64,000 nt of DNA, from the NCBI RefSeq assembly GCF_024464595.1, contig NZ_JANHAW010000001.1, positions 434,001-498,000 of the forward strand, given 5' to 3'. Positions 1 to 64,000 of this stretch are shown piece by piece. Every line of letters starts with the position of its first letter. The stretch's first letter is position 1. The stretch is from Halobellus litoreus. GTDB taxonomy: Archaea; Halobacteriota; Halobacteria; Halobacteriales; Haloferacaceae. The notes below the pieces were generated by a model, which saw only the letters and a program-made list of their open reading frames with translations, ran no database searches and was not told the DNA's origin. The translations under genes were made by a program, and so were the position numbers.

Positions 1-1
1 C

Positions 2-1444
2 CGCGACGACATCGGCAAGCGCGACCCCGACGAGCGGCGCGACGACGACGACGAGATCTGGTCGCCGGAGTGGGACCCCGAGACACTCACAGCACAGGGC
101 GAGCGCTGTATGGACTGTGGCGTCGCCACCTGTATGGGAGGGTGTCCGATCGGAAACGTCGTCCCCGACTGGAACGACCTCGTTCACCGCGAGGAGTGGG
201 AGCGAGCGCTCGAACGGCTTCACGCCACCAACAACTTCCCGGAGTTCACCGGCTACACCTGCCCCGCCCCCTGCGAGGACGCCTGCGTGCTCGCGTACAA
301 CGACGACCCGGTGGCGATCAAGTCGATCGAGCGCGCGATCGCCGACGTGGGGTGGGAGGAGGGGTTCATCGAACCCGACCCGCCCGAGACGCGCACCGGC
401 TTCGAGGTCGCCATCGTGGGGTCCGGTCCGGCCGGGCTCGCCGCCGCCCAGCAACTCAACCGTGTGGGCCACCACGTCACCGTCTTCGAGCGCGACGACG
501 AGATCGGCGGCCTGATGACGTACGGCATCCCCGAGTTCAAATTCGCGAAGGCGCGGGTCGACCGACGCGTCGAGCAGCTCGACGCGGAGGGAATCGCCTT
601 CGAAACGAACGCCGAGGTCGGCGAAGACGTGCCCGCGGAGCGGTTGCTCGAATTCGATGCCGCCTGTCTCGCCGTCGGCGCGCAGCGACACCGCGACCCC
701 GGCGTCGAGGGGCGGAACCTCGGCGGCGTTCACGACGCGATGCCGTATCTGAAGCAGGCGAACCGCCGCGCGACGGGGAAGTCGGTCGCCGGTGAGACGA
801 TCGACGCGGCGGGGAAGAACGTCGTCGTCCTCGGCGGCGGGGACACGGGCGCCGACTGCGTCGCGACGGCACACCGGCAGGGCGCCGAGCAGGTCGTGCA
901 GATCGGGATCAACGCGAAACCCCCCGCGGACCGCCCGCTGGACAACCCCTGGCCCGAACAGCCGAAGACCTACGAGAAGACGTACGCCCAGGAGGAGGGG
1001 GCGACCGAGGAGTTCGGCGTCGACACCACCGCCTTCGTCGACGACGACGGCGACGGCCGGGTCGACCGACTCGACGCCGAGCGCGTCGTCTGGGAGCACG
1101 ACGAGGCGGGGAACCGAATCGACAAGCACGTCGTGGATCCGGCTCTCGAAATCCCCGCGGACCTCGCGCTCGTCGCCGTCGGGTTCGAGGGTCCGGAAGT
1201 CACCCCCTTCGGAGACCTCGGACTCGAACTCGCCGACGACGGGACCCTTCGTACGGACGACCGGATGATGACCGCCGTCGACGGCGTCTTCGCCGCCGGC
1301 GACGCCAACGTCGGCGCCTCGCTCGTCGTGTGGGCGATCGGCGAGGGACGCGACGTCGCCCGATCGATCGACACGTACCTCACCGGCGACTCGAGGCTGC
1401 CGCCCAGCATCCGAACGGACAATCCGCCGCTCGTCGACCCGTAG
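2..1444 (+). CDS. GltD-like NAD(P)/FAD-dependent oxidoreductase (5' partial)
   Basis: The reading frame is open from the window edge, so the N-terminus is missing. The visible 480 residues begin just before a Cys-rich motif (ERCMDCGVATC, then GGCPIGN and CPAPCEDAC) typical of the [4Fe-4S] domain of glutamate synthase small subunits and related enzymes. A GSGPAGLAAA dinucleotide-binding motif follows for FAD, and VVVLGGGDTGADC for the second nucleotide. The C-terminal GVFAAGDA motif binds the FAD ribityl chain. Members pass electrons from NAD(P)H through FAD to a partner such as GltB. The upstream neighbour is outside the window, so a glutamate synthase role is inferred; other GltD-like oxidoreductases are possible. 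Confidence 0.88.
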   Translation, partial: RDDIGKRDPDERRDDDDEIWSPEWDPETLTAQGERCMDCGVATCMGGCPIGNVVPDWNDLVHREEWERALERLHATNNFPEFTGYTCPAPCEDACVLAYNDDPVAIKSIERAIADVGWEEGFIEPDPPETRTGFEVAIVGSGPAGLAAAQQLNRVGHHVTVFERDDEIGGLMTYGIPEFKFAKARVDRRVEQLDAEGIAFETNAEVGEDVPAERLLEFDAACLAVGAQRHRDPGVEGRNLGGVHDAMPYLKQANRRATGKSVAGETIDAAGKNVVVLGGGDTGADCVATAHRQGAEQVVQIGINAKPPADRPLDNPWPEQPKTYEKTYAQEEGATEEFGVDTTAFVDDDGDGRVDRLDAERVVWEHDEAGNRIDKHVVDPALEIPADLALVAVGFEGPEVTPFGDLGLELADDGTLRTDDRMMTAVDGVFAAGDANVGASLVVWAIGEGRDVARSIDTYLTGDSRLPPSIRTDNPPLVDP

Positions 1445-1468
1445 GGCGGCCGCCTCTCGACGAAGCGA

Positions 1469-1936
1469 CTACTCGATGCGTTTGCTCAGTTTCACGCCGG
1501 AGAGACCCCGCCACTCCCGGGACCCGCGCGTCTCGAACCCGCGGGAGACGAAGAAATCCGCGGCGGGCCGCGGGACGGTCGCTTCGATCGTCGCGACGCC
1601 GTCACCGCGAGCGGTCGATTCGAACCGATCGAGCAGCGCGCTCGCACACCCGAGCCGCCGATACTCGGGTGCCGTGTAGAGTCCGCGAACCGCCGCGTCG
1701 CTCCGGTCGTACACCCCGTAACAGACGACCGTCACGTCGGTCTCGACGAGGGAGACGAGGTACTCCGAGTCGGGGGCGTCGATCCACGCCGAAAGCGGTG
1801 CGTCGGACCGTGCGATCAGCCCGGCGAACTCGGACCGATCGTACTCCCCCGCGAGATCGCGCTCCAGAGCCTGTCGACGGACGACCTCGAGGATCGGGAC
1901 GTCCGCCGGTCGCGCCTCCCGTATCGTACCCTCCAT
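1469..1936 (-). CDS. GNAT family N-acetyltransferase
   Basis: 155 residues, a normal length for a single-domain GNAT enzyme. The acetyl-CoA-binding motif A is visible around residues 84-102 (GLYTAPEYRRLGCASALL), with the RRxGxA pyrophosphate loop at 93-98. The end reads as motif B (ADFFVSRGFETRGSREW), the usual late strand-turn. The N-terminus (IREARPADVPILEVV) is the standard beta1-alpha1 start. The substrate cannot be told from sequence. It converges on the oxidoreductase gene with only 24 bp between stops. Confidence 0.85.
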   Translation of the reverse strand: MEGTIREARPADVPILEVVRRQALERDLAGEYDRSEFAGLIARSDAPLSAWIDAPDSEYLVSLVETDVTVVCYGVYDRSDAAVRGLYTAPEYRRLGCASALLDRFESTARGDGVATIEATVPRPAADFFVSRGFETRGSREWRGLSGVKLSKRIE

Positions 1937-1950
1937 CGTACGGACCTAGA

Positions 1951-2030
1951 CGTTCGCCTCCCGTATATCACTACCAGGCGTCCGTCTTTCGTATCTCACT
2001 GCTACACGTTCGCCTCCGTATCTCACCAGG
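1951..2030. repeat. Degenerate tandem repeat, 3 units of 24-28 bp
   Basis: Three head-to-tail units at 1951-1978, 1979-2006 and 2007-2030. Each starts CGTTCGCCT or CGTCCGTCT and contains CGTATATCAC or CGTATCTCAC. The repeat sits just upstream of the GNAT gene start (1936), between that gene and the 3' end of the aspartoacylase-like gene. No reading frame is implied. Confidence 0.7.
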
Positions 2031-2121
2031 TCGGCGTCAGGTGGGTCCCGAGAAGGTGCCTCCGAGTTTTAGTCCGACGGTCCCTGCGGTCCGCGCTAGC
2101 GTCGCCCGACTGCGACGCTCA

Positions 2122-3150
2122 CTACTCGGTCTTCGGTTCGATGGCGGCCGTCTGTTCGCGCTCGACGACCCGACGGACGTCGGGTTCGAGTTCGACGAGG
2201 TGACACAGGGGATTGCCGGGGTAGACGACCGGGTTCTCGAGGACGCCGACGAGCAGGCCCGTGAAGGGAGCCTGGACCGCGACGTTGTCGTCCTTGAACG
2301 GGTTCGTGAGCGTGCAGATCCGCTCGCCCTCCCGGACGAGCGAGCCGCGTTCGTGGTGCATATCGACGATGCCGCCGGCGTCGGCCCGGATCCACGTCTT
2401 CTCGTTCGCGTCGTCGATGACGGTTCGCCACCCGGGCCAGCGGACGGCCGACGTGTCCAGCAGTTCGTACTCCGCGAAGACGCTCTCGACGCCGTCGAGC
2501 GCGTCGTCGATGAGGCCGCGCTGGAAGCGGTGTGCTTCGCCCATCTCGACGGTCACCGTCGGGATGCCGACACGCGTGGCCTCCGTCCGGAGGATGCCGT
2601 CGCTGCCCTCGCTGTCGATGATGACGTTGGAGCCGAAGGCTCGGGCCAGTCGTTCGACCGCCTCGTCGGACATATCCGCGCGGACGTGGAGCATATTCGT
2701 CCGGCCGCGCGTCGAGGTGTGGAAGTCGAGGCCGAAGTCGCACGGGGCGACGAAGTTGTCGAAGATGCGAGCGGCCATCCGCTTTGCGCTCGTCGAGTCC
2801 TCCCGACCGGGGAACGAGCGGTTCAGGTCGCGGTCGTATATCGGGAGGTACCGCTGCTGGGCCAGGAACCCGGGCACGTTCATCACCGGAAGACAGACGA
2901 GCGTCCCGGCGAGGTTCGAGAGGTCCCACTCGAAGGCGACCTCGCGGACGACCTCGATGCCGTTGAGTTCGTCGCCGTGCGCCGCCGCCGAGAGGAACAC
3001 CGTCGGCCCCGACCGCTCGCCGTTGATGATGGTGACCGGAATCCGGACCGGATCGCCGAGATACGTCTCGCTGATACCGTACCGGAGGTTCTGCCGCTCT
3101 CCGGGGTCGACCTTCCCACCGTTGTACGTGAAGGTCCCGTCGGTGCTCAT
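2122..3150 (-). CDS. Succinylglutamate desuccinylase/aspartoacylase family zinc hydrolase
   Basis: 342 residues from the ATG at 3150, chosen because an AT-rich box (GGATAAAC on the plus strand, 3172-3179) lies 22-29 nt upstream, fitting a leaderless start; ATG 3159 would be too close. Zinc ligands of the M14-like AstE/AspA fold are visible: HGDE (H58, E61) and DFHTS (H144), with DLNR at 108-111 and a probable catalytic Glu in VTVEMG (E202). The C-terminal third looks like the usual beta-barrel extension (QAPFTGLLVGV). Family members hydrolyse N-acyl amino acids or act as carboxypeptidases. It is divergent from a RimK-type ligase gene, so it may trim a glutamylated or amino-acid-modified product; this is inferred. 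Confidence 0.87.
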   Translation of the reverse strand: MSTDGTFTYNGGKVDPGERQNLRYGISETYLGDPVRIPVTIINGERSGPTVFLSAAAHGDELNGIEVVREVAFEWDLSNLAGTLVCLPVMNVPGFLAQQRYLPIYDRDLNRSFPGREDSTSAKRMAARIFDNFVAPCDFGLDFHTSTRGRTNMLHVRADMSDEAVERLARAFGSNVIIDSEGSDGILRTEATRVGIPTVTVEMGEAHRFQRGLIDDALDGVESVFAEYELLDTSAVRWPGWRTVIDDANEKTWIRADAGGIVDMHHERGSLVREGERICTLTNPFKDDNVAVQAPFTGLLVGVLENPVVYPGNPLCHLVELEPDVRRVVEREQTAAIEPKTE

Positions 3151-3302
3151 ACCCGCCATCGGACACCCGGCGGGATAAACGCTCGCAACCCGGCCGCCCG
3201 ACGCGGCCGGGGGCGGCGTTCGACCCAGTGGGATTCGTTTACACCGTTCGAGAAGCCCGTGAATCGGCACCTCTTTCTTCGCGTGGGCGAGTACATCGCT
3301 GT

Positions 3303-4661
3303 ATGTCTACTGACGGAGATCCGGTGCGGGTTGGCGTCCTTTCACTACACAACAGCAAGGAGACGAAGGCGATCCTGAACGCGGTCGACGACCTCGGTCA
3401 CGAGGGAATCTGGTTACGGCGCGAGAACACCGCGATCAGCGTCGAGGACGGCGACGTCGCGATCGAACCCGAGGTAGACATCGTCGCGAACCGACTGCTG
3501 CTCTCGAACACCGAAGAGCCGGCGGAACTCCTGGGCCTGGCGACGACGTTCGAGCGGATCCGACCGATGCTGAACGAGCCCGCGTCGGTCCTCACCGCGA
3601 TCCACAAGTTCGCCACGGCGGCGACCCTCGCGAACTGGAACATCAAGGTGCCCGACGCGCTGCTCGCGCTCTCGAACGAGCGGCTGAACAAGGGCCGCGA
3701 TCGCTTCGGCGAGGTCGGCGTCTACAAGTCCGCGATCGGCACCCACGGCGGCGGGACGTGGAAAGTGGACCTCACCGAACCGGTGAACCCGAAAGTCGGG
3801 AGCCGGCAGGCGTTCCTCCAGGACCTCATCGACCGCGACGAGAACGAACACCGCGACCTCCGCGTGTACGTCGTCGACGGGGAAGTCATCGGCGCGATGT
3901 ACCGCTACGCGCCCGAGGGCGAGTGGCGGACCAACGTCGCGCTCGGCGGCGACGTCGTCGACGCGACGGAGAATATGCCGAAAGAGGCCAGGGAGACCGC
4001 GCTGTACGCGGCGGAAGTGATGGGACTGGACTACGTCGGCGTCGACCTCATCGAGGGCGACGACGGCTGGTTCGTCCTCGAAGTCAACCCGACCGCCGGG
4101 TTCAGAGGCCTGCACAAGGCGACCGGCCGCAGCCCCGCGCCGTACATCGCCAAGCTCGCGATCGAGCAGAGCGGCGGCGAGGTCGACGACGAGCGCGTCG
4201 AGGAGCTGTCGGCGACGCTCGACGACTCCCGGCCGGCGGGGATGCCCCGCGTGAACTCGGGGCCGGTGGGGGATCGGCCGACGATCGGCTACATCGAGGA
4301 GGTCGTGGTCTCGGGGACCAGCGGGTCGACGCAGGCGAAGGCAAAGTCAGACACCGGCGCGACCCGGACGAGCATCGATACCTCGCTGGCCGCCGAGATC
4401 GGCGCCGGCCCGATCAAGAGCATGACGCGCGTTCGCTCTGGCTCGGTGAAGTCCGGAAAGGCCCGGCCGGTCGTCGACCTCGTCATCGGGATCGGCGGCA
4501 CGCAGCATACCGTCACCGCGAGCGTCGAGGACCGCTCGCACATGGACTATCCGCTGCTCCTGGGCCGCGACATCCTCCAGCACTACCAGGTCGACGTGAA
4601 CCGACGATCCGACTCGGGTGGCCCCGACGACGACGAGCGCGAAGAGGAGTACCTGGAGTAA
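3303..4661 (+). CDS. RimK-type ATP-grasp ligase fused to a retropepsin-like (RimB/DUF785) domain
   Basis: 452 residues from the ATG at 3303; a T-rich box (CTCTTTCTT) about 27 nt upstream fits a leaderless start. Residues about 1-310 form a RimK/LysX-type ATP-grasp ligase, ending with the metal-binding LEVNPTAG segment near 260. Residues about 320-440 are a separate domain with DTGAT (D350-T351-G352), the catalytic triad of retropepsin-like aspartic proteases, and LLLGRDIL near 417, the matching C-terminal signature; this resembles the RimB/DUF785 family. A ligase that adds amino acids and a protease-like domain are therefore in one chain. The acidic tail is haloarchaeal. The target (protein or small molecule) is unknown. 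Confidence 0.87.
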   Translation: MSTDGDPVRVGVLSLHNSKETKAILNAVDDLGHEGIWLRRENTAISVEDGDVAIEPEVDIVANRLLLSNTEEPAELLGLATTFERIRPMLNEPASVLTAIHKFATAATLANWNIKVPDALLALSNERLNKGRDRFGEVGVYKSAIGTHGGGTWKVDLTEPVNPKVGSRQAFLQDLIDRDENEHRDLRVYVVDGEVIGAMYRYAPEGEWRTNVALGGDVVDATENMPKEARETALYAAEVMGLDYVGVDLIEGDDGWFVLEVNPTAGFRGLHKATGRSPAPYIAKLAIEQSGGEVDDERVEELSATLDDSRPAGMPRVNSGPVGDRPTIGYIEEVVVSGTSGSTQAKAKSDTGATRTSIDTSLAAEIGAGPIKSMTRVRSGSVKSGKARPVVDLVIGIGGTQHTVTASVEDRSHMDYPLLLGRDILQHYQVDVNRRSDSGGPDDDEREEEYLE

Positions 4662-4774
4662 CGCGGCTGTGAGGGCCTCGCGGCATCGCGGTTGAAGCAG
4701 GCGAGCGCCGCTGTTCACGCTGATCGCGTCGGCACCCCGCGAACCGCCTCGACGCCGGTATTAATTTATGTACG

Positions 4775-4794
4775 CTACGATGAACGTATCGTAG
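4775..4794. promoter_or_regulatory. Palindrome between TATA box and start codon
   Basis: Perfect 7-bp inverted repeat CTACGAT-N6-ATCGTAG ending one base before the ATG at 4795. An AT-rich box (TTAATTTA, 4761-4768) lies 27-34 nt before the ATG. The palindrome thus covers the expected transcription start and is placed like an operator. Repression by a bound regulator, possibly the downstream gene product, is inference. Confidence 0.6.
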
Positions 4795-5817
4795 ATGGGG
4801 ACCGAGCGCGTCGACGGCCTACCGGACGAGCTCGAGTCGTGGGTGGAAGCCAGAGCCGCTGCGGGCGACCTCACGCGCGAGGATGTCGTTCGACGGCTGC
4901 TCGCAGCACACCGCGAACTCGACGAGAGCGATGGCCGGCACGACCGAATCGATCCCGCAGGCGACGGTGAATCCGCGGTCGAGGCCGACGGAGCGACCGG
5001 TTCGGAGACCGAGGCGATCGAGCGCGAACTCGACGAAATCGCCGACCGCGTCGCGGCCCTGGAGGCCGACCTCGACGAGAAGATCACGGACGTCAGAGAG
5101 CGCGTCATCCAGGTCAAACGCGAGACGGACGCCAAAGCGCCGGCCGAGCACGACCACCCGGAGATCGAGCGCCGGCTGTCGGCCGGCTTCGAGAACTACG
5201 AGGAGATCCTCGAATACCTCGCGGAGACGAGCGACGAGCACGGCTCGAAGCTCGACCGCCTCGGGTCGGCGGTGCTCACGCTCAGATCTCGCCTGTCGGC
5301 GCTCGAACAGGCGGCAGACCGACGCGAGGCGGCCGCCGATCTGCGTCGGGAGGCGAACCGCCACGGCGTCGCCACGGCCGCCTGCGAGTCCTGCGGCGAG
5401 ACCGTTCGCCTTGGCCTGCTCGACGAACCGCGCTGCCCGCACTGCGACTCGTCGTTCGACGGTCTCGATCCGAAGCGGCGGTTCTTCGACACGAATCGGC
5501 TGACGGTCGGCGACCGGCCGGCGCTGGAGTCGGCCGAGACCAGCGGCGATACCGCTTCTCCCGGCGTAGACGACAGCGAACCCTCGCACGACCGCCGACC
5601 CGGAGGCGGGAGCGCTGTCGGGAACGGGGACCCCTTCGGTACCGAAACCCGGTCTGCGTCCGACGCCGATCGAACTCACGATTCGTCGGCTGGCTCGTCG
5701 GGCGGGAACGAGAACGATTCCCGCGGTGGGGAACCCGGGTCGGAAGCGGACGCCACAGACGGTGAATCCGCGTCCGATCGCGACATCCGGTTCGACGAGG
5801 AGGTGAGCCAGAAGTGA
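4795..5817 (+). CDS. Haloarchaeal coiled-coil/zinc-ribbon protein of unknown function
   Basis: 340 residues. The N-terminus (about 1-45) looks like a short ribbon-helix-helix or CopG-like segment (LPDELESWVEARAAAGDLTREDVVRRLLAAH). Residues about 75-200 are a predicted coiled coil. A zinc-ribbon-like pair CESCGE/CPHCD lies near 198-225, and the last 100 residues are acidic, Ser/Gly-rich and probably disordered. It overlaps the next gene by 4 bp (GTGA), so the two are translationally coupled. The palindrome directly before its start fits autoregulation by the N-terminal segment, but this is not shown. I do not recognise a characterised homologue. Confidence 0.75.
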   Translation: MGTERVDGLPDELESWVEARAAAGDLTREDVVRRLLAAHRELDESDGRHDRIDPAGDGESAVEADGATGSETEAIERELDEIADRVAALEADLDEKITDVRERVIQVKRETDAKAPAEHDHPEIERRLSAGFENYEEILEYLAETSDEHGSKLDRLGSAVLTLRSRLSALEQAADRREAAADLRREANRHGVATAACESCGETVRLGLLDEPRCPHCDSSFDGLDPKRRFFDTNRLTVGDRPALESAETSGDTASPGVDDSEPSHDRRPGGGSAVGNGDPFGTETRSASDADRTHDSSAGSSGGNENDSRGGEPGSEADATDGESASDRDIRFDEEVSQK

Positions 5818-6317
5818 GCGACGGCACGGAGCAATCCGAGAGAACCGAGGACGCGGAACCGTCCGATCGGCCGTCGGCGGACCGCGATGGGGACTCCCCG
5901 CTTTCGGAACTGGCCCAGCGGGTGTCTGACAGCCGTCGGGAGCGGGCTTCCGAGGCGGGTGACGAGGTGTCCGCGGACGACGGTGAAGTCTCGGCCGGCG
6001 ACGCGGACCCGTTCGAGGAGATGTCGGTCTCGGAGATCGACGAGGAGACCCTTTGGGAGTCGCTGGGAGAGGATGCCGATCAGGAACCCGAACTGAGCGT
6101 CGGAGCCGACCCGGTCGACGAACCGGAGACGACAGGGACTGCACGTACCTCGCCGGAACCGCGGGAACACGTCGTCTCGAAGGAGTCCTACTGTCAGAAG
6201 TGCCCGCATCTGGGCGATCCGCCCGAATTGCAGTGCACCCACGACGGCACCGAAATCGTCGAAGTCGTCGACAGCGAGCACTTCCGCGTCCGCGAGTGTC
6301 CGATGGTCGATGAGTGA
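5814..6317 (+). CDS. Acidic haloarchaeal protein with a C-terminal Cys4 motif
   Basis: 167 residues from a GTG start that overlaps the previous stop by 4 bp. The first about 120 residues are low-complexity and acidic. The end carries four cysteines (YCQKCPHL, LQC, RECP) that could bind one zinc. Operon position between a zinc-ribbon coiled-coil protein and transcription factor S suggests a nucleic-acid-linked job, but no function can be assigned. Confidence 0.72.
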   Translation: MSDGTEQSERTEDAEPSDRPSADRDGDSPLSELAQRVSDSRRERASEAGDEVSADDGEVSAGDADPFEEMSVSEIDEETLWESLGEDADQEPELSVGADPVDEPETTGTARTSPEPREHVVSKESYCQKCPHLGDPPELQCTHDGTEIVEVVDSEHFRVRECPMVDE

Positions 6318-6350
6318 GACACTTGTGTCCGGGGAGCGAAGCGGGACGCA

Positions 6351-6680
6351 ATGCAATTTTGCGACGACTGCGGGTCGATGATGGTCTCCCGCGACGGAAC
6401 GATGGTCTGCACGAACGACGACTGCGGCGCGCGGGCCGAACAGGACGCGGACCTGGCGGCGCAGTTCGTCTCCACCGAGGAACAGACCGACGACGACGTG
6501 ATCGAGACGACCGAGGACGCCAACTTCGAGGGCAAGCCGACGGCGACCGACGTCGTCTGCGACGAGTGCGGGAATCGAGAGGCCTGGTACACCATCAAGC
6601 AGACGGGGTCAGCCGACGAACCGCCGACGCGCTTCTTCAAGTGCACCGAGTGCGGGCACCGGTGGCGAGGGTATAATTAA
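6351..6680 (+). CDS. tfs: Transcription factor S (TFIIS/RPA12-like cleavage factor)
   Basis: 109 residues, the normal size. The N-terminal zinc ribbon uses C4, C7, C20 and C25; the C-terminal TFIIS-type ribbon uses C70, C73, C98 and C101 and ends FFKCTECGHRWRGYN. The Asp-Glu pair at 89-90 (GSADEPP) sits on the hairpin that enters the RNA polymerase secondary channel and stimulates cleavage of backtracked RNA. It lies 33 bp downstream of the Cys4 protein gene and is followed by a strong hairpin. Confidence 0.95.
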   Translation: MQFCDDCGSMMVSRDGTMVCTNDDCGARAEQDADLAAQFVSTEEQTDDDVIETTEDANFEGKPTATDVVCDECGNREAWYTIKQTGSADEPPTRFFKCTECGHRWRGYN

Positions 6681-6696
6681 GCATCCACCGTTTTAT

Positions 6697-6736
6697 TCGG
6701 GGGTCCTCGGCGGCTTCGCCGCCTTGAACCCCCCGA
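6697..6736 (+). terminator. Hairpin downstream of tfs
   Basis: Long imperfect stem: TCGGGGGT (6697-6704) pairs with ACCCCCCGA (6728-6736, one bulged C), enclosing GGCGGC-TTC-GCCGCC (6709-6723). It begins 16 bp after the tfs stop and is preceded by a T-rich run. It may end transcription, or be part of the structured element that follows. Confidence 0.5.
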
Positions 6737-6760
6737 CAAAAACCTGGTGGAAAAAACTTC

Positions 6761-6839
6761 CCGCGAGGCTCGCATTCGCCGCCGGCGCTACGCGCCGGCT
6801 TCCAGCGGAACCTTCGGTTCCGCCCGGTTCGCCTCGCGG
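6761..6839. other. Intergenic element able to form a three-way junction
   Basis: Outer stem CCGCGAGGC (6761-6769) with GCCTCGCGG (6831-6839), perfect over 9 bp. It encloses two perfect stem-loops: GCCGGCGC-TAC-GCGCCGGC (6781-6799) and CGGAACC-TTC-GGTTCCG (6806-6822). The region is open in frame on both strands but neither translation resembles a known domain. It could be a small RNA, a transcript end structure or a copy of a dispersed haloarchaeal repeat. Confidence 0.55.
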
Positions 6840-6950
6840 TTCGATTCCTGGAGCACCACCTCCGCTCCGCACCGAACGCCTGGACGATTTGGACCTTGAC
6901 GTCAAACAGCTACTCGGCAGCATCGCCCCTCGCGTCGCGGTGTCCTGTTC

Positions 6951-8888
6951 TCACCGGTACGACCGCAACGACGGATCGGCAGACGAGCGGGTACGACGAG
7001 CGGGTTCAATCCGGGTGAGTGCGTGCTGGAAATCGCTGCGCGTTATCGTCGGTGTCTCGTCCGTCCGTGCCTCGGTGTCTGCAGGTTGGTTCTCGGTCCC
7101 ACGGCCCTCCCCGATGGCGGCTCTGAGTGCAGTCATCGCAGCTTCGTCGCACACCGCAGCGATATCCGCACCGGAGTAGCGGTCGTCAGTTACGCGTGCC
7201 AACCACTCAGGGGCCACGTCGTCGGCCAACCGTCGATCTTGGAGGTGGGTTTGAAAAATCTCTCTCCGGGCCTGTTTGTCGGGCGTTGAAACCTCGATTT
7301 CGATGCTAAATCGGCCGGGGCGCCGCACGGCTGGATCGAGCATATCGACCCGGTTCGTCGCCGCGATGACGATGACGTCCCCGAGCGGTTCCATTCCGTC
7401 GAGTTCCGCCAGCAGTTGATTGACGATGCTGTCTGTGATGTCGCTCCCGGCACTGTACCCACCCCGTTTCGCAGCGATACTATCGAACTCGTCGAAGAAG
7501 ATCAGCGCGGGGGCGACCGCTCGGGCATTTACGAAGAGGTCGCGCACCGATCGTTCGGATTCACCGAAGTGCTTGTCGAATATTTCCGGGCCTTTGACCG
7601 ACAGGAAGCTGTGGTCGCTCTCGTTCGCCACTGCCTTGGCGAGCATCGTTTTCCCGGTGCCTGGCGGTCCGTGGAGGAGCACTCCCGTAGGCGGGTCGAT
7701 GTCGAGGGCCTCGAATTGGGTTGGGTATTTTTTCGGCCAGACGACAGCCTCCCGCAGGCGGCGTTTTGCCGTATCGAGCCCTCCGACGTCGTCGTACGAG
7801 ACCTCAGGAACCGAGGGAGTTCCCACGAGATGCGGGATGTGTCCTTCGATGTCGGTGGATTCTGTGTCCGTGGCCTTCTGCGCGTCCATTGGGTCCTCGT
7901 TTTGGCCACTCGAACGGGCGGCACCCGGTGACACCTCGGGATCGTCTCCATGAGTGTCGCTGTCGGTCAGTGATGTCAACGAGTCGCTATCCTCGCCCCC
8001 TGTCGAGGTCCCTCTCACGCTACTCTCACGACGACCTTTGCGCTCCCCGATCTCCTCGAATGCCGTCCGGAGTGCAGTCTGGTCGATCCTGGCTCGGTCC
8101 GATTGCGCGTCAGCGATCGAGATTTGGACAGCGCGTTCCACCGCAGCGACGATCTCGGCGGTCACAAACCCACTCGTGAGATCGACACAGCGCTCGTAAT
8201 CGACATCGGGCGCGACAGCGTCGAGTACGTCGAGGTGGTCTGTGACCGAGTGAATCTCCTCAGTGAGGAGTTGCCGGCGACGCGTCTCGTCCGGGCTGTC
8301 TAACCCCATCACGATGTCAATCCGCCCTGACCGACGGACAGTACGTTCGACGTCACTCAAGTGCGTCGCCGTTGCCACAACGAGAGCGTTCTCTTCGGCG
8401 GCATCGATTGCGTCCAGCGTCGATTTGAGAGCCGCCCCGACCTGGCTTGGGCGTCCGTACTCGTCTTCGTTATCAGTCGGTGCGATTGCATCGAACTCGT
8501 CGAGAAACAGGACGCAGGGTGCAGAAGATCGAACGAATTGTACCAGATCAGCGAGGATCTGTGCCGTTTCGTCGGGCGATTCGAGCGGCAAATCCGTCGG
8601 CGTAACCTGAATCTGATCGAAGTCCAGTTCACCGATGAGTGCCCGGGCGAGATGCGTCTTGCCGACGCCGGACGGCCCGTGTATCAGGACGCCGCTGGCA
8701 CCGACCGTTTCGTGACGGTCGGTGACCGCCGGATCGATCACGGACTCTCGAAGCCGACGTTTTCGCTCTTCCAACCCTGCGACGTCGCTGAATCGGATCT
8801 CGAACGGTGGTTCGACCCCGACAAGTCCTTGGAGGTCAACGTCGGTCCCATCTTGCTTCGCCGGTGGCTTCTTGTCGCCCTCAGTCAC
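6951..8888 (-). CDS. CDC48-like AAA ATPase with two AAA domains and no CDC48 N-domain
   Basis: 645 residues from the GTG at 8888, chosen because GGAGGT lies 7 nt upstream and an ATTTTATTA box about 30 nt upstream on the coding strand; the frame stays open to 9197 but that part looks non-coding. AAA domain 1: Walker A GPSGVGKT (71-78), Walker B VLFLDEFD (126-133). A Ser/Asp-rich linker spans about 281-360. Domain 2 is closer to canonical: GPPGTGKT (407-414), LIFFDEFD (462-469), with arginine finger region RRPGR (522-526). It lacks the N-terminal substrate domain of CDC48, so its client selection differs. No neighbour suggests a partner. Base composition is less GC-rich than neighbouring genes. 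Confidence 0.88.
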   Translation of the reverse strand: MTEGDKKPPAKQDGTDVDLQGLVGVEPPFEIRFSDVAGLEERKRRLRESVIDPAVTDRHETVGASGVLIHGPSGVGKTHLARALIGELDFDQIQVTPTDLPLESPDETAQILADLVQFVRSSAPCVLFLDEFDAIAPTDNEDEYGRPSQVGAALKSTLDAIDAAEENALVVATATHLSDVERTVRRSGRIDIVMGLDSPDETRRRQLLTEEIHSVTDHLDVLDAVAPDVDYERCVDLTSGFVTAEIVAAVERAVQISIADAQSDRARIDQTALRTAFEEIGERKGRRESSVRGTSTGGEDSDSLTSLTDSDTHGDDPEVSPGAARSSGQNEDPMDAQKATDTESTDIEGHIPHLVGTPSVPEVSYDDVGGLDTAKRRLREAVVWPKKYPTQFEALDIDPPTGVLLHGPPGTGKTMLAKAVANESDHSFLSVKGPEIFDKHFGESERSVRDLFVNARAVAPALIFFDEFDSIAAKRGGYSAGSDITDSIVNQLLAELDGMEPLGDVIVIAATNRVDMLDPAVRRPGRFSIEIEVSTPDKQARREIFQTHLQDRRLADDVAPEWLARVTDDRYSGADIAAVCDEAAMTALRAAIGEGRGTENQPADTEARTDETPTITRSDFQHALTRIEPARRTRSSADPSLRSYR

Positions 8889-9368
8889 AGTGATGACCTC
8901 CTTTTTGTTCAATAGTAATAAAATTAGGAACACCCACCACCGGGCACCGTGCACTCGGATTCCAGAGTTTCTCGACCTTTCACGCGGAATCGCCGACGAG
9001 AGCGCCGACCGCTGGATCGTCCCGGTGGACGTCCCTCTCTGGCGAGCCGCATAGATGCCCCGAATCGCAAAGTGGATCCAAGAGTCTCGAGTCCCGACCC
9101 GTGAGTAGCGAAATACCGAGACCGACGCGACTGCAGTCCGTGATCGAGGACCTGTCTCGTGTCTTGCCATAGCGACCGTCTGACGGATAATTAACATCAG
9201 TGTCTGCCCACTCTGACGACCTCGATGCAGCGGAGTTGACCAAATTCTGGGTTAGATATTTACAAAGCTCTCAAAGAATGCAATTTCCCACCACGACGGT
9301 GCTGATCTCCCGAGTGAAAGTCGCCTCGGCACCGGACATTCTTGTACGCGTCCGGCGAACCACAGAGT
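8889..9368. other. 480-bp intergenic stretch, AT-richer, no convincing gene
   Basis: This is upstream of the AAA gene. It holds its likely TATA-like box (plus-strand TAATAAAA near 8917-8924) and the SD-like GGAGGT (complement of 8896-8901). Short open frames on both strands show no haloarchaeal codon pattern or domain. Several AT-rich patches (for example 9249-9300) stand out from the rest of the window. Confidence 0.5.
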
Positions 9369-9794
9369 ATGTCCCTCCAATCCGCGACCCGCGACCGGTT
9401 CCGCCCGTGGTACCTCCTCGACGTCGCCGCCTTCCTGCTCGGAGCGGGCGGTTCGATCCGGCGTACCGTCGGATTCGACGAATTCGCCTCCCTGACGGCG
9501 TTCGCGGCGGTCACGGCCGTCGTCTCCGGCCTCTTCGCCGTAGTCGTCCTCCGCTTCACCGTCGGCAACCTCTGGGGGTACGCCGTCGAGTACGTCAACG
9601 CGGGCGGTCAGTGGACGGACCTCCCGTTTCTCGTCCCCGTGGGCGGCGGCCTCGCCGCTGTCGCGGTGACGTACGCGGCGACGACGAGCCTCGGTGCGGC
9701 CGCTTGGGCGGGCTTCTGGACCTTCGCCGTCGCCGCCGGAGTCGTCGCCGTCGCCGTCTCCCTGGCTGCCGGGTACAGCGAAGCGTCGGCCTGA
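9369..9794 (+). CDS. Small integral membrane protein, four predicted helices
   Basis: 141 residues from the ATG at 9369. After a basic N-terminus (MSLQSATRDRFRPW) come hydrophobic segments at about 17-29, 38-62, 83-101 and 106-135, the last rich in Ala and Val. No motif identifies a function. A perfect hairpin follows 23 bp after the stop, shared with the convergent hydrolase gene. Confidence 0.65.
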   Translation: MSLQSATRDRFRPWYLLDVAAFLLGAGGSIRRTVGFDEFASLTAFAAVTAVVSGLFAVVVLRFTVGNLWGYAVEYVNAGGQWTDLPFLVPVGGGLAAVAVTYAATTSLGAAAWAGFWTFAVAAGVVAVAVSLAAGYSEASA

Positions 9795-9816
9795 TACTGA
9801 TTACTCCCACTGTTTA

Positions 9817-9852
9817 CCGCCGAGCGCCACCCCCGCTGACGGCGCTCGGCGG
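9817..9852. terminator. Bidirectional hairpin between convergent genes
   Basis: Perfect 12-bp inverted repeat CCGCCGAGCGCC (9817-9828) and GGCGCTCGGCGG (9841-9852) with a 12-nt loop. It sits between the stops of the membrane protein (9794) and the hydrolase (9887), where either transcript would end. Confidence 0.6.
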
Positions 9853-9886
9853 GAAGAGACGAGCGTAATCCGTATGAGACGGGGCG

Positions 9887-10576
9887 CTATCGCGACCGTT
9901 CGGCGAGGAGCGGAGCCAGGAAGTCCGCGACCGCAGTCGCGACTTTCCCGCCCTGCCCGATGAAGAAGTGGTCCGCCGAGATCTCGACGACCTCGAAGCC
10001 GCACGCTTCGGCGGCCGCGACGACAGGGCCGACGTCTGCGACGTCGTCGCGGGTGCCGTAGAGGACCTGCCCCGGAATTTCGGCGGGTATCGATTCCAGA
10101 TCGGCGACGGCGTCGACCCCGCCGATTCCCGACGCGTCCGGCGCGTCGGGATCCGAGCGATCCGAGCCGAGAGACGCCGGGGGAGCGAGGGCGGCGACGC
10201 CGGCGACGTGCGCACCGTGCGCTGCCGCCGAGAGCGCGAGCGCGCCGCCGAAACTGAACCCGAAGAGTCCGACCTTCTCGTACCGATCGCGCGCCCACGC
10301 GACGGCGTTCAGCACGTCCGTTCGCTCTCCCCGGCCGCCGTCCCACGGGCCGTAGTCGAAGCGGAGACAGTCGATTCCCCTCTCGCGCAGTTCCTCGCTC
10401 ACCGCTCGGAGCCGCTGATCGCCGCGGTGGCCGCCGTGCCGCGGGTGCGGCGGACAGGCGACTACGCAGGCCGTGTTTGAACCCGCCGCATCGGCTGGAC
10501 GTTCCGGGTTCTCGGCGGCGACGTCGAGTGTCCCGCGAGCGTCGCGGCCGCCCGGCAGCAGGATCGTCTCTGGCAT
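9887..10576 (-). CDS. Alpha/beta hydrolase (dienelactone-hydrolase-like)
   Basis: 229 residues. The nucleophile elbow GFSFGG gives Ser108, and the rest of the triad is likely Asp177 (LYGTRDDV) and His203 (SADHFF). HPRHGG near 45 looks like the oxyanion-hole region. The size fits a soluble cytoplasmic dienelactone-hydrolase or Tex30/KANL3-like hydrolase. Substrate unknown. It is divergent from pspA with 59 bp between the starts. Confidence 0.82.
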   Translation of the reverse strand: MPETILLPGGRDARGTLDVAAENPERPADAAGSNTACVVACPPHPRHGGHRGDQRLRAVSEELRERGIDCLRFDYGPWDGGRGERTDVLNAVAWARDRYEKVGLFGFSFGGALALSAAAHGAHVAGVAALAPPASLGSDRSDPDAPDASGIGGVDAVADLESIPAEIPGQVLYGTRDDVADVGPVVAAAEACGFEVVEISADHFFIGQGGKVATAVADFLAPLLAERSR

Positions 10577-10635
10577 TCGGTTTCGGTCGGTTGGGGACGT
10601 GAGGTTTTAACTCCGCCGTGCCCAACGTGGGACGT

Positions 10636-11463
10636 ATGGGAATCCTCTCACGCGCGTCCTACGTCGTCCGCTCGAAGCTCAACGCCCTCCTCAACCGCGC
10701 GGAGGACCCGACGGAGACGCTCGATTACTCCTACGAGCAGATGCGCGACGAACTCCAGGACGTCAAACAGGGCATCGCCGATCTGACGACCCAGAAGAAG
10801 CGCCTGGAGATCCAGAAGCGACGGCTCGAAGAGAACGTCGAGAAGCACAACGACCAGGCCAGAGAGGCCGTGCGACAGGACCGAGACGACCTCGCTCGGC
10901 AGGCCTTAGAGAAGAAGCAGGCGAAGATGAACCAGATCGAGGAGCTGGAGGGACAGATCGCCGAGCTCCAGTCGACGCAGGAGAACCTCGTCGAGAAGAA
11001 GAACGAACTCCAGAACCGGATCGAGGAGTTCCGGACGAAGAAGGAGACGATGAAGGCGCGCTACGAGGCCGCCGAGGCCTCCTCGCGCGTCTCCGAGGCG
11101 ATGACGGGCGTCGGCGACGAGATGAACGACGTCTCCCGCGCCATCGAGCGCGCGGAGGAGCGCACCGACGAGATGGAGGCCCGCTCGGAGGCGATGGACG
11201 AGCTCGTCGACACCGGCGCGTTCGAGGACGCGATGTCCGACAAGGACAGCATCGACCGCGAACTCGAATCGGGCCGGACGAGCGCCGAGGTCGACTCCGA
11301 ACTGGAGACGCTGAAGGCCGAGATGGGCGGCGGTGCCGAGGAGTCCGCCGAGACGGAGTCGGCATCGACGGCCGACGTCGAAGACGAGTCCGCCGCCGAC
11401 GTCGACGTTTCCGACGCCGAGGTCGAAGCCGAACTGGAAGAGCTGAAAGACGACGAGAACTGA
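10636..11463 (+). CDS. pspA: PspA/IM30 (Vipp1) family membrane-protecting protein
   Basis: 275 residues from the ATG at 10636; a TTTTAA box 26-31 nt upstream indicates a leaderless transcript. The N-terminus MGILSRASYVVRSKLNALL forms the amphipathic membrane-binding helix, then comes the family stretch EDPTETLDYSYEQM and a long coiled coil to about residue 200. The last 60 residues are an acidic Ala/Glu/Asp extension beyond the bacterial length of about 220. Family members polymerise on damaged membranes and support bilayer integrity. The next gene encodes a membrane protein on the same strand. Confidence 0.92.
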   Translation: MGILSRASYVVRSKLNALLNRAEDPTETLDYSYEQMRDELQDVKQGIADLTTQKKRLEIQKRRLEENVEKHNDQAREAVRQDRDDLARQALEKKQAKMNQIEELEGQIAELQSTQENLVEKKNELQNRIEEFRTKKETMKARYEAAEASSRVSEAMTGVGDEMNDVSRAIERAEERTDEMEARSEAMDELVDTGAFEDAMSDKDSIDRELESGRTSAEVDSELETLKAEMGGGAEESAETESASTADVEDESAADVDVSDAEVEAELEELKDDEN

Positions 11464-11606
11464 GGCGATTCGTTGGCGTCGTTCGCCCGTGACGGCTCTC
11501 CGAGTGGCGCTGGAACCGGGAAATCGCCATCAGAGGCCGCAAGACGCTCCGGCAGAGCGTCGCCGCGTCGAATCGGGTTGCAGGTGCGGCAATTCCGGAT
11601 GGACAT

Positions 11607-12707
11607 ATGAGCGAAGAGAACGCGTCGGGGAGCGACGATCCGAGCGACACGATGCGCAGACGGGCCGAAGAGAGCCGGCTGAAGCTCTGGATGCTGCTGG
11701 AGGCGAACCGGTGGGTCGTCGCCGCCGTCGTCCTCGCGGCCTTCGTCGCCGGGTCCGTCGCCGTCGCATCGATCCTCCCGTCGCGCGTCGTCGTCGAGGT
11801 CGGCGACCCGGTCGAGACGCTGTTTCAGGCGCTCGTGACGGCGACGATCACGGGCGTCACGCTCGTCGTCTCGATCAACTCGCTGGTGCTCTCCCAAGAG
11901 CTCGGCCCGCTCGGCGATCAGCGCGAGCGGATGGAGGGCGCGATGTCGTTCCGCCGGGACGTCGAAGACGAACTCGGGATGGACGTCGCACCGGCGACCC
12001 CGGCGGCGTTCCTCCGCGAACTGATCGGCGCGGCGGAGGACCGGGCGCGAGCGCTCTCGGACGCCGCAGAAGCGATGGAGGGCGACGACGCCGGGCGCGT
12101 AACGGAGTACGCGGCGGAACTCCGGCGGCACGCGTCCTCGATCGAATCGGAACTCTCGGGCGAGGAGTTCGGCACCTTCGACGTGCTGTCGGCGGCGCTG
12201 AACTTCAACTACTCGTGGAAGATCTACGAGGCCCGCGGACTGCGGGCGTCCCTCGGCGAGAGCGCGCCGCCATCGGAGCAGGAGGGCGCTGGGGAGTCCG
12301 CGAGCCCAGACGGGAGCGAGGTCCGAGGGGTGTCGGAGGCGCTCGACGACGTGGTGGCCGTACTGACGCTGTTCGGCCCCGCCCGGGAGCACGTCAAGAC
12401 GCTGTACTTCCAGTGGGAACTCGTCGACCTCTCGCGGGCGATGCTGTACAGCGCCGTTCCGGCGCTCCTCGTCGCGACGAACGTGCTGCTCTTCCACGGG
12501 GTGCTCCCCGCGTTTTCGGCGACGACGCTCGGCGTGGCGCACTACGTCTGGATCGTCGCGCTGGCGACGGCGGTCACGCTGGCCCCCTTCGCCATCCTCC
12601 TGTCGTTCGTCCTGCGGATCGGAACGGTCGCGAAGCGCACGCTCTCGATCGGCCCGCTCATCCTGCGGACGACGAGCGGGGAAGAGCACGATCGGAGAGA
12701 CGGGTAA
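11607..12707 (+). CDS. Haloarchaeal four-helix membrane protein of unknown function
   Basis: 366 residues. Two helices lie near the N-terminus (about 36-58 and 68-94), then a roughly 190-residue acidic soluble region, then two helices near the C-terminus (about 290-312 and 318-346). The soluble part contains VTATITGVTLVVSINSLVLSQELGPLGDQ at its membrane edge, which looks well structured. No enzyme motif is seen. It starts 143 bp after pspA on the same strand, so a role in envelope stress is possible but only inferred. Confidence 0.72.
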   Translation: MSEENASGSDDPSDTMRRRAEESRLKLWMLLEANRWVVAAVVLAAFVAGSVAVASILPSRVVVEVGDPVETLFQALVTATITGVTLVVSINSLVLSQELGPLGDQRERMEGAMSFRRDVEDELGMDVAPATPAAFLRELIGAAEDRARALSDAAEAMEGDDAGRVTEYAAELRRHASSIESELSGEEFGTFDVLSAALNFNYSWKIYEARGLRASLGESAPPSEQEGAGESASPDGSEVRGVSEALDDVVAVLTLFGPAREHVKTLYFQWELVDLSRAMLYSAVPALLVATNVLLFHGVLPAFSATTLGVAHYVWIVALATAVTLAPFAILLSFVLRIGTVAKRTLSIGPLILRTTSGEEHDRRDG

Positions 12708-12768
12708 GGGGTGAATTCCCCGGGCCGAGTCGACAGTATCAGTAGCCGTCGGCCGCGATAGTCCCTCA

Positions 12769-14340
12769 ATGACCGAGACGATCGACGCGGTTCGCGCGGC
12801 ACTCGACCCCGAGCGACGTGCGGCGTTCGAGCGACGCGTCGAGCGCGAGGCGGAATCACTGCGGGGGGACGTCGCCGCCGGACTGTTCGACGCGCCGGAC
12901 TTCGCGGTCGGTCTCGAACTGGAGGGCTACGTCGTCGACGAGGACGGGAGCCTCGCGGCCGCGCCAGACCACCTCTTCGACATCGACGGCTGTAGCCGCG
13001 AACTCGGCGTCCACAACGCCGAACTCCACACCGCCCCCGACGTGGTCTGTGACGCCGGGCTTCGCCGGCAACTCGGCGAACTCGACGCGACCCACTCGAC
13101 GGTCCAGCGAACGCTCGCGGAGTCGGATCGGCGCTTCGTCCTCGACGCGATGTGGACCGTGCCGCCCTCGGAGGGGACGGTGCGGTATCTCGAACGCGGC
13201 GAGGAGACTGACGGCGTCTTCCTCGCGACCAATATGCGCCCCGTTCCCAGGTACGTCGCACTCGGCTCGCGGATCCGGGAGGCCAACGGGGGGCGGACCG
13301 ACCTCGACCTCCCCGGGCTGGCGTCGGCGAAGTCGATGCTCGTCGAGTCGCTCGCGACGTCGATGCAGCCGCACCTGCAGGTGCCCGATCCGGACGACGT
13401 GCCCCGCTACCTGAACGTCGCGACGCGGACGATGGGGCCGATTCTCTCGCTCACGGCGAACTCGCCGTTCCTGCCGGCGGACCGCTACGAAGGCGAGTGG
13501 GCCGGGGACGACGGTCTGGCGGCGATCCTCGAACGGACGCCGCACGAACTCCGGATTCCGATCTTCGAGCGCTCCGTCGACGAGGGATCGAACAAGTGCC
13601 GCGTCCCGCGCGACGTCGAGACGATCGACGAACTGATCGACCGCATCGCGTCGGACCCGACGCTCGTCGCGCCGCCCGACCTCGACGACCCGGTCGAGAG
13701 CGGCGATCCGACGGGCAAAGGCGACGTCGGAAGCGACCGGTATCCCGCCTTCGGCGCGAAGCGTGGCACCTACTGGCGGTGGGTCCGCCCGGTGTTCGGC
13801 GGCGACGTCCCCCGCGGGGCCGACGGCGGGCCGTCGCCCGACGCCGACGAGGGATCGGTCCGGATCGAGTACCGCCCACTCCCGACGCAACCGACGCTGC
13901 GGGACACCGTCGGGGTGCAGTCGCTCGTCGTTGGCGTCCTGGTCGGCGTCGACGCCACCGATCACCCGCTCGCGACGCTGCCCTGGGAGCAGGGCCGCGA
14001 CTCGTTCTACGCGGCGGTCGACGACGGCCCCGACGCCGACCTCCGGTGGGTGACTCGCGAGGGCGAACGAACGACGGCAACCGGGCGGATCTACGACGAA
14101 CTGTTTGCGCTCGCGCGGCGCGGCCTCAACGAACTCGGCGTCGGCGCGGAGACGATCGAGTGGGCGCTGGCCCCGATCGAAGCGCGCCGCGAATCGGCGC
14201 ACACCGCGCCGAGCGCCTGGAAGCGCGCCGCGGTTCGCGACGCCGTCGCCGACGGCGCGTCGGTGTCGGCCGCGGTCCGCGAGATGCAGTCGACGTACGT
14301 CGAGCGGTCCGCAAGCGGCGTGCCGTTCGCACAGTGGTGA
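12769..14340 (+). CDS. GCS2-like carboxylate-amine ligase homologue
   Basis: 523 residues. The segment VGLELEGYVVDEDGSL near 45-60 matches the start of the GCS2/YbdK fold, where the acidic strand binds metal-ATP, and VHNAELHTAPDVV (84-96), RIPIFERS and VRIEYRPLPTQPT match later conserved blocks. GCS2 enzymes join glutamate to cysteine or related amines; haloarchaea make gamma-glutamylcysteine. This protein is clearly longer than the usual about 360-residue haloarchaeal GshA, with an added C-terminal helical part. Substrate is therefore open. Confidence 0.72.
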   Translation: MTETIDAVRAALDPERRAAFERRVEREAESLRGDVAAGLFDAPDFAVGLELEGYVVDEDGSLAAAPDHLFDIDGCSRELGVHNAELHTAPDVVCDAGLRRQLGELDATHSTVQRTLAESDRRFVLDAMWTVPPSEGTVRYLERGEETDGVFLATNMRPVPRYVALGSRIREANGGRTDLDLPGLASAKSMLVESLATSMQPHLQVPDPDDVPRYLNVATRTMGPILSLTANSPFLPADRYEGEWAGDDGLAAILERTPHELRIPIFERSVDEGSNKCRVPRDVETIDELIDRIASDPTLVAPPDLDDPVESGDPTGKGDVGSDRYPAFGAKRGTYWRWVRPVFGGDVPRGADGGPSPDADEGSVRIEYRPLPTQPTLRDTVGVQSLVVGVLVGVDATDHPLATLPWEQGRDSFYAAVDDGPDADLRWVTREGERTTATGRIYDELFALARRGLNELGVGAETIEWALAPIEARRESAHTAPSAWKRAAVRDAVADGASVSAAVREMQSTYVERSASGVPFAQW

Positions 14341-14406
14341 GGGTCCGCGAGCGTCGACGACCGCATTGTCCGTCGACGGCCGTCGGCGCTTCTCTCGTCG
14401 ACGAGG

Positions 14407-14829
14407 TCAGCGGTCCGTCTGTTCTCGGACGACCGCGTCCAGCCGGTCGAGGTAGGCCTCCCGGGGGAGCTGATACGCCGCTCGGTAGTCGACGTCGCCG
14501 TCGGCGAAGCGAGCCGCCAGGTCGTTCGCGCCCGCGACGGCGGCCTCGCGGCTCTCGTAGGACTCGACGGCCGCCTCGACCTCGGGTTCGAGCGTGAGCG
14601 CGACGTGCCAGGTGTCGGTCGGCCTCCGCGACGCCCCGGGTCGCCGCGCCCGAGACCGGTTCGAGATCAGTATCGTCGGGATGCACTCGGCGGGGAGGTC
14701 GTTGCCCTCGTTGAACACGTCCGGCCGGTAGACCAGGATCCGCCGACCGTGCGGTTCGTCGTTCCAGAGTTTCCACCCGTCCGGCGGGTCCGCGGCGGCC
14801 GACTCGTCGGATCCGTCGGTCCCGGTCAT
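14407..14829 (-). CDS. Uncharacterised haloarchaeal protein
   Basis: 140 residues from the ATG at 14829 (MTGTDGSDESAAADPP); the frame continues upstream to 15129 but that part overlaps an 18-bp repeat and looks non-coding. A core HGRRILVYRPDVFNEGNDLPAECIP is followed by TWHVALTLEPEVEAAVE and helices to the end. It may belong to a haloarchaeal domain of unknown function. It converges with the GCS2-like gene, stop to stop in 66 bp. Confidence 0.72.
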   Translation of the reverse strand: MTGTDGSDESAAADPPDGWKLWNDEPHGRRILVYRPDVFNEGNDLPAECIPTILISNRSRARRPGASRRPTDTWHVALTLEPEVEAAVESYESREAAVAGANDLAARFADGDVDYRAAYQLPREAYLDRLDAVVREQTDR

Positions 14830-15401
14830 ACGCCCGAGCGGGTCGTCGGTGCGGTCACGCTCGTCGCCGCAGTCACGCACGTCGCTGCGGCCTCTCTCGT
14901 CGATGCAGCCTGCACCGACACCTCGTCTCCGATGCGGCCCGAACGTGGCGACCGCGATCCGGTCGACCGTGACGCCGAAACCCGTTCCATAGTGCGTCTT
15001 GGTGCGTCCGCCTACAAATACTGTCGCGTTAGCGTCCCGGCGGGGTGAACGCTCCGAGCGATCGCTACTCCGATTCGGCAACCGGCCACCTCCGCGCGGT
15101 CGACCGCGGGACAGCCCCGTCGCAGTCACCCAGGATCGAAGGAAGGCTTATGTATGTTGATCACTCACATACTTTCAGTCTCGGTCAATCGGATCGAGTG
15201 ACCGCCCGCACACGCACCGCCGTCGAAATCGACGTTTTGTCGCCCCGTCGCCGTCTCGTCGCCGTCGCCCCGTGACGCCCCGTCGCGCGTGTGTGTCGTG
15301 GTATGTGCAAACATATCATAATACGGTGGGCGGACGACGCGTCTGCCGTGACCCGCCGGCGAACGGCGGGATGGCCTGTCGCTCCCCGGGACGGACAAAC
15401 A
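14830..15401. other. 572-bp intergenic region with repeats and promoter signals for the prkA operon
   Basis: Holds four 18-bp degenerate repeats (14848-14919), an inverted repeat GTATGT-N9-ACATAC (15152-15172) next to GGCTTATGTA, and a second inverted repeat TATGT-GCAA-ACATA (15302-15315) joined to an AT-rich box CATATCATAATAC (15312-15324). The second box lies about 80 nt before the prkA ATG, so the mRNA probably has a leader. No gene is supported here. Confidence 0.55.
15302..15324 (+). promoter_or_regulatory. Likely promoter/operator of the prkA operon
   Basis: TATGT-GCAA-ACATA dyad overlapping the AT-rich box ATATCATAATAC. The same TATGT...ACATA arms recur 150 bp upstream at 15153-15171 with a longer spacer, which suggests a common binding protein. 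Distance to the ATG at 15402 leaves a leader of roughly 50 nt. Confidence 0.45.
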
Positions 15402-17471
15402 ATGAACGGTGACAGAGAAACCCTCGAAACCCTCAGCCGGCAGTACAAGGACTCGGTGCCAGAAGACCTCCGCGAAGCGAAACGCTTCGAGTGGTACCTC
15501 GATGCCGTGTACGAGGACCCTCGAATCGCGCGCAACGCCCACCAGCGGGTGGCGGACATGTTCGACCACTACGGCACCGACTACGACGAGGACGCCGGCG
15601 TCGTCGAGTATCGTATGGCCGCCGACGACCCGCTCCACGACGGCGAGAACACCTTCTACGGACGGGAGGTCCACGAATCGATCCACGAGTTCGTGAACAA
15701 AGTGAAGTCGGGAGCGCGCGGTCTCGGTCCGCAGAAGCGCATCAAACTCCTTCTCGGTCCGGTCGGCTCCGGGAAGTCCCACTTCGACTGGATGGTCAGA
15801 CGTTACTTCGAGGATTACACCGCGACGGACGCGGGGCGAATGTACACGTTCCGGTGGACGAACCTCTGCGACGTCGTCCGCGATCAGGACCCCGAGGACG
15901 ACGTCGTCACCTCGCCGATGAACCAGGACCCGCTCGTCCTGCTGCCACAGCCGCAGCGCGACGAAGTCATCGAACGGCTCAACGAGCGTCTCGACGCCCC
16001 GTACACGATCCGGAACGACCAGACGCTCGACCCCGCCTCCGAGTTCTATCTCGACAAACTGCTTGCGCACTACGACGACGACCTCCAGGAGGTCCTGGAG
16101 AACCACGTCGAGATCGTTCGGCTCGTCGCCTCGGAGAACAAGCGGCAGTGCGTCGAGACGTTCGAGCCGAAGGACAAGAAGAACCAGGACGAGACGGAGT
16201 TGACCGGCGACGTCAACTACTCGAAGCTGGCGGTCTACGGCGAGTCCGACCCGCGCGCGTTCGACTACTCCGGCGCGTTCTGTAACGCGAACCGGGGGCT
16301 CTTCTCGGGGGAAGAGCTGCTGAAGCTCCAGCGGGAGTTCCTGTACGACTTCCTGCACGCCTCCCAGGAGCAGACGATCAAGCCGAAGAACAACCCCCGC
16401 ATCGACATCGACCAGGTGATCGTCGGCCGGACGAACATGCCCGAGTACAGGGAGAAGAAGGGCGACGAGAAGATGGAGGCGTTCAACGACCGGACGAAGC
16501 GGATCGACTTCCCCTACGTCCTCGAGTACGACGAGGAGGCCGAGATCTACCGGAAGATGCTCCGGAACGCCGATGTGCCGGATATGCACATCGAACCGCA
16601 CGCCCTGGAGATGGCGGGGCTGTTCGGCGTCCTCACGCGGCTCACCGAGCCCGACGGGTCGGTCTCGCTGGTCCAGAAGGCGAAGGCGTACAACGGCGAA
16701 ATCGACGACGGCGACGACATCGACGTCAGAAAGCTCAGGGAGAACGGCGAGGCGAAGGCCGACATCGGCGAGGGGATGGACGGCGTCTCCGCGCGGTTCA
16801 TCGGCGACGAGATCGCCGAGGCGATCATGGACTCGACGCACCGAGACCGGTCGTACCTCTCCCCGCTGTCGGTGTTCTCGCACTTCGAGGCCAACCTGGA
16901 GAACCACGGCTCGATTCCGGAGGACAACCTCGACCGGTACCACCGCTACCTGGAACTCGTCCGCGAGGAGTACAAGGACCGCGCCATCGAGGACGTCCGC
17001 CACGCCCTGGCCTACGACATCGACGAGATCCGCCGGCAGGGCGAGAAGTACATGGACCACGTGATGGCGTACATCGACGACAACACCGTCGAGGACGAAC
17101 TCACCGGGCGCGAGCAGGACCCCGACGAGACGTTCCTCAGATCCGTCGAAGAGAAACTCGAAATTCCTGAGGATAGAAAGGACGACTTCCGCCAGGAGGT
17201 CTCGAACTGGGTCTCCCGGCGCGCCCGCGACGGCACGTCCTTCGATCCGCAGGACAACGACCGCCTCCGCCGCGCCTTAGAGCGGAAACTCTGGGAAGAC
17301 AAGAAGCACAACATCAACTTCTCGGCGCTCGTCAGCGCGAACGAACTCGACGACGACGAGCGCAGCGCGTGGATCGACGCGCTGATCGAGCAGGGATACT
17401 CCCCGGAGGGCGCGCGCGAGGTGCTCGAGTTCGCCGGCGCGGAGGTGGCCAAGAGCGAACTCGAGGAGTGA
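15402..17471 (+). CDS. prkA: PrkA (YeaG) family serine protein kinase
   Basis: 689 residues from the ATG at 15402. The AAA-type part has Walker A GPVGSGKS (119-126); the Ser/Thr kinase-like C-terminal half follows. The order of conserved blocks (FYGREVHESIHEFVNKVKSG, then QRIKLLLGP-like, GAFCNANRGL, VIVGRTNMPEY) is that of PrkA/YeaG proteins, which phosphorylate proteins under starvation. First gene of a four-gene run with a second PrkA, a DUF444 protein and SpoVR. The next ATG is 3 bp after this stop codon. Confidence 0.93.
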   Translation: MNGDRETLETLSRQYKDSVPEDLREAKRFEWYLDAVYEDPRIARNAHQRVADMFDHYGTDYDEDAGVVEYRMAADDPLHDGENTFYGREVHESIHEFVNKVKSGARGLGPQKRIKLLLGPVGSGKSHFDWMVRRYFEDYTATDAGRMYTFRWTNLCDVVRDQDPEDDVVTSPMNQDPLVLLPQPQRDEVIERLNERLDAPYTIRNDQTLDPASEFYLDKLLAHYDDDLQEVLENHVEIVRLVASENKRQCVETFEPKDKKNQDETELTGDVNYSKLAVYGESDPRAFDYSGAFCNANRGLFSGEELLKLQREFLYDFLHASQEQTIKPKNNPRIDIDQVIVGRTNMPEYREKKGDEKMEAFNDRTKRIDFPYVLEYDEEAEIYRKMLRNADVPDMHIEPHALEMAGLFGVLTRLTEPDGSVSLVQKAKAYNGEIDDGDDIDVRKLRENGEAKADIGEGMDGVSARFIGDEIAEAIMDSTHRDRSYLSPLSVFSHFEANLENHGSIPEDNLDRYHRYLELVREEYKDRAIEDVRHALAYDIDEIRRQGEKYMDHVMAYIDDNTVEDELTGREQDPDETFLRSVEEKLEIPEDRKDDFRQEVSNWVSRRARDGTSFDPQDNDRLRRALERKLWEDKKHNINFSALVSANELDDDERSAWIDALIEQGYSPEGAREVLEFAGAEVAKSELEE

Positions 17472-17473
17472 GT

Positions 17474-19783
17474 ATGACCGCCAAACACACGCACGGCTCC
17501 GACCCGGATCCGGCGCGAGCGTACGTCGAGAGCGCGGACGACCACCTTCGGGGAACCTACGAGGAGCCAATGAGCCTCGAAGCCTACGTCGAGGCCGCCT
17601 TCGAGCGGCCGTCGATCGCCGCGCACGCCTCGAAGTACCTGCTGGACGCGATCGAGTCGATGGGCACGCGAACGGTGCTGGAGGAGGGCGAGACCAGGGA
17701 CCGGTACCGCTTCTTCGACGACCCGGCGAACGACGGCGAACACGCCGTGCTCGGCAACACGGAGGTGCTGAACGGCTTCGTCGACGACCTCCGGACCATC
17801 GCCGCCGAGCGGGGGAAATCGGAGAAGATCCTCTGGTTCGACGGGCCCACGGCCACGGGCAAGTCCGAACTGAAGCGCTGTCTCGTCAACGGCCTGCGGG
17901 CGTACTCGAAGACGGAGGCCGGGCGTCGGTACACCGTCGAGTGGAACGTCGCGAGCGCGAGCGACACCCGGGGGCTCTCCTACGGCGGCGAGACGAGCGG
18001 CAGCGAGCGGGAGTCCGACTGGTACGCGAGCCCGGTGCAGTCGCATCCGCTGTCGGTCTTCCCCTCGGACGTTCGGGCGGAGTTGCTGGCGGCGCTGAAC
18101 GACCAGTCCGACGACCACGTACCGATCGCGGTCGACGCGGAACTCGACCCGTTCTGCCGGGAGGCGTACGACCACTTGGAAGAGACGTACCGGCGAAACG
18201 GGACTCGGGAACTCTTCTCGGCGGTCACCGACCCCTCGCACCTGCGCGTGAAGAACTACGTCGTCGACGTGGGCCGGGGAATCGGCGTCCTCCACTCCGA
18301 GGACGACGGGTCGCCGAAGGAGCGCCTCGTGGGATCGTGGATGCCGGGGATGCTCCGCGAACTCGACTCGCGGGGTCGGAAGAACCCGCAGGCGTTCAGC
18401 TACGACGGCGTGCTCTCGCAGGGCAACGGCCTCCTCACGATCGTCGAGGACGCCGCCCAGCACGCCGATCTGCTGCAGAAGCTCCTGAACGTGCCCGACG
18501 AGGGGCACGTCAAACTCGACAAAGGGACCGGGATGGACGTCGACACCCAGCTCCTCATCATCTCGAACCCCGACCTCGACGCGGAACTCGACAAGTACTC
18601 GGACCGGAACGGCCGCGACCCGCTGAAGGCGCTGAAGCGCCGCTTGGACAAACACGAGTTCCGGTACCTCACGAACGTCTCCCTCGAAGCGGAGCTCATC
18701 CGCCGCGAACTCACCGACGAGACGGCGGTCTGGGACGTCGACGAGGAGACGGAACTGCGCGAGCGGGTTCGCGCGCCGCTGAACGTCGACGTGCAGAGCG
18801 GGGCCGGGGCGGTCCGCGCCCGGGAGCTCGCGCCCCACACGGTCGAGGCCGCGGCGATGTACAGCGTGCTCACGCGTCTCGACAGCGAGGACGTCCCCGC
18901 CGGCTACGACCTCGTCGACAAGGCGCTGCTGTTCGATTACGGGTACGTGCGGGAGGACGACGGGCGGACGGGCGTCGAGGAGTTCTCCTTCGACGGCGAG
19001 GACGAGGGGATCCACGGCATCCCGGTCACGTTCACCCGCGACGTCATCGCGGACCTGCTGCACGAGGACACCGACCGGTGGCACCCCGAACTCGACGTTG
19101 AGCGGGTCGTCCTCCCCGAGGACGTCCTCGACGCGATGGCCCAGGGACTCCACGAGGCGCCGGTCTTCTCGCGCTCCGAGCGCGCGGAGTACGAAGGTCG
19201 GGTGGCGATGGCGAAGGAGTACGTCCTCGACAGACAAGAGGCGGACGTCCTCGCGGCGCTGCTCGCGGAACACTCCGTCGAGCGGGAGACGGTCGCCGAG
19301 TACGTCGAGCACGTCTACGCGTGGGACGGCGACGAGCAGGTCGAGACCATCCACGGTCCGATCGATCCGGACCCGCTGCGGATGAAGCTCTTCGAGACCG
19401 AACAGCTGGGCCGGTTCGGCTCGGACGACTACCTCGGCAACCAACCCACGGAGACGGTCAAGCGGTTCCGCCGGGAGAAGATCATCACCGCGCTGAACCG
19501 CTACGCGTGGCAGAACCGCGACGAGGAGTTCGCCGTCGACGACGTCGACCTCTCGGAGATCCCGGTGATCCGATCGGTGCTCGACACGAACGAGTGGGCC
19601 GACGTCCGTCGGCTCTACGAGGACTTCGACCCCGCACAGTGGGAAGACCCGCCGGAGAACACGGAGACGGCGCGGCTGAAGGAACAGACCATCGAGGAAC
19701 TGATCGACCGCGGCTACACGCCGGCCTCGGCGGAGCTGACGAGCCGCGCCGTGATGCGGGAGGTGCGTCACCGATGGGACTGA
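17474..19783 (+). CDS. Second PrkA family protein kinase, divergent paralogue
   Basis: 769 residues, about 80 longer than its neighbour. It keeps Walker A GPTATGKS (124-131) and the PrkA blocks [35 protein letters not shown] and [13 protein letters not shown]. The last block reads NPDLDA where the first paralogue has RTNMPE. The middle contains long insertions. Two PrkA genes in tandem suggest a hetero-oligomer or a kinase with a regulatory paralogue; which one is catalytic cannot be told here. It overlaps the next gene by 10 bp. Confidence 0.9.
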
Positions 19784-21138
19784 GAGAGGACCTCGAACGG
19801 TTCCGTGAGGTGGGCGAGGAGCGCCGCGAAGACCTCGAATCGTTCATCCGCTACGGCGACCTCAGCGGGTCGGAGTCGGATCAGATCCAGATCCCGATCA
19901 AGGTCGTCGACCTCCCGGAGTTCCAGTACGACAGGCTCGACCGCGGCGGCGTCGGGCAGGGCGACGGCGGCACCCCGGACGTGGGACAGCCGGTGGGCCA
20001 GCCACAGCAACAACCGGGAGATGGCGACGGCGACGACGAGGGAGAAGAGGGCGAGCCCGGCGAGGAGGGCGGCGAACACGGCTACTACGAGATGGACCCC
20101 GAAGAGTTCGCCGAGGAACTCGACGAGGAACTCGGCCTGGACCTCGAACCCAAAGGGAAGGAAGTGATCGAGGAGGTCGAGGGCGACTTCACCGACGTCA
20201 CGCGCACGGGGCCGAACAGCACGCTCGACTTCGAGCGGCTGTTCAAACAGGGCTTGAAACGGAAGCTCGCGACCGACTTCGACGAGGACTTCGTCCGCGA
20301 GGCGATGAAGATCGACGGCGAGACGCCTCGGTCGGTGTTCCAGTGGTGTCGCGAGCGGAACATCCTCGTCTCGCTGGCGTGGATCGAGTCCGAGTGGGAC
20401 GAGATCGCGGACGAGGAGCGCGGGACGTGGGACTCCTTCGAGGAGATGGAGGCGAACGTCGAGCGAACCACGGCGGTCCAGCGGATCCGCCGGAAGGGGC
20501 TGCGCGAGGTCCCGTTCCGCCGCGACGACGAGCGGTACCGTCACCCCGAGATCGAGGAGAAGAAGCAGAAGAACGTCGTCGTCGTGAACATCCGCGACGT
20601 CTCTGGGTCGATGCGCGAGACCAAGCGCGAACTCGTCGAGCGGACGTTCACGCCGCTGGATTGGTACCTCCAGGGGAAGTACGACAACGCCGAATTCGTC
20701 TACATCGCCCACGACGCCGACGCCTGGGAGGTCGACCGCGAGGAGTTCTTCGGCATCCGCTCGGGCGGCGGCACCCGGATCTCCAGCGCCTACGAACTGG
20801 CGAAGGCGATCCTGGAGGAAGAGTACCCCTGGGCGGAGTGGAACCGCTACGTCTTCGCCGCCGGCGACTCCGAGAACTCCTCGAACGACACCACTGAGAA
20901 GGTGATCCCGCTGATGGCGGAGATCCCCGCGAACCGCCACGCCTACGTGGAGACCCAACCCGGCGGCACGGCGATCAACGCGACGCACGCCGAAGAGGTC
21001 GAAGACGCCTTCGCGGACGACGGCGACGTCGTCGTCGCGCGGGTGAGCGGCCCCGAGGAGGTCACCGCGGCGATCTACGAGATCCTCCAGCCGGCGTCGG
21101 CGAAGACGTCGACGGCGTCCCCCGCGGGATCGTCCTGA
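19774..21138 (+). CDS. yeaH: DUF444/YeaH family protein with VWA-like domain
   Basis: 454 residues from the ATG at 19774, overlapping the upstream stop by 10 bp. After a helical start comes a Gly/Asp/Glu/Gln-rich linker (about 58-103). The C-terminal half is a von Willebrand A fold with the metal site DVSGSM (275-280) and a later [13 protein letters not shown] loop. In bacteria YeaH works with YeaG (PrkA); the gene order here is the same, so a complex with one or both kinases is expected. Confidence 0.92.
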
Positions 21139-21163
21139 GAATGCGACAGCCACACACCAACCT

Positions 21164-23179
21164 ATGACAACCAGACTGCGACGTTTCAGACGGGTGGCGC
21201 GCCAGGAGGCCGACCGGCTCGAAGAGCCGGTTCGGGAGGCCGCCGCGCTCGCCCGGAAACTCGGACTCGACCCGTACCCGGTGAACTACTGGGTGGTCGA
21301 CCACGACGAGATGAATCAGCTGATCGCCTACGGCGGCTTCCAGACCCGCTATCCGCACTGGCGTTGGGGGATGACCTACGACCGCCAGCGGAAGCAAGAC
21401 CAGTTCGGGATGGGCAAGGCGTTCGAGATCGTCAACAACGACGACCCGAGCCACGCCTTCCTGCAGGAGTCGAACTCGCTGGCCGACCAGAAGGCCGTCA
21501 TCACCCACGTTGAGGCGCACGCGGACTTCTTCCGCAACAACGAGTGGTTCAGCCGCTTCTCGGGCGACGGCGACCTCGACGCCGCCGCGATGCTCGAACG
21601 TCACGCCGAGACGATCCAGCGCTACATCGAGGACTCCGAGATCGACCGCGAGGACGTCGAACGGTTCGTCGACGCCGTCACCTGCTTGGAGGACACGATC
21701 GACCAGCACCGGCCGCTGACCGCCGACCGCGACGCGGAGCGGCGCCGGCCGGAGGACCTCCGAGAACGCCTCGACGAGATGGACTTCTCGCCCGCGGTCA
21801 GCGGCGCGGTCTTCGACGACGAGTGGTTGGACGAACTCGCCGAGGCCGAGGCCGCCGCGGCGGACCTCGACCGGCCGCGGACGGACGTCCTCGGCTTCCT
21901 CCTCGACCACGGCACCGCCTACGACGAGGAGACCGGCGAGGCCGTCGAGATGGAACCCTGGCAGACCGACGTGCTCGAACTCCTCCGCCGGGAGGCGTAC
22001 TACTTCGCCCCGCAGAAGATGACGAAGACGATGAACGAGGGCTGGGCGGCCTACTGGGAGTCGCTGATGATGGGCGAGGAGCGCTTCGCCGGCACCGACG
22101 AGTTCCTCACCTACGCCGACCACCAGGCGCGAGTCCTCGGTTCGCCCGGACTCAACCCCTACAAACTCGGCAAGGAGCTCTGGGAGTACGTCGAGAACAC
22201 CACCAACCGCCGGGAAGTCGCCGAGAAACTCCTCCGCGTCGAGGGGATCACCTGGCGGAACTTCCACGACGCTGTCGACTTCGAGCGGGTTCTGGAGCTG
22301 CTCGAACCGCCCGAGGCGATCGACCGGATCCGTTCGGACACCCTGGCGGAGCTCGCGGCGCTCCCGGAGGACGACCCCCGCGTCGACTGGGAGACGCTGG
22401 ACCGGGCGCTGTCGGACCCCGAGGCCGTCGACGTCGACCGCTACCCCTGGAAGGTCCTCACGTACCGGGGACTGGCCGAGCGACACTTCTCGCTGCTGAA
22501 GCCACAGAATCGGGGGTTCCTCCGGCGGATCAGGCGCTCGGAACTGGAGGGACTCGCCAGGTACATGTTCGACGACGCGAAGTACGGGAGCGTCGAGGAG
22601 GCGGTCGGGGCGGTGGAGAAGACGGCCGGCTGGGAGCGGATGCGCCAGATCCGCGAGAGCCACAACGACGTGACGTTCATCGACGCGTTCCTCTCCCCGG
22701 AGTTCGTCGAGTCGAACGACTACTTCACCTACGAGTACACCCGCTCGACCGGCGACTTCCGCGTCGCGTCGACGGACCCCGACGACGTCAAGAAGAAGCT
22801 CCTGCTTCAGTTCACCAACTTCGGCAAGCCGACGATCGCCGTCTTCGACGACAACTTCGAGAACCGCGGCGAGCTCCTCTTGGGCCACCGCTACAACGGG
22901 ATTATGCTCGATCTCGACGAAGCGCAGGACGTCCTCGAACGCGTGCACGAACTGTGGGGGCGGCCGGTGAACCTGATGACGGTCCGCAAGGAGTACGACG
23001 ACCACGACGTCGAGGTCGCGCGCCGCCGCAACCGCGAACCGGAACCGACCGAGGCCGGGATCCGGATCCGCTACGACGGCGAGGGGTTCGAGGAGTTCGA
23101 ACTCGATCCCGACCTCGAAGAACGGATCGCCGCGGCCGACATCGATTACGACACGAAGCCGGACGAGTGGCTGTCGTAA
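21164..23179 (+). CDS. spoVR: SpoVR family protein (YcgB-like)
   Basis: 671 residues. Conserved SpoVR blocks are visible: PVNYWVVDHDEMNQLIAYGGFQTRYPHWRWGM near the N-terminus, HVEAHADFFRNNEWF around 110, and NEGWAAYWESLMM near 290, with a conserved C-terminal region (VNLMTVRKEYDD). Bacterial homologues are co-regulated with yeaG-yeaH in stationary phase or sporulation; the biochemical role is not known. Starts 25 bp after the YeaH stop and ends the operon. Confidence 0.93.
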   Translation: MTTRLRRFRRVARQEADRLEEPVREAAALARKLGLDPYPVNYWVVDHDEMNQLIAYGGFQTRYPHWRWGMTYDRQRKQDQFGMGKAFEIVNNDDPSHAFLQESNSLADQKAVITHVEAHADFFRNNEWFSRFSGDGDLDAAAMLERHAETIQRYIEDSEIDREDVERFVDAVTCLEDTIDQHRPLTADRDAERRRPEDLRERLDEMDFSPAVSGAVFDDEWLDELAEAEAAAADLDRPRTDVLGFLLDHGTAYDEETGEAVEMEPWQTDVLELLRREAYYFAPQKMTKTMNEGWAAYWESLMMGEERFAGTDEFLTYADHQARVLGSPGLNPYKLGKELWEYVENTTNRREVAEKLLRVEGITWRNFHDAVDFERVLELLEPPEAIDRIRSDTLAELAALPEDDPRVDWETLDRALSDPEAVDVDRYPWKVLTYRGLAERHFSLLKPQNRGFLRRIRRSELEGLARYMFDDAKYGSVEEAVGAVEKTAGWERMRQIRESHNDVTFIDAFLSPEFVESNDYFTYEYTRSTGDFRVASTDPDDVKKKLLLQFTNFGKPTIAVFDDNFENRGELLLGHRYNGIMLDLDEAQDVLERVHELWGRPVNLMTVRKEYDDHDVEVARRRNREPEPTEAGIRIRYDGEGFEEFELDPDLEERIAAADIDYDTKPDEWLS

Positions 23180-23230
23180 TCGGGTCGCCCCTCTCGGCGT
23201 TGCCCGCCGGCGGCTATCGCGACAACGTCA

Positions 23231-23330
23231 GCGAATAGCTGCCACGACGACGCCAGAAGATGGCTGCCGGGACGAGACCAGGGGATGGCTCCCGAGACGG
23301 GACCAGAGGATAGCTGCCGCTACGATCCCG
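23231..23330. repeat. Tandem repeat, four units of exactly 25 bp
   Basis: Units at 23231-23255, 23256-23280, 23281-23305 and 23306-23330. Each has GATGGCT or AATAGCT/GATAGCT near its start followed by GCCG or CCCG, and three end in CCA. A 25-bp period is not a multiple of three, so it is not coding. It lies between the convergent spoVR and SAMP1 genes, and has no spacer-like sequences. Confidence 0.8.
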
Positions 23331-23359
23331 ACTCCCCGTACCGGCCGTCAGATCTGTCG

Positions 23360-23629
23360 CTATCCGCCGGTCACCGGCGGGAACATCGCGAGTTCGTCGC
23401 CGTCGTCGATCGAATCCGTCAGCGACGCGGGTGTGCCGTTCCGCATCAGGTTCACGTCGTCGGCGAGCGTCTCGCCGTCCAGAATCCGATCGTCGAGACC
23501 GTCGCACTCCGCCAGGAGCGCGTCGAGCGCGTCGTCGATGGTGCTGTCGCCGTCGACGGTGACGGCGTGTTCCCGTCCGCCCGCGACCTCGGCGAGGTCG
23601 GCGAACAGTCGCCAGGTGACCGTGTGCAT
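23360..23629 (-). CDS. samp1: SAMP1-like ubiquitin-fold protein modifier (MoaD/ThiS superfamily)
   Basis: 89 residues from the ATG at 23629. It has the beta-grasp pattern with WRLFADLAEVAGGREHAV at the N-terminus, NLMRNG in the middle and GDELAMFPPVTGG at the end. The C-terminal Gly-Gly is exposed after residue 87, as needed for adenylation by UbaA and transfer to protein lysines or to sulfur carriers. The sequence closely follows Haloferax SAMP1 (also ending FPPVSGG, from memory). It may also serve as the small subunit of molybdopterin synthase. Confidence 0.9.
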   Translation of the reverse strand: MHTVTWRLFADLAEVAGGREHAVTVDGDSTIDDALDALLAECDGLDDRILDGETLADDVNLMRNGTPASLTDSIDDGDELAMFPPVTGG

Positions 23630-23672
23630 ACCTCCTCTCGCGCCCCGGACGAGTTGAGCGTTACGCCGTCGA

Positions 23673-24929
23673 TCAGTCGGTGACGCTGGTCTCGGAAACG
23701 CCGCCGTCCGGCGTCGGAGCCGCGGCCAGTGCGGCGACCTCGCGGAGTCGCTCCGGTCGGGCGACCACGTAGAGTTCGTCGCCGGCGGTGAGTTCCCGGC
23801 TCCGCGGGGGGATCGCCTCGGTCGACCCGCCACCCGTTCGCACGGCGACCACGGTCACGCCCGCGTCGCCCAGCGTCGCGCCGTCCAGGTCGCTGTCGGC
23901 CGCGACCGTGACGACATCCATCGTCTCGTCGGCCGCGCGGAGGAGGGCGGTGAACTCCCGTTCCGCGCCGGGGTCGGTCGGCAGCGTCAGGAGCCGGTAG
24001 GACTCCTCGGGCGCGAGCGCCGCCGCGTCGGCTTCGTCGAGGATCACGGTCGCGACGTCGTCGGTCGCGGCGCGCAACTCGCCGCTGGTGACGCGCGTGG
24101 CCGCCCGCCCGTCCCCGTCGTCGGTCTCCGACGAGTCGACGCGCCGCCACAGCTGCACCGCGTCGCCGGCGGAGGCTCCCGCGCCCGGATCCGCGCGGAC
24201 GGCGACCGCGGCGGACCCGGGGGCGAGCGTCGTTCCGAGACCGGCGACGCGGCGACCGAGTCCGAGTTTCGTCACCGTCCCGTCGTCAGCGAGGTCGAGG
24301 TCGACGTACCCGACGCCGTAGTCCTCCTTGATGCGCGCGACGACGCGGTCCCGAAGGGCCTCGCCGCGGAGGTTCCGGGGCACGAGGAGCGTCTTCCCCG
24401 CTAACTCCTCCTTCGTCGCCGACGGCACCGGCTCGTATCCCTCGATGTCCGCCACGTCGTCGGCTTCCTCGGGGAGTTCGACGGCGCGGATTCGCCCGAC
24501 GTTGCTGACCAGTCGGCTCACCTCGGTGTCGAGTTCGCGCGTGCCCACCAGCGCGAACGCGCTCGTAATGAGCCGATCCCCCACCGCTCGACCGGCGGGC
24601 GAGACGGCGATGGCGGCCGCGAGCGTCGCCGCGTTGACGATCACGACCGTCGGGTCGAACACGTCCGCGGGGTTGGACCCGACGGCCCGCTGGAAGAGTC
24701 CGACGGCGTTGAGATAGACTGCCACGCCGGACGCGCCGACGAGGGTCGCGAGCCACGCGGGGATCTCCTCGCGCGTGTACCACCGGTAGAGTATCGCCCC
24801 GAGCGCGGCCAGGATCGCCGCCAAGAGGGCGAGGCCGACGACTCGGGTCAGCGCGCCGAGCAGCGTCGGATCGTTCGGGATGCCCGCCCCGATCTGGAGG
24901 GCGACCTCAGACCCAGAACGACGGCTCAC
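23673..24929 (-). CDS. Membrane-anchored TrkA-C (RCK_C) domain protein
   Basis: 418 residues from a GTG at 24929 that overlaps the upstream stop by 4 bp (GTGA). The N-terminus has about three hydrophobic helices (near 18-38, 47-67, 80-98). The soluble part shows two TrkA-C-like stretches, one ending KLGLGRRVAGLG, the last one as LDGATLGDAGVTVVAVRTGGGSTEAIPPRSRELTAGDELYVVARP. There is no TrkA-N nucleotide domain and no pore loop, so it is a ligand-sensing membrane partner rather than a channel. It is probably co-translated with its upstream paralogue. Confidence 0.85.
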   Translation of the reverse strand: MSRRSGSEVALQIGAGIPNDPTLLGALTRVVGLALLAAILAALGAILYRWYTREEIPAWLATLVGASGVAVYLNAVGLFQRAVGSNPADVFDPTVVIVNAATLAAAIAVSPAGRAVGDRLITSAFALVGTRELDTEVSRLVSNVGRIRAVELPEEADDVADIEGYEPVPSATKEELAGKTLLVPRNLRGEALRDRVVARIKEDYGVGYVDLDLADDGTVTKLGLGRRVAGLGTTLAPGSAAVAVRADPGAGASAGDAVQLWRRVDSSETDDGDGRAATRVTSGELRAATDDVATVILDEADAAALAPEESYRLLTLPTDPGAEREFTALLRAADETMDVVTVAADSDLDGATLGDAGVTVVAVRTGGGSTEAIPPRSRELTAGDELYVVARPERLREVAALAAAPTPDGGVSETSVTD

Positions 24930-26179
24930 GAGACCACCTCCCCGAAGGCGTCGAGGGCGGACTTGCCGCCGACGACGAGGAGGTCGTCGCCGGCGGCGAC
25001 CGACCGCGTTCCGCGTGGCGCGACCGACCACGACCCGTCGTGTCTGATCGCGAGCACCACCACGCCGTGGACGTCGCGGAGACCGGTCTCGCCGAGCGTG
25101 GCTCCCGCCAACTCGCTCTTCGCCCCGACCGTGAACCGACGGAACCGCTTGCCGGTCCGTCGGAGCAGTCCGACCAACTCGAACTCGCGTCGGCTCCCTC
25201 GGGACGTCACGATCAGCCTGACGTCGTCGGCTCCGAGGAGCGTCGTCGCCGGTTGTCGAGCGAGCGCGAGCGTGACTCGCGCGGGACCGCCCGTCGCCGT
25301 CGAGGCGGTCGTCTCTGCCGCGTTGGCCCTGGATTCGGCCGACTCGCCGCCGTCGGGTTCGGCGATCGGCGGCGTGCCGGCGTCGACAGCCGTCGCGGCC
25401 GACGCCGCCTCGCCGTCCTCGACGACGCCGAGCAGCCGCGCGTCGAACCGCTCGCCGTCGGCGAGGGCCGCCACCTCGTCGCCGCGTGCCGCTCCCGTCG
25501 GGACGAGCCCGTCGACTGACACCGCCCGCTCGCCCGGCTTGAGGTGTTTCGAGAGCCCGCTCGTCGGCGGCGCCGCGGAAACCGTGGCCCGGGCGCGCTC
25601 GTCGAGCGTCACCGACACCTCGACGAGGTCGTACTCGGTTCTGAGCGCGGCCGCGACTCGCGACTCCAGTTCGACGAGCGGGAGATCAGCCGGAAAGGTC
25701 CACGTCTCGGCGCGGATCGCCTCCCGCAGCGCCGCCGGGAGCGGCGGGTAGCCCTCGAGGTCGCCCACGTCACCGACGACGGTTATTTTGACCTGGCCGC
25801 GACCGCCGACCAGTTCGACGACGTCAGCCGAGAGCGTCCGCTTCGTGAGCTCGCGGAGGCTCATCCGACGGGGCAGCGACGCGCCCATCTTGTCGCCCTG
25901 CCCGTGGGCGTACAGCGTTCCCATCAGGACGACGAGCAGCGCGACCGTGAGGCGCAACTGGTTCGCGGAGCCGGTGAGCGACGGGTCCGCGAGCGCCAGG
26001 AGTCCGCCGTTGAGGCCGGCGATCATCACCCCCAGACCGACGACGCCGAGCCCGGGAATCGTGATTCCGGTGAAGTACTTGAACCCGAACCCGAGCAGCC
26101 AGGCGATGAGCGCCGGAACGAGTCCGGTCAGCACGCCGAGGTAGAGACCGTAGAGGATTTCGACGGGGAGCGATGCCAT
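24926..26179 (-). CDS. Membrane-anchored TrkA-C domain protein, paralogue of the next gene
   Basis: 417 residues. Hydrophobic helices at about 8-28, 38-64 and 76-92, then soluble segments. The C-terminal TrkA-C domain is FTVGAKSELAGATLGETGLRDVHGVVVLAIRHDGSWSVAPRGTRSVAAGDDLLVVGG. An Ala/Glu/Ser-rich linker lies around 270-300. The layout matches its downstream neighbour, so the pair likely arose by duplication and may assemble together. The ligand of the RCK_C domains is unknown. Confidence 0.85.
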   Translation of the reverse strand: MASLPVEILYGLYLGVLTGLVPALIAWLLGFGFKYFTGITIPGLGVVGLGVMIAGLNGGLLALADPSLTGSANQLRLTVALLVVLMGTLYAHGQGDKMGASLPRRMSLRELTKRTLSADVVELVGGRGQVKITVVGDVGDLEGYPPLPAALREAIRAETWTFPADLPLVELESRVAAALRTEYDLVEVSVTLDERARATVSAAPPTSGLSKHLKPGERAVSVDGLVPTGAARGDEVAALADGERFDARLLGVVEDGEAASAATAVDAGTPPIAEPDGGESAESRANAAETTASTATGGPARVTLALARQPATTLLGADDVRLIVTSRGSRREFELVGLLRRTGKRFRRFTVGAKSELAGATLGETGLRDVHGVVVLAIRHDGSWSVAPRGTRSVAAGDDLLVVGGKSALDAFGEVVS

Positions 26180-26367
26180 CGACGGCTACTCTCGGGGAGG
26201 CGATTTACAGTTGTCGCTCGCACGCCCGGGACGAGTCCTCCAGACACTCGTCACCTCGTTGGCGGCGACTTCCCTCGCGTCACGTCTTGGACGTCCGAGA
26301 CGAGGCAGCGCGGTCGCACCGGAGCGATTCAGCCGCGCCGACGGGTGGTCAAGACCCGACGACCCGG

Positions 26368-27306
26368 TCAGGGGGACAGTTCGTCGAGCGCGCGGGCCCG
26401 TTCGAGGTCGGATTGGACCGCGCCCCAGTCGACGGGTGGTTCGACCCCGTCGAGCGAGCGCGCAAACGCGTCGATCCGGTCGCCGTACGCCTCCGTCCAC
26501 GCCGGGTCGCCGGCGTCGTCGAGCGCGTTCCGTACCGATTCGGCTCGCGATTCGAGTTCGTTCAACCGGCCCCGAAGCTCCTCGTCCCAGTGTTCGCCCG
26601 CGACGCCGTCCCGGTCGGCCATCTCGCGAAGGTCGGCGAGTTCGCCCCGCAGATCCCGTAGCAACACCGGGAGCAGTTCGACCCGCAACGACGCGTCGAG
26701 CCAGGATTCGGCGTCCTCGTGATCACCCCGGGCCGCTTCGAGCGAGTCGGCCACGGCGTCGACGTCCTCCTCGAACGCGCGGCGTCTGCGCTCGTGGGAG
26801 TCGAGCCACCGCTCGAAGTCTTCGAGATTCAGTTGCAGTTCGTCGGCCCGCCGCTGTGGCTCCTGAATTTCGGTGGCGATCCGCCGGAGTTCGACGACCG
26901 ACTCGTAGACCGCGTCGGGGTCGTCCGCGGGAGTCGAGATCTCTCGGAGCGCCGAGCCGAGCCGTTCCACCCGGGCCGCTGCCGCGTCGAGCGTGGACTG
27001 ATACCCTTCTAAGCGCGACGCGACGACGTCGAGGTCCCGCACCCCGTCGGCGGCCGCCGTCGCGTCGTCGAGCGCCGACCCGGCGAGTTCGACGCGGGTC
27101 TCCGCCGTCGCCAGGCGCTTCGCGACGTCCGAGACGGTCGAATCGATGCCGTCGCGCGTTACGCGGTCGTCCGTCGTGACGTGATCGAGGAGCGACCGCA
27201 CCTCGTCGGGGTCGCGGGTCGGGTCCGCGGCGACGATCGCCTCCACCGCCTCCTCGGTCGACAGTCCCACGAGCGCTCGGTCGCCGTCCACTCGGTTCGA
27301 ACTCAT
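26368..27306 (-). CDS. Acidic coiled-coil protein of unknown function
   Basis: 312 residues, strongly acidic. The N-terminus LSTEEAVEAIVAADPTRDPDEVRSLLDHV resembles a small helical DNA- or protein-binding domain. The rest is a continuous predicted coiled coil with Arg/Glu/Leu heptads. No membrane segment or catalytic motif. Similar proteins are sometimes called halo transducer-like, but no transducer features are seen here. A 175-bp promoter region separates it from the divergent pstS gene. Confidence 0.72.
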   Translation of the reverse strand: MSSNRVDGDRALVGLSTEEAVEAIVAADPTRDPDEVRSLLDHVTTDDRVTRDGIDSTVSDVAKRLATAETRVELAGSALDDATAAADGVRDLDVVASRLEGYQSTLDAAAARVERLGSALREISTPADDPDAVYESVVELRRIATEIQEPQRRADELQLNLEDFERWLDSHERRRRAFEEDVDAVADSLEAARGDHEDAESWLDASLRVELLPVLLRDLRGELADLREMADRDGVAGEHWDEELRGRLNELESRAESVRNALDDAGDPAWTEAYGDRIDAFARSLDGVEPPVDWGAVQSDLERARALDELSP

Positions 27307-27346
27307 CGTTCGCCCGCTGTCGCCGGGACGGTTTGCGTCCTGCTAT

Positions 27347-27449
27347 TAGGTGTCTATAGATCTATAGAGCGCTCGCGTTCGATCATTCTGGTACGTCCGG
27401 ATACGACACGTCACTATCGGACGGTACCACCGTAGACACCTATTATAAA
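27347..27449. promoter_or_regulatory. Divergent promoter with dyads upstream of the pst operon
   Basis: A 10-bp inverted repeat has arms TAGGTGTCTA (27347-27356) and TAGACACCTA (27433-27442). The downstream arm overlaps an AT-rich box TATTATAA (27441-27448), which lies 35-42 nt before the pstS ATG. A separate 16-bp perfect palindrome TCTATAGATCTATAGA covers 27353-27368. The paired arms are 76 bp apart, allowing looping. This is the expected place for phosphate-dependent control; the binding protein is not known, though the AbrB-PhoU protein encoded downstream is a candidate. Confidence 0.6.
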
Positions 27450-27482
27450 CCGCTTTTATCCGATCACGGGTGGGTCCAGTTG

Positions 27483-28697
27483 ATGACGCGCGAATCAGAG
27501 CGCCTCGGAGACCGCGTATCACGTCGGGAATTCCTCGTTGCCTCGGGGACGGTGGGAGTCGCCGGCCTCGCCGGTTGCGGTGGCTCACAGGGTGGATCGA
27601 ACACGGAGTCGGCGTCCGGCGGGGACGGCGGGGGCGGCGAGAGCACGCCGACGCAGTCCCAGTCTGGCTCCTCGGGCGGGGACGGAAGCGGCGTCGATAC
27701 CTCCCTCCTCAACGCGGAGGGTTCGTCGACGGTCTACCCGATCTCGAACAAGGGCAGTTCCTACTGGAACTCCAACGCGCCGCCGAGCGACGGCGAGTAC
27801 TGGGGCTCCAACGACGAGAGCACCGTGCCCGGCTGGGAGGCACTTGGCGAGCCGGACATGCTCATCGCGGACTACTTCGCGAGCCAGGCCGGCTTCGAGC
27901 CGTCGGGGCAGCGTTCGGACCCGCCGTTCCCGACGACGGTCGGCCTCTCGCACTCGGGCACCGGCTGTGAGGCCGTCGTCGACGGGCTCGTCGACATCGG
28001 TAACTCCTCGGGACCGATCACGGCCGAACTCGACTGGAGCGAGGAGCGCCGGGACGAGGAGGTCGTCGACCACGTCGTCGGCCGCGACGGCCAGCCGGTC
28101 GTCGTCAGCGGTGACGTCTCGGACGCCGGAGTCACCCAGCTCACCGGCGAACAGGTCCGGGCCATCTTCCAGGGCGAGGTCGAAAACTGGAACGAACTCG
28201 ACGGGGTTGATTACGACCAGGAACTGTTCGTAATCGGCCGCGCCGAGGGCTCCGGGACGGACACCGCGTTCCGACTCAATATGCTCGGTGACGCCGACGC
28301 GGCGATGGACGTCGACACCCGACAGGGACAGAACCAGCAGGTCGCCCAGCTCGTCTCGCAGAACGACGGCGCCATCGCGTACATGGCGCTCGCCTTCACG
28401 AGCGACCAGGTCCGACCGATTGGGATCGACTTCGAGGGGACGCTCTACGAGCCCGACCGCGACGCGGAGAACACCATCTTCGACAGCGAGTACCCGCTCA
28501 ACCGCGACCTCCACATGTACACGAAGATCACGGAGGACACGCCGAGCGGAACGGACCAGCGCGAGGCCGCGTTCATGAATATGTTCCTGACCGAGTTCGG
28601 GCAGACGGTGTTCGTCGAGGACGTCAACTACATCCCCCTCCCGACCGCGGACATCGAGGCCGAGCGGGAGAAACTGAGCGACTGGATCGACTACTGA
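27483..28697 (+). CDS. pstS: Phosphate ABC transporter substrate-binding lipoprotein PstS
   Basis: 404 residues from the ATG at 27483 (a TTG 3 bp earlier is in frame but not needed). The N-terminus has a twin-arginine motif (SRREFLVASG) and a lipobox-like end (GVAGLAGC) so the protein is exported folded and anchored by lipid. A Gly/Ser-rich linker follows. Phosphate-binding features include AEGSSTVYPI near residue 80 and EGSGTDTAFR near 255. First gene of the operon; pstC starts 67 bp downstream. Confidence 0.93.
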   Translation: MTRESERLGDRVSRREFLVASGTVGVAGLAGCGGSQGGSNTESASGGDGGGGESTPTQSQSGSSGGDGSGVDTSLLNAEGSSTVYPISNKGSSYWNSNAPPSDGEYWGSNDESTVPGWEALGEPDMLIADYFASQAGFEPSGQRSDPPFPTTVGLSHSGTGCEAVVDGLVDIGNSSGPITAELDWSEERRDEEVVDHVVGRDGQPVVVSGDVSDAGVTQLTGEQVRAIFQGEVENWNELDGVDYDQELFVIGRAEGSGTDTAFRLNMLGDADAAMDVDTRQGQNQQVAQLVSQNDGAIAYMALAFTSDQVRPIGIDFEGTLYEPDRDAENTIFDSEYPLNRDLHMYTKITEDTPSGTDQREAAFMNMFLTEFGQTVFVEDVNYIPLPTADIEAEREKLSDWIDY

Positions 28698-28764
28698 GCC
28701 CCCGGGCTCGGTTGCGGGACCGCGGTTCGCGACGCAGCACGCGGTCGGCCATATTTGATACCAA

Positions 28765-29907
28765 ATGTCATTCATTACAACTCTCATCGAACGCGGACGA
28801 TCGGGACCCCGGACGGTCGCTCGGCAGCAGGGCCGACGGGCGCGCGACTTCGTCGACGAGACGGAACCCGAGGCGCTTGCGGTCGTGGCGGTCGTCGCGC
28901 TCTCGCTCGTCGCCGCGCTCGTCGGCTTCCTGCTCGTCTCGGCGCTGACCGTCGTTCCCCTCGCGGCGTTCGTCGTCGCCACCGTCTACGGCTGGTTCCG
29001 CCATCAGGAGGTGACGGCGCGCATCCTGACGCTGACCACGACCGTCTCGACGCTCTTAATCCTGGGACTCATCATCGTGTTCATCTTCCTGGAGTCGATC
29101 CCGGTCGTCCGTTACGAGAGCGCGACCGTGTTCGGCGTGAGCGTGCCGGGGCTCCGGCTGTTCGTCCAGACGCGCTGGGACGCCGTCAGCGACCCCATCA
29201 GGTTCTCTATGGTCCCGATGATCCACGGGACGGTGATGGTGACTCTCATCGCGACGGCGGTGGCCGCCCCCCTGGGAGTCTCCGCCGCGCTCTTCCTCTC
29301 GGAGATCGCCCCCGCACCCGTCCGGGAGGTCGTCAAGCCCGGTGTCGAGATCCTCGCGGGCATCCCCTCGATCGTCTACGGGTTCATCGGGTTCACCATT
29401 CTGAGTCCGTGGGCCTCCGATCAGTTCCGGCTCACGGGACAGGGAACGTACCTCTTCGTCGGGATCGTCGTCGGACTGATGGCGCTGCCGACGGTCGTCT
29501 CCGTCGCCGAGGACGCGCTGTCGAGCGTGCCGGAGTCGATCAAGAGCGGTTCGCTCGCGGTCGGGACGACCGACTGGCAGACGATGACGTCGATCACGCT
29601 CCCGGCGGCCTTCTCGGGCGTCTCCGCCGCGGTCCTCCTCGGCGTGGGGCGCGCCATCGGCGAGACGATGGCCGCGACGGTGATGCTGAAGGGAGTGCCG
29701 CGGCTCACCGATCCGCTGTACAACGTCTTCTACGGCCAGGAGACCCTCACGTCGATCATCGCCCGCAACTACGGCGACGCGGACGGCCTCCAGATGGACG
29801 CGCTGTTCATCGCCGGGGTCATCCTCTTCATCACCGTCCTGTTCATCTCGATCGGGTCGCAGTACATCGAGTGGCGGATGAAGCGGCAGTTCGGAGGTGA
29901 CGTCTGA
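28765..29907 (+). CDS. pstC: Phosphate ABC transporter permease PstC
   Basis: 380 residues with about seven hydrophobic helices. The EAA-type cytoplasmic loop that docks to PstB is visible as SLAVGTTDWQTMTSITLPAAFSGV followed by GVGRAIGETMA. EILAGIPSIVYGF is the usual PstC permease signature. An ATTTG-N4-CAAAT dyad (28753-28766) overlaps the start codon. It is coupled to pstA: stop and start overlap by one base. Confidence 0.93.
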   Translation: MSFITTLIERGRSGPRTVARQQGRRARDFVDETEPEALAVVAVVALSLVAALVGFLLVSALTVVPLAAFVVATVYGWFRHQEVTARILTLTTTVSTLLILGLIIVFIFLESIPVVRYESATVFGVSVPGLRLFVQTRWDAVSDPIRFSMVPMIHGTVMVTLIATAVAAPLGVSAALFLSEIAPAPVREVVKPGVEILAGIPSIVYGFIGFTILSPWASDQFRLTGQGTYLFVGIVVGLMALPTVVSVAEDALSSVPESIKSGSLAVGTTDWQTMTSITLPAAFSGVSAAVLLGVGRAIGETMAATVMLKGVPRLTDPLYNVFYGQETLTSIIARNYGDADGLQMDALFIAGVILFITVLFISIGSQYIEWRMKRQFGGDV

Positions 29908-31541
29908 TGGCCGGCGCGACGCGATCGTCGCTCGTCAATCAGGAGACCTCCGGAACCGACCTCGCGGCCGCGGCGGCGATCGGCCTCTCGACGGTCCTGT
30001 TCGTCCTGTCGATCGCCTCGCTCGCGGAACAGGTGTCGATCACCGGCTCGATCGCCGGCCTCCCGACGGTGACGCTGCTCGGCGGGCTCCTCGTCCTCCT
30101 CGGGGTGGCCGTCGCGTCCTTCGGCGTGGGATCGCGGCTCGGATACGTCGAGACGAACGCGGACCACAGCGCCGGCCTGATCGCGGCCGTCGCCGCCGGA
30201 GTCCCCTGGTTCCTGATCAGCGGCGGGTTCGCCTCGGAGACGCTCGGACTCGGCCCCGTCGCCGGCGTCGCCGCCGCCGTCCTGATGGGCGGTGCCGCCT
30301 TCGCGGCGACGGCGTTCCCGCGCGAGGACGTCGGCTCGACCGTCCCGATCGGCGCACTGTCGATCGTCACCGGCCTCGTGTTCCTGACGAGCGTCCTGGG
30401 CCCCGAGTGGGTGTGGGACCTCGGCTGGGAGCAGACCGCGTCGCTGACGGCCGAGTTCGTCATCCCGGTGCTGACGCTCCTGAACGCGATGTACGCGGGC
30501 TGGGCGGCGGCGAAGGCCTACGGGGGATTCGGCGCTCGCGGCCGACACGTGGGAGCGTACGTGCTCGTCTACCTGAACGCGCTCTCGATCGTGGCCTTCC
30601 TGTTCGTCCTCGTCGCGTTCACGGTCGTGCGGGGCATCCCGGGACTCCTCACCGGCGCCGAGTTCGGGTGGGGCGTCGGTCCGGGGACGACGGTCGGAGT
30701 GGGCGGGTTCGGCGTCACGCTGTCGTTGCCGTTCTCCGTGCCGTTCGTGATGAACGGGGTCGCGTTGCTGAACGACTTCCAGGGCGTCCTGCCCGCGATC
30801 GTCGGGACGATCTGGCTGGTCGTCGGCGCGGTCCTGTTCGCGGTGCCGCTGGGAATCGGGGCGGCGATCTTCCTGACGGAGTACGCCGAACAGGGGCCGT
30901 TCACGCAGGTCGTCGAGATCGCGACCAACGGCCTCTGGAGCACCCCGAGCATCGTCTTCGGCCTCTTCGGCTTCGCGTTCCTGATTCCCCGGTTCGGCAA
31001 CAGCAAGTCGCTGCTCGCGGGGATGCTGACGCTCGGCTTCATGCTCTTGCCCCTGGTCCTCATCACGAGTCGCGAGGCGATGATCTCGGTCCCCGACGAG
31101 TACCGCGACGCCAGCGCGGCCCTCGGCGTCTCGAAGTGGCAGACGATCCGGAGCGTCGTGCTGCCGGCGGCGCTCCCCGGCGTCGTGACCGGGGTGATCC
31201 TCGGCGTCGGGCGGATCGCCGGCGAGACGGCACCCATCCTGCTGACGATGGCGGGCGGGACCTTCGTTCCCGGTGGCCAGACGGTCGACGTGATCGGCGG
31301 GTTCGAGTTCGTCGCCTCGCCGCCGTTCGTGACGAACCCCGAACTGCTTCAGGCGACATCGGCCCTCCCGTACCAACTGTTCGCGCTCATCACCGCGGGA
31401 GTCGGACTCGGCGAAAACGTCGCGAACCCGGAGGAGTTCCGGTGGGCGACGGCGCTGATCCTGCTCGTCGTGGTGCTATCGTTCTACGCGGTGGGAATCG
31501 CGACGCGGTACTACTTCCGGAGGAAACTGAGCTATGAGTGA
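29907..31541 (+). CDS. pstA: Phosphate ABC transporter permease PstA with N-terminal extension
   Basis: 544 residues, much longer than bacterial PstA (about 300). The first about 220 residues add five or more predicted helices. The conserved permease part follows: [28 protein letters not shown], and the PstB-docking loop [25 protein letters not shown] with [15 protein letters not shown]. The extension's function is unknown. The stop overlaps pstB by 8 bp. Confidence 0.92.
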
Positions 31542-32457
31542 AATCGAACCCACAGAGCAGACCCAGACGCAGACGGACGCGGGGTCGACCCGGCCGCTCC
31601 AGACGACGAGCGGCGAATCGGACGAACAGCTACACGAGGAGTGGACCGACCACCACTTCGACGGCGAGACGAAACTCGCGGTCGAGGACCTCGACGTCCA
31701 CTACGGCGACGATCACGCCCTCAAGGACGTCTCGATGGAGATCCCCGAAAAGAGCGTGACGGCCCTCATCGGCCCCTCGGGGTGCGGGAAGTCGACGTAC
31801 CTCCGGTGTCTCAATCGGATGAACGACCGTATCAAGTCCGCGCGCATCGACGGGTCGGTCCGGCTCGACGGACAGGAGATCTACCAGGACGGCGTCGACC
31901 TGGTCGAACTCCGCAAGCGCGTCGGGATGGTGTTCCAGTCGCCGAACCCGTTCCCGAAGTCGATCCGGGCCAACATCTCCTACGGCCCGCGGAAACACGG
32001 CGACATCGACACGAGCCTCCTCGCTCGACTGTCCGGCCGGAGCGACGAGGAGGCAGAAGAGCGACTCGTCAAGCGATCACTCAAGCAAGCGGCGCTCTGG
32101 GACGAGGTCAACGACCGCCTCGACGACAACGCGCTCGGCCTCTCGGGGGGCCAACAACAGCGGCTCTGCATCGCCAGGGCGCTGGCGACGGACCCCGAGG
32201 TCCTTCTGATGGACGAACCCGCCTCCGCGCTGGACCCGATCGCCACCTCGAAGATCGAGGAGCTCATCCACGAGCTCTCCAGGCAGTACACTGTCGTCAT
32301 CGTCACCCACAACATGCAACAGGCCGAGCGCATCTCCGATCAGACGGCGGTCTTCCTGACCGGCGGGAAACTGGTCGAGTACGGCGACACCGACCAGATC
32401 TTCGAGAACCCGCGGAGTCAACGCGTCGAGGACTACATCAGCGGAAAGTTCGGCTGA
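31534..32457 (+). CDS. pstB: Phosphate ABC transporter ATPase PstB
   Basis: 307 residues. An acidic Gln/Thr-rich N-terminal 45 residues precede the ATPase. Walker [10 protein letters not shown] (80-88), the ABC signature LSGGQQQR, Walker [13 protein letters not shown] and the switch His in [14 protein letters not shown] are all present. It drives import of phosphate through PstC-PstA. The AbrB-PhoU gene follows 160 bp later. Confidence 0.95.
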
Positions 32458-32617
32458 TCGGAGAGCCGAAGCGATGACGGACGGTCGCGGTCGAGCGGCG
32501 TCGTGACGCCGTCGACCGAGTCGGACCCGCACGGCCGGGGGTCGAAACCGCACCCTCCGAGCGGATCCGGCGCCGGAGTACTATCGAACTACTCGCGGAC
32601 GATAGCGGAGCTAACGG

Positions 32618-33682
32618 ATGGAGACACGCAAAATACAACAGGTAAGCAAGGGAACGTTCACGGTTTCTCTCCCGCGCGAGTGGGCCCGGGAGAACGGGCT
32701 CTCCGCGGGCGACGTCGTGCACGTGCACGCCTCTCTCGACGGAACCCTGGTGGTCCAGCCCGCCGACGACGAAACGGCGAACATCGATCTCGCGGTCTGC
32801 GACGAGTCACCGGAACAGCTGGCCCGTCTGCTCCGGACCGCGTACGTCCTCGGGGCCCTCAGGATCCGGGTCTCGGCGGAAGATGGGTTCACCGAACGTC
32901 AACGGACATCGCTGCGGGCCACCGTACGGACGCTGTCGGGGATGGCGATCGACGAAGAGTCGGAGACGGGTCTCACCACCAAGAACGTCATCGACTCCGA
33001 GCAGGTATCGATCCGACAGTCGGTTCGCCACCTCCAGTTCGTCGCGCTGTCGCGGCACCGCGAAGCGACGGAGGCGCTACTCGGCACCGACAGCGCGCGG
33101 ACGACCCAGTCGGACGACGCGCGTGGCGATCGGCTGGCGATGCTGGTCGAGCGGTACTTCGTCAGGAGCCTCTCCCGTCTGGACGCGATCGATAAACTCG
33201 GCGAGGACCGAGCGGACCTCTTCAGTTTCTTCAGAGTGGCGGACGAACTGGCACAGATCGCCTCCTGCGGGGACAGGATCGCGGCCGTCGCACTCGCACT
33301 CGAGGAACCGCTCTGTGACCGGCGTGACGACGCCGTCGCCGCCGAGATCGAGGCCGCGGCGATCGACGCGCGCGAGGCCGCCGAGACCGCCGCCGAGTCG
33401 GTCTTCGACCAGAACCCCGACGACATCTGGTCGGTGCTGCAGACGTGTGACGCCGTCCGCGAGACGCTCGACGAACTCGAGCGTCGGCTGTTCGAATCAT
33501 CCGAGGGGAACTACGAGCCCGTCCGCGCACTCTCGGCCGTTCGGCGCACGGCCGACTGCGCGGCGTCGATCGCTTCTATCGGTCTCAGACGCGGCATACA
33601 GCGGGACCGATTCGAGGCGAGTCGGGTCGCCGAGGCGAGGACCGAAGACGGGTCCGCGGTCCCCTCGAACGCGGACAACTGA
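32618..33682 (+). CDS. phoU: AbrB-PhoU fusion regulator
   Basis: 354 residues. The first about 45 residues are a swapped-hairpin AbrB-like DNA-binding domain (TRKIQQVSKGTFTVSLPREWARENGLSAGDVV). The remainder is PhoU-like three-helix-bundle repeat, with VERYFVRSLSRLDAIDKLGE and CAASIASIGLRRGIQ as helices. Bacterial PhoU has no DNA-binding domain, so a direct transcription role is suggested by the fusion. Position after pstSCAB points to phosphate control; the palindromes upstream of pstS are its possible target. Confidence 0.9.
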   Translation: METRKIQQVSKGTFTVSLPREWARENGLSAGDVVHVHASLDGTLVVQPADDETANIDLAVCDESPEQLARLLRTAYVLGALRIRVSAEDGFTERQRTSLRATVRTLSGMAIDEESETGLTTKNVIDSEQVSIRQSVRHLQFVALSRHREATEALLGTDSARTTQSDDARGDRLAMLVERYFVRSLSRLDAIDKLGEDRADLFSFFRVADELAQIASCGDRIAAVALALEEPLCDRRDDAVAAEIEAAAIDAREAAETAAESVFDQNPDDIWSVLQTCDAVRETLDELERRLFESSEGNYEPVRALSAVRRTADCAASIASIGLRRGIQRDRFEASRVAEARTEDGSAVPSNADN

Positions 33683-33750
33683 GACGAGCACGGGAAACGA
33701 GACGAACGCGAACCGCTGAGACGAGTGCGGATAACTGAGACGAACGTGGG
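33675..33750. repeat. Tandem repeat of four 16-20 bp units
   Basis: Units at 33675-33694, 33695-33710 (shortened), 33711-33730 and 33731-33750. The common core is CTGAGACGAACG or a close variant. The first unit covers the last codons and stop of the AbrB-PhoU gene. Confidence 0.7.
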
Positions 33751-34340
33751 CACTGGCATTCTCGTCGCGTCGCGGGTGACATAGTGACGTTCGTTCCGAC
33801 GCTTCGGAGGCGGGGTCGCGGTCGCGAGTGCTCCGCGGCGCCGGAGACGATGCGACGGAAGCACTATATATCCGTCAGAACCGATCGTTCGGCTATCCGG
33901 CGCACGGAGCGCTACGTCACGCTCTTAGCAGCAGCTATGTATTCGGCCGCGAATTACGTAGCCGAGCGATGAGCAGTCTCCCCCGCGCTCCCGACGACGG
34001 CGACAGTCGCCGATCGCGACGGTCGAGCACTCGATCGATGGAATGCCCGACGACAGCGACCCCGAAGGCGGACTCCCGCCGAACGGCGCCCGACCTTCGA
34101 CTGTCGATCGCCGAAGGCGATCAGGGGACGGATCGCGGCACCGTCCACCCTCCGGGACTGACCGGCATCGAGCGAATGGAGACGTGGCTCTCGGTGGACC
34201 TCTCGGCGGTCGTCGACCTCGCGGCCTGGCGATGAGGCGGTTCCCGTCGCGCGACGAGCGCCCCGTCGGGTGCGGGGACTGACCAACAGGCGCTCCCCCG
34301 AGTGCGAGGTTCTTAAGTCGATGACGCGGGAGGAAGAGGT
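33683..34340. other. 658-bp region without a convincing gene
   Basis: Besides the 20-bp repeat it contains a clear TATA-like box GCACTATATATCC (33861-33873) with no coding sequence of normal haloarchaeal codon use behind it, so a small RNA or a decayed gene is possible. A second AT box GTTCTTAAG (34309-34317) lies 24-32 nt before the channel gene ATG. Short open frames in both directions have shuffled codon bias and no domain. Confidence 0.5.
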
Positions 34341-35627
34341 ATGGCGCTCTCGCGGGACTGGGTCGGCGCACGCGCGTCCGTGGTCCTGACGCTCGCCGTC
34401 GGCGTGCTGTCGGTCGTCACCGGGATCGCCAACATCGGCGTCGGCGCCGGCGCGGACTTCCAACTGTTCGGCGTCGTCGTCCCCGGCGTCGTCCAGCAGG
34501 TGACGGCGTTCACCGGCACGCTCACCGGGTTCGTCCTGCTCGTGAGCGCGTTCGGCCTCCAGCGCCGCCTGCGCGCGGCGTGGTACTTGACCATCGTTCT
34601 GTTTCCGATAACCGCAGTCCAGGGCGTCCTCCAGTCCTCGCAGCTGTCGCTCCCGCTCATCGCGCTCTCGGTGTTAGCGCTGGCCATCGTCGGCTTGAAC
34701 GTCCGCGCGTTCGACCGGGAACTGTCGCTGTCGACGAGTCAGATCGCCTCGCTGGCGGCGCTGGGCGGGGCGCAGGCTTACGGGACCGCCGGGGCGTTCG
34801 CGCTGCGCGATGAATTTAAAGACGTCAACACCCTCCTGGACGCGTTTTACTTCTCGCTCGTGACCGGCAGTACCGTCGGCTACGGCGACATCACGCCGAG
34901 CTCCGCGGTCGGCAAACTGTTCGCGCTCTCGGTGCTTCTCGTGACCGTCTCCTCGTTCGCCGTCGTGCTCGGAGTCGTGTTCACGCCGCTCATCGAAGCG
35001 CGGTTTTCGAAGGCACTCGGACGTATGACAGAAGAACAACTCGACGTACTCGACAACCACGTCCTCGTGCTCGGATTCGGGGACCTGACGGAACCGATTC
35101 TCGAAGAACTCTCGACGCAGGCGGACGTCCTGGTGGTCGTCGACGACGAGGAGCGCGCCCGACGGCTCTCCGAGCGCGGGTACACCGTGCTCACCGACGA
35201 CCCGAGCGACGAGGAGGCACAGCGCCGCGGCAAAGTCGACGTGGCACAGGCGGTCGTCGCCGCGACCAACAACGACGCCGAAGACGCGCTGACGATCCTG
35301 ACCGCCCGGCAACTCAACCCGGAGGTCACCATCGTCGCCGCCGCGACGCAGCGAGAGAACATCAACAAACTGAAACGAGCGGGGGCGGACACGGTCATCA
35401 GCCCCGCGACGCTCGGGGCGCACTTCCTCGCCGAGTCAGCGCTCGGTAAGGAGGGCGCAGAGACCCTCGAAGAGCGGTTGCTCGGCGGCGACGACGGCGG
35501 CGACATCGAATCCGCCGCCGCGGCCGTCGAAGAGGTCGACAGCGACGACGCTGCCGAGCAGTCCAGCGACGACGCTGCCGAGCAATCAAGCGGCGATACC
35601 AGTCGGGACGACGACTCGACGGCGTAG
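34341..35627 (+). CDS. Potassium channel with RCK (TrkA-N) domain
   Basis: 428 residues. N-terminal helices span about 14-125, then a pore region with the K+ selectivity filter TVGYGD (178-183) between helices. The cytoplasmic RCK Rossmann fold begins at HVLVLGFGDLTEPILEEL (241-258). The tail is acidic and holds two copies of SDDAAEQSS, encoded by a 24-bp direct repeat near 35539-35586. Four or more extra helices before the pore make it longer than MthK-type channels. It has no TrkA-C domain of its own; the paired TrkA-C membrane proteins near 24-26 kb are possible partners. Confidence 0.88.
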   Translation: MALSRDWVGARASVVLTLAVGVLSVVTGIANIGVGAGADFQLFGVVVPGVVQQVTAFTGTLTGFVLLVSAFGLQRRLRAAWYLTIVLFPITAVQGVLQSSQLSLPLIALSVLALAIVGLNVRAFDRELSLSTSQIASLAALGGAQAYGTAGAFALRDEFKDVNTLLDAFYFSLVTGSTVGYGDITPSSAVGKLFALSVLLVTVSSFAVVLGVVFTPLIEARFSKALGRMTEEQLDVLDNHVLVLGFGDLTEPILEELSTQADVLVVVDDEERARRLSERGYTVLTDDPSDEEAQRRGKVDVAQAVVAATNNDAEDALTILTARQLNPEVTIVAAATQRENINKLKRAGADTVISPATLGAHFLAESALGKEGAETLEERLLGGDDGGDIESAAAAVEEVDSDDAAEQSSDDAAEQSSGDTSRDDDSTA

Positions 35628-35634
35628 CCGCCGG

Positions 35635-37242
35635 TCACGGCGTCCCGCGGTCGAACACGGCGACGTCGCAGTCGAGGCCCTCCAACCGCTGGAACATCGG
35701 CGGCGAGACGAATCGGGAGGCGGGCGAGCGTTCGCCGGAGGACCCCAGCACGAGGAGGTCGTAGTGGCCGGCGTTCGCGGCGATGAAGTCGTCGACCGAC
35801 GAGCGCGCGACCCGCGTCTCGACGTTGCCCTCGACCGTCTCGACGAGGTGGTCCAGCCGGTTCTCGGCCCGTCGGCGCTCGACGTCGCTGCCGACGCAGG
35901 TCGTCACGCTCACCATCCCGCGGCCGTGGGTGAGGCGGGTCGCGAAGTCGATCATCGCGTGGGCCGTGTCGCCGGGGCGCGCCACGAGAACCAACACGCG
36001 AGACCAGCGGCGACGGTCCGTCGAGGACCGGAAGGCGACCGCATCGAACTCGCTGCCGAAGATGCCGCGGACGAACGTCGAGAGCGCGCCGTGGTGGGCC
36101 TCGTAGGGTGTCACGACCAGGTCGCAGTTGGCGTTCCGCGCCGCCTGCAGCGTCGCGGGGAGGGGGTCGCCGGCGACGACGACGACCTCGCAAGGGACGC
36201 CGACCCGCGTCCGGACGGTGCCGGCGATCCGTTCCAGTCGCTCGACCCGCTCCGCCGTCGCCGTCGAGAGCGTCGCTGCATCGGAACTCGTCGGGGCCGT
36301 TCCGTCGTCGGAGTCCGCCGAGCGCGTTCCGTCGTCGGAGTCCGCCGAGCGCGTTCCGTCGCCGGAATTCGGTGAGAGCGTTCCGTCGCCGGAATTCGGC
36401 GAGAGCGTTCCGTCATCGGAAGCCGTCGACGTGCTCTCGACGACTGTTTCGGCGGCTTCGCCGTCGGTCGCGCCGTCGGGCGAACCGGGTTCGGCCGCCG
36501 TCTCGGAGACCACGTCGCAGAGCACGACCTTCCCGGCCTCGTGGGCGGCCGCGAGCCGCGCCCCGAAGAAGGCGGTCCGTTCGCCTGTGGTCCCGCGCAT
36601 CGGCACGAGGACGTGGTCGTCGCCGCGGACCGTCTCGTAGAGGTACTTCGCGCGCTGCTCGTAGAACTGCTCGCGCCAGACGACGAACGCGCCCGCGACG
36701 AGCGAGGACGCCAGCACGATGCTGACGAGGTAGGTCGCCGGGTCGACGTCGCCCGTCACGAGCGCCAGAAGCGCCGTCGCGAAGGCCGAGGGCGCTTCGA
36801 CGTCGGCCGCCCACGTTACCAATCCGGTGAGGAAGATGGCGAGCGCGGCGCTCTCGGGGTGGACGACGCCGGGCGCGACGTTCCCGTACGCCCTGACGGT
36901 CGCGGTGTAGGCGACGAGGCCGCACAGCGCGCCGACGCTGAGGCTCGCGACGAACCGGACGGGGTTCGCGTACTCGCCCTCCGGGTCCCGAAAGAGCGTG
37001 AAGGTTCCGGAGGCCAGCGGGGGGAAGAGCAGGAACGACAGGGTCTGGACCTGGTTCGAGACGTACGTGACGAAGCCGATGACGACCGGAACGAACAGGA
37101 CGATCGAGAGGTGTAGCAGGTTGCTGGTGTCCTGGATCCAGCGGCGGAACTCCCCCAGTTCCCGCCGCTCGATCCGTCGGATGCGACTCCGCGCCGCGAC
37201 GAGGCGATCCAGCGCCGCGTCGAGAAGTCGCCGTCCGCGCAT
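35635..37242 (-). CDS. HPP-domain membrane protein fused to universal stress domains
   Basis: 535 residues. The N-terminal half is the HPP integral membrane domain (LFPPLASGTFTLFRDPEG, then several helices to about 190). Two UspA-like regions follow, with VVAGDPLPATLQAARNANCDLVVTPYE and DLLVLGSSGE. Between them is a low-complexity linker of 9-residue repeats (DGTLSPNSG, DGTRSADSD type) encoded by 27-bp DNA repeats. HPP domains are linked to nitrite or ion transport in plants and bacteria. It starts one base after the uridine phosphorylase stop, so translation is probably coupled. Confidence 0.85.
   Translation of the reverse strand: MRGRRLLDAALDRLVAARSRIRRIERRELGEFRRWIQDTSNLLHLSIVLFVPVVIGFVTYVSNQVQTLSFLLFPPLASGTFTLFRDPEGEYANPVRFVASLSVGALCGLVAYTATVRAYGNVAPGVVHPESAALAIFLTGLVTWAADVEAPSAFATALLALVTGDVDPATYLVSIVLASSLVAGAFVVWREQFYEQRAKYLYETVRGDDHVLVPMRGTTGERTAFFGARLAAAHEAGKVVLCDVVSETAAEPGSPDGATDGEAAETVVESTSTASDDGTLSPNSGDGTLSPNSGDGTRSADSDDGTRSADSDDGTAPTSSDAATLSTATAERVERLERIAGTVRTRVGVPCEVVVVAGDPLPATLQAARNANCDLVVTPYEAHHGALSTFVRGIFGSEFDAVAFRSSTDRRRWSRVLVLVARPGDTAHAMIDFATRLTHGRGMVSVTTCVGSDVERRRAENRLDHLVETVEGNVETRVARSSVDDFIAANAGHYDLLVLGSSGERSPASRFVSPPMFQRLEGLDCDVAVFDRGTP
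36299..36415. repeat. In-frame 27-bp tandem repeat inside the HPP-USP gene
   Basis: Four units of 27 bp at 36299-36325, 36326-36352, 36353-36379 and 36380-36406, with a partial fifth. Each begins GTTCCGTCG(T/C)CGGA. Units 1 and 2 are identical and units 3 and 4 nearly so, a nested duplication. The encoded linker is Asp/Gly/Thr/Ser-rich and could vary in length among strains. Confidence 0.85.
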
Positions 37243-37243
37243 C

Positions 37244-37972
37244 CTACGCCAGGTCGACGACGGCGTCGAGCGTCAGCGCGATGGCGCGCTCGACGTTGTC
37301 CTTGGCCTTCTCGGGGAGTTCCGAGTCGGAGTCCGCGCCCTTCTGGGTTCCCTCGACGAGGTTGCCGTCGACGGTGCAGATCGCCCCCGCTGCGAGGCCC
37401 TTGCGCCGAGCCAGCGAGAACACCGCCGCGGCCTCCATCTCGATCGCCAGCAGGTTCGCCGCCTCCCACTCCTCGACGTAGGCGTCGCTCTCGTTGTAGA
37501 ACGCGTCGTCGGAGACGATCGCCCCGACGTGGACGTCTTCGCCGTTCTCCTCCGCGGAGTCGATGAGCGCCGAGAGCACGTCGTAGTCGGGGACGGCCGG
37601 GATCACAGCGTCCTCGTAGCGCTTGGAGGTCCCCTCCTCTTTCGCCGCGCCGGTCGCGACGACCATATCGCCGATCTCGATGCCGCGCTGGAGCGCGCCC
37701 GTCGTCCCGACGCGGATCACGGTCTCGACGCCGACGCGGGAGAGTTCCTCGACGGCGATGGCGGCGGAGGGACAGCCGATGCCGGTCGAGCAGATCGTCA
37801 GCGGAACGCCCTCGTAGGTCGCGTTCACGACCTTGTACTCGCGGTTCTCCGCGACGGTCTCGGCGTCCTCGCACTGCCCGGCGATGCGGTCGACGCGACC
37901 CGGATCGCCCGGGATGAGCGCGATGTCGTGGACGTCGCCCGGTTCGACGAGTAGATGCGGCTGTTTCGCCAT
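37244..37972 (-). CDS. udp: Uridine phosphorylase
   Basis: 242 residues. The NP-I family signatures are visible: ALIPGDPGRVDRIAG for the phosphate site, CSTGIGCPSAAIAVEEL, RVGTTGALQ, and EMEAAAVFSLARRKGL with the ribose-binding Glu. The enzyme splits uridine with phosphate into uracil and ribose-1-phosphate. The adjacent PfkB kinase gene at 38.7 kb and deoC at 46 kb fit nucleoside use. Confidence 0.93.
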   Translation of the reverse strand: MAKQPHLLVEPGDVHDIALIPGDPGRVDRIAGQCEDAETVAENREYKVVNATYEGVPLTICSTGIGCPSAAIAVEELSRVGVETVIRVGTTGALQRGIEIGDMVVATGAAKEEGTSKRYEDAVIPAVPDYDVLSALIDSAEENGEDVHVGAIVSDDAFYNESDAYVEEWEAANLLAIEMEAAAVFSLARRKGLAAGAICTVDGNLVEGTQKGADSDSELPEKAKDNVERAIALTLDAVVDLA

Positions 37973-38034
37973 ATCAATGCCTTGCGCGAGGCGGTGAAAA
38001 ACGACGCGGTCGGACCGCCGGCGGACGCCGCTCC

Positions 38035-38604
38035 CTAAAGGACGCTCGTGAACACGGGGACGGTCACGCCAAGGACGACGCCGAAGACGACCGCGGATCG
38101 GAGCCACTGGCCGCGGACCGCCGTCGCGCGCTCCTCGTAGATGCCCCGGCCGGCACGGGGAAGCACGACGTGGGAGAAGAACCCGTAGACGAACGCCGTG
38201 ATCGCGGCGGTCGCGAGGACGTGTGGAACCGCGCCCACGCCGCCGACGAGCGGGCCTCTCGGGAGGAACGCAGCCAACAGCAGAAACGCGAGCGCGTAGA
38301 GTCCACCCGCGATGGCGCCCGTGGCGTGGTGGACGACGAGGGCCTCGCGGAACGGGGTCTCGCCCGGGACCGAGCGTCGGAGGAGTGCGGCGGCGACGTA
38401 CGCCGGCGCGAATCCGTCCTCCTGCTTCGACATCGGGAGGTCCATCACCGCCGCGCCGACGAGGCCACAGCCGACGCAGACGATCAAAAACCGTGCCACT
38501 CCGTCGGAAAAGCCACCGAGACCGACCGCAGTCGAAGCCGCGGGCGAAAGCGTAGATACCAGCGTCCCGGTGAGGACGCCTCCGGCGGCGGACGCAGAGA
38601 GCAC
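38035..38604 (-). CDS. Small membrane protein, five predicted helices
   Basis: 189 residues if it starts at GTG 38604, which lies 27-35 nt from an AT box (GTTTTTGA, complement of 38631-38638); GTG 38616 is a close alternative. Helices cover about 5-25, 35-55, 85-112, 118-140 and 165-188. No motif assigns a function. It is in line with the uridine phosphorylase and PfkB genes on the same strand. Confidence 0.65.
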   Translation of the reverse strand: MLSASAAGGVLTGTLVSTLSPAASTAVGLGGFSDGVARFLIVCVGCGLVGAAVMDLPMSKQEDGFAPAYVAAALLRRSVPGETPFREALVVHHATGAIAGGLYALAFLLLAAFLPRGPLVGGVGAVPHVLATAAITAFVYGFFSHVVLPRAGRGIYEERATAVRGQWLRSAVVFGVVLGVTVPVFTSVL

Positions 38605-38705
38605 GAGTACGCACACGTCACCGGCGGGGGTCAAAAACGCTCCTGATTCGGGGAATGCAGCCGCCGGGCGAACGCGGTGCCGCCAGCGTCGCCCGCTGCA
38701 GGCGC

Positions 38706-39569
38706 TCACTCACCCAGGAATCTGCGGACGTCCTCCCAGGTGAGTGACGTCCGCGCCCCGGGCGCTTTCGAGGCCAGCGCGCCGCAGGCGTTCGCGACCG
38801 CCAGCGCGCGCCGGTCGTCAGCTCCGCCGACGCTGGCGGCGATGAACCCCGCGGCGAAGGCGTCGCCCGCGCCCGTCGTGTCGACCACCTCGATCGGGTA
38901 GCCCGGATGGGCGGTCCGACCGTCGCCCCGTCGGATCTCCGCCCCGTCGGGGCCGTGTTTGAGGACGAGCGTCTGCGCGTCGAGATCGAACGCGTCGAGC
39001 GCCAGCGCGGCCTCCCGGTCGTTCAAAAAGAGGTAGTCGACGGACGTGATCGCCGGCCCGTACCCCCGCTGGTCGATCCGCCGCCCGGGATCGAAACTCA
39101 CCGGAACGTCGCGTTCGCGGGCGCGCTCGGCGAGGCGGGCCGCCGTCTCGGGCCCCTGACTCGTCATATGGAGGTGATCGGCGGCGGCCAGTGCCGATTC
39201 GGGGAGGTCGTCGGCCGCGAAGGACTCGTTGGCTCCCGAGCACCCGAGGACCATCACCTCGCCCGTCGGTTCGACGATGATGTACTTCGTGGTGGTCTCG
39301 GTCTCGGGGTCCGAGATCACGTGGTCCACGTCGACGCCGGCGTCGGCGAGTTCCGCGCGCGCCGTCCGTCCGTGTTCGTCGTCCCCGACGCTGCCGAGCA
39401 GCGCCGAATCGACGTCGAGATCTGCGAGTCCGGTGGCCACGTTCGCGGCGCTGCCGCCGCCGCCGGACCGCCGCGAGTCGACAGTCACCTCGCCGTCCGG
39501 ATCCGGGAGCGACGCCACGCGCAGGGTCACGTCCCAGTTCACGTGGCCGGCACAGATAACGCGGGACAT
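38706..39569 (-). CDS. PfkB family sugar or nucleoside kinase
   Basis: 287 residues, full-length. PfkB signatures are GGGGSAANVATGLADL near 36-51 and the ATP/catalytic motif DTTGAGDAFAAGF near 229-241. It ends with LTWEDVRRFLGE. PfkB enzymes phosphorylate ribose, fructose, adenosine, KDG and, in haloarchaea, ribose-1-phosphate. Proximity to uridine phosphorylase favours ribose-1-phosphate or a nucleoside as substrate; this is inference. An AT box at 39593-39602 fits a leaderless start. Confidence 0.87.
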   Translation of the reverse strand: MSRVICAGHVNWDVTLRVASLPDPDGEVTVDSRRSGGGGSAANVATGLADLDVDSALLGSVGDDEHGRTARAELADAGVDVDHVISDPETETTTKYIIVEPTGEVMVLGCSGANESFAADDLPESALAAADHLHMTSQGPETAARLAERARERDVPVSFDPGRRIDQRGYGPAITSVDYLFLNDREAALALDAFDLDAQTLVLKHGPDGAEIRRGDGRTAHPGYPIEVVDTTGAGDAFAAGFIAASVGGADDRRALAVANACGALASKAPGARTSLTWEDVRRFLGE

Positions 39570-39626
39570 CTCTCGGGTGAACGCGGTCGGGTCACAAAAA
39601 CGCTCGGACGGAGCGAGCCCCAGCGT

Positions 39627-39992
39627 TCACTCCGAGTCCTGCTCTCCCGATTGGCGACGGGCCTCGAACCGGACGACGAGGTGATCGACCGCCAGTCCGT
39701 ACACGGTCATCTCCCTGCCTTTCGCGGAGTACCACGTATCGACCGGTTCGACGAACCCCGCTTCGCAGAGACGTTCGACGTGATATCGCGCGTTCTGGAG
39801 GGACGTCTCGGCCGCCTCGGCAATCGCAGAGATCGGCTGTGGCTCGTCTCGAAGCACGGTCAGAATCGTGTGGGCCGTCTCCGAGGCGAGGACCGAAAGC
39901 ACCGATCCGGAGCCGCTTCCGTCGACCACGACCTCGGCGCGATCCGGCGAGGATCGCTCGACCGATCGGTGGGTAGGCAACAGACTCGCCAT
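39627..39992 (-). CDS. Winged-helix regulator (ArsR-like)
   Basis: 121 residues. A winged helix-turn-helix is clear: SVLASETAHTILTVLRDEPQPISAIAEAAETSLQNARYHVERLCEAGFVEPVDTWYSAKGREMTVYGLA. The last 15 residues are acidic. No metal-binding cysteines are seen, so the signal is not a metal of the ArsR kind. It lies 57 bp from the PfkB start on the same strand and may control that gene. Confidence 0.88.
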   Translation of the reverse strand: MASLLPTHRSVERSSPDRAEVVVDGSGSGSVLSVLASETAHTILTVLRDEPQPISAIAEAAETSLQNARYHVERLCEAGFVEPVDTWYSAKGREMTVYGLAVDHLVVRFEARRQSGEQDSE

Positions 39993-40385
39993 CGCTCACG
40001 TGCACATCGTGTCCGCGTTGCGGCGATCGAAAGCCGTTTCAGCGGCTGCCACGGCAGGGAGGGAGATCCGCGCGCCCGGGGAACCGAACGAGACCGCGAC
40101 TGAACTCGGTGTAACGTCCATCACGTACTGCTATGTGGAGCGCATCGACAAGAGACGACACGCGTAGTTTCTCGGCCTGAAATTCGACCGGCGACTTATG
40201 AGGGTTCGTCACGACCGGGGTGTGTTCTCCTCCGTGCCGGACGCCTCGGATGGGTCCGATGTCACCGACGCCCCGAGTGGATCCGATGTCCCAACCGCTC
40301 CGTATGAGCCGGACGAGACGCCGCAGCTCCCGGGCAGTCGAGCGAGCGTGCTCCCGCCCGGGCCGGACAGTCACGTCTGGCAGTG
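39993..40385. other. 393-bp gap with a 27-bp tandem repeat
   Basis: Three 27-bp units at 40240-40266, 40267-40293 and 40294-40320 (the third diverged) share TCCGATGTC. In the plus frame they read as acidic Asp/Ser/Pro text, but no start or conserved domain supports a gene. The rest shows no clear signal beyond promoter DNA for the regulator at 39992. Confidence 0.5.
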
Positions 40386-40697
40386 TCACTCTCGGGAGTG
40401 GAGCGAATACGCGATCAGCACGACGCCGAGGAACTGCAGGGCCCGCGTCACGAGTGTCAGTGGACGCTGGTACTGCAGGCCGAGATACCCCTCCCGGAGG
40501 AGCAGTGAGCCGCCGAACGCGATACCGAACGCGACAGTGGTGAGTAAAAGCAGACCCAGCGAAAGCGCCCGCATCGTCCGGCTGTCGTGCCGGCGGTACC
40601 CCCGGTAGGCCTGGTACCCGACGTAACCGCCGACGAGGGTCGAACCGAGGGCAAGCGCTTCGATCAACCAATCGATGACGACGGATAGCGGGAACAT
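40386..40697 (-). CDS. Small membrane protein of the HTH-linked haloarchaeal family (DUF7521-like)
   Basis: 103 residues from the ATG at 40697. Three predicted helices at about 8-28, 44-66 and 80-98; a short charged loop RRHDSRTMR lies between the first two. It begins one base after the upstream HTH gene stop, so the two are co-translated. Such HTH/membrane pairs are common in haloarchaea, but the signal is unknown. Confidence 0.78.
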   Translation of the reverse strand: MFPLSVVIDWLIEALALGSTLVGGYVGYQAYRGYRRHDSRTMRALSLGLLLLTTVAFGIAFGGSLLLREGYLGLQYQRPLTLVTRALQFLGVVLIAYSLHSRE

Positions 40698-40698
40698 C

Positions 40699-41070
40699 TC
40701 AGAGGTTCTCCCACATCTTTGCGAAGCGGTCGGCGGTGTCGGCCTCCCCTTGGCCCGGGAACGCCTCGGGTTCGCGTCGATCCACGTCCGCCTCGAAGGA
40801 CCCATCCTCCAATTCGACGGAGAACTCCGAGAGCGTGGCCGCGTAGACGCTGTAGTGGTTCCCGTCTTCCTGAATCTCCGTGCGTTCCTCGAGGAGGTCG
40901 TGCTCCCGAAGCCGTTCGACCCGCCGGTACACGGTCGGTTTGGACATATCGCATTCGTCGGCGAGTTGCTGTGCAGACATTGGTTTGACACTCGTTGCCG
41001 CGAGGATCGACCGGGCGTACTCGTCGCTGAGGACGTCGAGAACGTCACCGAGCGCCGGGTCCTCGCTCAC
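40699..41070 (-). CDS. Winged-helix transcription regulator paired with a membrane protein
   Basis: 123 residues from a GTG at 41070; an AT box (GAATAAAAAG, 41095-41104) 25-34 nt away supports this leaderless start. ArsR-like winged helix: DVLSDEYARSILAATSVKPMSAQQLADECDMSKPTVYRRVERLREHDLLEE. The C-terminus is acidic. Likely controls its own two-gene operon. Confidence 0.87.
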   Translation of the reverse strand: MSEDPALGDVLDVLSDEYARSILAATSVKPMSAQQLADECDMSKPTVYRRVERLREHDLLEERTEIQEDGNHYSVYAATLSEFSVELEDGSFEADVDRREPEAFPGQGEADTADRFAKMWENL

Positions 41071-41527
41071 GTGTGGACCGGACGACGGCCGGCGGAATAA
41101 AAAGCCCCACAGATTTCTCCCCCAGAAGTCACACGGTCCCTCGGTCGGCAGCGCGGGCGCTCGGAACTGCCGGAGGGGCCGAACCGAATGGGTGCGAATG
41201 CGAGACTCGGGACTGACGCGCCGCTGCGGATCGGGACCGAGCGGGGGGCGCGAATCGGGACCTGGTACCGGGAGGGAGGGAACCCCCAGGGAGGAGGGGG
41301 AGAACACGTCAGCGGGGCCACGGCGGCGACCGTGGCGTCGACGACGGACGAAACGCTGATTCAAGCAGGCGCAACACCTGGGAGCCGGCGACTGTGTCCA
41401 TCGCAGTCGGTGAGAGGGGACAGCGGAGTATATAACGGCGGGCGCAGTTTCCGAGTCAGAAATTCCCCATCGGGACGCGACTGCCGGCGGCGGGGATTCG
41501 ATGCTGCGGCCTCCGAAGGCGACGGCG
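41071..41527. other. 457-bp intergenic region, promoters and a G-rich tract
   Basis: Contains the promoter of the HTH gene, a G-tract run GGGAGGGAGGG followed by further G-runs (41270-41300), and a TATA-like box GAGTATATAACGG (41430-41442) on the plus strand with no gene behind it in that direction. A transcript from this box would run antisense to the LolA-like gene. No protein gene is supported. Confidence 0.45.
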
Positions 41528-42715
41528 TCACGCGGCCGGACACCCGATCGACCGACCGACCGCGATCAGTTGGTCCGTCTCGACGCCCGTTCCGCGGACC
41601 GTGTATCGGTACCGGTCACACGCCCACGACAGCGAGGTCGTCGGCCCGCTGTCGAGCGTGGCCGGCCGGCCGTCGATGGTGAGGTCGCGCTCGCCCTCGT
41701 CGGGCGCGTAGGTGAAATTGTACTTGGCGACCGTGAGTCGGCTTCCGTCGGTCGCGTACCGAAGCCCGACGCCGTTCACGCGGCCGGTCGTGCGAGTCGC
41801 GTACGTCAGGGTGAACTCGGACGGAATCGCGGGCCTCGGGACCGCGATCGAACTCCGCCCGGAGAGTTGGTCCACGCTGCGGTACCACTCGGTTTCGGGG
41901 GAGTCGAGTCGAGTGATCGTCGTCTCGGGGCCGACCTCCGGGCGGAACGTCTCCGGGGGAACCGACGCGTCGAACGTCACGTTCGTGTAGGTAGTCGTGA
42001 TCGAGCGGCGGGTCCCGTCGACGGTCCAGGCGGTCTGTTTGCGCAGCGGATAGAAGCGTTCCGCGTCGAGCCAGAGCCGCTGTCGATACCCGACGTCCGT
42101 GTGATTCCCCGTCGGGGTGACGCTGAGGACGTACGCCTCCCGGTTGCCGACCGAGGCCGTCTCGACGTATTCGACGGTGTACTCCCCGGCAGTGGCGGGG
42201 CTGAGCTGCGTCCCGTCGCGACGGGAGACGACCGGTAACGGCGCGACCGCCGGTCGCTGCGGTCGCCCGCTCGAATCAGTCAGTCCGGCTGCCGCGACGA
42301 GGCTCTGGAGGCGGCCCGGGAGCACCGACCTCGTCGGCGGGCCGGTGAGGTCGATGACCGTGACGGCCGCCCGGTCGCGGTCGTAGAGCCACAGGGTCGA
42401 GCCGTTGGAGACGCGCCGCTCGTAGCGGTGCGAACCGTCTTGCCGGTATTCGACCCGCTCGCGGTCGCTCCCGGGGACGAGCGTCACGTCGGCGACGGTT
42501 CGCGCGGTCGTCGTTCCGTCGTGCTGAATCTCGACAGACCGAGTCGCGGTGACCGTGTCGATCGACCGATACCGCTCGCTCACGTTGGCGCTGACCTGCG
42601 GGTCGCTGTCGGTCACGGCCGCGCCCGAAACCCAGACGAACGCTGAGAGGCCGGCGACGAGCAACAGCGACACGACGAGTGTGCGCTTGCGCAGTGGAAG
42701 GGCGTCGTCGATCAT
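41528..42715 (-). CDS. LolA/RseB-like exported or membrane-anchored protein
   Basis: 395 residues from the ATG at 42715. A single hydrophobic segment (RKRTLVVSLLLVAGLSAFVWVSG, residues 9-31) is an uncleaved anchor or signal. The long outside domain has two repeats of the LolA/RseB half-barrel kind: SIDTVTATRSVEIQHDGTTTARTVADVTLVPGSDRERVEYRQDG is the typical start. Haloarchaea have no outer membrane, so ordinary lipoprotein transport does not apply. Function unknown. Confidence 0.75.
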   Translation of the reverse strand: MIDDALPLRKRTLVVSLLLVAGLSAFVWVSGAAVTDSDPQVSANVSERYRSIDTVTATRSVEIQHDGTTTARTVADVTLVPGSDRERVEYRQDGSHRYERRVSNGSTLWLYDRDRAAVTVIDLTGPPTRSVLPGRLQSLVAAAGLTDSSGRPQRPAVAPLPVVSRRDGTQLSPATAGEYTVEYVETASVGNREAYVLSVTPTGNHTDVGYRQRLWLDAERFYPLRKQTAWTVDGTRRSITTTYTNVTFDASVPPETFRPEVGPETTITRLDSPETEWYRSVDQLSGRSSIAVPRPAIPSEFTLTYATRTTGRVNGVGLRYATDGSRLTVAKYNFTYAPDEGERDLTIDGRPATLDSGPTTSLSWACDRYRYTVRGTGVETDQLIAVGRSIGCPAA

Positions 42716-42922
42716 GCGAGTGGAGGGCAGGGTACAACTACTCGCTGCGGTTGCTACCAAGTAAATCCCTCTGGTTCCGCGAACGGGATTCACGGCTTCC
42801 GCCCGGAAACCGCGGGACGCGAGGACCGCCGGACGCCCGCCCGACCGAACCGCGCGGACGAGGGAGCTGGCGTGCCGACGATAACGTCGGAACGACGGCG
42901 ACATCGCCGATCGGACGGCCGC

Positions 42923-43744
42923 TCACGCGGGCGCGCTGATCGTGAACAGGAGGACGTTGTGGGTCGCCGGCCCGAACCCGACGGCCGCGACGAAGCCGAG
43001 CAGCAGGCGCGCCTCCGTCGGGTCCGTCTCGACGAGATCCGCGAACAGCCACACGACGAGCGACGCGATCGCGATCTTGACGACGACGAACAGCCATCCC
43101 GAACCGAGCACCGGTGCGGTCGGCAGGCCCGCCGCGAAGTCGACGATGAGCCGCGACAGCGGCGTCCGTTCGCCGAAGCCGAGAATGTCGATGCCGGCCG
43201 CCGTCGACACGCCGTCGAAGACGTGTGCGAAGACGGCGAAGACGCCGAGCGCCCCGGTGGCCCGCACCTCGGGAACCACGCGGGTGAGTCCGGCCCAGAC
43301 CGCGGCGGCGACGACGGCGGCGACGGCGAGGCTGGCCGCGGGGACGACCGGGGAGAGCGTGCCCGCGGCCGCACCGACGGCGAGGACGCCCGCGACGGCG
43401 ACGGCGGCGAGGCCGCCGCCGCCGAGCGCGAGGACGCGGGCGACGCGCGCCGGATCGAGAACGGCGTCCGCGGCGGTCCAAGCGCCCACGGCGGCGATCG
43501 CGACGGTGACGTAGACGGCGGGGGTCCCCGCGAGCGGACGGGCCAGCGTCGGCAGCGCACCGACGACGTAGAGGACGTGCAGTGCGGACCCCAGGGCCAT
43601 CCACGGCGCGAGCGCGAGGACCCGTTCGGTCGTGACCGCCGGTCGACGTCGGAGCGCGGCCCGCGCGACGACTGCGGCCGCGACCAGAAGCGTCACGAGG
43701 TACGGCGGCGGCGGCAGCGCGAACCCCTCCGGGAGTATCGCCAT
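42923..43744 (-). CDS. DUF63 family integral membrane protein
   Basis: 273 residues, about eight hydrophobic segments, rich in Ala and Val. The segment AVFAHVFDGVSTAAGIDILGF near 185-205 and GFGPATHNVLLF at the end are conserved in the archaeal DUF63 family. Function not known. An AT box (GTTTTGCC complement near 43771) lies 27 nt upstream of the ATG. Confidence 0.83.
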   Translation of the reverse strand: MAILPEGFALPPPPYLVTLLVAAAVVARAALRRRPAVTTERVLALAPWMALGSALHVLYVVGALPTLARPLAGTPAVYVTVAIAAVGAWTAADAVLDPARVARVLALGGGGLAAVAVAGVLAVGAAAGTLSPVVPAASLAVAAVVAAAVWAGLTRVVPEVRATGALGVFAVFAHVFDGVSTAAGIDILGFGERTPLSRLIVDFAAGLPTAPVLGSGWLFVVVKIAIASLVVWLFADLVETDPTEARLLLGFVAAVGFGPATHNVLLFTISAPA

Positions 43745-43851
43745 ACTGGCGGCATCCCGACCCGCAGGCAAAACGGTACCGGACCGATCTCGACGCGCTT
43801 CGTCACCCCGTCGATAGCGGCCGGCGGCCCCGCGGGCCTCCGAGCCCGGGA

Positions 43852-43959
43852 CGGCTGTTCGGATCGGGTCGGCTGTTCGGGTTGGGGCGGCTGTTCGAGT
43901 CGGGTCGGCTGTCCGGGTCGGGGCGGCTATTCGGATCGGGTCGGCTATTCGGGCGTCCG
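43852..43959. repeat. Tandem repeat, six units of exactly 18 bp
   Basis: Units start at 43852, 43870, 43888, 43906, 43924 and 43942. Each begins CGGCTGTTC, CGGCTGTCC or CGGCTATTC and has GGGT or GGGG at its end (the sixth unit diverges). The last unit covers the stop codon of the minus-strand gene ending at 43945. The rest lies in the 200-bp gap before the DUF63 gene. Confidence 0.85.
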
Positions 43960-45201
43960 ACACTGCTGTCGGATGGGATTCATCACGAGCCAGACGGTGA
44001 GCACCGACAGCACGAGGACGATGGTGACCGCGGAGACGACGTAGCCGAGCGTGATCCGCTGGAAGATCATATTGATCAGCTGACCGGTCCCGACGATCAC
44101 GCCCAGGATACCGAACGCGGACAGCGACACCTGTTTGCCGGCCTGGTACCGCATATCGCGTCGGATCTGGATACTGTCGCCGACGCTGATGTTCAGGTTG
44201 TCGCGTTCGGTGCTCGGAATCCGGACGGACAGCGACTCCTCCTCGCCGTAGGAACTCTCCGGCGCGGTCTCGGGTTCGAGAGCCGTGTCCTCCTCCCACC
44301 CGGACTGACAGCGGACGTTGCGCCGTTTCTTCGTTCCCCGCATCCAACTGAGTAGCACCCGGTCGTTCTCCTCGATGCCGAGTCCCTTCATCGCGTCCTC
44401 GTTCATCCGGACGACGTTGCGGCCCTCGTCGCGGTCGTAGCCCGGGAGGACGCGGAAGTTCGAGTAACTGTAATCGACGAACCGCCGTCCGAGCCACTTC
44501 GAGGCCCGCTCTAGCGTCGTCTCCGCCTCCTCGACGTCGGTGAGTATCCGGAGCCTGACCTCGTTGTCCTCGCCCTCGTCCTTCGAGTCGACGCGGAGGA
44601 GCTTCCGGGTGATGCCGTTGATCCTGATCGTGTTGTCCGTCCGGTTCTTGTGATCGTACGTTTCGATCGGCAACTGGATTCGGGAACCCGTCTTCGGGTT
44701 GATCAGTTCACAGACGTCGCCCCGTTCCAGCGCGTCCGCACCGTCCATATCCCTCGCGGAGATGTACCCGGCGAGCCCCTCGGTCGTGATGTCGCGGTCC
44801 TCCTGCTCCCACGCCGAAACGCGGTGGACGTTCAGGGCGTCCAGCGTCTCCGTGTCGCACTCGCGGACCACGACCGACATATTCTCGTCGTCGTCGCCGC
44901 CCTCCGGGTCGAGGCCGATCTCCCGCTGGAGTCTGGTCCGGATGCAGGCCCACGGCCGACCCTCGTCGGTGGAGAACTCCGCGACGTCGTGGTCGTCGCT
45001 GAACGCGATGATCTGCGCCAGCGTCCCGTCGGTCTCCGCTCCCGGGGCCGACAGCTCGACGTACTCGTACTCCGCCGTGTCGTCGAGTCCCGAGAGGGTC
45101 GACTGCGGAACGATGACCGCATACCGGAACTTGTCGCCGTCCTCGAAGCAGTGGTTTCTGAAGTCCGAAATCGTCTTCGAGACTACCGTCGCGCTGCCCA
45201 A
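43945..45201 (-). CDS. Uncharacterised protein with barrel-like segments and a C-terminal membrane anchor
   Basis: 418 residues. Three stretches look like halves of AbrB or double-psi barrels: ALERGDVCELINPKTG (157-172), MNEDAMKGLGIEENDRVLLSW (266-286) and IPSTERDNLNISVGDSIQIRRD (328-349). Two hydrophobic helices follow (about 358-380 and 385-408). Thus a cytoplasmic binding module is held at the membrane. It overlaps the gamma-glutamylcyclotransferase-like gene by 19 bp and is probably made with it. I know no characterised homologue. Confidence 0.7.
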   Translation of the reverse strand: MGSATVVSKTISDFRNHCFEDGDKFRYAVIVPQSTLSGLDDTAEYEYVELSAPGAETDGTLAQIIAFSDDHDVAEFSTDEGRPWACIRTRLQREIGLDPEGGDDDENMSVVVRECDTETLDALNVHRVSAWEQEDRDITTEGLAGYISARDMDGADALERGDVCELINPKTGSRIQLPIETYDHKNRTDNTIRINGITRKLLRVDSKDEGEDNEVRLRILTDVEEAETTLERASKWLGRRFVDYSYSNFRVLPGYDRDEGRNVVRMNEDAMKGLGIEENDRVLLSWMRGTKKRRNVRCQSGWEEDTALEPETAPESSYGEEESLSVRIPSTERDNLNISVGDSIQIRRDMRYQAGKQVSLSAFGILGVIVGTGQLINMIFQRITLGYVVSAVTIVLVLSVLTVWLVMNPIRQQCRTPE

Positions 45202-45872
45202 CTGGAATCACCCGAGATCTCGTCGTTCTCCGCGACGGTGTTGAAGTCGCTCGCGTCGGTCGAGTCGTACGCGGTCTCGTACGTGGTCGCACAGAAGTCC
45301 CGGTAGAACTCCGTGGCCAACTCCGAGCCGTACATCTCCCCGATCATCATAATGCCGTTGACGATCCGGTTGTGGTACGTCCGGTTGCGCGGTTTCTCGG
45401 CGGTGAGATCCGTGTGCTCCGCGCTGTTGGCGAACAACCGGACTTCCGACAGGTCGGTGACGTCGTACTCGTCGATGCGGTCCGGATCGACGTAGTACTC
45501 GAGTGTCGGGTCCCGGACGCCGGTGTAATCGTACGGCGTCTCCGTCGCCTTGATCTGTGCTTCCTCTTCGGCGGTCAGCCCGAACACCACCACGCCGTTG
45601 ATCCAGTCGTTCGGATCGTCCGTGCGAACGGCTTCTAACATCGTTCCTCCCCGATCGGATTCCAGCGAGTAGTACCGGCGGAACCCCCAGATCTTCGCGG
45701 GGGCGTAGACGATCCGTTCGCGGCGTTCCTCCCACTTCTCCAGCGCGTTCGGTCTGACGGTCCGACTCGTGTTCCCCTCGTAGACGTCGTCGAGTTCCGG
45801 GTCGACGTTCTCGAACCGGGAGATCAGACTCGTCGGGAGAATCAGACTACCGTACCCGAATATCGGTGTCAT
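45183..45872 (-). CDS. Gamma-glutamylcyclotransferase-fold (AIG2/GGCT-like) protein
   Basis: 229 residues. The N-terminal FGYGSL (5-10) is the substrate-loop signature of the GGCT superfamily, and ETPYDY with Glu111 matches the catalytic Glu. WGFRRYYSLESDRGG is an extended loop. GGCT enzymes make 5-oxoproline from gamma-glutamyl compounds and related amides. It is the upstream member of an overlapping pair. Haloarchaea use gamma-glutamylcysteine, a conceivable substrate, but this is inferred. Confidence 0.8.
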   Translation of the reverse strand: MTPIFGYGSLILPTSLISRFENVDPELDDVYEGNTSRTVRPNALEKWEERRERIVYAPAKIWGFRRYYSLESDRGGTMLEAVRTDDPNDWINGVVVFGLTAEEEAQIKATETPYDYTGVRDPTLEYYVDPDRIDEYDVTDLSEVRLFANSAEHTDLTAEKPRNRTYHNRIVNGIMMIGEMYGSELATEFYRDFCATTYETAYDSTDASDFNTVAENDEISGDSSWAARR

Positions 45873-46045
45873 TTATGAGTGGTCGTCGATAGCGTGTTGT
45901 CGACTGCCGTACTTCACTATTGCGACGCCACGACCGCAGGTTGCGGAGGCAGCAGCGGGCCGGATTTCCCCGGCGGAGATTTCGCGACGGCGCCGCCGAC
46001 CCCCCGATCCCGTCGCTTTTTTTCGCTCGGAGCCGACGGGGCCGT

Positions 46046-46690
46046 ATGAACAGGACAGAGTTCGCCGCGCGCATCGACCACACGGTCCTGGGGCCGACGA
46101 CGACGATCGACGCCGTCGAGACGGTCCTCGACGAGGCGGAGACCTACGGGATGAACGCCTGTATCCCGCCGTGTTACGTGGCCGAAGCAGTCGCGTACGC
46201 CCCCGACGTCACCCTGGCGACGGTCGTCGGATTCCCGCACGGCCAGCACTCGACGGCGGCGAAACACGGCGAGGCCGTCGACGCCTGGCAGTCCGGCGCT
46301 GACGAGGTGGATATGGTCCTCAACGTCGGGCGCCTGCAGGCCGGCGACGACGACGCGGTCGCCGCCGATATCGCCGAAGTGGTCGCCGCGGTCCCGATCC
46401 CGGTGAAGGTCATCATCGAGACGGCGCTGCTGAGCGACGCCGAGAAGCACCGCGCCTGTGAGGCGGCCGCCGAAGCCGGGGCCGACTTCGTGAAGACGTC
46501 GACGGGGTTCGCCGACGGCGGCGCGACTGTCGCCGACGTCGAACTGATGGCGGAGTACCTGCCGGTCAAGGCCAGCGGCGGTATCGGCTCCTACGAGGAG
46601 GCGACGGCGATGCTCGACGCGGGCGCAGAACGGATCGGGGCGTCATCCGGGGTGGAGATCGTCGAAGGACACCCGGACGAGAGCGACTGA
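46046..46690 (+). CDS. deoC: Deoxyribose-phosphate aldolase
   Basis: 214 residues, the usual short form. The Schiff-base Lys150 lies in DFVKTSTGF and the proton-relay Lys175 in LPVKASGGI. The fold is a TIM barrel. It splits deoxyribose-5-phosphate into glyceraldehyde-3-phosphate and acetaldehyde. A T-rich run (CTTTTTTT) 23-30 nt before the start may be the promoter. Confidence 0.95.
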
Positions 46691-46722
46691 CTATCTAGAG
46701 GCACCCGGACGAGAGCGACTGA
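46670..46722. repeat. 21-bp direct repeat across the deoC stop codon
   Basis: A perfect 21-bp direct repeat occurs at 46670-46690 and 46702-46722, 32 bp apart. The first copy encodes the deoC C-terminus and stop; the second lies just after it, also ending in TGA. It looks like a recent local duplication. Confidence 0.85.
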
Positions 46723-46797
46723 TCACCGGGACGCGCTCGAACGGGGAAATCGGGGTCCGTCGGAGACGGCACGGCGGAACCCGCGGGTCGGACCCGC

Positions 46798-46971
46798 TTA
46801 CTCCTCTCGCATCTCGCCGAGTCGGTCGACGAGGGCGTCGGTGTCGACGTCGGACTCGACGTTGACGTCGCCGTCGTGGTCGTGTTCGTGGACGTTGACC
46901 GCTTCGGTGTCGTCGTCCTCGTCGGCGGTCTGCTCTTGCTGCTCGGATTCGTCGTAGCTTCCGAAGCCCAT
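46798..46971 (-). CDS. DUF5786-like haloarchaeal micro-protein
   Basis: 57 residues from the ATG at 46971, directly preceded by an SD-like GGAGGT. MGFGSYDESEQQEQT start, an acidic His/Asp-rich middle (VNVHEHDHDGDVNVE) and a short helix at the end (DALVDRLGEMREE). The pattern fits a widely conserved small haloarchaeal family. The His-rich stretch could bind metal; no function known. Confidence 0.83.
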   Translation of the reverse strand: MGFGSYDESEQQEQTADEDDDTEAVNVHEHDHDGDVNVESDVDTDALVDRLGEMREE

Positions 46972-47216
46972 ACCTCCCGATTCAGGCCGGCATAGAAGAA
47001 ACGCACGAAGTGGTCGGCGAGCGCGTGTTGGTGACACGGTGCCGCCCCGACAGCTCCGATAAACCGAACGTGTTAACAAGGTAGTTTAGTGCCGCAGAAC
47101 GCCCAAGAGTCCGTATCGGTGCCCATCTCCACGGCGAATCTGTATTTCGAACGACTGGACTGCTGAGTGATATTTCAGTAGCCTTTTGAGAGGATCCCGA
47201 ATAGCCCGGGACACAA

Positions 47217-48377
47217 ATGAGCGTGAGAGAGGGGACCTCACTGGATCGGTTCGACATCGTCGACCGGGGGGCGACGATCACGGTCCTGCACGTCGACGAC
47301 GACGCGGCCCTCGTCGACCTGGCCGCGACGTTCTTAGAACGCGAGTCGGACTCGATTCGCGTGCTGACCGAGACGAGCGTCGAAGACGGGCGGGCGACCC
47401 TGCGCGACCACGAGATCGACTGCATCGTCAGCGACTACGATATGCCCGGCGAGAACGGACTGGAGTTCCTCGAAACTGTCCGGCAGGCGCGCCCGAAACT
47501 GCCGTTCGTCCTCTTCACCGGGAAGGGGTCCGAGGAGATCGCGAGCGAGGCGATCTCGGCAGGCGTCACCGAGTACCTCCAGAAGGAGAGCGGGACGGAT
47601 CAGTACACCGTGCTCGCGAACCGAATCGAGCAGGCGGTCAAGCGCCGGCGGGCAGAGGAAGAGGTCTACCGGGGCTTTCAGGCGATGGAATCCGCACAGG
47701 AGGGAATCGGAATCATCGGCGCGGACGGCACCTACCGGTACGTGAATCGGTCCTACGCGGATATCTACGACAGGGACGTGACAGAGCTCGTCGGCGAGCA
47801 CTGGGAGACGCTCTACCCCGACGCGGAGGCCGAACGGTTCCACGACAAGATTCTGCCGACGCTGGAACGCCGCGGGACCTGGGTCGGCGAGTCGGTCGGC
47901 GTCACGAAGGGCGGCGAACGGGTCCCGGAGTCGCTCGCGCTCACGCAGATGGACGACGGCGGTCACGTCTGCGTCGTCCGCGACATCTCCGAGCGGAAGG
48001 CCCGCGAGCGCGAACTCCGCCGCGAACAGCAGTTCCTGTACACGACCCTGGAGGCGCTCGGCGACCTGTTCTACGCCTTCGACGAGGAGCTGAACTTGCT
48101 GCGCTGGAACGACCGCATCGAGGCGGTGACCGGCTACTCCGCCGCCGAACTCGACGGCCGCTCGCCGCGAGAGGTGTTCGGCGACGACGCGGCGCGCGTG
48201 GCGTCGGCCATCGACACCGCCGTCTCCGAGCGCCGTCGCGTGAGTGTCGAGGCCGAACTCAGCCGGGAAAACGGCGATTCCGTCGAGTACGAGTTCACCG
48301 GCGCGCCGGTCGAAGACGGCGGTGAACTGCTCGGCGTCTGTGGAGTCGGGCGGAGCGCGGCGACCGAGGAGTCCTGA
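47217..48377 (+). CDS. Response-regulator receiver protein with two PAS domains
   Basis: 386 residues. A REC domain at about 20-140 has the phosphoacceptor Asp near 74 (VSDYDMPG) and acidic pair HVDDD. PAS domains follow at about 150-265 and 270-375. No kinase or output domain is present, so it may receive phosphate and act by protein contact. A hybrid with the membrane kinase gene 61 bp downstream is likely. Confidence 0.88.
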   Translation: MSVREGTSLDRFDIVDRGATITVLHVDDDAALVDLAATFLERESDSIRVLTETSVEDGRATLRDHEIDCIVSDYDMPGENGLEFLETVRQARPKLPFVLFTGKGSEEIASEAISAGVTEYLQKESGTDQYTVLANRIEQAVKRRRAEEEVYRGFQAMESAQEGIGIIGADGTYRYVNRSYADIYDRDVTELVGEHWETLYPDAEAERFHDKILPTLERRGTWVGESVGVTKGGERVPESLALTQMDDGGHVCVVRDISERKARERELRREQQFLYTTLEALGDLFYAFDEELNLLRWNDRIEAVTGYSAAELDGRSPREVFGDDAARVASAIDTAVSERRRVSVEAELSRENGDSVEYEFTGAPVEDGGELLGVCGVGRSAATEES

Positions 48378-48438
48378 TTGCCCCGCGGGGAGCGCGGGAC
48401 CGAAACGTTTTGTCGCTGTTGGACCTCCGGACGAGTGA

Positions 48439-50322
48439 ATGAGTGTCGAATCGAAGAAGCGGATCCTCGGCGGCGGTGCGCTCTCGACGCTCGGCACGTT
48501 GCTCACCACCGTCACGTTATTTGATATCTACGAGGACGTCGCGGTGCAGGGCGACCCGCTGTTTCTCACCGTCGCGGAAAACTCGCTGCCGCTGCTTCTC
48601 AACCTCGGACTCGTCGCCGCGGGCCTGATTCTCGTCCGCAACGACGACCTGCGGACGGAGTTCGTCACGCGCTCGACGAAGTGGAGCGTGCTCGGGGCGG
48701 TTTCGATTTTCGGGATCACCGGCTGGGTGTACTACTTCCAGGTCGCGCAGGGTCGGATCAAACCGCACATTATGTTCAGCCACGTCGTCTCGATGGGCGC
48801 CGTTGCGGGGCTGGCGATCGGCCTCTACGACGGGCAGCGTCGCGAGCGCGAGGAGCAACTGGCGACCGAGCGGGACAAGATCCTGGCCCTGTTCGAGAAC
48901 AGTTCAGACTGTATCGCCGAGATCGAGTTCGTCGGCGACCGTCCGCTCATCCGCGACGTCAACCCCGCCTTCTGTGAGGTGTTCGGATACGACGCCGAGG
49001 CCATCCGGGGTGCGTGCATCGACGAGGTCATCGTCCCCGGCGGCGACGAGGAGATGGCGGGCGCGATCAGCGACCGCGCGCACCGGGGCGAGCAGTTCGA
49101 GGTCGAAGGCGTGACCCGCCTGACGGCCGACGGTGACGCCCGCGTGTTCCGGTTGCAGACGATACCGCTCGACGCCGCGTCCTGGAACGCCGACGGGTAC
49201 GCCGTCTACACTGATATCACCGCCGAGCACCGCTACGAGGAGCGGATGACCGCGCTCCACGAGGCGACGCGGGAACTGATGACGATCGGTTCGACCGAAG
49301 GCATCGCGACGGCGACCGTCGAAGCGGCCGAGGAGATTCTCAGTCTCGACTTCACCGGCATCCACCTCTACGACGCGGACGAGGAGGCGCTGTATCCGGC
49401 CGCTCACACCGAACAGATCGACGACCTCATCGGCGAACCGCCGACGCTTCGGCCGGGCGAAGCCATCGCGTGGGAGGTCTTCGAGAGCGGGACGCCCCGC
49501 TACGTCGGCGATCTGAACGCCGAAGCGGCGGCGTACAACGAGGACTCGCCGCTCGCGAGCGAGTTGCTCGTCCCGCTGAACGGGTTCGGCGTGCTGCTGG
49601 TCGGGGCGCGGACTCCCTACGCGTTCGACGAGTCCGACTTCTCGCTCGCGAAGATCCTGGCCGCCAACGTCGAAGCCGCGATGGAGCGCGCCGAACGCGA
49701 GGAACGACTCCAGCGGCAAAACGAGCGGCTCGAGACGTTCACGAGCATCGTCTCCCACGACCTCCGGAACCCGCTGAGCGTCGCGAACGGCTACCTCGAA
49801 CTCGCCCGCGAGGGCGACGACGAGGCACTCGACCGGGTCGAGGAGGCGCTCGACAGGATGGACGAGTTGATCGGGAGCCTCCTGGAACTCGCTCGCGAGG
49901 GCGAGTCGGTCGACGAGGTCCGCCCCGTCGATCTGGCGTCGGTCGCGCGCAGCGCGTGGTCGAATACGGCGACGGCCGACGCCACGCTCCGGATCGACGC
50001 CGGCGGCGAGATCGAGGCCGATTCGGACAGGCTGCAGCAACTGTTCGAGAACCTCTTTACGAACGCGGTCGAGCACGTGGGCAGCGACGTCACCGTTCGC
50101 GTGCGGTCGACCGAGTACGGGTTCGCCGTCGAAGACGACGGCCCCGGAATCCCCGAGGAGGAGCGGGAAGACGTCCTCGCGCACGGCTACACCACCGAGT
50201 CGGACGGGACCGGCTTCGGTCTCGCGATCGCCAACGAGATCGCCGGCGGACACGGGTGGCGGATGGCGATCGAGTCGGGTCGATCCGGCGGCGCGAAGTT
50301 CGTCTTCGAGACCGAAACGTGA
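48439..50322 (+). CDS. Membrane sensor histidine kinase, PAS-GAF-HisKA-HATPase
   Basis: 627 residues. Four hydrophobic helices in the first 130 residues. A PAS domain lies at about 140-265, GAF at about 275-420, then HisKA with the phosphoacceptor His near 440 (SHDLRNPL). HATPase follows, with N-box LFENLFTNAVEH, G1 DDGPGIP and G2 GTGFGLAI. The partner is probably the REC-PAS protein encoded just upstream. Confidence 0.93.
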   Translation: MSVESKKRILGGGALSTLGTLLTTVTLFDIYEDVAVQGDPLFLTVAENSLPLLLNLGLVAAGLILVRNDDLRTEFVTRSTKWSVLGAVSIFGITGWVYYFQVAQGRIKPHIMFSHVVSMGAVAGLAIGLYDGQRREREEQLATERDKILALFENSSDCIAEIEFVGDRPLIRDVNPAFCEVFGYDAEAIRGACIDEVIVPGGDEEMAGAISDRAHRGEQFEVEGVTRLTADGDARVFRLQTIPLDAASWNADGYAVYTDITAEHRYEERMTALHEATRELMTIGSTEGIATATVEAAEEILSLDFTGIHLYDADEEALYPAAHTEQIDDLIGEPPTLRPGEAIAWEVFESGTPRYVGDLNAEAAAYNEDSPLASELLVPLNGFGVLLVGARTPYAFDESDFSLAKILAANVEAAMERAEREERLQRQNERLETFTSIVSHDLRNPLSVANGYLELAREGDDEALDRVEEALDRMDELIGSLLELAREGESVDEVRPVDLASVARSAWSNTATADATLRIDAGGEIEADSDRLQQLFENLFTNAVEHVGSDVTVRVRSTEYGFAVEDDGPGIPEEEREDVLAHGYTTESDGTGFGLAIANEIAGGHGWRMAIESGRSGGAKFVFETET

Positions 50323-50455
50323 GCGGATCGCGTGCGCTCTCCGGGCCAATTCCGTCGAAATCGACTTCGTCGATCGTCTAAACGCCGATCGAAAAATATG
50401 GAGTTATCCCTGTGGAGTGCACTCGACGAGGTACACCCCCTCACGGGAATCGATT

Positions 50456-51796
50456 ATGTCTGGAAAGTACGATCTCGTTATCGTCGGCGGCGGCATCAGC
50501 GGGGCATCGCTTCTGTATACCACTGCGAAGTTCACGGACATCGACTCGATCGCGCTGATCGAGAAGGAGTCAGAGATCGCGGCGATCAACTCACACCACA
50601 CGAACAACTCCCAGACGCTCCACTTCGGGGACATCGAGACCAACTACACCTTGGAGAAGGCCGAGGGCGTCAAGACCGGCGCCGAACTGCTCGCGGGCTA
50701 TCTGGAGAACCACGACCCCGACCGCGAGATGCACGCCAAGCGCAGCAAGATGGTGCTCGGCGTCGGCGACGAGGAGGTCGAGAAACTCGAACGCCGATAC
50801 CACGAGGAGGGCTTCGGCGACCTGTATCCGAAACTCGAACCCATCGGCCGCGAGGAGATCGGCGAGATCGAACCGAACGTCGTCGAGGGTCGCGACCCCG
50901 ATGTCGAGATGCTCGCGCTACAGACCCCCGACGGGTACGTCGTCGACTACGGCGAGACGGCGAAGTCGTTCGTCGAGAACGCGCGCGAGGAGTCGAACGT
51001 CGACGTGTTCACCGGCACGGAGGTCGAAGACGTCACGAAGAACACCGAGGGGTACACGCTCACGACGGGGCGGGGGCCTTTCGACTGCGACGTCGCCGTC
51101 GTCGCCGCCGGATCTCACAGCCTCCAGATCGCGAAGGAACTCGGCTACGGCGAGGATATGGTGCTGCTGCCCGTGGCTGGGAGTTTCTTCCTCGCCGACG
51201 ACCTCCTGAACGGCAAGGTCTACACGCTGCAGATGAAGAAACTCCCCTTCGCGGCAGTCCACGGCGACGCCGACGTCCACGACGGGAGCATCACTCGCTT
51301 CGGGCCGACCGCGAAACTCGTCCCGGCGCTGGAGCGCGGCCGCGTCTCGACGGTCGGCGACTTCCTCGACGTGTTCGGCCTGAACGCCGCGTCGTTCCTC
51401 AGTTACGCCAACATCCTCGCCGACCGGATTCTCCTCCCGTACGTGCTCACCAACCTCCTCTACGACGTCCCCGAACTCGGCACGCGGGCGTTCCTCCCGG
51501 AGGTCCAGAAGGTCGTCCCGAATGTCGATCTCGACGACATCGAACGCGCGAAGGGCTACGGCGGCGTCCGCCCGCAGATCGTCGACACGAGCGAGAAGTC
51601 CCTCGATATGGGCGAGGCGAAGATCGTCGGCGACGACATCGTCTTCAACATCACGCCCTCGCCGGGGGCGTCGACCAGTCTGAAGAACGCGATGCGCGAC
51701 ACGGAGACGATCCTGGAGTTCTTCGACGAGGAGTACGAGTTCGACGAGGACGCCTTCCGCGCGGACACGATCGAGAACTTCCCGCGCGGGGCGTGA
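50456..51796 (+). CDS. mqo: Malate:quinone oxidoreductase-type FAD protein
   Basis: 446 residues from the ATG at 50456. N-terminal FAD motif VGGGISGASLL, then NSHHTNNSQTLHFGDIETNYT, which matches the epsilonproteobacterial type of MQO (Helicobacter/Campylobacter, from memory) rather than the E. coli type. C-terminal NITPSPGASTSLKNA closes the FAD site. The enzyme would pass electrons from malate to the quinone pool at the membrane face. No membrane helix is seen. Confidence 0.8.
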   Translation: MSGKYDLVIVGGGISGASLLYTTAKFTDIDSIALIEKESEIAAINSHHTNNSQTLHFGDIETNYTLEKAEGVKTGAELLAGYLENHDPDREMHAKRSKMVLGVGDEEVEKLERRYHEEGFGDLYPKLEPIGREEIGEIEPNVVEGRDPDVEMLALQTPDGYVVDYGETAKSFVENAREESNVDVFTGTEVEDVTKNTEGYTLTTGRGPFDCDVAVVAAGSHSLQIAKELGYGEDMVLLPVAGSFFLADDLLNGKVYTLQMKKLPFAAVHGDADVHDGSITRFGPTAKLVPALERGRVSTVGDFLDVFGLNAASFLSYANILADRILLPYVLTNLLYDVPELGTRAFLPEVQKVVPNVDLDDIERAKGYGGVRPQIVDTSEKSLDMGEAKIVGDDIVFNITPSPGASTSLKNAMRDTETILEFFDEEYEFDEDAFRADTIENFPRGA

Positions 51797-52054
51797 CGCC
51801 AGCGCACCGCTCGGAACGCAGCAGTCGACCCCGGCGGTCGAGTCGTCCCACGCGGGAGCGGTCCCGCTGAACTGGGGGTTCGGTCGAATTCCGCCCGCCT
51901 TCCATCGAGCCCGGTCACTTCGACGGAGGGGAACTGACTGTACACAGGGATGATCACTTGATTCTCCGATAGCGGGACGGTCGTCTCCCAACTTCGGGGA
52001 GAGAAAAACGAATACCGAAGTCTTATCCGTGTCTCAGGCGTCCGGATAGTTGCA

Positions 52055-52249
52055 ATGGCAAACGGTACGGTTGATTTCTTCAACGACACAGGCGGCTACG
52101 GTTTCATCGAGACAGAGGACGCAGACGAGGACGTGTTCTTCCACATGGAAGACGTCGGCGGCGAGGACCTCACCGAGGGAACGGAGATCGAATTCGAGAT
52201 CGAACAGGCCCCCAAGGGCCCCCGCGCGACGAACGTCGTCCGCGTCTAA
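52055..52249 (+). CDS. cspA: Cold-shock domain protein
   Basis: 64 residues. RNP1 GYGFIE (14-19) and RNP2 DVFFHM (26-31) mark a CSD fold that binds single-stranded RNA or DNA. The acidic composition is haloarchaeal. A CTTATCC box 27-33 nt upstream of the ATG gives a leaderless start. A hairpin follows the stop. Confidence 0.94.
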   Translation: MANGTVDFFNDTGGYGFIETEDADEDVFFHMEDVGGEDLTEGTEIEFEIEQAPKGPRATNVVRV

Positions 52250-52261
52250 TCCGGTTCTGAC

Positions 52262-52280
52262 CGTCGCCGTCTCGGCGACG
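52262..52280 (+). terminator. Hairpin downstream of cspA
   Basis: Perfect 8-bp stem CGTCGCCG-TCT-CGGCGACG starting 13 bp after the stop. No T-run follows, so its strength as a terminator is uncertain. Confidence 0.5.
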
Positions 52281-52428
52281 CACGACCCGCGATTTTCCGA
52301 CAGTTACGTTCGAGAGCGACGGCAACGTCGCGGCTGCGTGAGACGATAATCGGCACCGACAGCGACGGGTCGGACGGCCGTCGTGACAACCGATAATCTA
52401 TTTACCACTCGGCCGTGCGGTGGAGGAT

Positions 52429-53184
52429 ATGAGTGTTTCTCTCGCAGGCACGATTCGGGGGATGGCACACAGAGCGAATCCCGTCTTCGGGGCGGGAGCG
52501 GTCCTCGTTCCGGTGGGGCTGTTCGTCGCCGCCGTTCTGTTCGGCACTGTCGAGCAGTTGACGTACGTCCACGTGATGGCCGGCGTCCTCTGGACGGGCA
52601 TCGACCTGTTCATGGCGACGGTCCTCGGTCCGGTCCTCGGCGGTCTCGACGTCGAGGAGCGAGCGGCGGTCTTCCAGCGGTTCACGCCGAAGATGGCGTT
52701 CCTGATGCCGACGCTCGCCTTTACCACCATCTTCGGTGGGATGGTGCTGGCGGCGCAGATGGGGCTACTCCCCGGCCTCGCCGCGTGGGGCGGCCTGTTC
52801 TCAGTCGTCGCGATGGGGACGGCGCTGCTGGCAGTCGGCTACCAGTTCGGCTCCTTCACCGACTGGCGCTGGCTGGCGTTGTTCGTCGTCATCGTCGGCG
52901 GCGGGGCCGCCTCTCTTGTCGCGAATCTCGGCACGTTCGCACTGCCGGGTGCGCCGATTCTCCTCGCGCTCGCCATCGTCACCGTGCTCACGATCCTCGG
53001 GTTCGGCGTGCTCCTGCCCGGCGAGGCGCGAATGTACCTGGAGATGACCTCCGAGAACCCCGACGCCGACCTCATCGGCGCGATCGGGATGCGGAACGCG
53101 AAACTGAGCGGCCTCCAGGGCGTCCTGCAGCTCAGCATCGTCGCGGTGATGGTGTACATCCGATGGGGCGGGTTCGGGTTCTAG
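52429..53184 (+). CDS. Integral membrane protein, CopD/DUF2269-like
   Basis: 251 residues from the ATG at 52429; the TATA-like TCTATTTA (52397-52404) fits a leaderless start. Six or more helices. THVMAGVLWTGIDLF-like segment (YVHVMAGVLWTGIDLFMATVLGP) with a membrane His and Trp resembles CopD or DUF2269 proteins. Substrate (copper, haem or none) is unknown. It converges with the next gene, stop to stop within 4 bp. Confidence 0.75.
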   Translation: MSVSLAGTIRGMAHRANPVFGAGAVLVPVGLFVAAVLFGTVEQLTYVHVMAGVLWTGIDLFMATVLGPVLGGLDVEERAAVFQRFTPKMAFLMPTLAFTTIFGGMVLAAQMGLLPGLAAWGGLFSVVAMGTALLAVGYQFGSFTDWRWLALFVVIVGGGAASLVANLGTFALPGAPILLALAIVTVLTILGFGVLLPGEARMYLEMTSENPDADLIGAIGMRNAKLSGLQGVLQLSIVAVMVYIRWGGFGF

Positions 53185-53187
53185 CCC

Positions 53188-54816
53188 TTACGCCGTCGCG
53201 GTCGCTCCTGGCGCTCGCAGCGCGGCGGGATCGACACCGACTGTCGCATTCGCACCGACTGTCGCATTCGTCTCGTTCGCGCGAACCCGCACGTACCGCT
53301 GGCCGACCGTCCCGTCGAGCAAGCTATCCACGGGCGCGCGGTCGTCTCTGAGCAGGGGGACGTCGTCGGTCGGTTCGTCGCTCCGGTACGAGGCGAGATC
53401 CGACGAGAGGTCGACCCCGACGTCGCGGCGTTCGCTCCGCGCCTGCAACTCCTCGCGGGTGAGCAGTGCGTCGTCCTTCGTCGCGACGACTTCGATGTTC
53501 TGGACGACCGGGCCGCCGGCGGTCGGGAAGCTGTAGACGCGCGGGAAGACCTCTCGCATCGTCTTGTACTCCGCGCGGTAGAACTCCGAGGCGGGGCCGC
53601 TGGGCGCAGAGATGACGTTCGCGACCAAGACGCCGTCCTCGTCCAGGCGCTCGGCGGCGAGTCGCATAAACTCGACCGTGGTGAGCTGGAACGGCACGTT
53701 GTCCTTGCGATAGGCGTCGAGGACGACCACGTCGTAGGTGTGATTCGTCTCCGCGAGGTACTGCCGACCGCCGCCGACGTGGACGTTCATCCGGTCGGAG
53801 TCGGGAATACCGAAGTACTCGTCGGCGGCGTCGACGACCGCGGGATCGAGTTCCACGACGTCGACCGTGACGTTCGGATACGTCTCGTGGAAGATCCGCG
53901 GGCCGGTGAAGCCGCCGCCGCCGACGAAGAGCACCCGGTCGACGTCGTCCATCTCGTCGGTAAAGAGCATCGAGGCGTGGAAGTAGCGGGTGTACTCGAA
54001 GACGTGACTCGTCGGGTCGTCGAGGTCCATCGCGCTGTGGGGTTGCCCGTCGAGGTACAGCGTCCGGGTGTCGCCGCGGTCGACGACGCGGAGTTCCTGG
54101 TAGGCGGTCTGCTCCGCGTGCACGACGTCGCCGCCGACCCCGGGGCCGAGGCCACCCGTTGCGGTCGCGGCGACGAGCGCGAGGGCGACGACGCCGACGC
54201 GGAGGCCCGCGGTGCCGTCGAGGTCGGGTGCGGCGACCGTCGCGGCCGCGAGCACGGCCGAAAGCCCGAGCACGAGGCCGATCTGCGGCACCGAGAGCAG
54301 CGGCACGAGCAGGTAGGTCGTCGCGAACGCGCCGACGATGCTCCCGACGGTCCCGACGGCGTAGACGTGGCCCGCGGTCGCGCCGACGTCGCCGCCGGCA
54401 AGTTCCGCGGCGTAGGGGCTCACGTAGCCTAACAGGTAGGTCGGCGGACCGAACAGCAGCGTGATCGCCGGTAGCGACGCAAATTGGCTCGGGAGCGGGA
54501 GCACGCCCGTCGACTGGACCACGAGGTCGCCGAGCAACACGACGCCGGCGACGTACAGCGCCGTCGCCAGAAAAACCCCGACGAGCCGGCCGTGGGAGGC
54601 GTTCGTCGCCGCTCGCTTCCCGCCGCGGTGATAGCCGAGGCTGAGGGCGGCGAGGAAGACGCCGATGATGCCGCCCCACGTGTAGATGCTGTTGCCGAAC
54701 TCTGGGGCGAGAATCCGACCGGCGAGGATCTCCAGCCCCATACTCGTGACGCCCGACACGAAGACGGCCGTTTCGGGGCGCGTCGGCCATCGCTCCGGAA
54801 AGAACCGCGAATCCAT
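53188..54816 (-). CDS. Spermidine synthase-like protein with N-terminal membrane domain
   Basis: 542 residues. About seven helices in the first 220 residues, then a soluble SAM-binding fold. VLFVGGGGFTGPRI is motif I and VVELDPAVVDAA carries the acidic residue for SAM. VVLDAYRKDNVP is the catalytic-loop region. The C-terminus has a repeated NATVGANATVG from an 18-bp direct repeat near 53232-53267. Aminopropyl transfer is one possibility; other N- or O-methylase-like uses of SAM are open. Confidence 0.85.
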   Translation of the reverse strand: MDSRFFPERWPTRPETAVFVSGVTSMGLEILAGRILAPEFGNSIYTWGGIIGVFLAALSLGYHRGGKRAATNASHGRLVGVFLATALYVAGVVLLGDLVVQSTGVLPLPSQFASLPAITLLFGPPTYLLGYVSPYAAELAGGDVGATAGHVYAVGTVGSIVGAFATTYLLVPLLSVPQIGLVLGLSAVLAAATVAAPDLDGTAGLRVGVVALALVAATATGGLGPGVGGDVVHAEQTAYQELRVVDRGDTRTLYLDGQPHSAMDLDDPTSHVFEYTRYFHASMLFTDEMDDVDRVLFVGGGGFTGPRIFHETYPNVTVDVVELDPAVVDAADEYFGIPDSDRMNVHVGGGRQYLAETNHTYDVVVLDAYRKDNVPFQLTTVEFMRLAAERLDEDGVLVANVISAPSGPASEFYRAEYKTMREVFPRVYSFPTAGGPVVQNIEVVATKDDALLTREELQARSERRDVGVDLSSDLASYRSDEPTDDVPLLRDDRAPVDSLLDGTVGQRYVRVRANETNATVGANATVGVDPAALRAPGATATA

Positions 54817-55262
54817 CGCTTCAACGGAGGAGCGGGAGCGACTTCAACGCCGCGGCCCTCCGGGCCTCGAATTCGAGCCCTCGGGGGCGGTCCCGGCGGA
54901 CCCACGGGTGTCGAACAGTGGCTGACAGTCGGCACCCGCTCGTCGGCGACGCCCTCGCGGGCGACGCGATCGGGTTCCGCACCGCCGACCGCGTCGCCGC
55001 CGTCGCCGTCGCTCCCCGCGTCGACGTGCCGAGCAACCGCGGCCCGACGCGGGCAGGCTTCAGATCACGGCGACACTGATCTCGTCTTCGTATAAATACG
55101 CACGGCCGATCGAAATACGTGCGGGCGATTCAGTTCGGTACGCGGGCTGCGGGCGAACCGTCGGGTGAGACGTCCGCTACCGACCGAGGAACCGACGGCT
55201 GGTTCGGCGGATCGAGAAAGGAGGATATAGGGTGCCGGAGGTGAAACGTCCGACAGAGCCAT
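54817..55262. other. 446-bp gap with a TATA-like box and a short repeat
   Basis: A CGTATAAATACG box at 55089-55100 overlaps two 19-bp units (55094-55112 and 55113-55131, 14 of 19 matching). A 53-codon GTG frame (54918-55079) has haloarchaeal-like GTC/GCC codons but no domain. A 12-bp palindrome CTCGAATTCGAG lies at 54866-54877. No firm gene. Confidence 0.45.
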
Positions 55263-55697
55263 ATGTTCGGAAGAATCTTGCTGCCGACGGACGGGACCGA
55301 CTCGATGGATGCGGTCGTCCAGACCGCGGCCGACATCGCCGATCTGCGCGGTGCCGACGTCCACGTCCTCTACGTCATCGACGACAGAGCGTTCCTCACC
55401 CTGCACGACGAGATGAAGACGGACGTGCTCGCGGAACTCGAAGGCGAAGGCGAGGCGGCGACCGACCGGGCGGCGACGCGACTCCGCGAGGCCGGAATCG
55501 AGGTCACGACGGCGATCCGCGAGGGCGACCCCGCGGACCAGATCCTCGCGTACGCCGAAACCATCGACGCGGACCTCATCACGATGGGCACCCGCAGCGG
55601 CGACTACACGAACAATCTGATGGGGAGCGTCTCCCAGAAGGTCGTCGCCCGCTCGACGACGCCGGTGCTGACGACGAACCTCACCACGGAGGAGTGA
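55263..55697 (+). CDS. Universal stress protein UspA
   Basis: 144 residues, single domain. The N-terminal ILLPTDGTDSM and C-terminal GTRSGDYTNNLMGSVSQKV give the ATP-binding G-x2-G-x9-G(S/T) pattern with small variations. VSQKVVARSTTPVLTT is the usual end. Role in stress response; ligand unknown. Confidence 0.92.
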   Translation: MFGRILLPTDGTDSMDAVVQTAADIADLRGADVHVLYVIDDRAFLTLHDEMKTDVLAELEGEGEAATDRAATRLREAGIEVTTAIREGDPADQILAYAETIDADLITMGTRSGDYTNNLMGSVSQKVVARSTTPVLTTNLTTEE

Positions 55698-55765
55698 GCG
55701 CGGGCCGGCGGTCGGCGGAGTGGTGACGGTCTGCCGAGGAGGGCGTCAGGCCGCCCCTCGCCTCG

Positions 55766-56173
55766 TCACTCCTCGGCGTCGAAATCCAGCGCGGCCGAGT
55801 TGATGCAGTAGCGTTTGCCGGTCGGCTCAGGGCCGTCGTCGAAGACGTGCCCCAAGTGGCCGCCGCAGTTTCGACACAGCACTTCGATCCGGCGCATCCC
55901 GTGTCGCGTGTCGGTTTCCGTCTCGATCGCATCCTCGTTGGCGTCGAAGAAGGAGGGCCACCCCGACCCGGAATCGAACTTCGTCTCGCTGTCGAAGAGG
56001 GCGGCCCCACAGCCGGCACACCTGAACGTCCCGTCCTCGTGAACGTCGAGGTACTCGCCGCTGAACTTCGGTTCGGTGCCGCGCTCGCGCAGGATCTCGT
56101 ACTCCTCGTCGGTGAGTCGCTCGCGCCACTCCGAGTCTGAGGCCGGCAGCTCGTCGGCCGTGTCGTTCGCCAT
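55766..56173 (-). CDS. msrB: Peptide methionine (R)-S-oxide reductase MsrB
   Basis: 135 residues from the ATG at 56173, with GGAGGT just upstream. The zinc cysteines are C52, C55, C100 and C103; the catalytic Cys is C123 in GKRYCINSAAL. FKFDSGSGWPSFF-like segment KFDSGSGWPSFFDA is the family signature. It repairs oxidised methionine. It is convergent with the UspA gene. Confidence 0.95.
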   Translation of the reverse strand: MANDTADELPASDSEWRERLTDEEYEILRERGTEPKFSGEYLDVHEDGTFRCAGCGAALFDSETKFDSGSGWPSFFDANEDAIETETDTRHGMRRIEVLCRNCGGHLGHVFDDGPEPTGKRYCINSAALDFDAEE

Positions 56174-56293
56174 ACCTCCGATTGGGTCCGCAGCGTCAAG
56201 AACCTCTCCCCGGTGACGGTCGTCGGGCGCGTTCCGCCCCGACAGCTCGCGGCGGCGTTTCACCGGACGTCGCCCGCTCGCGGGCCTGTCGTT

Positions 56294-56707
56294 TCACTCC
56301 TCCCGCGTGAGAAACGACGGCAACCGAAGCCGTTCGAGGTCGTCGATGTCGACGCCGTCGAGCAACGACGGCTGTCCGACGGAGTCGGGGACGTCGCTGG
56401 CGCGGCGGTCGGTCTGTAGCGACTCCCGCGACGGCGCCGGCGACTCCGACTCCTCGACGAGCGTCGCCCAGGTCTCTTCTTCGCTCTCGTGGTGGGGGTG
56501 GACGTCCTGCACCTCCCGTTTTCCTTCCTCGAACGCCAGATCGAGGACGCTCCGCTCGTAGGCGTTCGACGCGAGCGCCCGGATTCGCGACCGCTCGTCG
56601 GGGAGCCGGTGTCCGAGTTCCGTGGCGATGCCGAGGACGTACATCCGGCGGATCGCCTCCTCGCCCGACAGCGACTCCCAGCCGGTCTCGAAGACGCGTT
56701 CGTACAT
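56294..56707 (-). CDS. Small protein co-encoded with a KaiC-like ATPase
   Basis: 137 residues. An N-terminal helical part (ETGWESLSGEEAIRRMYVLGIATELG) and an acidic end. It begins one base after the ATPase stop, so the pair is coupled. No known domain; it may be a partner or regulator of the ATPase. Confidence 0.72.
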   Translation of the reverse strand: MYERVFETGWESLSGEEAIRRMYVLGIATELGHRLPDERSRIRALASNAYERSVLDLAFEEGKREVQDVHPHHESEEETWATLVEESESPAPSRESLQTDRRASDVPDSVGQPSLLDGVDIDDLERLRLPSFLTREE

Positions 56708-56708
56708 C

Positions 56709-57413
56709 TCAGAAGTCCACGCGGTTCGTCGGATCGACGACGAGTCCTTCGTCGGTGAACCGCAGCGACCGGATGTCGCAGTCGATGTCGGTCCCGCGCA
56801 TCTTTACGACCTGTATCCCGCGGGTCATCCCGGTGGCCTCCAGGTAGTTGTGGAAGAAGACGACGCCGTGCGCGAGGAAGTGCTCGTCGGAGTACGCGCT
56901 CGGGTCGGTCATCTCCGAGATGAGGAGCGTCGTCGCGTCACAGCCCTTCAGCGCGGTGAGGAACCGCGCCATCTCCTCGTCGCCGTCGGTGAAGAACAGT
57001 TCCAGGAGCATCGTCGAGTCGATCACCAGTCGATCGATCTCCCGGGAGTTCACGAACGCGACGATCTTGTCCGTCAAGCTCTGGACGCTCGAGGGATTGC
57101 TGCTCGGCGAGGACTGACTCAGCAGGCGCTTGCCCTTCTTGTTCGCGAGGTTGACGAAGCGGAACTGCTCTGAGCCCGCGAGCGTCTCGAAGCCGAACCC
57201 GTAGCCCGACATATCTTCGACGAGTTCCGCGCGGGACTCGTGCATCGTGACGTACAGGCAGTTCTCCCCGTTTCTGAGCCCCTCGGCGACGAACTGGGCG
57301 GTGAACGTCGTCTTCCCGCTTCCCGGCGGGCCGGAGAGCACGTACAGCCGACCGGGAAGGAACCCCCCCTGGATCAGGTGATCGAACCCGCTGACGCCGC
57401 TCGGTATCCGCAT
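56709..57413 (-). CDS. KaiC/RAD55-like RecA-superfamily ATPase
   Basis: 234 residues, a single RecA-type domain. Walker A GPPGSGKTT (28-36), Walker B-like DRLVIDSTMLLE, and a C-terminal strand block GIQVVKMRGTDIDCDIRSLRFTDEGLVV typical of KaiC-like proteins. It lacks the second KaiC domain. An AT box CCTAAAACG 22-30 nt upstream gives a leaderless start. The family takes part in signal or DNA processes; role unknown. Confidence 0.88.
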   Translation of the reverse strand: MRIPSGVSGFDHLIQGGFLPGRLYVLSGPPGSGKTTFTAQFVAEGLRNGENCLYVTMHESRAELVEDMSGYGFGFETLAGSEQFRFVNLANKKGKRLLSQSSPSSNPSSVQSLTDKIVAFVNSREIDRLVIDSTMLLELFFTDGDEEMARFLTALKGCDATTLLISEMTDPSAYSDEHFLAHGVVFFHNYLEATGMTRGIQVVKMRGTDIDCDIRSLRFTDEGLVVDPTNRVDF

Positions 57414-57613
57414 ACCCGGATCTCAACGGTCGCCCCTAAAACGATTCCGGGCCGATTCTCACCGAGCGTAACGGACGGATTCGGGCCGAATACCGTTCAG
57501 ACTTCGTGATATCGGCCGTCAGCGTCTCGAATCGACCTCCTGTCGGGGCCCTTCGTGCGTCCGGCAGGGAGTCGGCCCGAACTGTAAAGCCCGTTCGGGA
57601 CCCGGTTCGACGT

Positions 57614-58786
57614 GTGACAGACCGAACCGACCCACCGAAACGCGTCGGAATCGTCGGCGCGGGCGCGGCGGGCGTCGGCGCGGCGTACGCGCTCCGCGAC
57701 GCCGACGCGACCGTGACGATCGTCGAGAAGAGCGGCGGCGTCTGCGGCCGTGGGGCGACGCGTCGGAAGAACGGGTGTCGGTACGACCACGGCGCGAATT
57801 ACCTGAAAGACGCGGACCGACGGACCGAATCACTGCTCCGGGAACTCGGCGACGACGGTCTCGTCGAAATCGAGGAACCGGTCTGGACGTTCGACGCCGA
57901 CGGCGAGATCGGTCCGGGCGACGGCCGCGACTCCCGGAAGTGGACGTGGACCGAGGGCATCACGCAGTTGGCCAAGCGGCTCCTCGAGCGGACCGACGCG
58001 ACGGTCCACCGGCGGACGCGGATCGTGGAGATCGAACGCGGGGGGGCCAACGGCGGCAATGGCAGGACCGAGGGGGTCGACGAGGGCCTCGACAGGAGCG
58101 ACGGCGACAACGACGGGAGCGAGGGCGACGAGACGACCAACTCGAACGGGCGGAGAACGCGACAGGACACCTGGACGCTCGTCGACGCGGACGGGGAGCG
58201 CCACGGTTCGTTCGACGTGCTCCTCCTGACTCCGCCGGCCCCGCAGACGGCCGAGTTGCTGCGAGCGACGGACTGGAACGGGGACCGACTCGACCCGGTC
58301 GTCGAGGCCGTAGAGAGCGTCCCGTACCGGACCATTCGCACGGTCGTGCTTCATTACCCCTTCCGCGAGTCGTACCCCTGGTACGGCCTCGTGAACCCCG
58401 ACAAGGAGCACGCGATCGGGTGGCTCTCCCGCGAGGAGTGCAAGGCCGGTCACGTCCCCGACGGCGAGAGCCTCCTGATCGTCCAGATGAGTCCCGCGTG
58501 GTCGAGCGAACGGTACGATGATCCGATCGCCGGGGTCGCCGACGACGTCGCCGACCGGGTTTCGGCCCTCCTCGGCGACGAACGCTACCGCGATCCCGAT
58601 TGGGTCGACGACCAGGGCTGGCGCTACGCGCTCCCCGATGCGGGGGTCGATCGGGAGACGGTCGAACGCGTCGAGGACGCCGGGCTCTACGTCGCCGGCG
58701 ACTGGGTCATCGGCGAGGGGCGAGTACCCAAGGCGCTCTGGAACGGCCACGAGATCGGCGAACGGATCGCCACGGACGCGCTGTAA
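57614..58786 (+). CDS. Renalase-like FAD-dependent amine oxidase family protein
   Basis: 390 residues from GTG 57614, supported by an ACTGTAAAG box 25-33 nt upstream. FAD motif VGIVGAGAAGVGAAYAL, then GGVCGRGATRRKNGCRYDHGANYLK, as in renalase-type flavoproteins. AGDWVIGEGRVPKALWNGHEIGE closes the FAD site. An acidic Asp/Gly/Asn insert at about 145-185 is haloarchaeal. Substrate unknown. Confidence 0.85.
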   Translation: MTDRTDPPKRVGIVGAGAAGVGAAYALRDADATVTIVEKSGGVCGRGATRRKNGCRYDHGANYLKDADRRTESLLRELGDDGLVEIEEPVWTFDADGEIGPGDGRDSRKWTWTEGITQLAKRLLERTDATVHRRTRIVEIERGGANGGNGRTEGVDEGLDRSDGDNDGSEGDETTNSNGRRTRQDTWTLVDADGERHGSFDVLLLTPPAPQTAELLRATDWNGDRLDPVVEAVESVPYRTIRTVVLHYPFRESYPWYGLVNPDKEHAIGWLSREECKAGHVPDGESLLIVQMSPAWSSERYDDPIAGVADDVADRVSALLGDERYRDPDWVDDQGWRYALPDAGVDRETVERVEDAGLYVAGDWVIGEGRVPKALWNGHEIGERIATDAL

Positions 58787-58843
58787 GTCGCCCGTCCCGC
58801 GCAAGCAGACAGGCTTTACTTTCACGGGCGCCAATCTCGCCCT

Positions 58844-59623
58844 GTGTCGCTCACCGTTAGAATCGATCCACACGTCCACTCGGACGCCTCCTACGACGCG
58901 TCGGATCCCTCGGAGTTGCTCTTAGAACAGGCCGCAGAGATCGGGCTCGACGCCGTCGTGATCACGGACCACGACGTCATCCACGAGTCGATCCGAGCGG
59001 CGGAGTTGGCGCCGATGTACGGCCTGGTCGGTATCCCTGGGGTCGAGGTCTCGACCGCGGACGGCCACCTGCTCGCGCTCGGCATCGAGGAGATGCCGCC
59101 GCGGCGCGCTCCGATGGGCGAGACCGCGGCGTGGGTGCGCGACCGCGGCGGCGTCGCCATCGTCCCCCACCCCTTCCAGCGCAGCCGACACGGCGTCCGT
59201 AGGAACCGCCTGGAGACCGTCGATCCCGACGCGATCGAGGTGTACAACTCCTGGGCGTTCACCGGGTGGAAGAACCGCCGAGCGCGACGGTACGCAGACA
59301 CGTTCGGCTACCCCGGCGTCGCCGGCAGCGACGCACACAAGGTGGGATACGTCGGCCGCGCGTACACGGAGATCGAGATCGACGACGTCACCCGCGCCGA
59401 GTTGACGGGCGATATCGTGTTGGACGCTATCAGGAACGGCGCGACCCGGGTCGAGGGGCGACGGACCCCGATCCCGATGTCGGCGCGCCACTACGCCGGC
59501 GCGGGAGCGAAGAAGAGCGGGTTCTACGCGAAGTACGGCGCATACCGGAGCGGCGCGCTGGCGAAGACCGGCGTGCTCGGAGCCGCGCGGATGCTCTATC
59601 GGCTCTCGCCGCTCTCTGGATAG
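58844..59623 (+). CDS. PHP-domain metal-dependent phosphoesterase
   Basis: 259 residues from a GTG; box GCTTTACT 24-31 nt upstream supports it. PHP metal ligands are visible as DPHVHSDASYD (8-18), VITDHDVI (39-46), PGVEVS, VPHPFQ and GSDAH. Such enzymes cleave phosphate esters of nucleotides or other metabolites. The C-terminal about 50 residues are basic and Ala/Gly-rich, unusual for the family. Confidence 0.9.
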   Translation: MSLTVRIDPHVHSDASYDASDPSELLLEQAAEIGLDAVVITDHDVIHESIRAAELAPMYGLVGIPGVEVSTADGHLLALGIEEMPPRRAPMGETAAWVRDRGGVAIVPHPFQRSRHGVRRNRLETVDPDAIEVYNSWAFTGWKNRRARRYADTFGYPGVAGSDAHKVGYVGRAYTEIEIDDVTRAELTGDIVLDAIRNGATRVEGRRTPIPMSARHYAGAGAKKSGFYAKYGAYRSGALAKTGVLGAARMLYRLSPLSG

Positions 59624-59767
59624 TCGCGACGCCGAGAGTTCCGGCCCCGCAGGGGTGTTGCTGCGCGCCGAGAGCGCCGGCCGCGCATATGTGCCGCTGC
59701 AGGCCGACACTGATCGGGTTCTCGTCGTAACGAGTGTGTGAGTGACCGCTGCGGACGGGGCGCGTCG

Positions 59768-60736
59768 CTACACGTAGTCGATGCCGTCCCAGGTTGGGCC
59801 GCCGCCGTGCCACTGGTGGTTCGTCGGGCCACCGAGGGTCTCCTCCTTCCACTCGATCGGCTCCCAGTCGGGCTCGAAGTTGAGGTAGCCCGGACCGGCG
59901 AACAGCTCCAGGCGGAGGCCGCTCGCGGGATCCTTCACGTACATACAGTCCGCGCGCGTGATCGCGTGCATCGCCGGACCGTCGCTGCGGTTGTTGATCT
60001 CGATGCCGTGCTCGCTGCAGATGTCGCCCGCGGTCCAGAGGTCCTGGAGGCTGTCGAGGTGGTAGGCGACGTGGTGGAACTGGGTCGGGTCGTCTTCGGG
60101 TTCGCGGTGGATGGCGATGTCGTGCGGGAGCGGGGTGACGGCGTACCACCAGCCCCAGTACTCGCCGTTCTCGGCCTCGAAGCGCTCGTTCAACTGGAAG
60201 TTCATCGTCTCCCGCAGCCACTCGTCGTGGTCGAACGCGTTCTGACCGGGATCGTTCACGTGGATGTGGTCGATCCGCCGCGGCGCGATCCGGTTCCCGA
60301 CGGACTCGCTGTAGACGCGGTTTCTGAGCCCCGACCGCTGGCCCTCGGGCGCGTCGGGTTTCTCGACGTCCCAGTAGAACTCGTAGTTGTGGCCGAACTT
60401 CTCGACGCGGATCGCCTCGCCGATGCCGTTCTCCTCGCCGGCCTCGACGTGGGTGATTTCCTCGCCCTCCGCCTCGAACTGCTGTTCGAGTTCGTCGAGC
60501 GCCTCCTCGTTGGCGGTTCGGAACGCGAAGTGGTCCACGCCGCTCTTCCCGCTCTCGGTGAGGCTGAGCGTGTGGTGTTCCCAGTCGCGCATCCCGCGGA
60601 GATAGGCGGTGTCGCCGTCGCGTTCGGTGACCTGCAGGCCCATCACCTCGTTGAAGAACCACAGCGATTCGTCGAGGTCTGGGGTGTGTGCTGCGACGTG
60701 TCCGAGCTTTGCAACGGGTGAGTGTCGTCGTTTCAT
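59768..60736 (-). CDS. Extradiol (catechol 2,3-) dioxygenase, vicinal oxygen chelate family
   Basis: 322 residues from the ATG at 60736. Two VOC modules. Iron ligands in the second are probably His157 or His159 (RIDHIHVNDP), His221/222 (FHHVAYHLDS) and Glu277 (LRLELFAGPG). It would open aromatic diol rings. It is divergent from an HTH regulator gene across a promoter with symmetrical AT-rich elements. Confidence 0.88.
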   Translation of the reverse strand: MKRRHSPVAKLGHVAAHTPDLDESLWFFNEVMGLQVTERDGDTAYLRGMRDWEHHTLSLTESGKSGVDHFAFRTANEEALDELEQQFEAEGEEITHVEAGEENGIGEAIRVEKFGHNYEFYWDVEKPDAPEGQRSGLRNRVYSESVGNRIAPRRIDHIHVNDPGQNAFDHDEWLRETMNFQLNERFEAENGEYWGWWYAVTPLPHDIAIHREPEDDPTQFHHVAYHLDSLQDLWTAGDICSEHGIEINNRSDGPAMHAITRADCMYVKDPASGLRLELFAGPGYLNFEPDWEPIEWKEETLGGPTNHQWHGGGPTWDGIDYV

Positions 60737-60800
60737 GTGAGTTTGATCTGGATCGTTCCGCAACGGATGGTGGTAGTCGCTACTGGACGGGCGGTATTTT

Positions 60801-60852
60801 TCCCGGAAAACCGGTATAGAAAGCCCCCGTATATGCGGGCATTTTATATATC
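60801..60852. promoter_or_regulatory. Divergent promoter of the dioxygenase and regulator genes
   Basis: AT box ATTTTATATATCC (60841-60853) can serve as TATA in either direction. It is flanked by an imperfect 18-bp palindrome GCCCCCGTATATGCGGGC (60823-60840) and a CCCGGAAAACCGG dyad (60802-60814). Both starts are about 100 nt away, so both mRNAs would have leaders. Confidence 0.5.
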
Positions 60853-60953
60853 CGACCGGCCGCGCTGACGATTTGTTCCGAGGGAGGGTTCGCCTCCCGC
60901 CGAATGTTGCGGCGCCCGAACGATTCTTCCCCCCGCGACGCGTTCGCCCGGAC

Positions 60954-61643
60954 GTGAGCGGGATCCGCGCGGAGATCACCGTCGACTCGCCGCCCGACTG
61001 CCCGGCCGCGACGGCCGCAGCGGCGGCCGACGGTACGGCGAAATCGATCACGAAATCGGTCCCCACAGATCCCGACGAGGCAGTGACCGAGGAGTTCGTG
61101 TTGACGGGCGACCGGCCGATCGACGCCACGGGTACGAAGGGTGGCGACGGGACGTCAGGGGATGCGGCCCCGAGCGTCGACGAGTTGCAGGAAGTGTTCT
61201 CGTACGGCTCCGAGCGCGTCTATCGGTTCGAGCGACCGCAGGGCCGGACCTGTTTCTGCGAGTGCATCGAGGGGTTCGGCTGTCCGGTGCGCGACGTGCA
61301 CTCCCGCGGCGGCTCCCTGACGGTCAGTTTCCACGCCCCCGACGTCGACACGCTTCGGTCGGTCGTCGCACGGCTCGATCAACGGTGGTCCGGCGTCTCC
61401 GTGCGTCGGCTCGTCCGGTCCGACGCCGACCGCGACGGCTCGGATCTCGTTCTCGTCGACCGCGGCGAACTGACCGAACGGCAGCGGGAGGTCCTGGAGA
61501 CGGCGCACGAGATGGGCTACTTCGAGCACCCGAAGCGGGCGAACGCCGGCGACGTCGCCGCGGAACTCGGCGTCGACGACTCGACGTTCGTCGAGCACCT
61601 CTCGGCCGCGCAGGGGAAGCTCCTCTCGTCGATCCTCCCGTAG
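60954..61643 (+). CDS. Bacterio-opsin activator-type HTH regulator
   Basis: 229 residues from GTG 60954. The C-terminal HTH-10 domain is LTERQREVLETAHEMGYFEHPKRANAGDVAAELGVDDSTFVEHLSAAQGKLLSSIL. The N-terminal part includes CFCECIEGFGC, four cysteines that could bind metal or sense redox. Divergent from the dioxygenase gene, which it probably controls. Confidence 0.88.
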   Translation: MSGIRAEITVDSPPDCPAATAAAAADGTAKSITKSVPTDPDEAVTEEFVLTGDRPIDATGTKGGDGTSGDAAPSVDELQEVFSYGSERVYRFERPQGRTCFCECIEGFGCPVRDVHSRGGSLTVSFHAPDVDTLRSVVARLDQRWSGVSVRRLVRSDADRDGSDLVLVDRGELTERQREVLETAHEMGYFEHPKRANAGDVAAELGVDDSTFVEHLSAAQGKLLSSILP

Positions 61644-61725
61644 TCGATCGGGTGTCGTCGCAGCGGCCAGCGGAACCACGGACGCGACGACAACCGCTAA
61701 GTGGCCCGCGGTCGCGCGGTGAGGT

Positions 61726-62694
61726 ATGCTCGACGAGTTGCTCGGTCGCGCGGAGCTCAAAGCGCGGATCGAGGAACTGGAGGAGGAGAAGCGTCACCTC
61801 GAACGCCGGGCGGCGGCCGAAGAGGAGCGTCGGTCGGAGGCCGCTCGCGAGCGCCAGGAGGCCGAAGCGGAGGTCAACCGACTCGAAGACAAGATCGAGG
61901 GGCTCGAAGAGCGGGTCGAGCGGCTCTCCGAAACCGACGACGTCGACGTCGCGTTCCGCGGGACCGAGCAACTGCGCGGAGACCGCCGCGACGAGGTCCT
62001 CTCCCGGCTGTCGTCGTTCGAAACGGAGCCCGAGGGTGCGCTGACGGCGATGGTCCACGAGGAGGTCCCCGACGCCGTCGCCGAGGCGCTGGGCGAGCGG
62101 TCGGCGCTCGTCCGCCGGGCCGCCCCGTGTCTGGTCTGCGTCGACGACGCCGGTCTCGTCGCCGCCGCGTTAGACCCGCCGACGCCCCCCGCGCCGTTCG
62201 ACGAGTGGGGCTCGGGGTTCCGGATCGACCGATCGTGGTTCGCGCCCGTGGACCCGACGTGGGTCGCCCTGGTGCGCTCGGACCTGTTCGCGCTCGGCGT
62301 CTACGACGGGGCGTCGGTGTCGCTCGTCGACGAGGTCGAATCCGACGTGATGGGGTCGCACTCGAAGGGCGGGTTCTCGCAGGCGCGCTTCGAGCGCCGG
62401 CGGGATCAGCAGGTCGACGAGCACCTCGACCGGGCGCGCGAGGCGATCGAGGCTCACGTCGGGACCGACGGCGCGGAATCAGGTGCGGACAGTGCGGAGA
62501 AAGCGGGAAAGGCGGGCGCAACAGCCGAGGAGGGCCTCGCCCGCGATCTGATCGTCCTCGGCGAGGGGACGGTTCTCGGTCGGTTCACGGATCTGGCCGA
62601 CCGGACCGCGACTGTCGACGCCACCGGAGAGCCCGCGGCGGCGCTCGAAAGCGCGGTCCGGGAGTTCTGGACGGTTCGGCTGTCGCTCCTCTGA
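61726..62694 (+). CDS. Vms1/VLRF1-like peptidyl-tRNA release factor
   Basis: 322 residues. A coiled coil spans about 8-70. The release-factor-like domain has GSHSKGGFSQARFERRRDQQ near 210-229, which matches the Vms1/ANKZF1 VLRF1 domain with the Gln of the catalytic loop. Members free stalled peptides from tRNA on the ribosome. The N-terminal coiled coil replaces the ankyrin and zinc-finger parts of the yeast protein. Confidence 0.87.
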   Translation: MLDELLGRAELKARIEELEEEKRHLERRAAAEEERRSEAARERQEAEAEVNRLEDKIEGLEERVERLSETDDVDVAFRGTEQLRGDRRDEVLSRLSSFETEPEGALTAMVHEEVPDAVAEALGERSALVRRAAPCLVCVDDAGLVAAALDPPTPPAPFDEWGSGFRIDRSWFAPVDPTWVALVRSDLFALGVYDGASVSLVDEVESDVMGSHSKGGFSQARFERRRDQQVDEHLDRAREAIEAHVGTDGAESGADSAEKAGKAGATAEEGLARDLIVLGEGTVLGRFTDLADRTATVDATGEPAAALESAVREFWTVRLSLL

Positions 62695-62720
62695 TTCGTC
62701 GCCGCCCCGCAGGATCAGGA

Positions 62721-62732
62721 CGGTTAAAACCG
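62721..62732 (+). promoter_or_regulatory. TATA box inside a short dyad
   Basis: CGGTT-AA-AACCG dyad at 62721-62732, 21-32 nt before the ATG at 62753. It covers the TATA-like TTAAAA, consistent with a leaderless start and possible repressor binding. Confidence 0.45.
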
Positions 62733-62752
62733 CTCTTGCCGTTCACTCACGT

Positions 62753-63805
62753 ATGACTGCCTCATCATCCGAACCCGACGCGGAGCGGGTCGTCGTGCTC
62801 GCCCACGAGAAGTTCCCCGAGCGGGCGAAGACGGCCACTGGTGTGCTCAAATACGCGGATTACGACGTCGTCGCCGTCCTCGACCGCGACCGAGCCGGAA
62901 CGGTCACGACCGACCACCGCGCGGACCTGCCCGAGGTTCCGATCGTCTCCTCGATGGCGGACGCGCCCGACGCCGACACGCTGCTGATCGGAATCTCCCC
63001 CATCGGCGGCGAGTTCGACGATTCCTGGCGACCCGACGTTCGGACCGCGATCGAGCGCGGGTGCGACGTCGTCGCGGGCCTCCACTACTTCCTCGCCGAT
63101 GACGAGGAGTTCACGGCGCTCGCCGAGGAACACGGCGTGGCGCTCCGCGACGTGCGAAAGCCCAAGGAAGACTTGACGGTCGCCGGCGGCCGGAGCGCCG
63201 ACGTCGACGCCGAGGTGGTGCTGACGGTCGGGACCGACTGCTCGGTCGGGAAGATGACCGTCGCGCTCGAACTCGTCGAGGCCGCCCGCGAGCGCGGCGT
63301 CGACGCGGGATTCATCCCGACCGGGCAGACCGGGATTATGATCGCCGGCTGGGGCAACCCGATCGACCGCGTCGTCTCGGATTTCACCGCCGGCGCGGTC
63401 GAGGAGATGATCCTCGAGGTCGGCGACGACTACGACGTGCTGTTCGTCGAGGGCCAGGGCAGCATCGTCCACCCGGCGTACTCCGCGGTCACCTGCGGCA
63501 TCCTCCACGGCGCGATGCCGGACTCGATGGTCCTCTGTCACACGGCGGGCCGCGAAGCGATCCACGGCTACGAGTCGTTCTCGCTCCCTGAGATCGACGA
63601 GTACGTCGACCTCTACGAGGGGCTGGCTGCGCCTGTTCACGAGGGGGACATCGTCGCGGGCGCGCTGAACACGTCCGGCATCGACGACGACGAAGCGGCG
63701 CGCGAGGCGGTCGAGGCGTACGCCGACGAACTGGGACGCCCGGCGACCGACGTCGTCCGGTTCGACGCCGACGCGGTCCTGGATTCGGTCCTCGGGGGCG
63801 AGTGA
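62753..63805 (+). CDS. DUF1611 family protein (DgcN-like)
   Basis: 350 residues. P-loop-like VGTDCSVGKMTVALELVEAA near 158-177, then GFIPTGQTGIMIAGWG and VEGQGSIVHPAYSAVT, the family blocks. Bacterial DgcN acetylates D-glutamate using acetyl-CoA and is followed by an enolase-family racemase. The same gene order is seen here, so D-glutamate or a related amide is the likely substrate by inference. Confidence 0.88.
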   Translation: MTASSSEPDAERVVVLAHEKFPERAKTATGVLKYADYDVVAVLDRDRAGTVTTDHRADLPEVPIVSSMADAPDADTLLIGISPIGGEFDDSWRPDVRTAIERGCDVVAGLHYFLADDEEFTALAEEHGVALRDVRKPKEDLTVAGGRSADVDAEVVLTVGTDCSVGKMTVALELVEAARERGVDAGFIPTGQTGIMIAGWGNPIDRVVSDFTAGAVEEMILEVGDDYDVLFVEGQGSIVHPAYSAVTCGILHGAMPDSMVLCHTAGREAIHGYESFSLPEIDEYVDLYEGLAAPVHEGDIVAGALNTSGIDDDEAAREAVEAYADELGRPATDVVRFDADAVLDSVLGGE

Positions 63806-63808
63806 CGG

Positions 63809-64000
63809 ATGCTCTCGACCGAGTTCGAGCGGCTCTCGCTCCCGCTCGCGGACGCGTTCACCATCTCCCGCGGGACCCAGGAGGTCGCCGAGAACGTCGT
63901 CGTCCGGATCACCGACGGCGGCGGGATGACTGGCGTCGGGGCCGCCGCCCCGGTGGGCCACTACGGCGAGACGCCGGAGACGGTCGAAGCCGTGCTGCCG
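63809..64000 (+). CDS. Enolase-superfamily dipeptide epimerase/DgcA-like (3' partial)
   Basis: 64 residues are visible from ATG 63809, 3 bp after the DUF1611 stop; the gene runs past the window end. TEFERLSLPLADAFTISRGTQEVAENVVVRITDG is the N-terminal capping domain of the mandelate-racemase/muconate-lactonizing family. Pairing with a DgcN-like protein points to an N-acetylglutamate racemase or dipeptide epimerase. Confidence 0.85.
   Translation, partial: MLSTEFERLSLPLADAFTISRGTQEVAENVVVRITDGGGMTGVGAAAPVGHYGETPETVEAVLP

Follow-up and report, generated by a model that had tools for sequence, protein, structure and literature searches.

A 49-bp, probably mobile double hairpin nested in a terminator-like hairpin element at haloarchaeal gene ends

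The three-way junction at positions 6761–6839 of the window (the whole 64,000-nt stretch of Halobellus litoreus DNA that was analysed) belongs to a larger dispersed element, of which it is the 3′ half, and consists of two nested things, the outer hairpin of that element and an inner 49-bp unit. The reading that we favour, with a probability of about 0.68, is that of a nested pair, in which a terminator-like dispersed hairpin element has received a non-autonomous mobile 49-bp double hairpin, perhaps moved as single-stranded DNA.

Locus and Fold of the Junction

The junction is located between the stop codon (6678–6680) of tfs (transcription factor S/TFIIS-like zinc ribbon, 6351–6680, plus strand; PF01096, E 3.2e-18) and a convergent gene for an AAA ATPase with two AAA stretches (6951–9197, minus strand; PF00004, E 9.1e-66), which a caller trained on the codon usage of the window did not pick up, suggesting atypical codon usage. 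As an earlier note on this DNA had described, these 79 bp fold into an outer stem of 9 bp (6761–6769/6831–6839) and two inner hairpins with 3-nt loops, with a minimum free energy of −51.6 kcal/mol and a z of −4.72, and none of 200 dinucleotide shuffles folded equally well. The inner stems had been given as 8 and 7 bp; the first length was confirmed (6781–6788/6792–6799, loop TAC), whereas RNAfold gives 8 bp for the second (6805–6812/6816–6823, loop TTC). Inner hairpin 1 (6781–6799, plus strand), with the sequence GCCGGCGC-TAC-GCGCCGGC, is backed by the fold and by covariation, and inner hairpin 2 (6805–6823, plus strand), GCGGAACC-TTC-GGTTCCGC, carries a compensated G-C to A-U change with respect to the consensus GGGACC/GGTCCC. 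Immediately 5′ of the junction there is another hairpin, overlooked in the earlier note (6685–6750, plus strand), whose outer arms are CCACCGTTTT and AAAAACCTGGTGG. No Rfam family reached its gathering score across the whole window.

A Dispersed Two-Hairpin Element at Gene Ends

Both hairpins belong to a two-hairpin element that is dispersed in Halobellus and some related Haloferacaceae, just 3′ of stop codons and tRNA ends. The stretch 6681–6920 gave five matches in its own genome, itself included, and was matched in 12 of the 17 genomes of the genus. The 60 distinct copies of the element share the plan CCACCTTTTT, hairpin I, AAAAACCTGGWGGGAAAAA, hairpin II, that is, a CCACC-T5 border, a first hairpin, the AAAAACCTGGWGGGAAAAA spacer and a second hairpin. 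Border and spacer are nearly invariant, and the stems are of several sequence types, variously combined. A search with the exact pattern of the element found it in 26 of 148 family genomes (5 of 28 genera), and the reversed control gave no matches. In the window, all on the plus strand, the left border CCACCGTTTT (6685–6694) is a degenerate form of the family's CCACC-T5, which in many copies is a T5C-type terminator; the conserved spacer AAAAACCTGGTGGAAAAAAC (6738–6757), found by the pattern search with no control matches, reads on the minus strand as a T tract followed by C; and hairpin II (6761–6839) is opened into the three-way junction. At the 3′ end of tfs, the element was found in five of the 17 genus genomes (G000, G003, G004, G005, and G012) and is suggested on a broken contig of a sixth (G008), and no element directly follows the tfs stop in the remaining 11.

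According to a home-made gene caller, whose counts are rough, given its failure to call the window's AAA gene, a same-strand stop lies at most 15 nt upstream (mostly 2–5 nt) in 44 of 70 copies of the element, versus 155 of 20,600 random positions (0.75%), and convergent neighbours show no significant enrichment (24:17 vs. 69:85, p 0.16). Some copies follow tRNA-Gly genes (L064, L079). Of the 60 copies, 55 have a T5 on the plus side and 57 have GAAAAA, a T5C on the minus strand, with both in 52. The form CACC-T5-C occurs in 33 of the 60, so that the feature of a T stretch followed by C is found at the level of the family, and the plus-strand T tract of the window itself, GTTTTA, is degenerate and lacks it.

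As far as PMC7237163 describes it, T5C gives 95% termination in vivo at an intergenic terminator of Haloferax volcanii. In the composite element, T5 tracts likewise follow the stop and occur on the other strand. In that terminator the T stretch is itself the signal, whereas hairpins of the plan seen here do not appear around T5C in the relevant passages of the same paper (PMC7237163). Given that both its T5 just past the stop and its opposite-strand T5C correspond to a terminator proven in Haloferax, the dispersed element would, by analogy, be a transcription-end element. Two observations weigh against this role, namely the degenerate plus-strand tract in the window and the lack of significant enrichment of convergent neighbours.

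Some copies hold further stretches. In five of them (L125, at the tfs 3′ end of G005, L017, L018, L094, and L121), a second, unrelated two-hairpin stretch, formed by CTTGCT..AGCAAG and TGAGACGC..GCGTCTCA, lies inside the spacer after CCTG, where the other copies have none. In L080, a hairpin pair (GGGAGAAC..GTTCTCCC and following) is found in the loop of hairpin I; thus, the loops of both hairpins I and II seem to accept such stretches.

A Separate 49-bp Unit

The two inner hairpins form a separate 49-bp unit: of sites that otherwise match, some have it and others do not. Hairpin II is simple in most copies of the element, and in the window, as in some others, the unit (two hairpins with a short linker; 6779–6827, plus strand, 76.1 bits with its covariance model) sits in its loop. 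At the 3′ end of tfs the unit is present in G000 only, and the matching hairpin of G003 is of the same kind without it. A second pair with matching flanks consists of L002, with the unit, and L079, without it, the net difference being 50 instead of 49. The "perfect junction element" of the earlier note therefore holds as a fold, but not as a single element, since the outer hairpin and the inner double hairpin are separate units, each of them also found alone.

Copies of the unit were also detected elsewhere. In L013 it occupies another hairpin (type-c) of this type of element, and in L021, L095, L097, and L101 it lies in hairpins 3′ of tRNA genes. L116 is a site in Haloarchaeobius iranensis, and in L122, from Halolamina pelagica, the unit lies within an ORF, namely a DUF7558 gene. 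Its hosts thus include the loops of hairpin II, of the type-c hairpin and of the tRNA-tail hairpins, all of them palindromes of other repeats. In genus g13, many of the copies lie in one larger repeat and therefore do not count as separate insertion events. Two units were found head to tail with zero gap at positions 506–603 of L209, and the unit model matches one genome (G035) at least 40 times, in part within hairpin arrays. In addition, 3′ of tRNA genes in L021, L095, L096, and L097, stretches similar to tRNA 3′ ends (e.g., GACTCCCGGTCGGCGCA) flank the unit-bearing hairpin, which recalls small tRNA-targeting elements.

Covariance-model scans, whose E-values are rough and whose weak matches may be due to chance, gave matches to the unit in 73 of 148 genomes of the family (17 of 28 genera) and in 125 of 292 genomes of the class (40 of 77 genera), with strong matches (E below 1e-9) in families f1, f2, f3, f4, f7, and f9. 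The first 23 copies align without gaps and showed weak covariation, with three double-change cells, a number reached by 7 of 500 shuffles. In a larger set of 52 distinct ungapped 49-mers, 97.2% of the cells were paired and 32 were double-change cells, compared with 4.1 on average and at most 10 in 1000 shuffles, and with 0–4 in slid controls, although relatedness among the copies inflates these counts; a set of copies fitted to the model agreed. The guess of the earlier note, a dispersed repeat with conserved structure, is borne out by these copies across genomes and by the compensatory changes in both inner stems. The unit appears to be a genuine mobile DNA of very small size, of a kind that occurs in many places in haloarchaeal genomes.

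The fold score, the covarying stems and the position of the element directly after a stop codon would equally suit a functional RNA, either a small RNA or a 3′ UTR structure, with the three-way junction selected as such. We consider this improbable, as hairpin II is simple in most copies and the outer stem is imperfect in some of those that bear the unit (L018), and the presence of the inner unit in unrelated surroundings, even within an ORF, makes a small RNA less likely.

It is still less probable that hairpin II and the unit together are an ordinary bidirectional terminator, in which the inner part was gained and lost by slippage between short repeats such as TCGCC. T tracts do exist on both strands, and TCGCC starts the unit while CTCGCC follows it in hairpin II; however, where the unit lies in the ORF or by tRNA genes, its two sides do not carry the same bases after TCGC or CTC, so that slippage would not yield an exact empty site there. 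Moreover, the same 49 bp are found across families, and a precise empty site exists outside hairpins in the DUF7558 genes.

Target Site and Ends

The unit is found at the target CG^CTC(G/A)C, often in the loop of a hairpin. In 24 chosen sites, five of which are one DUF7558 ORF site in five genomes, G is present at −1 in 21, and C, T, and C at +1 to +3 in 21, 21, and 22, respectively. No target duplication was observed at the unit sites examined, namely these 24 and the DUF7558 genes (gap 0 or 49). The unit extends 2 and about 5 bp past its hairpins, to ends that read TCGCCGG and GCCCGG and form no prominent inverted repeat; terminal inverted repeats are absent, and the unit is too short for a transposase. 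Read on the minus strand, an NGAG is followed by the unit, with hairpins near both ends. A target of the NGAG type plus near-terminal hairpins is the layout of a single-strand element of the IS200/IS605 type reduced to its ends, and the unit may be said to resemble such an element in layout, which is a resemblance and not membership.

We recognised no transposase gene with unit-like ends: the 42 matches to the GAG-side end corresponded to complete or variant units, three of them (L269, L273, and L274) being inspected further, with ORFs listed for L273. In four Y1_Tnp loci, similarity to the unit ends gave chance-level scores. In bacterial REP/REPIN elements, a Y1-type enzyme acts in trans. As a mobiliser in trans of the unit, Y1_Tnp (PF01797) was rejected, as genomes with the enzyme and genomes with the unit do not coincide: it was detected in 103 of 148 family genomes, but it is absent in several unit holders (G004, G007, G028, and G102) and common in some genomes that have no units (G013, G015, and G016).

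Recurrence in DUF7558 Genes

Among 56 DUF7558 rows scored, seven bear the unit, with a gap of 49 in six of them and of 51 in the other, where a small frameshift lies ahead of an exact 49-nt unit. The rows without the unit show a gap of 0 in 48 of 49 cases and of −4 in the remaining one. On a tree of 55 rows, six changes of state are needed, all six forced by supported branches, each of which may be a gain, an exact loss or a short-tract recombination, these being indistinguishable on the tree. Four further genomes, from families f2, f4, and f7, have the unit at that same site. The units thus recur at one nucleotide of these genes, and they differ from one another in stem and loop.

The same pattern could be explained if copies of the unit passed between alleles by short-tract homologous recombination, the 49 bp having no mobility of their own, and exact excision is also a possible source. 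DUF7558 genes are present in several copies per genome and mixed among genera, and sequence conservation is high in the flanks close to the site, both of which speak for such exchange. However, beyond a few bases the surroundings of the unit are dissimilar among hairpin II, the type-c hairpin, the tRNA tails, the DUF7558 ORF, and the Haloarchaeobius site, and the mutual differences among units within the ORF also speak against it. Altogether, we regard recombination as an unlikely origin of the pattern.

Stops or frameshifts were found in the flanks of three of the seven unit-bearing rows versus 2 of the 49 others (Fisher p 0.011). As the unit-bearing rows are more often decayed, insertion of the unit probably inactivates the gene. 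Tolerance of the unit through removal or skipping at the RNA level, as a mini-intron or by ribosome bypass, would be consistent with the open reading frames on both sides in L122, L165, and L199 and with hairpin stems that still pair. Nevertheless, the units of L199 and L200 contain TTCTAG, an in-frame stop on read-through, and because of the three decayed rows we keep bypass or splicing only as a weak rival, with very little chance of being correct.

A Probable Mobile Unit in a Gene-End Hairpin

From its presence and absence at matching sites, the lack of target duplication, the target preference and the recurrence at one nucleotide of DUF7558, we infer that the 49-bp unit is a non-autonomous mobile DNA element. 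In the nested pair that we favour, the outer hairpin would work as a transcription-end element after stops and tRNA ends, and the unit would insert, often into the loop of a hairpin, at CG^CTC(G/A)C without duplicating the target. By analogy with IS200/IS605, it would most likely move as single-stranded DNA; the minus-strand NGAG would be its 5′ target, and its two hairpins would be what is recognised at the ends. For such an element, the loop of a hairpin, where one strand lies exposed, would offer a natural place to land.

Comparison with Known Elements

No description of a haloarchaeal double-hairpin element was found in the portions of the open PMC literature consulted, which included passages of PMC3119063, PMC7237163, PMC5910586, and PMC10544981. 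The nearest archaeal kinds are the palindrome-associated transposable elements (PATEs) and the SMR-A small mobile repeats of Haloquadratum, and the unit matches neither definition in full. As far as PMC3119063 describes them, PATEs are similar in being haloarchaeal, without transposase or terminal inverted repeats, with palindromes near their ends and no target duplication, one form of them, with termini only, being 52 bp long; however, their termini reach 20–50 bp past the palindromes, whereas those of the unit extend only 2 and about 5 bp beyond its hairpins. Furthermore, the unit consists of two unlike hairpins back to back, and for it a relation to IS605 ends did not show up in the four Y1_Tnp loci compared. 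Set against the features of PATEs and IS200/IS605 elements, the unit has near-terminal palindromes, no terminal inverted repeats, no room for a transposase, no duplication, and a fixed, short, one-sided target, but a Y1 transposase in the host is not a constant companion, as several unit-bearing genomes lack PF01797. SMR-A elements, in the account given of them in PMC3119063, also insert into palindromes of other repeats without target duplication, and their mobiliser is unknown; in contrast to the unit, which has 49 bp, no prominent terminal inverted repeats, and an ORF also among its targets, they are about 110 bp long with prominent terminal inverted repeats.

Nearest in form are the double-hairpin elements of fungal mitochondria, pairs of short hairpins for which mobility has been suggested (Paquin, Laforest and Lang 2000, as cited in PMC5910586), a likeness in kind only, the mobility of the unit being itself deduced. 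They belong to eukaryote organelle DNA and are likened to the unit by form, not by sequence. Finally, the REP/REPIN elements with RAYT transposases are, according to the part of PMC3116915 that treats them, short palindromes that are dispersed and considered to be miniature mobile DNA. These are bacterial, whereas the haloarchaeal unit has no Y1 partner that tracks with it.

Implications

A more specific proposal, which we hold as tentative, is that of a site-specific mobile unit spread class-wide in haloarchaea and moved by a non-Y1 enzyme that would recognise hairpin loops and CTCGC..CG^CTC(G/A)C, with several independent insertions at the same nucleotide of one gene family. If true, the unit would rank with the smallest mobile elements that prokaryotes have. 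The junction in itself leads to the question of what carries a gene-less 49-bp DNA to hairpin loops and, time and again, to a single nucleotide of one gene family throughout a class of archaea. The nested pair also shows the gene-end hairpins of haloarchaea to be rebuilt from interchangeable modules, which matters for terminator evolution and for annotating 3′ ends and small RNAs.

Follow-up and report, generated by a model that had tools for sequence, protein, structure and literature searches.

The gene pair and its surroundings

Within a window of 64,000 nucleotides, by which we mean the whole stretch of Halobellus litoreus DNA analysed here (genome G000 of our set), we describe two overlapping genes on the minus strand. 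P0001 (45183..45872) starts with ATG and encodes a protein of 229 aa, recognised from its sequence and structural model as a GGCT-fold enzyme. P0002 (43945..45201) starts with TTG and encodes a membrane protein of 418 aa with three double-psi barrels, an assignment drawn from a Pfam match (CDC48_N, 1.4e-11), the structural model and the family alignment. The overlap of 19 bp (45183..45201, minus strand), already remarked on in an earlier sequence-only reading of this DNA, is confirmed by both open reading frames and contains the TTG start of P0002. Three further genomes (G287, G001 and G007) place a TTG start inside the same overlap, and this common start would fit translational coupling of the two genes. 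Both genes are under purifying selection, with dN/dS of 0.16–0.19 against two same-genus genomes, and can therefore be considered real. A sigma-70 promoter scan, which is unsuited to archaea, gave no result. Between the P0002 stop codon and the neighbouring DUF63 gene lies a GC-rich 18/36-bp tandem repeat with three 36-bp copies (window positions 43847–43953), which is absent from the same spot in locus L088.

Folds and conserved residues of P0001 and P0002

P0001 adopts the GGCT fold in a model of mean pLDDT 86. Foldseek returned human ChaC2 as the top match (E 2.3e-4), and VIA-align placed human GGCT (2rbh) first, with Z 11.6 and an rmsd of 2.5 over 136 residues, followed by B. subtilis YkqA (11.0), yeast Gcg1 (5hwk, 10.5), ChaC2 (6ky1, 9.9) and GGACT (7–8). 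The published signature of this fold consists of a YGSL motif and one Glu (PMC7022552). The N-terminal YGSL motif of the cyclotransferases is present at residues 7–10 (45843..45854, minus strand), within the FGYGSL of residues 5–10 that the sequence-only reading had picked out, and its G, S and L are invariant in 15 relatives. Across these relatives, whose identity reaches down to ~20%, the invariant residues are G8, S9, L10, G63, R66, N92, E111, Y114, Y127, Y166, F189, F193 and T197. Glu111 (codon 45540..45542, minus strand) is also invariant in a non-halobacterial relative; in the model, it has the conserved W-x-N-G strand and one helix ahead of it in the chain, the order known from the GGCT family. 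Its invariance, the motif order and the family precedent (PMC7022552) suggest that Glu111 is the catalytic Glu.

At the sequence level, P0001 matched nothing in Pfam or NCBIfam, the glutathione-specific ChaC models included, and its cousins scored 18.7 bits against a ChaC-type model with a cut-off of 480, i.e. far below it. Searched against the sequences of solved structures, the GGCT profile yielded only noise, and the distant GGCT cousins reached an AIG2-like protein at E 0.07. P0001 shares with GGCT, ChaC2 and Gcg1 the fold (Z 9.9–11.6), the YGSL motif and the single conserved Glu, but differs from these enzymes and from GGACT in having no Pfam or NCBIfam match, in an insertion of ~30 aa after residue 21, present in the close group, and in its coupling to, or fusion with, a membrane barrel protein. 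Stand-alone haloarchaeal GGCT-fold genes outside any Pfam family (L080, L082–L086) form an unannotated enzyme group of their own.

For P0002, the sequence-only reading had marked three segments resembling barrels and, at the C-terminus, two helices, and the model (mean pLDDT 75) reproduces both: the element order b b a b b b a b recurs identically in residues 3–114, 119–219 and 246–348, and the helices 350–379 and 385–415 coincide with hydropathy peaks, and barrels and hairpin together account for the chain. All features lie on the minus strand. Barrel 3 (residues ~244–352; 44152..44472) is solidly assigned to the Cdc48/VAT N-domain type and is the only one of the three to combine a score above the curated CDC48_N cut-off (44.9 versus 35.1 bits) with the Cdc48-type double-psi fold. 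The P0002 profile retrieved the Cdc48/VAT N-domain barrels from the PDB at 6.8e-11, and the barrel itself matched Cdc48-type barrels in Foldseek (7.7e-7) and by structure alignment (Z 14.6, rmsd 1.8). The same profile also matches Cdc48-sized genes in ~300 haloarchaeal genomes. Barrel 2 (residues 117–226; 44524..44853) is well supported by the element order and by profile–profile comparison with barrel 3 (probability 93.5%, E 2.3e-7), and additionally shows a weak match to the double-psi barrel of aspartate decarboxylase. Barrel 1 (residues 1–115; 44857..45201) is a putative assignment resting mainly on the moderate-confidence model, its profile match to barrel 3 being weak (P 0.001, 21%).

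The segments thus fold as barrels, all three in the model and the third also by Foldseek and structure alignment, but of the double-psi type of Cdc48/VAT N-domains instead of the AbrB type that had been suggested. An AbrB/MazE swapped-hairpin (antitoxin) reading was rejected, with both profiles below cut-off (MazE 15 versus 24.7 bits, AbrB 12.8 versus 28.3). In an unfoldase, Cdc48-type barrels are known to form the end that binds partners. P0002 resembles the N-domain of Cdc48/VAT/p97 in barrel 3, by profile (CDC48_N, about 1e-11) as well as by fold, but differs from these proteins in carrying three barrels in a row and, in a Pfam search up to E 10, neither the CDC48_2 half nor AAA ATPase modules; in their place stands the C-terminal membrane hairpin (residues 350–415; 43957..44154), which is seen in the model helices and in the hydropathy and is conserved across the family. 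Since positive residues flank the hairpin on both sides, the barrels are probably located on the cytosolic side. Cys298 is conserved in 14 of 17 P0002 relatives and the C-terminal Cys414, after the hairpin, is mostly conserved, which is unusual given that haloarchaeal proteins are cysteine-poor.

Distribution, fusion and movement of the pair

Close orthologues of both genes adjoin in G287, G001 and G007, as well as in G333 and G348, two genomes of the same genus. All of these share the overlapping arrangement of the present genome, as does the distant G143, in which a strongly diverged GGCT gene overlaps that of a 376-aa barrel-hairpin protein. Versions of ~25–30% identity, less diverged than the GGCT of G143, occur as convergent neighbours in G251 and G036; the barrel-protein relative of G036 (L030:6641-7969) has an in-frame TAG in its second membrane helix, reflecting either truncation or an assembly error. 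In Halobellus rarus (G348), the two genes are fused on contig C21 into one open reading frame of 660 codons (653 aa from the first ATG), in which a GGCT domain (23–221) is followed by the barrel protein (246–658). The fusion locus is free of N and the Glu is kept, and the same genome carries a separate pair on contig C2. A degenerate-pattern scan with P0002 alone matched one organism, Halobellus rarus. Outside the Halobacteria, a fragmented archaeal MAG of the same phylum (G487) has a GGCT gene that keeps the equivalent of Glu111 and is followed, after a gap of 1 base, by a gene whose 444-aa product contains CDC48_N (2.4e-12) as well as membrane helices. As the pair was found in only 1 of the 57 genomes of that class, contamination of this draft is possible.

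Among 391 Halobacteria, a GGCT relative occurs in 15 genomes and a relative of the main barrel-protein family in 14, with both together in 8–9 genomes against about 0.5–0.6 expected (hypergeometric P 1.4e-9 for 8 observed versus 0.54 expected, indicative only, since the genomes are related). Across ten pairs, the identities of the one gene track those of the other (r = 0.98), and the pair is present in ~2% of the genomes searched. The families hence occur together elsewhere, also as a single protein, and a chance overlap of unrelated genes is ruled out by the fusion, the co-occurrence and the matching divergence. The earlier proposal of a membrane-tethered module is well supported by the folding of the barrels, the co-occurrence of the families and the natural fusion, whereas its proposed action, to modify or remove gamma-glutamyl groups, is a prediction drawn from the fold and the invariant Glu. 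The two genes are strongly but not strictly associated: at least seven barrel-only loci lack a GGCT gene within ~5 kb (G288, G218, G062, G228, two in G067, G227, and also the distant G033), and six GGCT loci lack a barrel partner (G285, G110, G086, G300, G118 and G365), so that each gene can exist alone.

The pair lies between DUF63 and deoC in the present genome and in H. rarus and adjoins DUF63 in G333, and the nearest same-genus genomes without it have a DUF63–deoC gap of ~110–300 bp. It is thus a clean insertion between these two genes. In some genomes its GC content is foreign to the locus (0.42–0.46 in a locus of 0.60 for G001 and G007, 0.45 in 0.55 for G143), and taken together with the clean insertion this means that the two genes move jointly, as one cassette. 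No third partner gene was seen to be conserved, the flanks being different in every lineage. The two plasmid-borne relatives, entered as 'hypothetical protein' in NCBI records, are barrel-only and reside on haloarchaeal plasmids. One of them, on pSTJ001 of Halobacterium hubeiense (L133:14631-28107), neighbours a DUF4145 gene; the same stretch, possibly a defence island, also encodes an AAA protein, phospholipase D, HNH nucleases and an integrase. An origin of the pair from phages, viruses or plasmids was rejected, as the pair has no relatives in phages, viral contigs or plasmids.

A predicted membrane-bound enzyme complex and competing readings

We propose a model in which the two proteins form one membrane-bound complex of a GGCT-fold gamma-glutamyl cyclotransferase and a barrel adaptor, a prediction that we consider about evenly balanced between right and wrong. 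P0002 would be anchored by its C-terminal hairpin with the three double-psi barrels exposed to the cytosol, and the GGCT-fold protein would dock on it as the catalytic subunit. With Glu111 as general acid/base, the enzyme may cyclise the gamma-glutamyl group of its substrate intramolecularly, which would split the gamma-glutamyl bond and set free 5-oxoproline and the amine. For the barrels, the most likely task is that of Cdc48/VAT N-domains, the binding of a protein or peptide partner, through which the enzyme would be recruited to the membrane or gated there. GGCT-fold enzymes are otherwise known from thiol and gamma-glutamyl turnover, where they work as free enzymes. That such an enzyme can be activated by a partner protein has a precedent in RipAY, a ChaC-type effector of Ralstonia whose glutathione-depleting activity is turned on by thioredoxin (PMC4959522). 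The likeness lies in the combination of a GGCT-fold enzyme with a partner protein on which, in RipAY, activity depends (PMC4959522). The partner of RipAY is, however, the thioredoxin of the target cell, whereas that of P0001 is a dedicated and linked membrane barrel protein, and the pair, known from genes and models, gives no evidence of secretion or toxicity.

As substrate of this complex, our leading guess, still tentative, is gamma-glutamylcysteine, the main haloarchaeal thiol at ~4 mM (PMC7278568). GshA is present in this genome, as are two genes of the hydantoinase-B/oxoprolinase type that could recycle 5-oxoproline. Next, at a slightly lower probability, comes a peptide or protein with a gamma-glutamyl group that the barrels would present. 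Since GshA is general in haloarchaea and the pair is so rare, gamma-glutamylcysteine can be turned over routinely without it. A conditional role in stress, conflict or the editing of bound proteins is consequently just as probable as routine thiol turnover.

Among the alternatives, a mobile conflict module for defence or abortive infection appears unlikely, but is in keeping with the patchy spread, the clean insertion, the foreign GC content and the combination of a membrane protein with an enzyme. Here, the barrel protein would sense an intruder or membrane damage and switch on the GGCT-fold enzyme, so that gamma-glutamylcysteine is destroyed and growth stops. RipAY again offers a parallel, being a known growth-stopping effector of ChaC type that needs a partner for activity (PMC4959522), and the plasmid surroundings of one barrel-only relative include AAA, phospholipase D and HNH genes. 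Against this reading, the flanks of the pair are ordinary metabolic genes, PADLOC matched neither protein nor the fusion, no relatives of the pair turned up in PHROG, phages or viral contigs, and the neighbours (n=46) gave single generic defence-type matches with nothing consistent among them. With this lack of PADLOC and PHROG matches and of consistent defence neighbours, a known anti-phage defence system was rejected as an identity of the pair.

A quality-control or protein-editing device, in which proteins near the membrane would be captured by Cdc48-like barrels and relieved of a gamma-glutamyl group (an isopeptide, or the gamma-glutamyl part of S-bound gamma-glutamylcysteine) by the GGCT-fold enzyme, is equally doubtful. 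The N-domains of Cdc48 are the partner-binding part of the unfoldase (PMC5468458), and here three such barrels are chained without an ATPase; gamma-glutamylamines are substrates of GGACT, itself of the GGCT fold (PMC7022552), and Cys298 and Cys414 of the barrel protein, mostly conserved, would be in line with such a role. However, by Pfam, P0002 has no second half of the Cdc48 N-domain, which together with the first half forms the known adaptor groove, and protein-bound gamma-glutamyl modification is not established here for haloarchaea. A further and likewise improbable picture is that of an archaeal conflict or stress module spreading horizontally, with a membrane-anchored sensor of Cdc48-type barrels in control of a GGCT-fold enzyme that either depletes the gamma-glutamylcysteine pool or strips gamma-glutamyl groups from captured proteins. 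If true, this would be a new kind of archaeal two-component enzyme system. Least probable of all, the GGCT-fold protein could be a former enzyme that senses a ligand (a gamma-glutamyl compound or 5-oxoproline) and regulates the membrane barrel protein, for which its extreme sequence divergence from known GGCTs and a fusion that keeps both parts, yet is silent on which acts on which, could be cited, but the invariance of YGSL and Glu across very divergent relatives is what catalysis would lead one to expect.

Returning to the membrane-bound complex, its parts belong to known fold families, whereas the papers searched contain no description of the joined GGCT/barrel device. Here a GGCT-fold enzyme and Cdc48-type barrels make up, with no ATPase involved, a membrane device that distant archaea inherit and pass on as one unit. 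This suggests that the archaeal thiol pool is controlled locally or that a gamma-glutamyl group on bound proteins is edited enzymatically, either of which would be new biology that is directly testable with haloarchaeal genetics.

Two of the barrel-only loci deserve mention in their own right. In G062, the relative (L025:6164-7708) is a lone insertion in what appears, by sequence, to be a run of lysine-biosynthesis genes. In G033, a lone 313-aa barrel-plus-hairpin relative (L111:1159-2100) is located between dnaK-like and D-aminopeptidase-like genes, and the barrel-hairpin family is accordingly wider than the pair.
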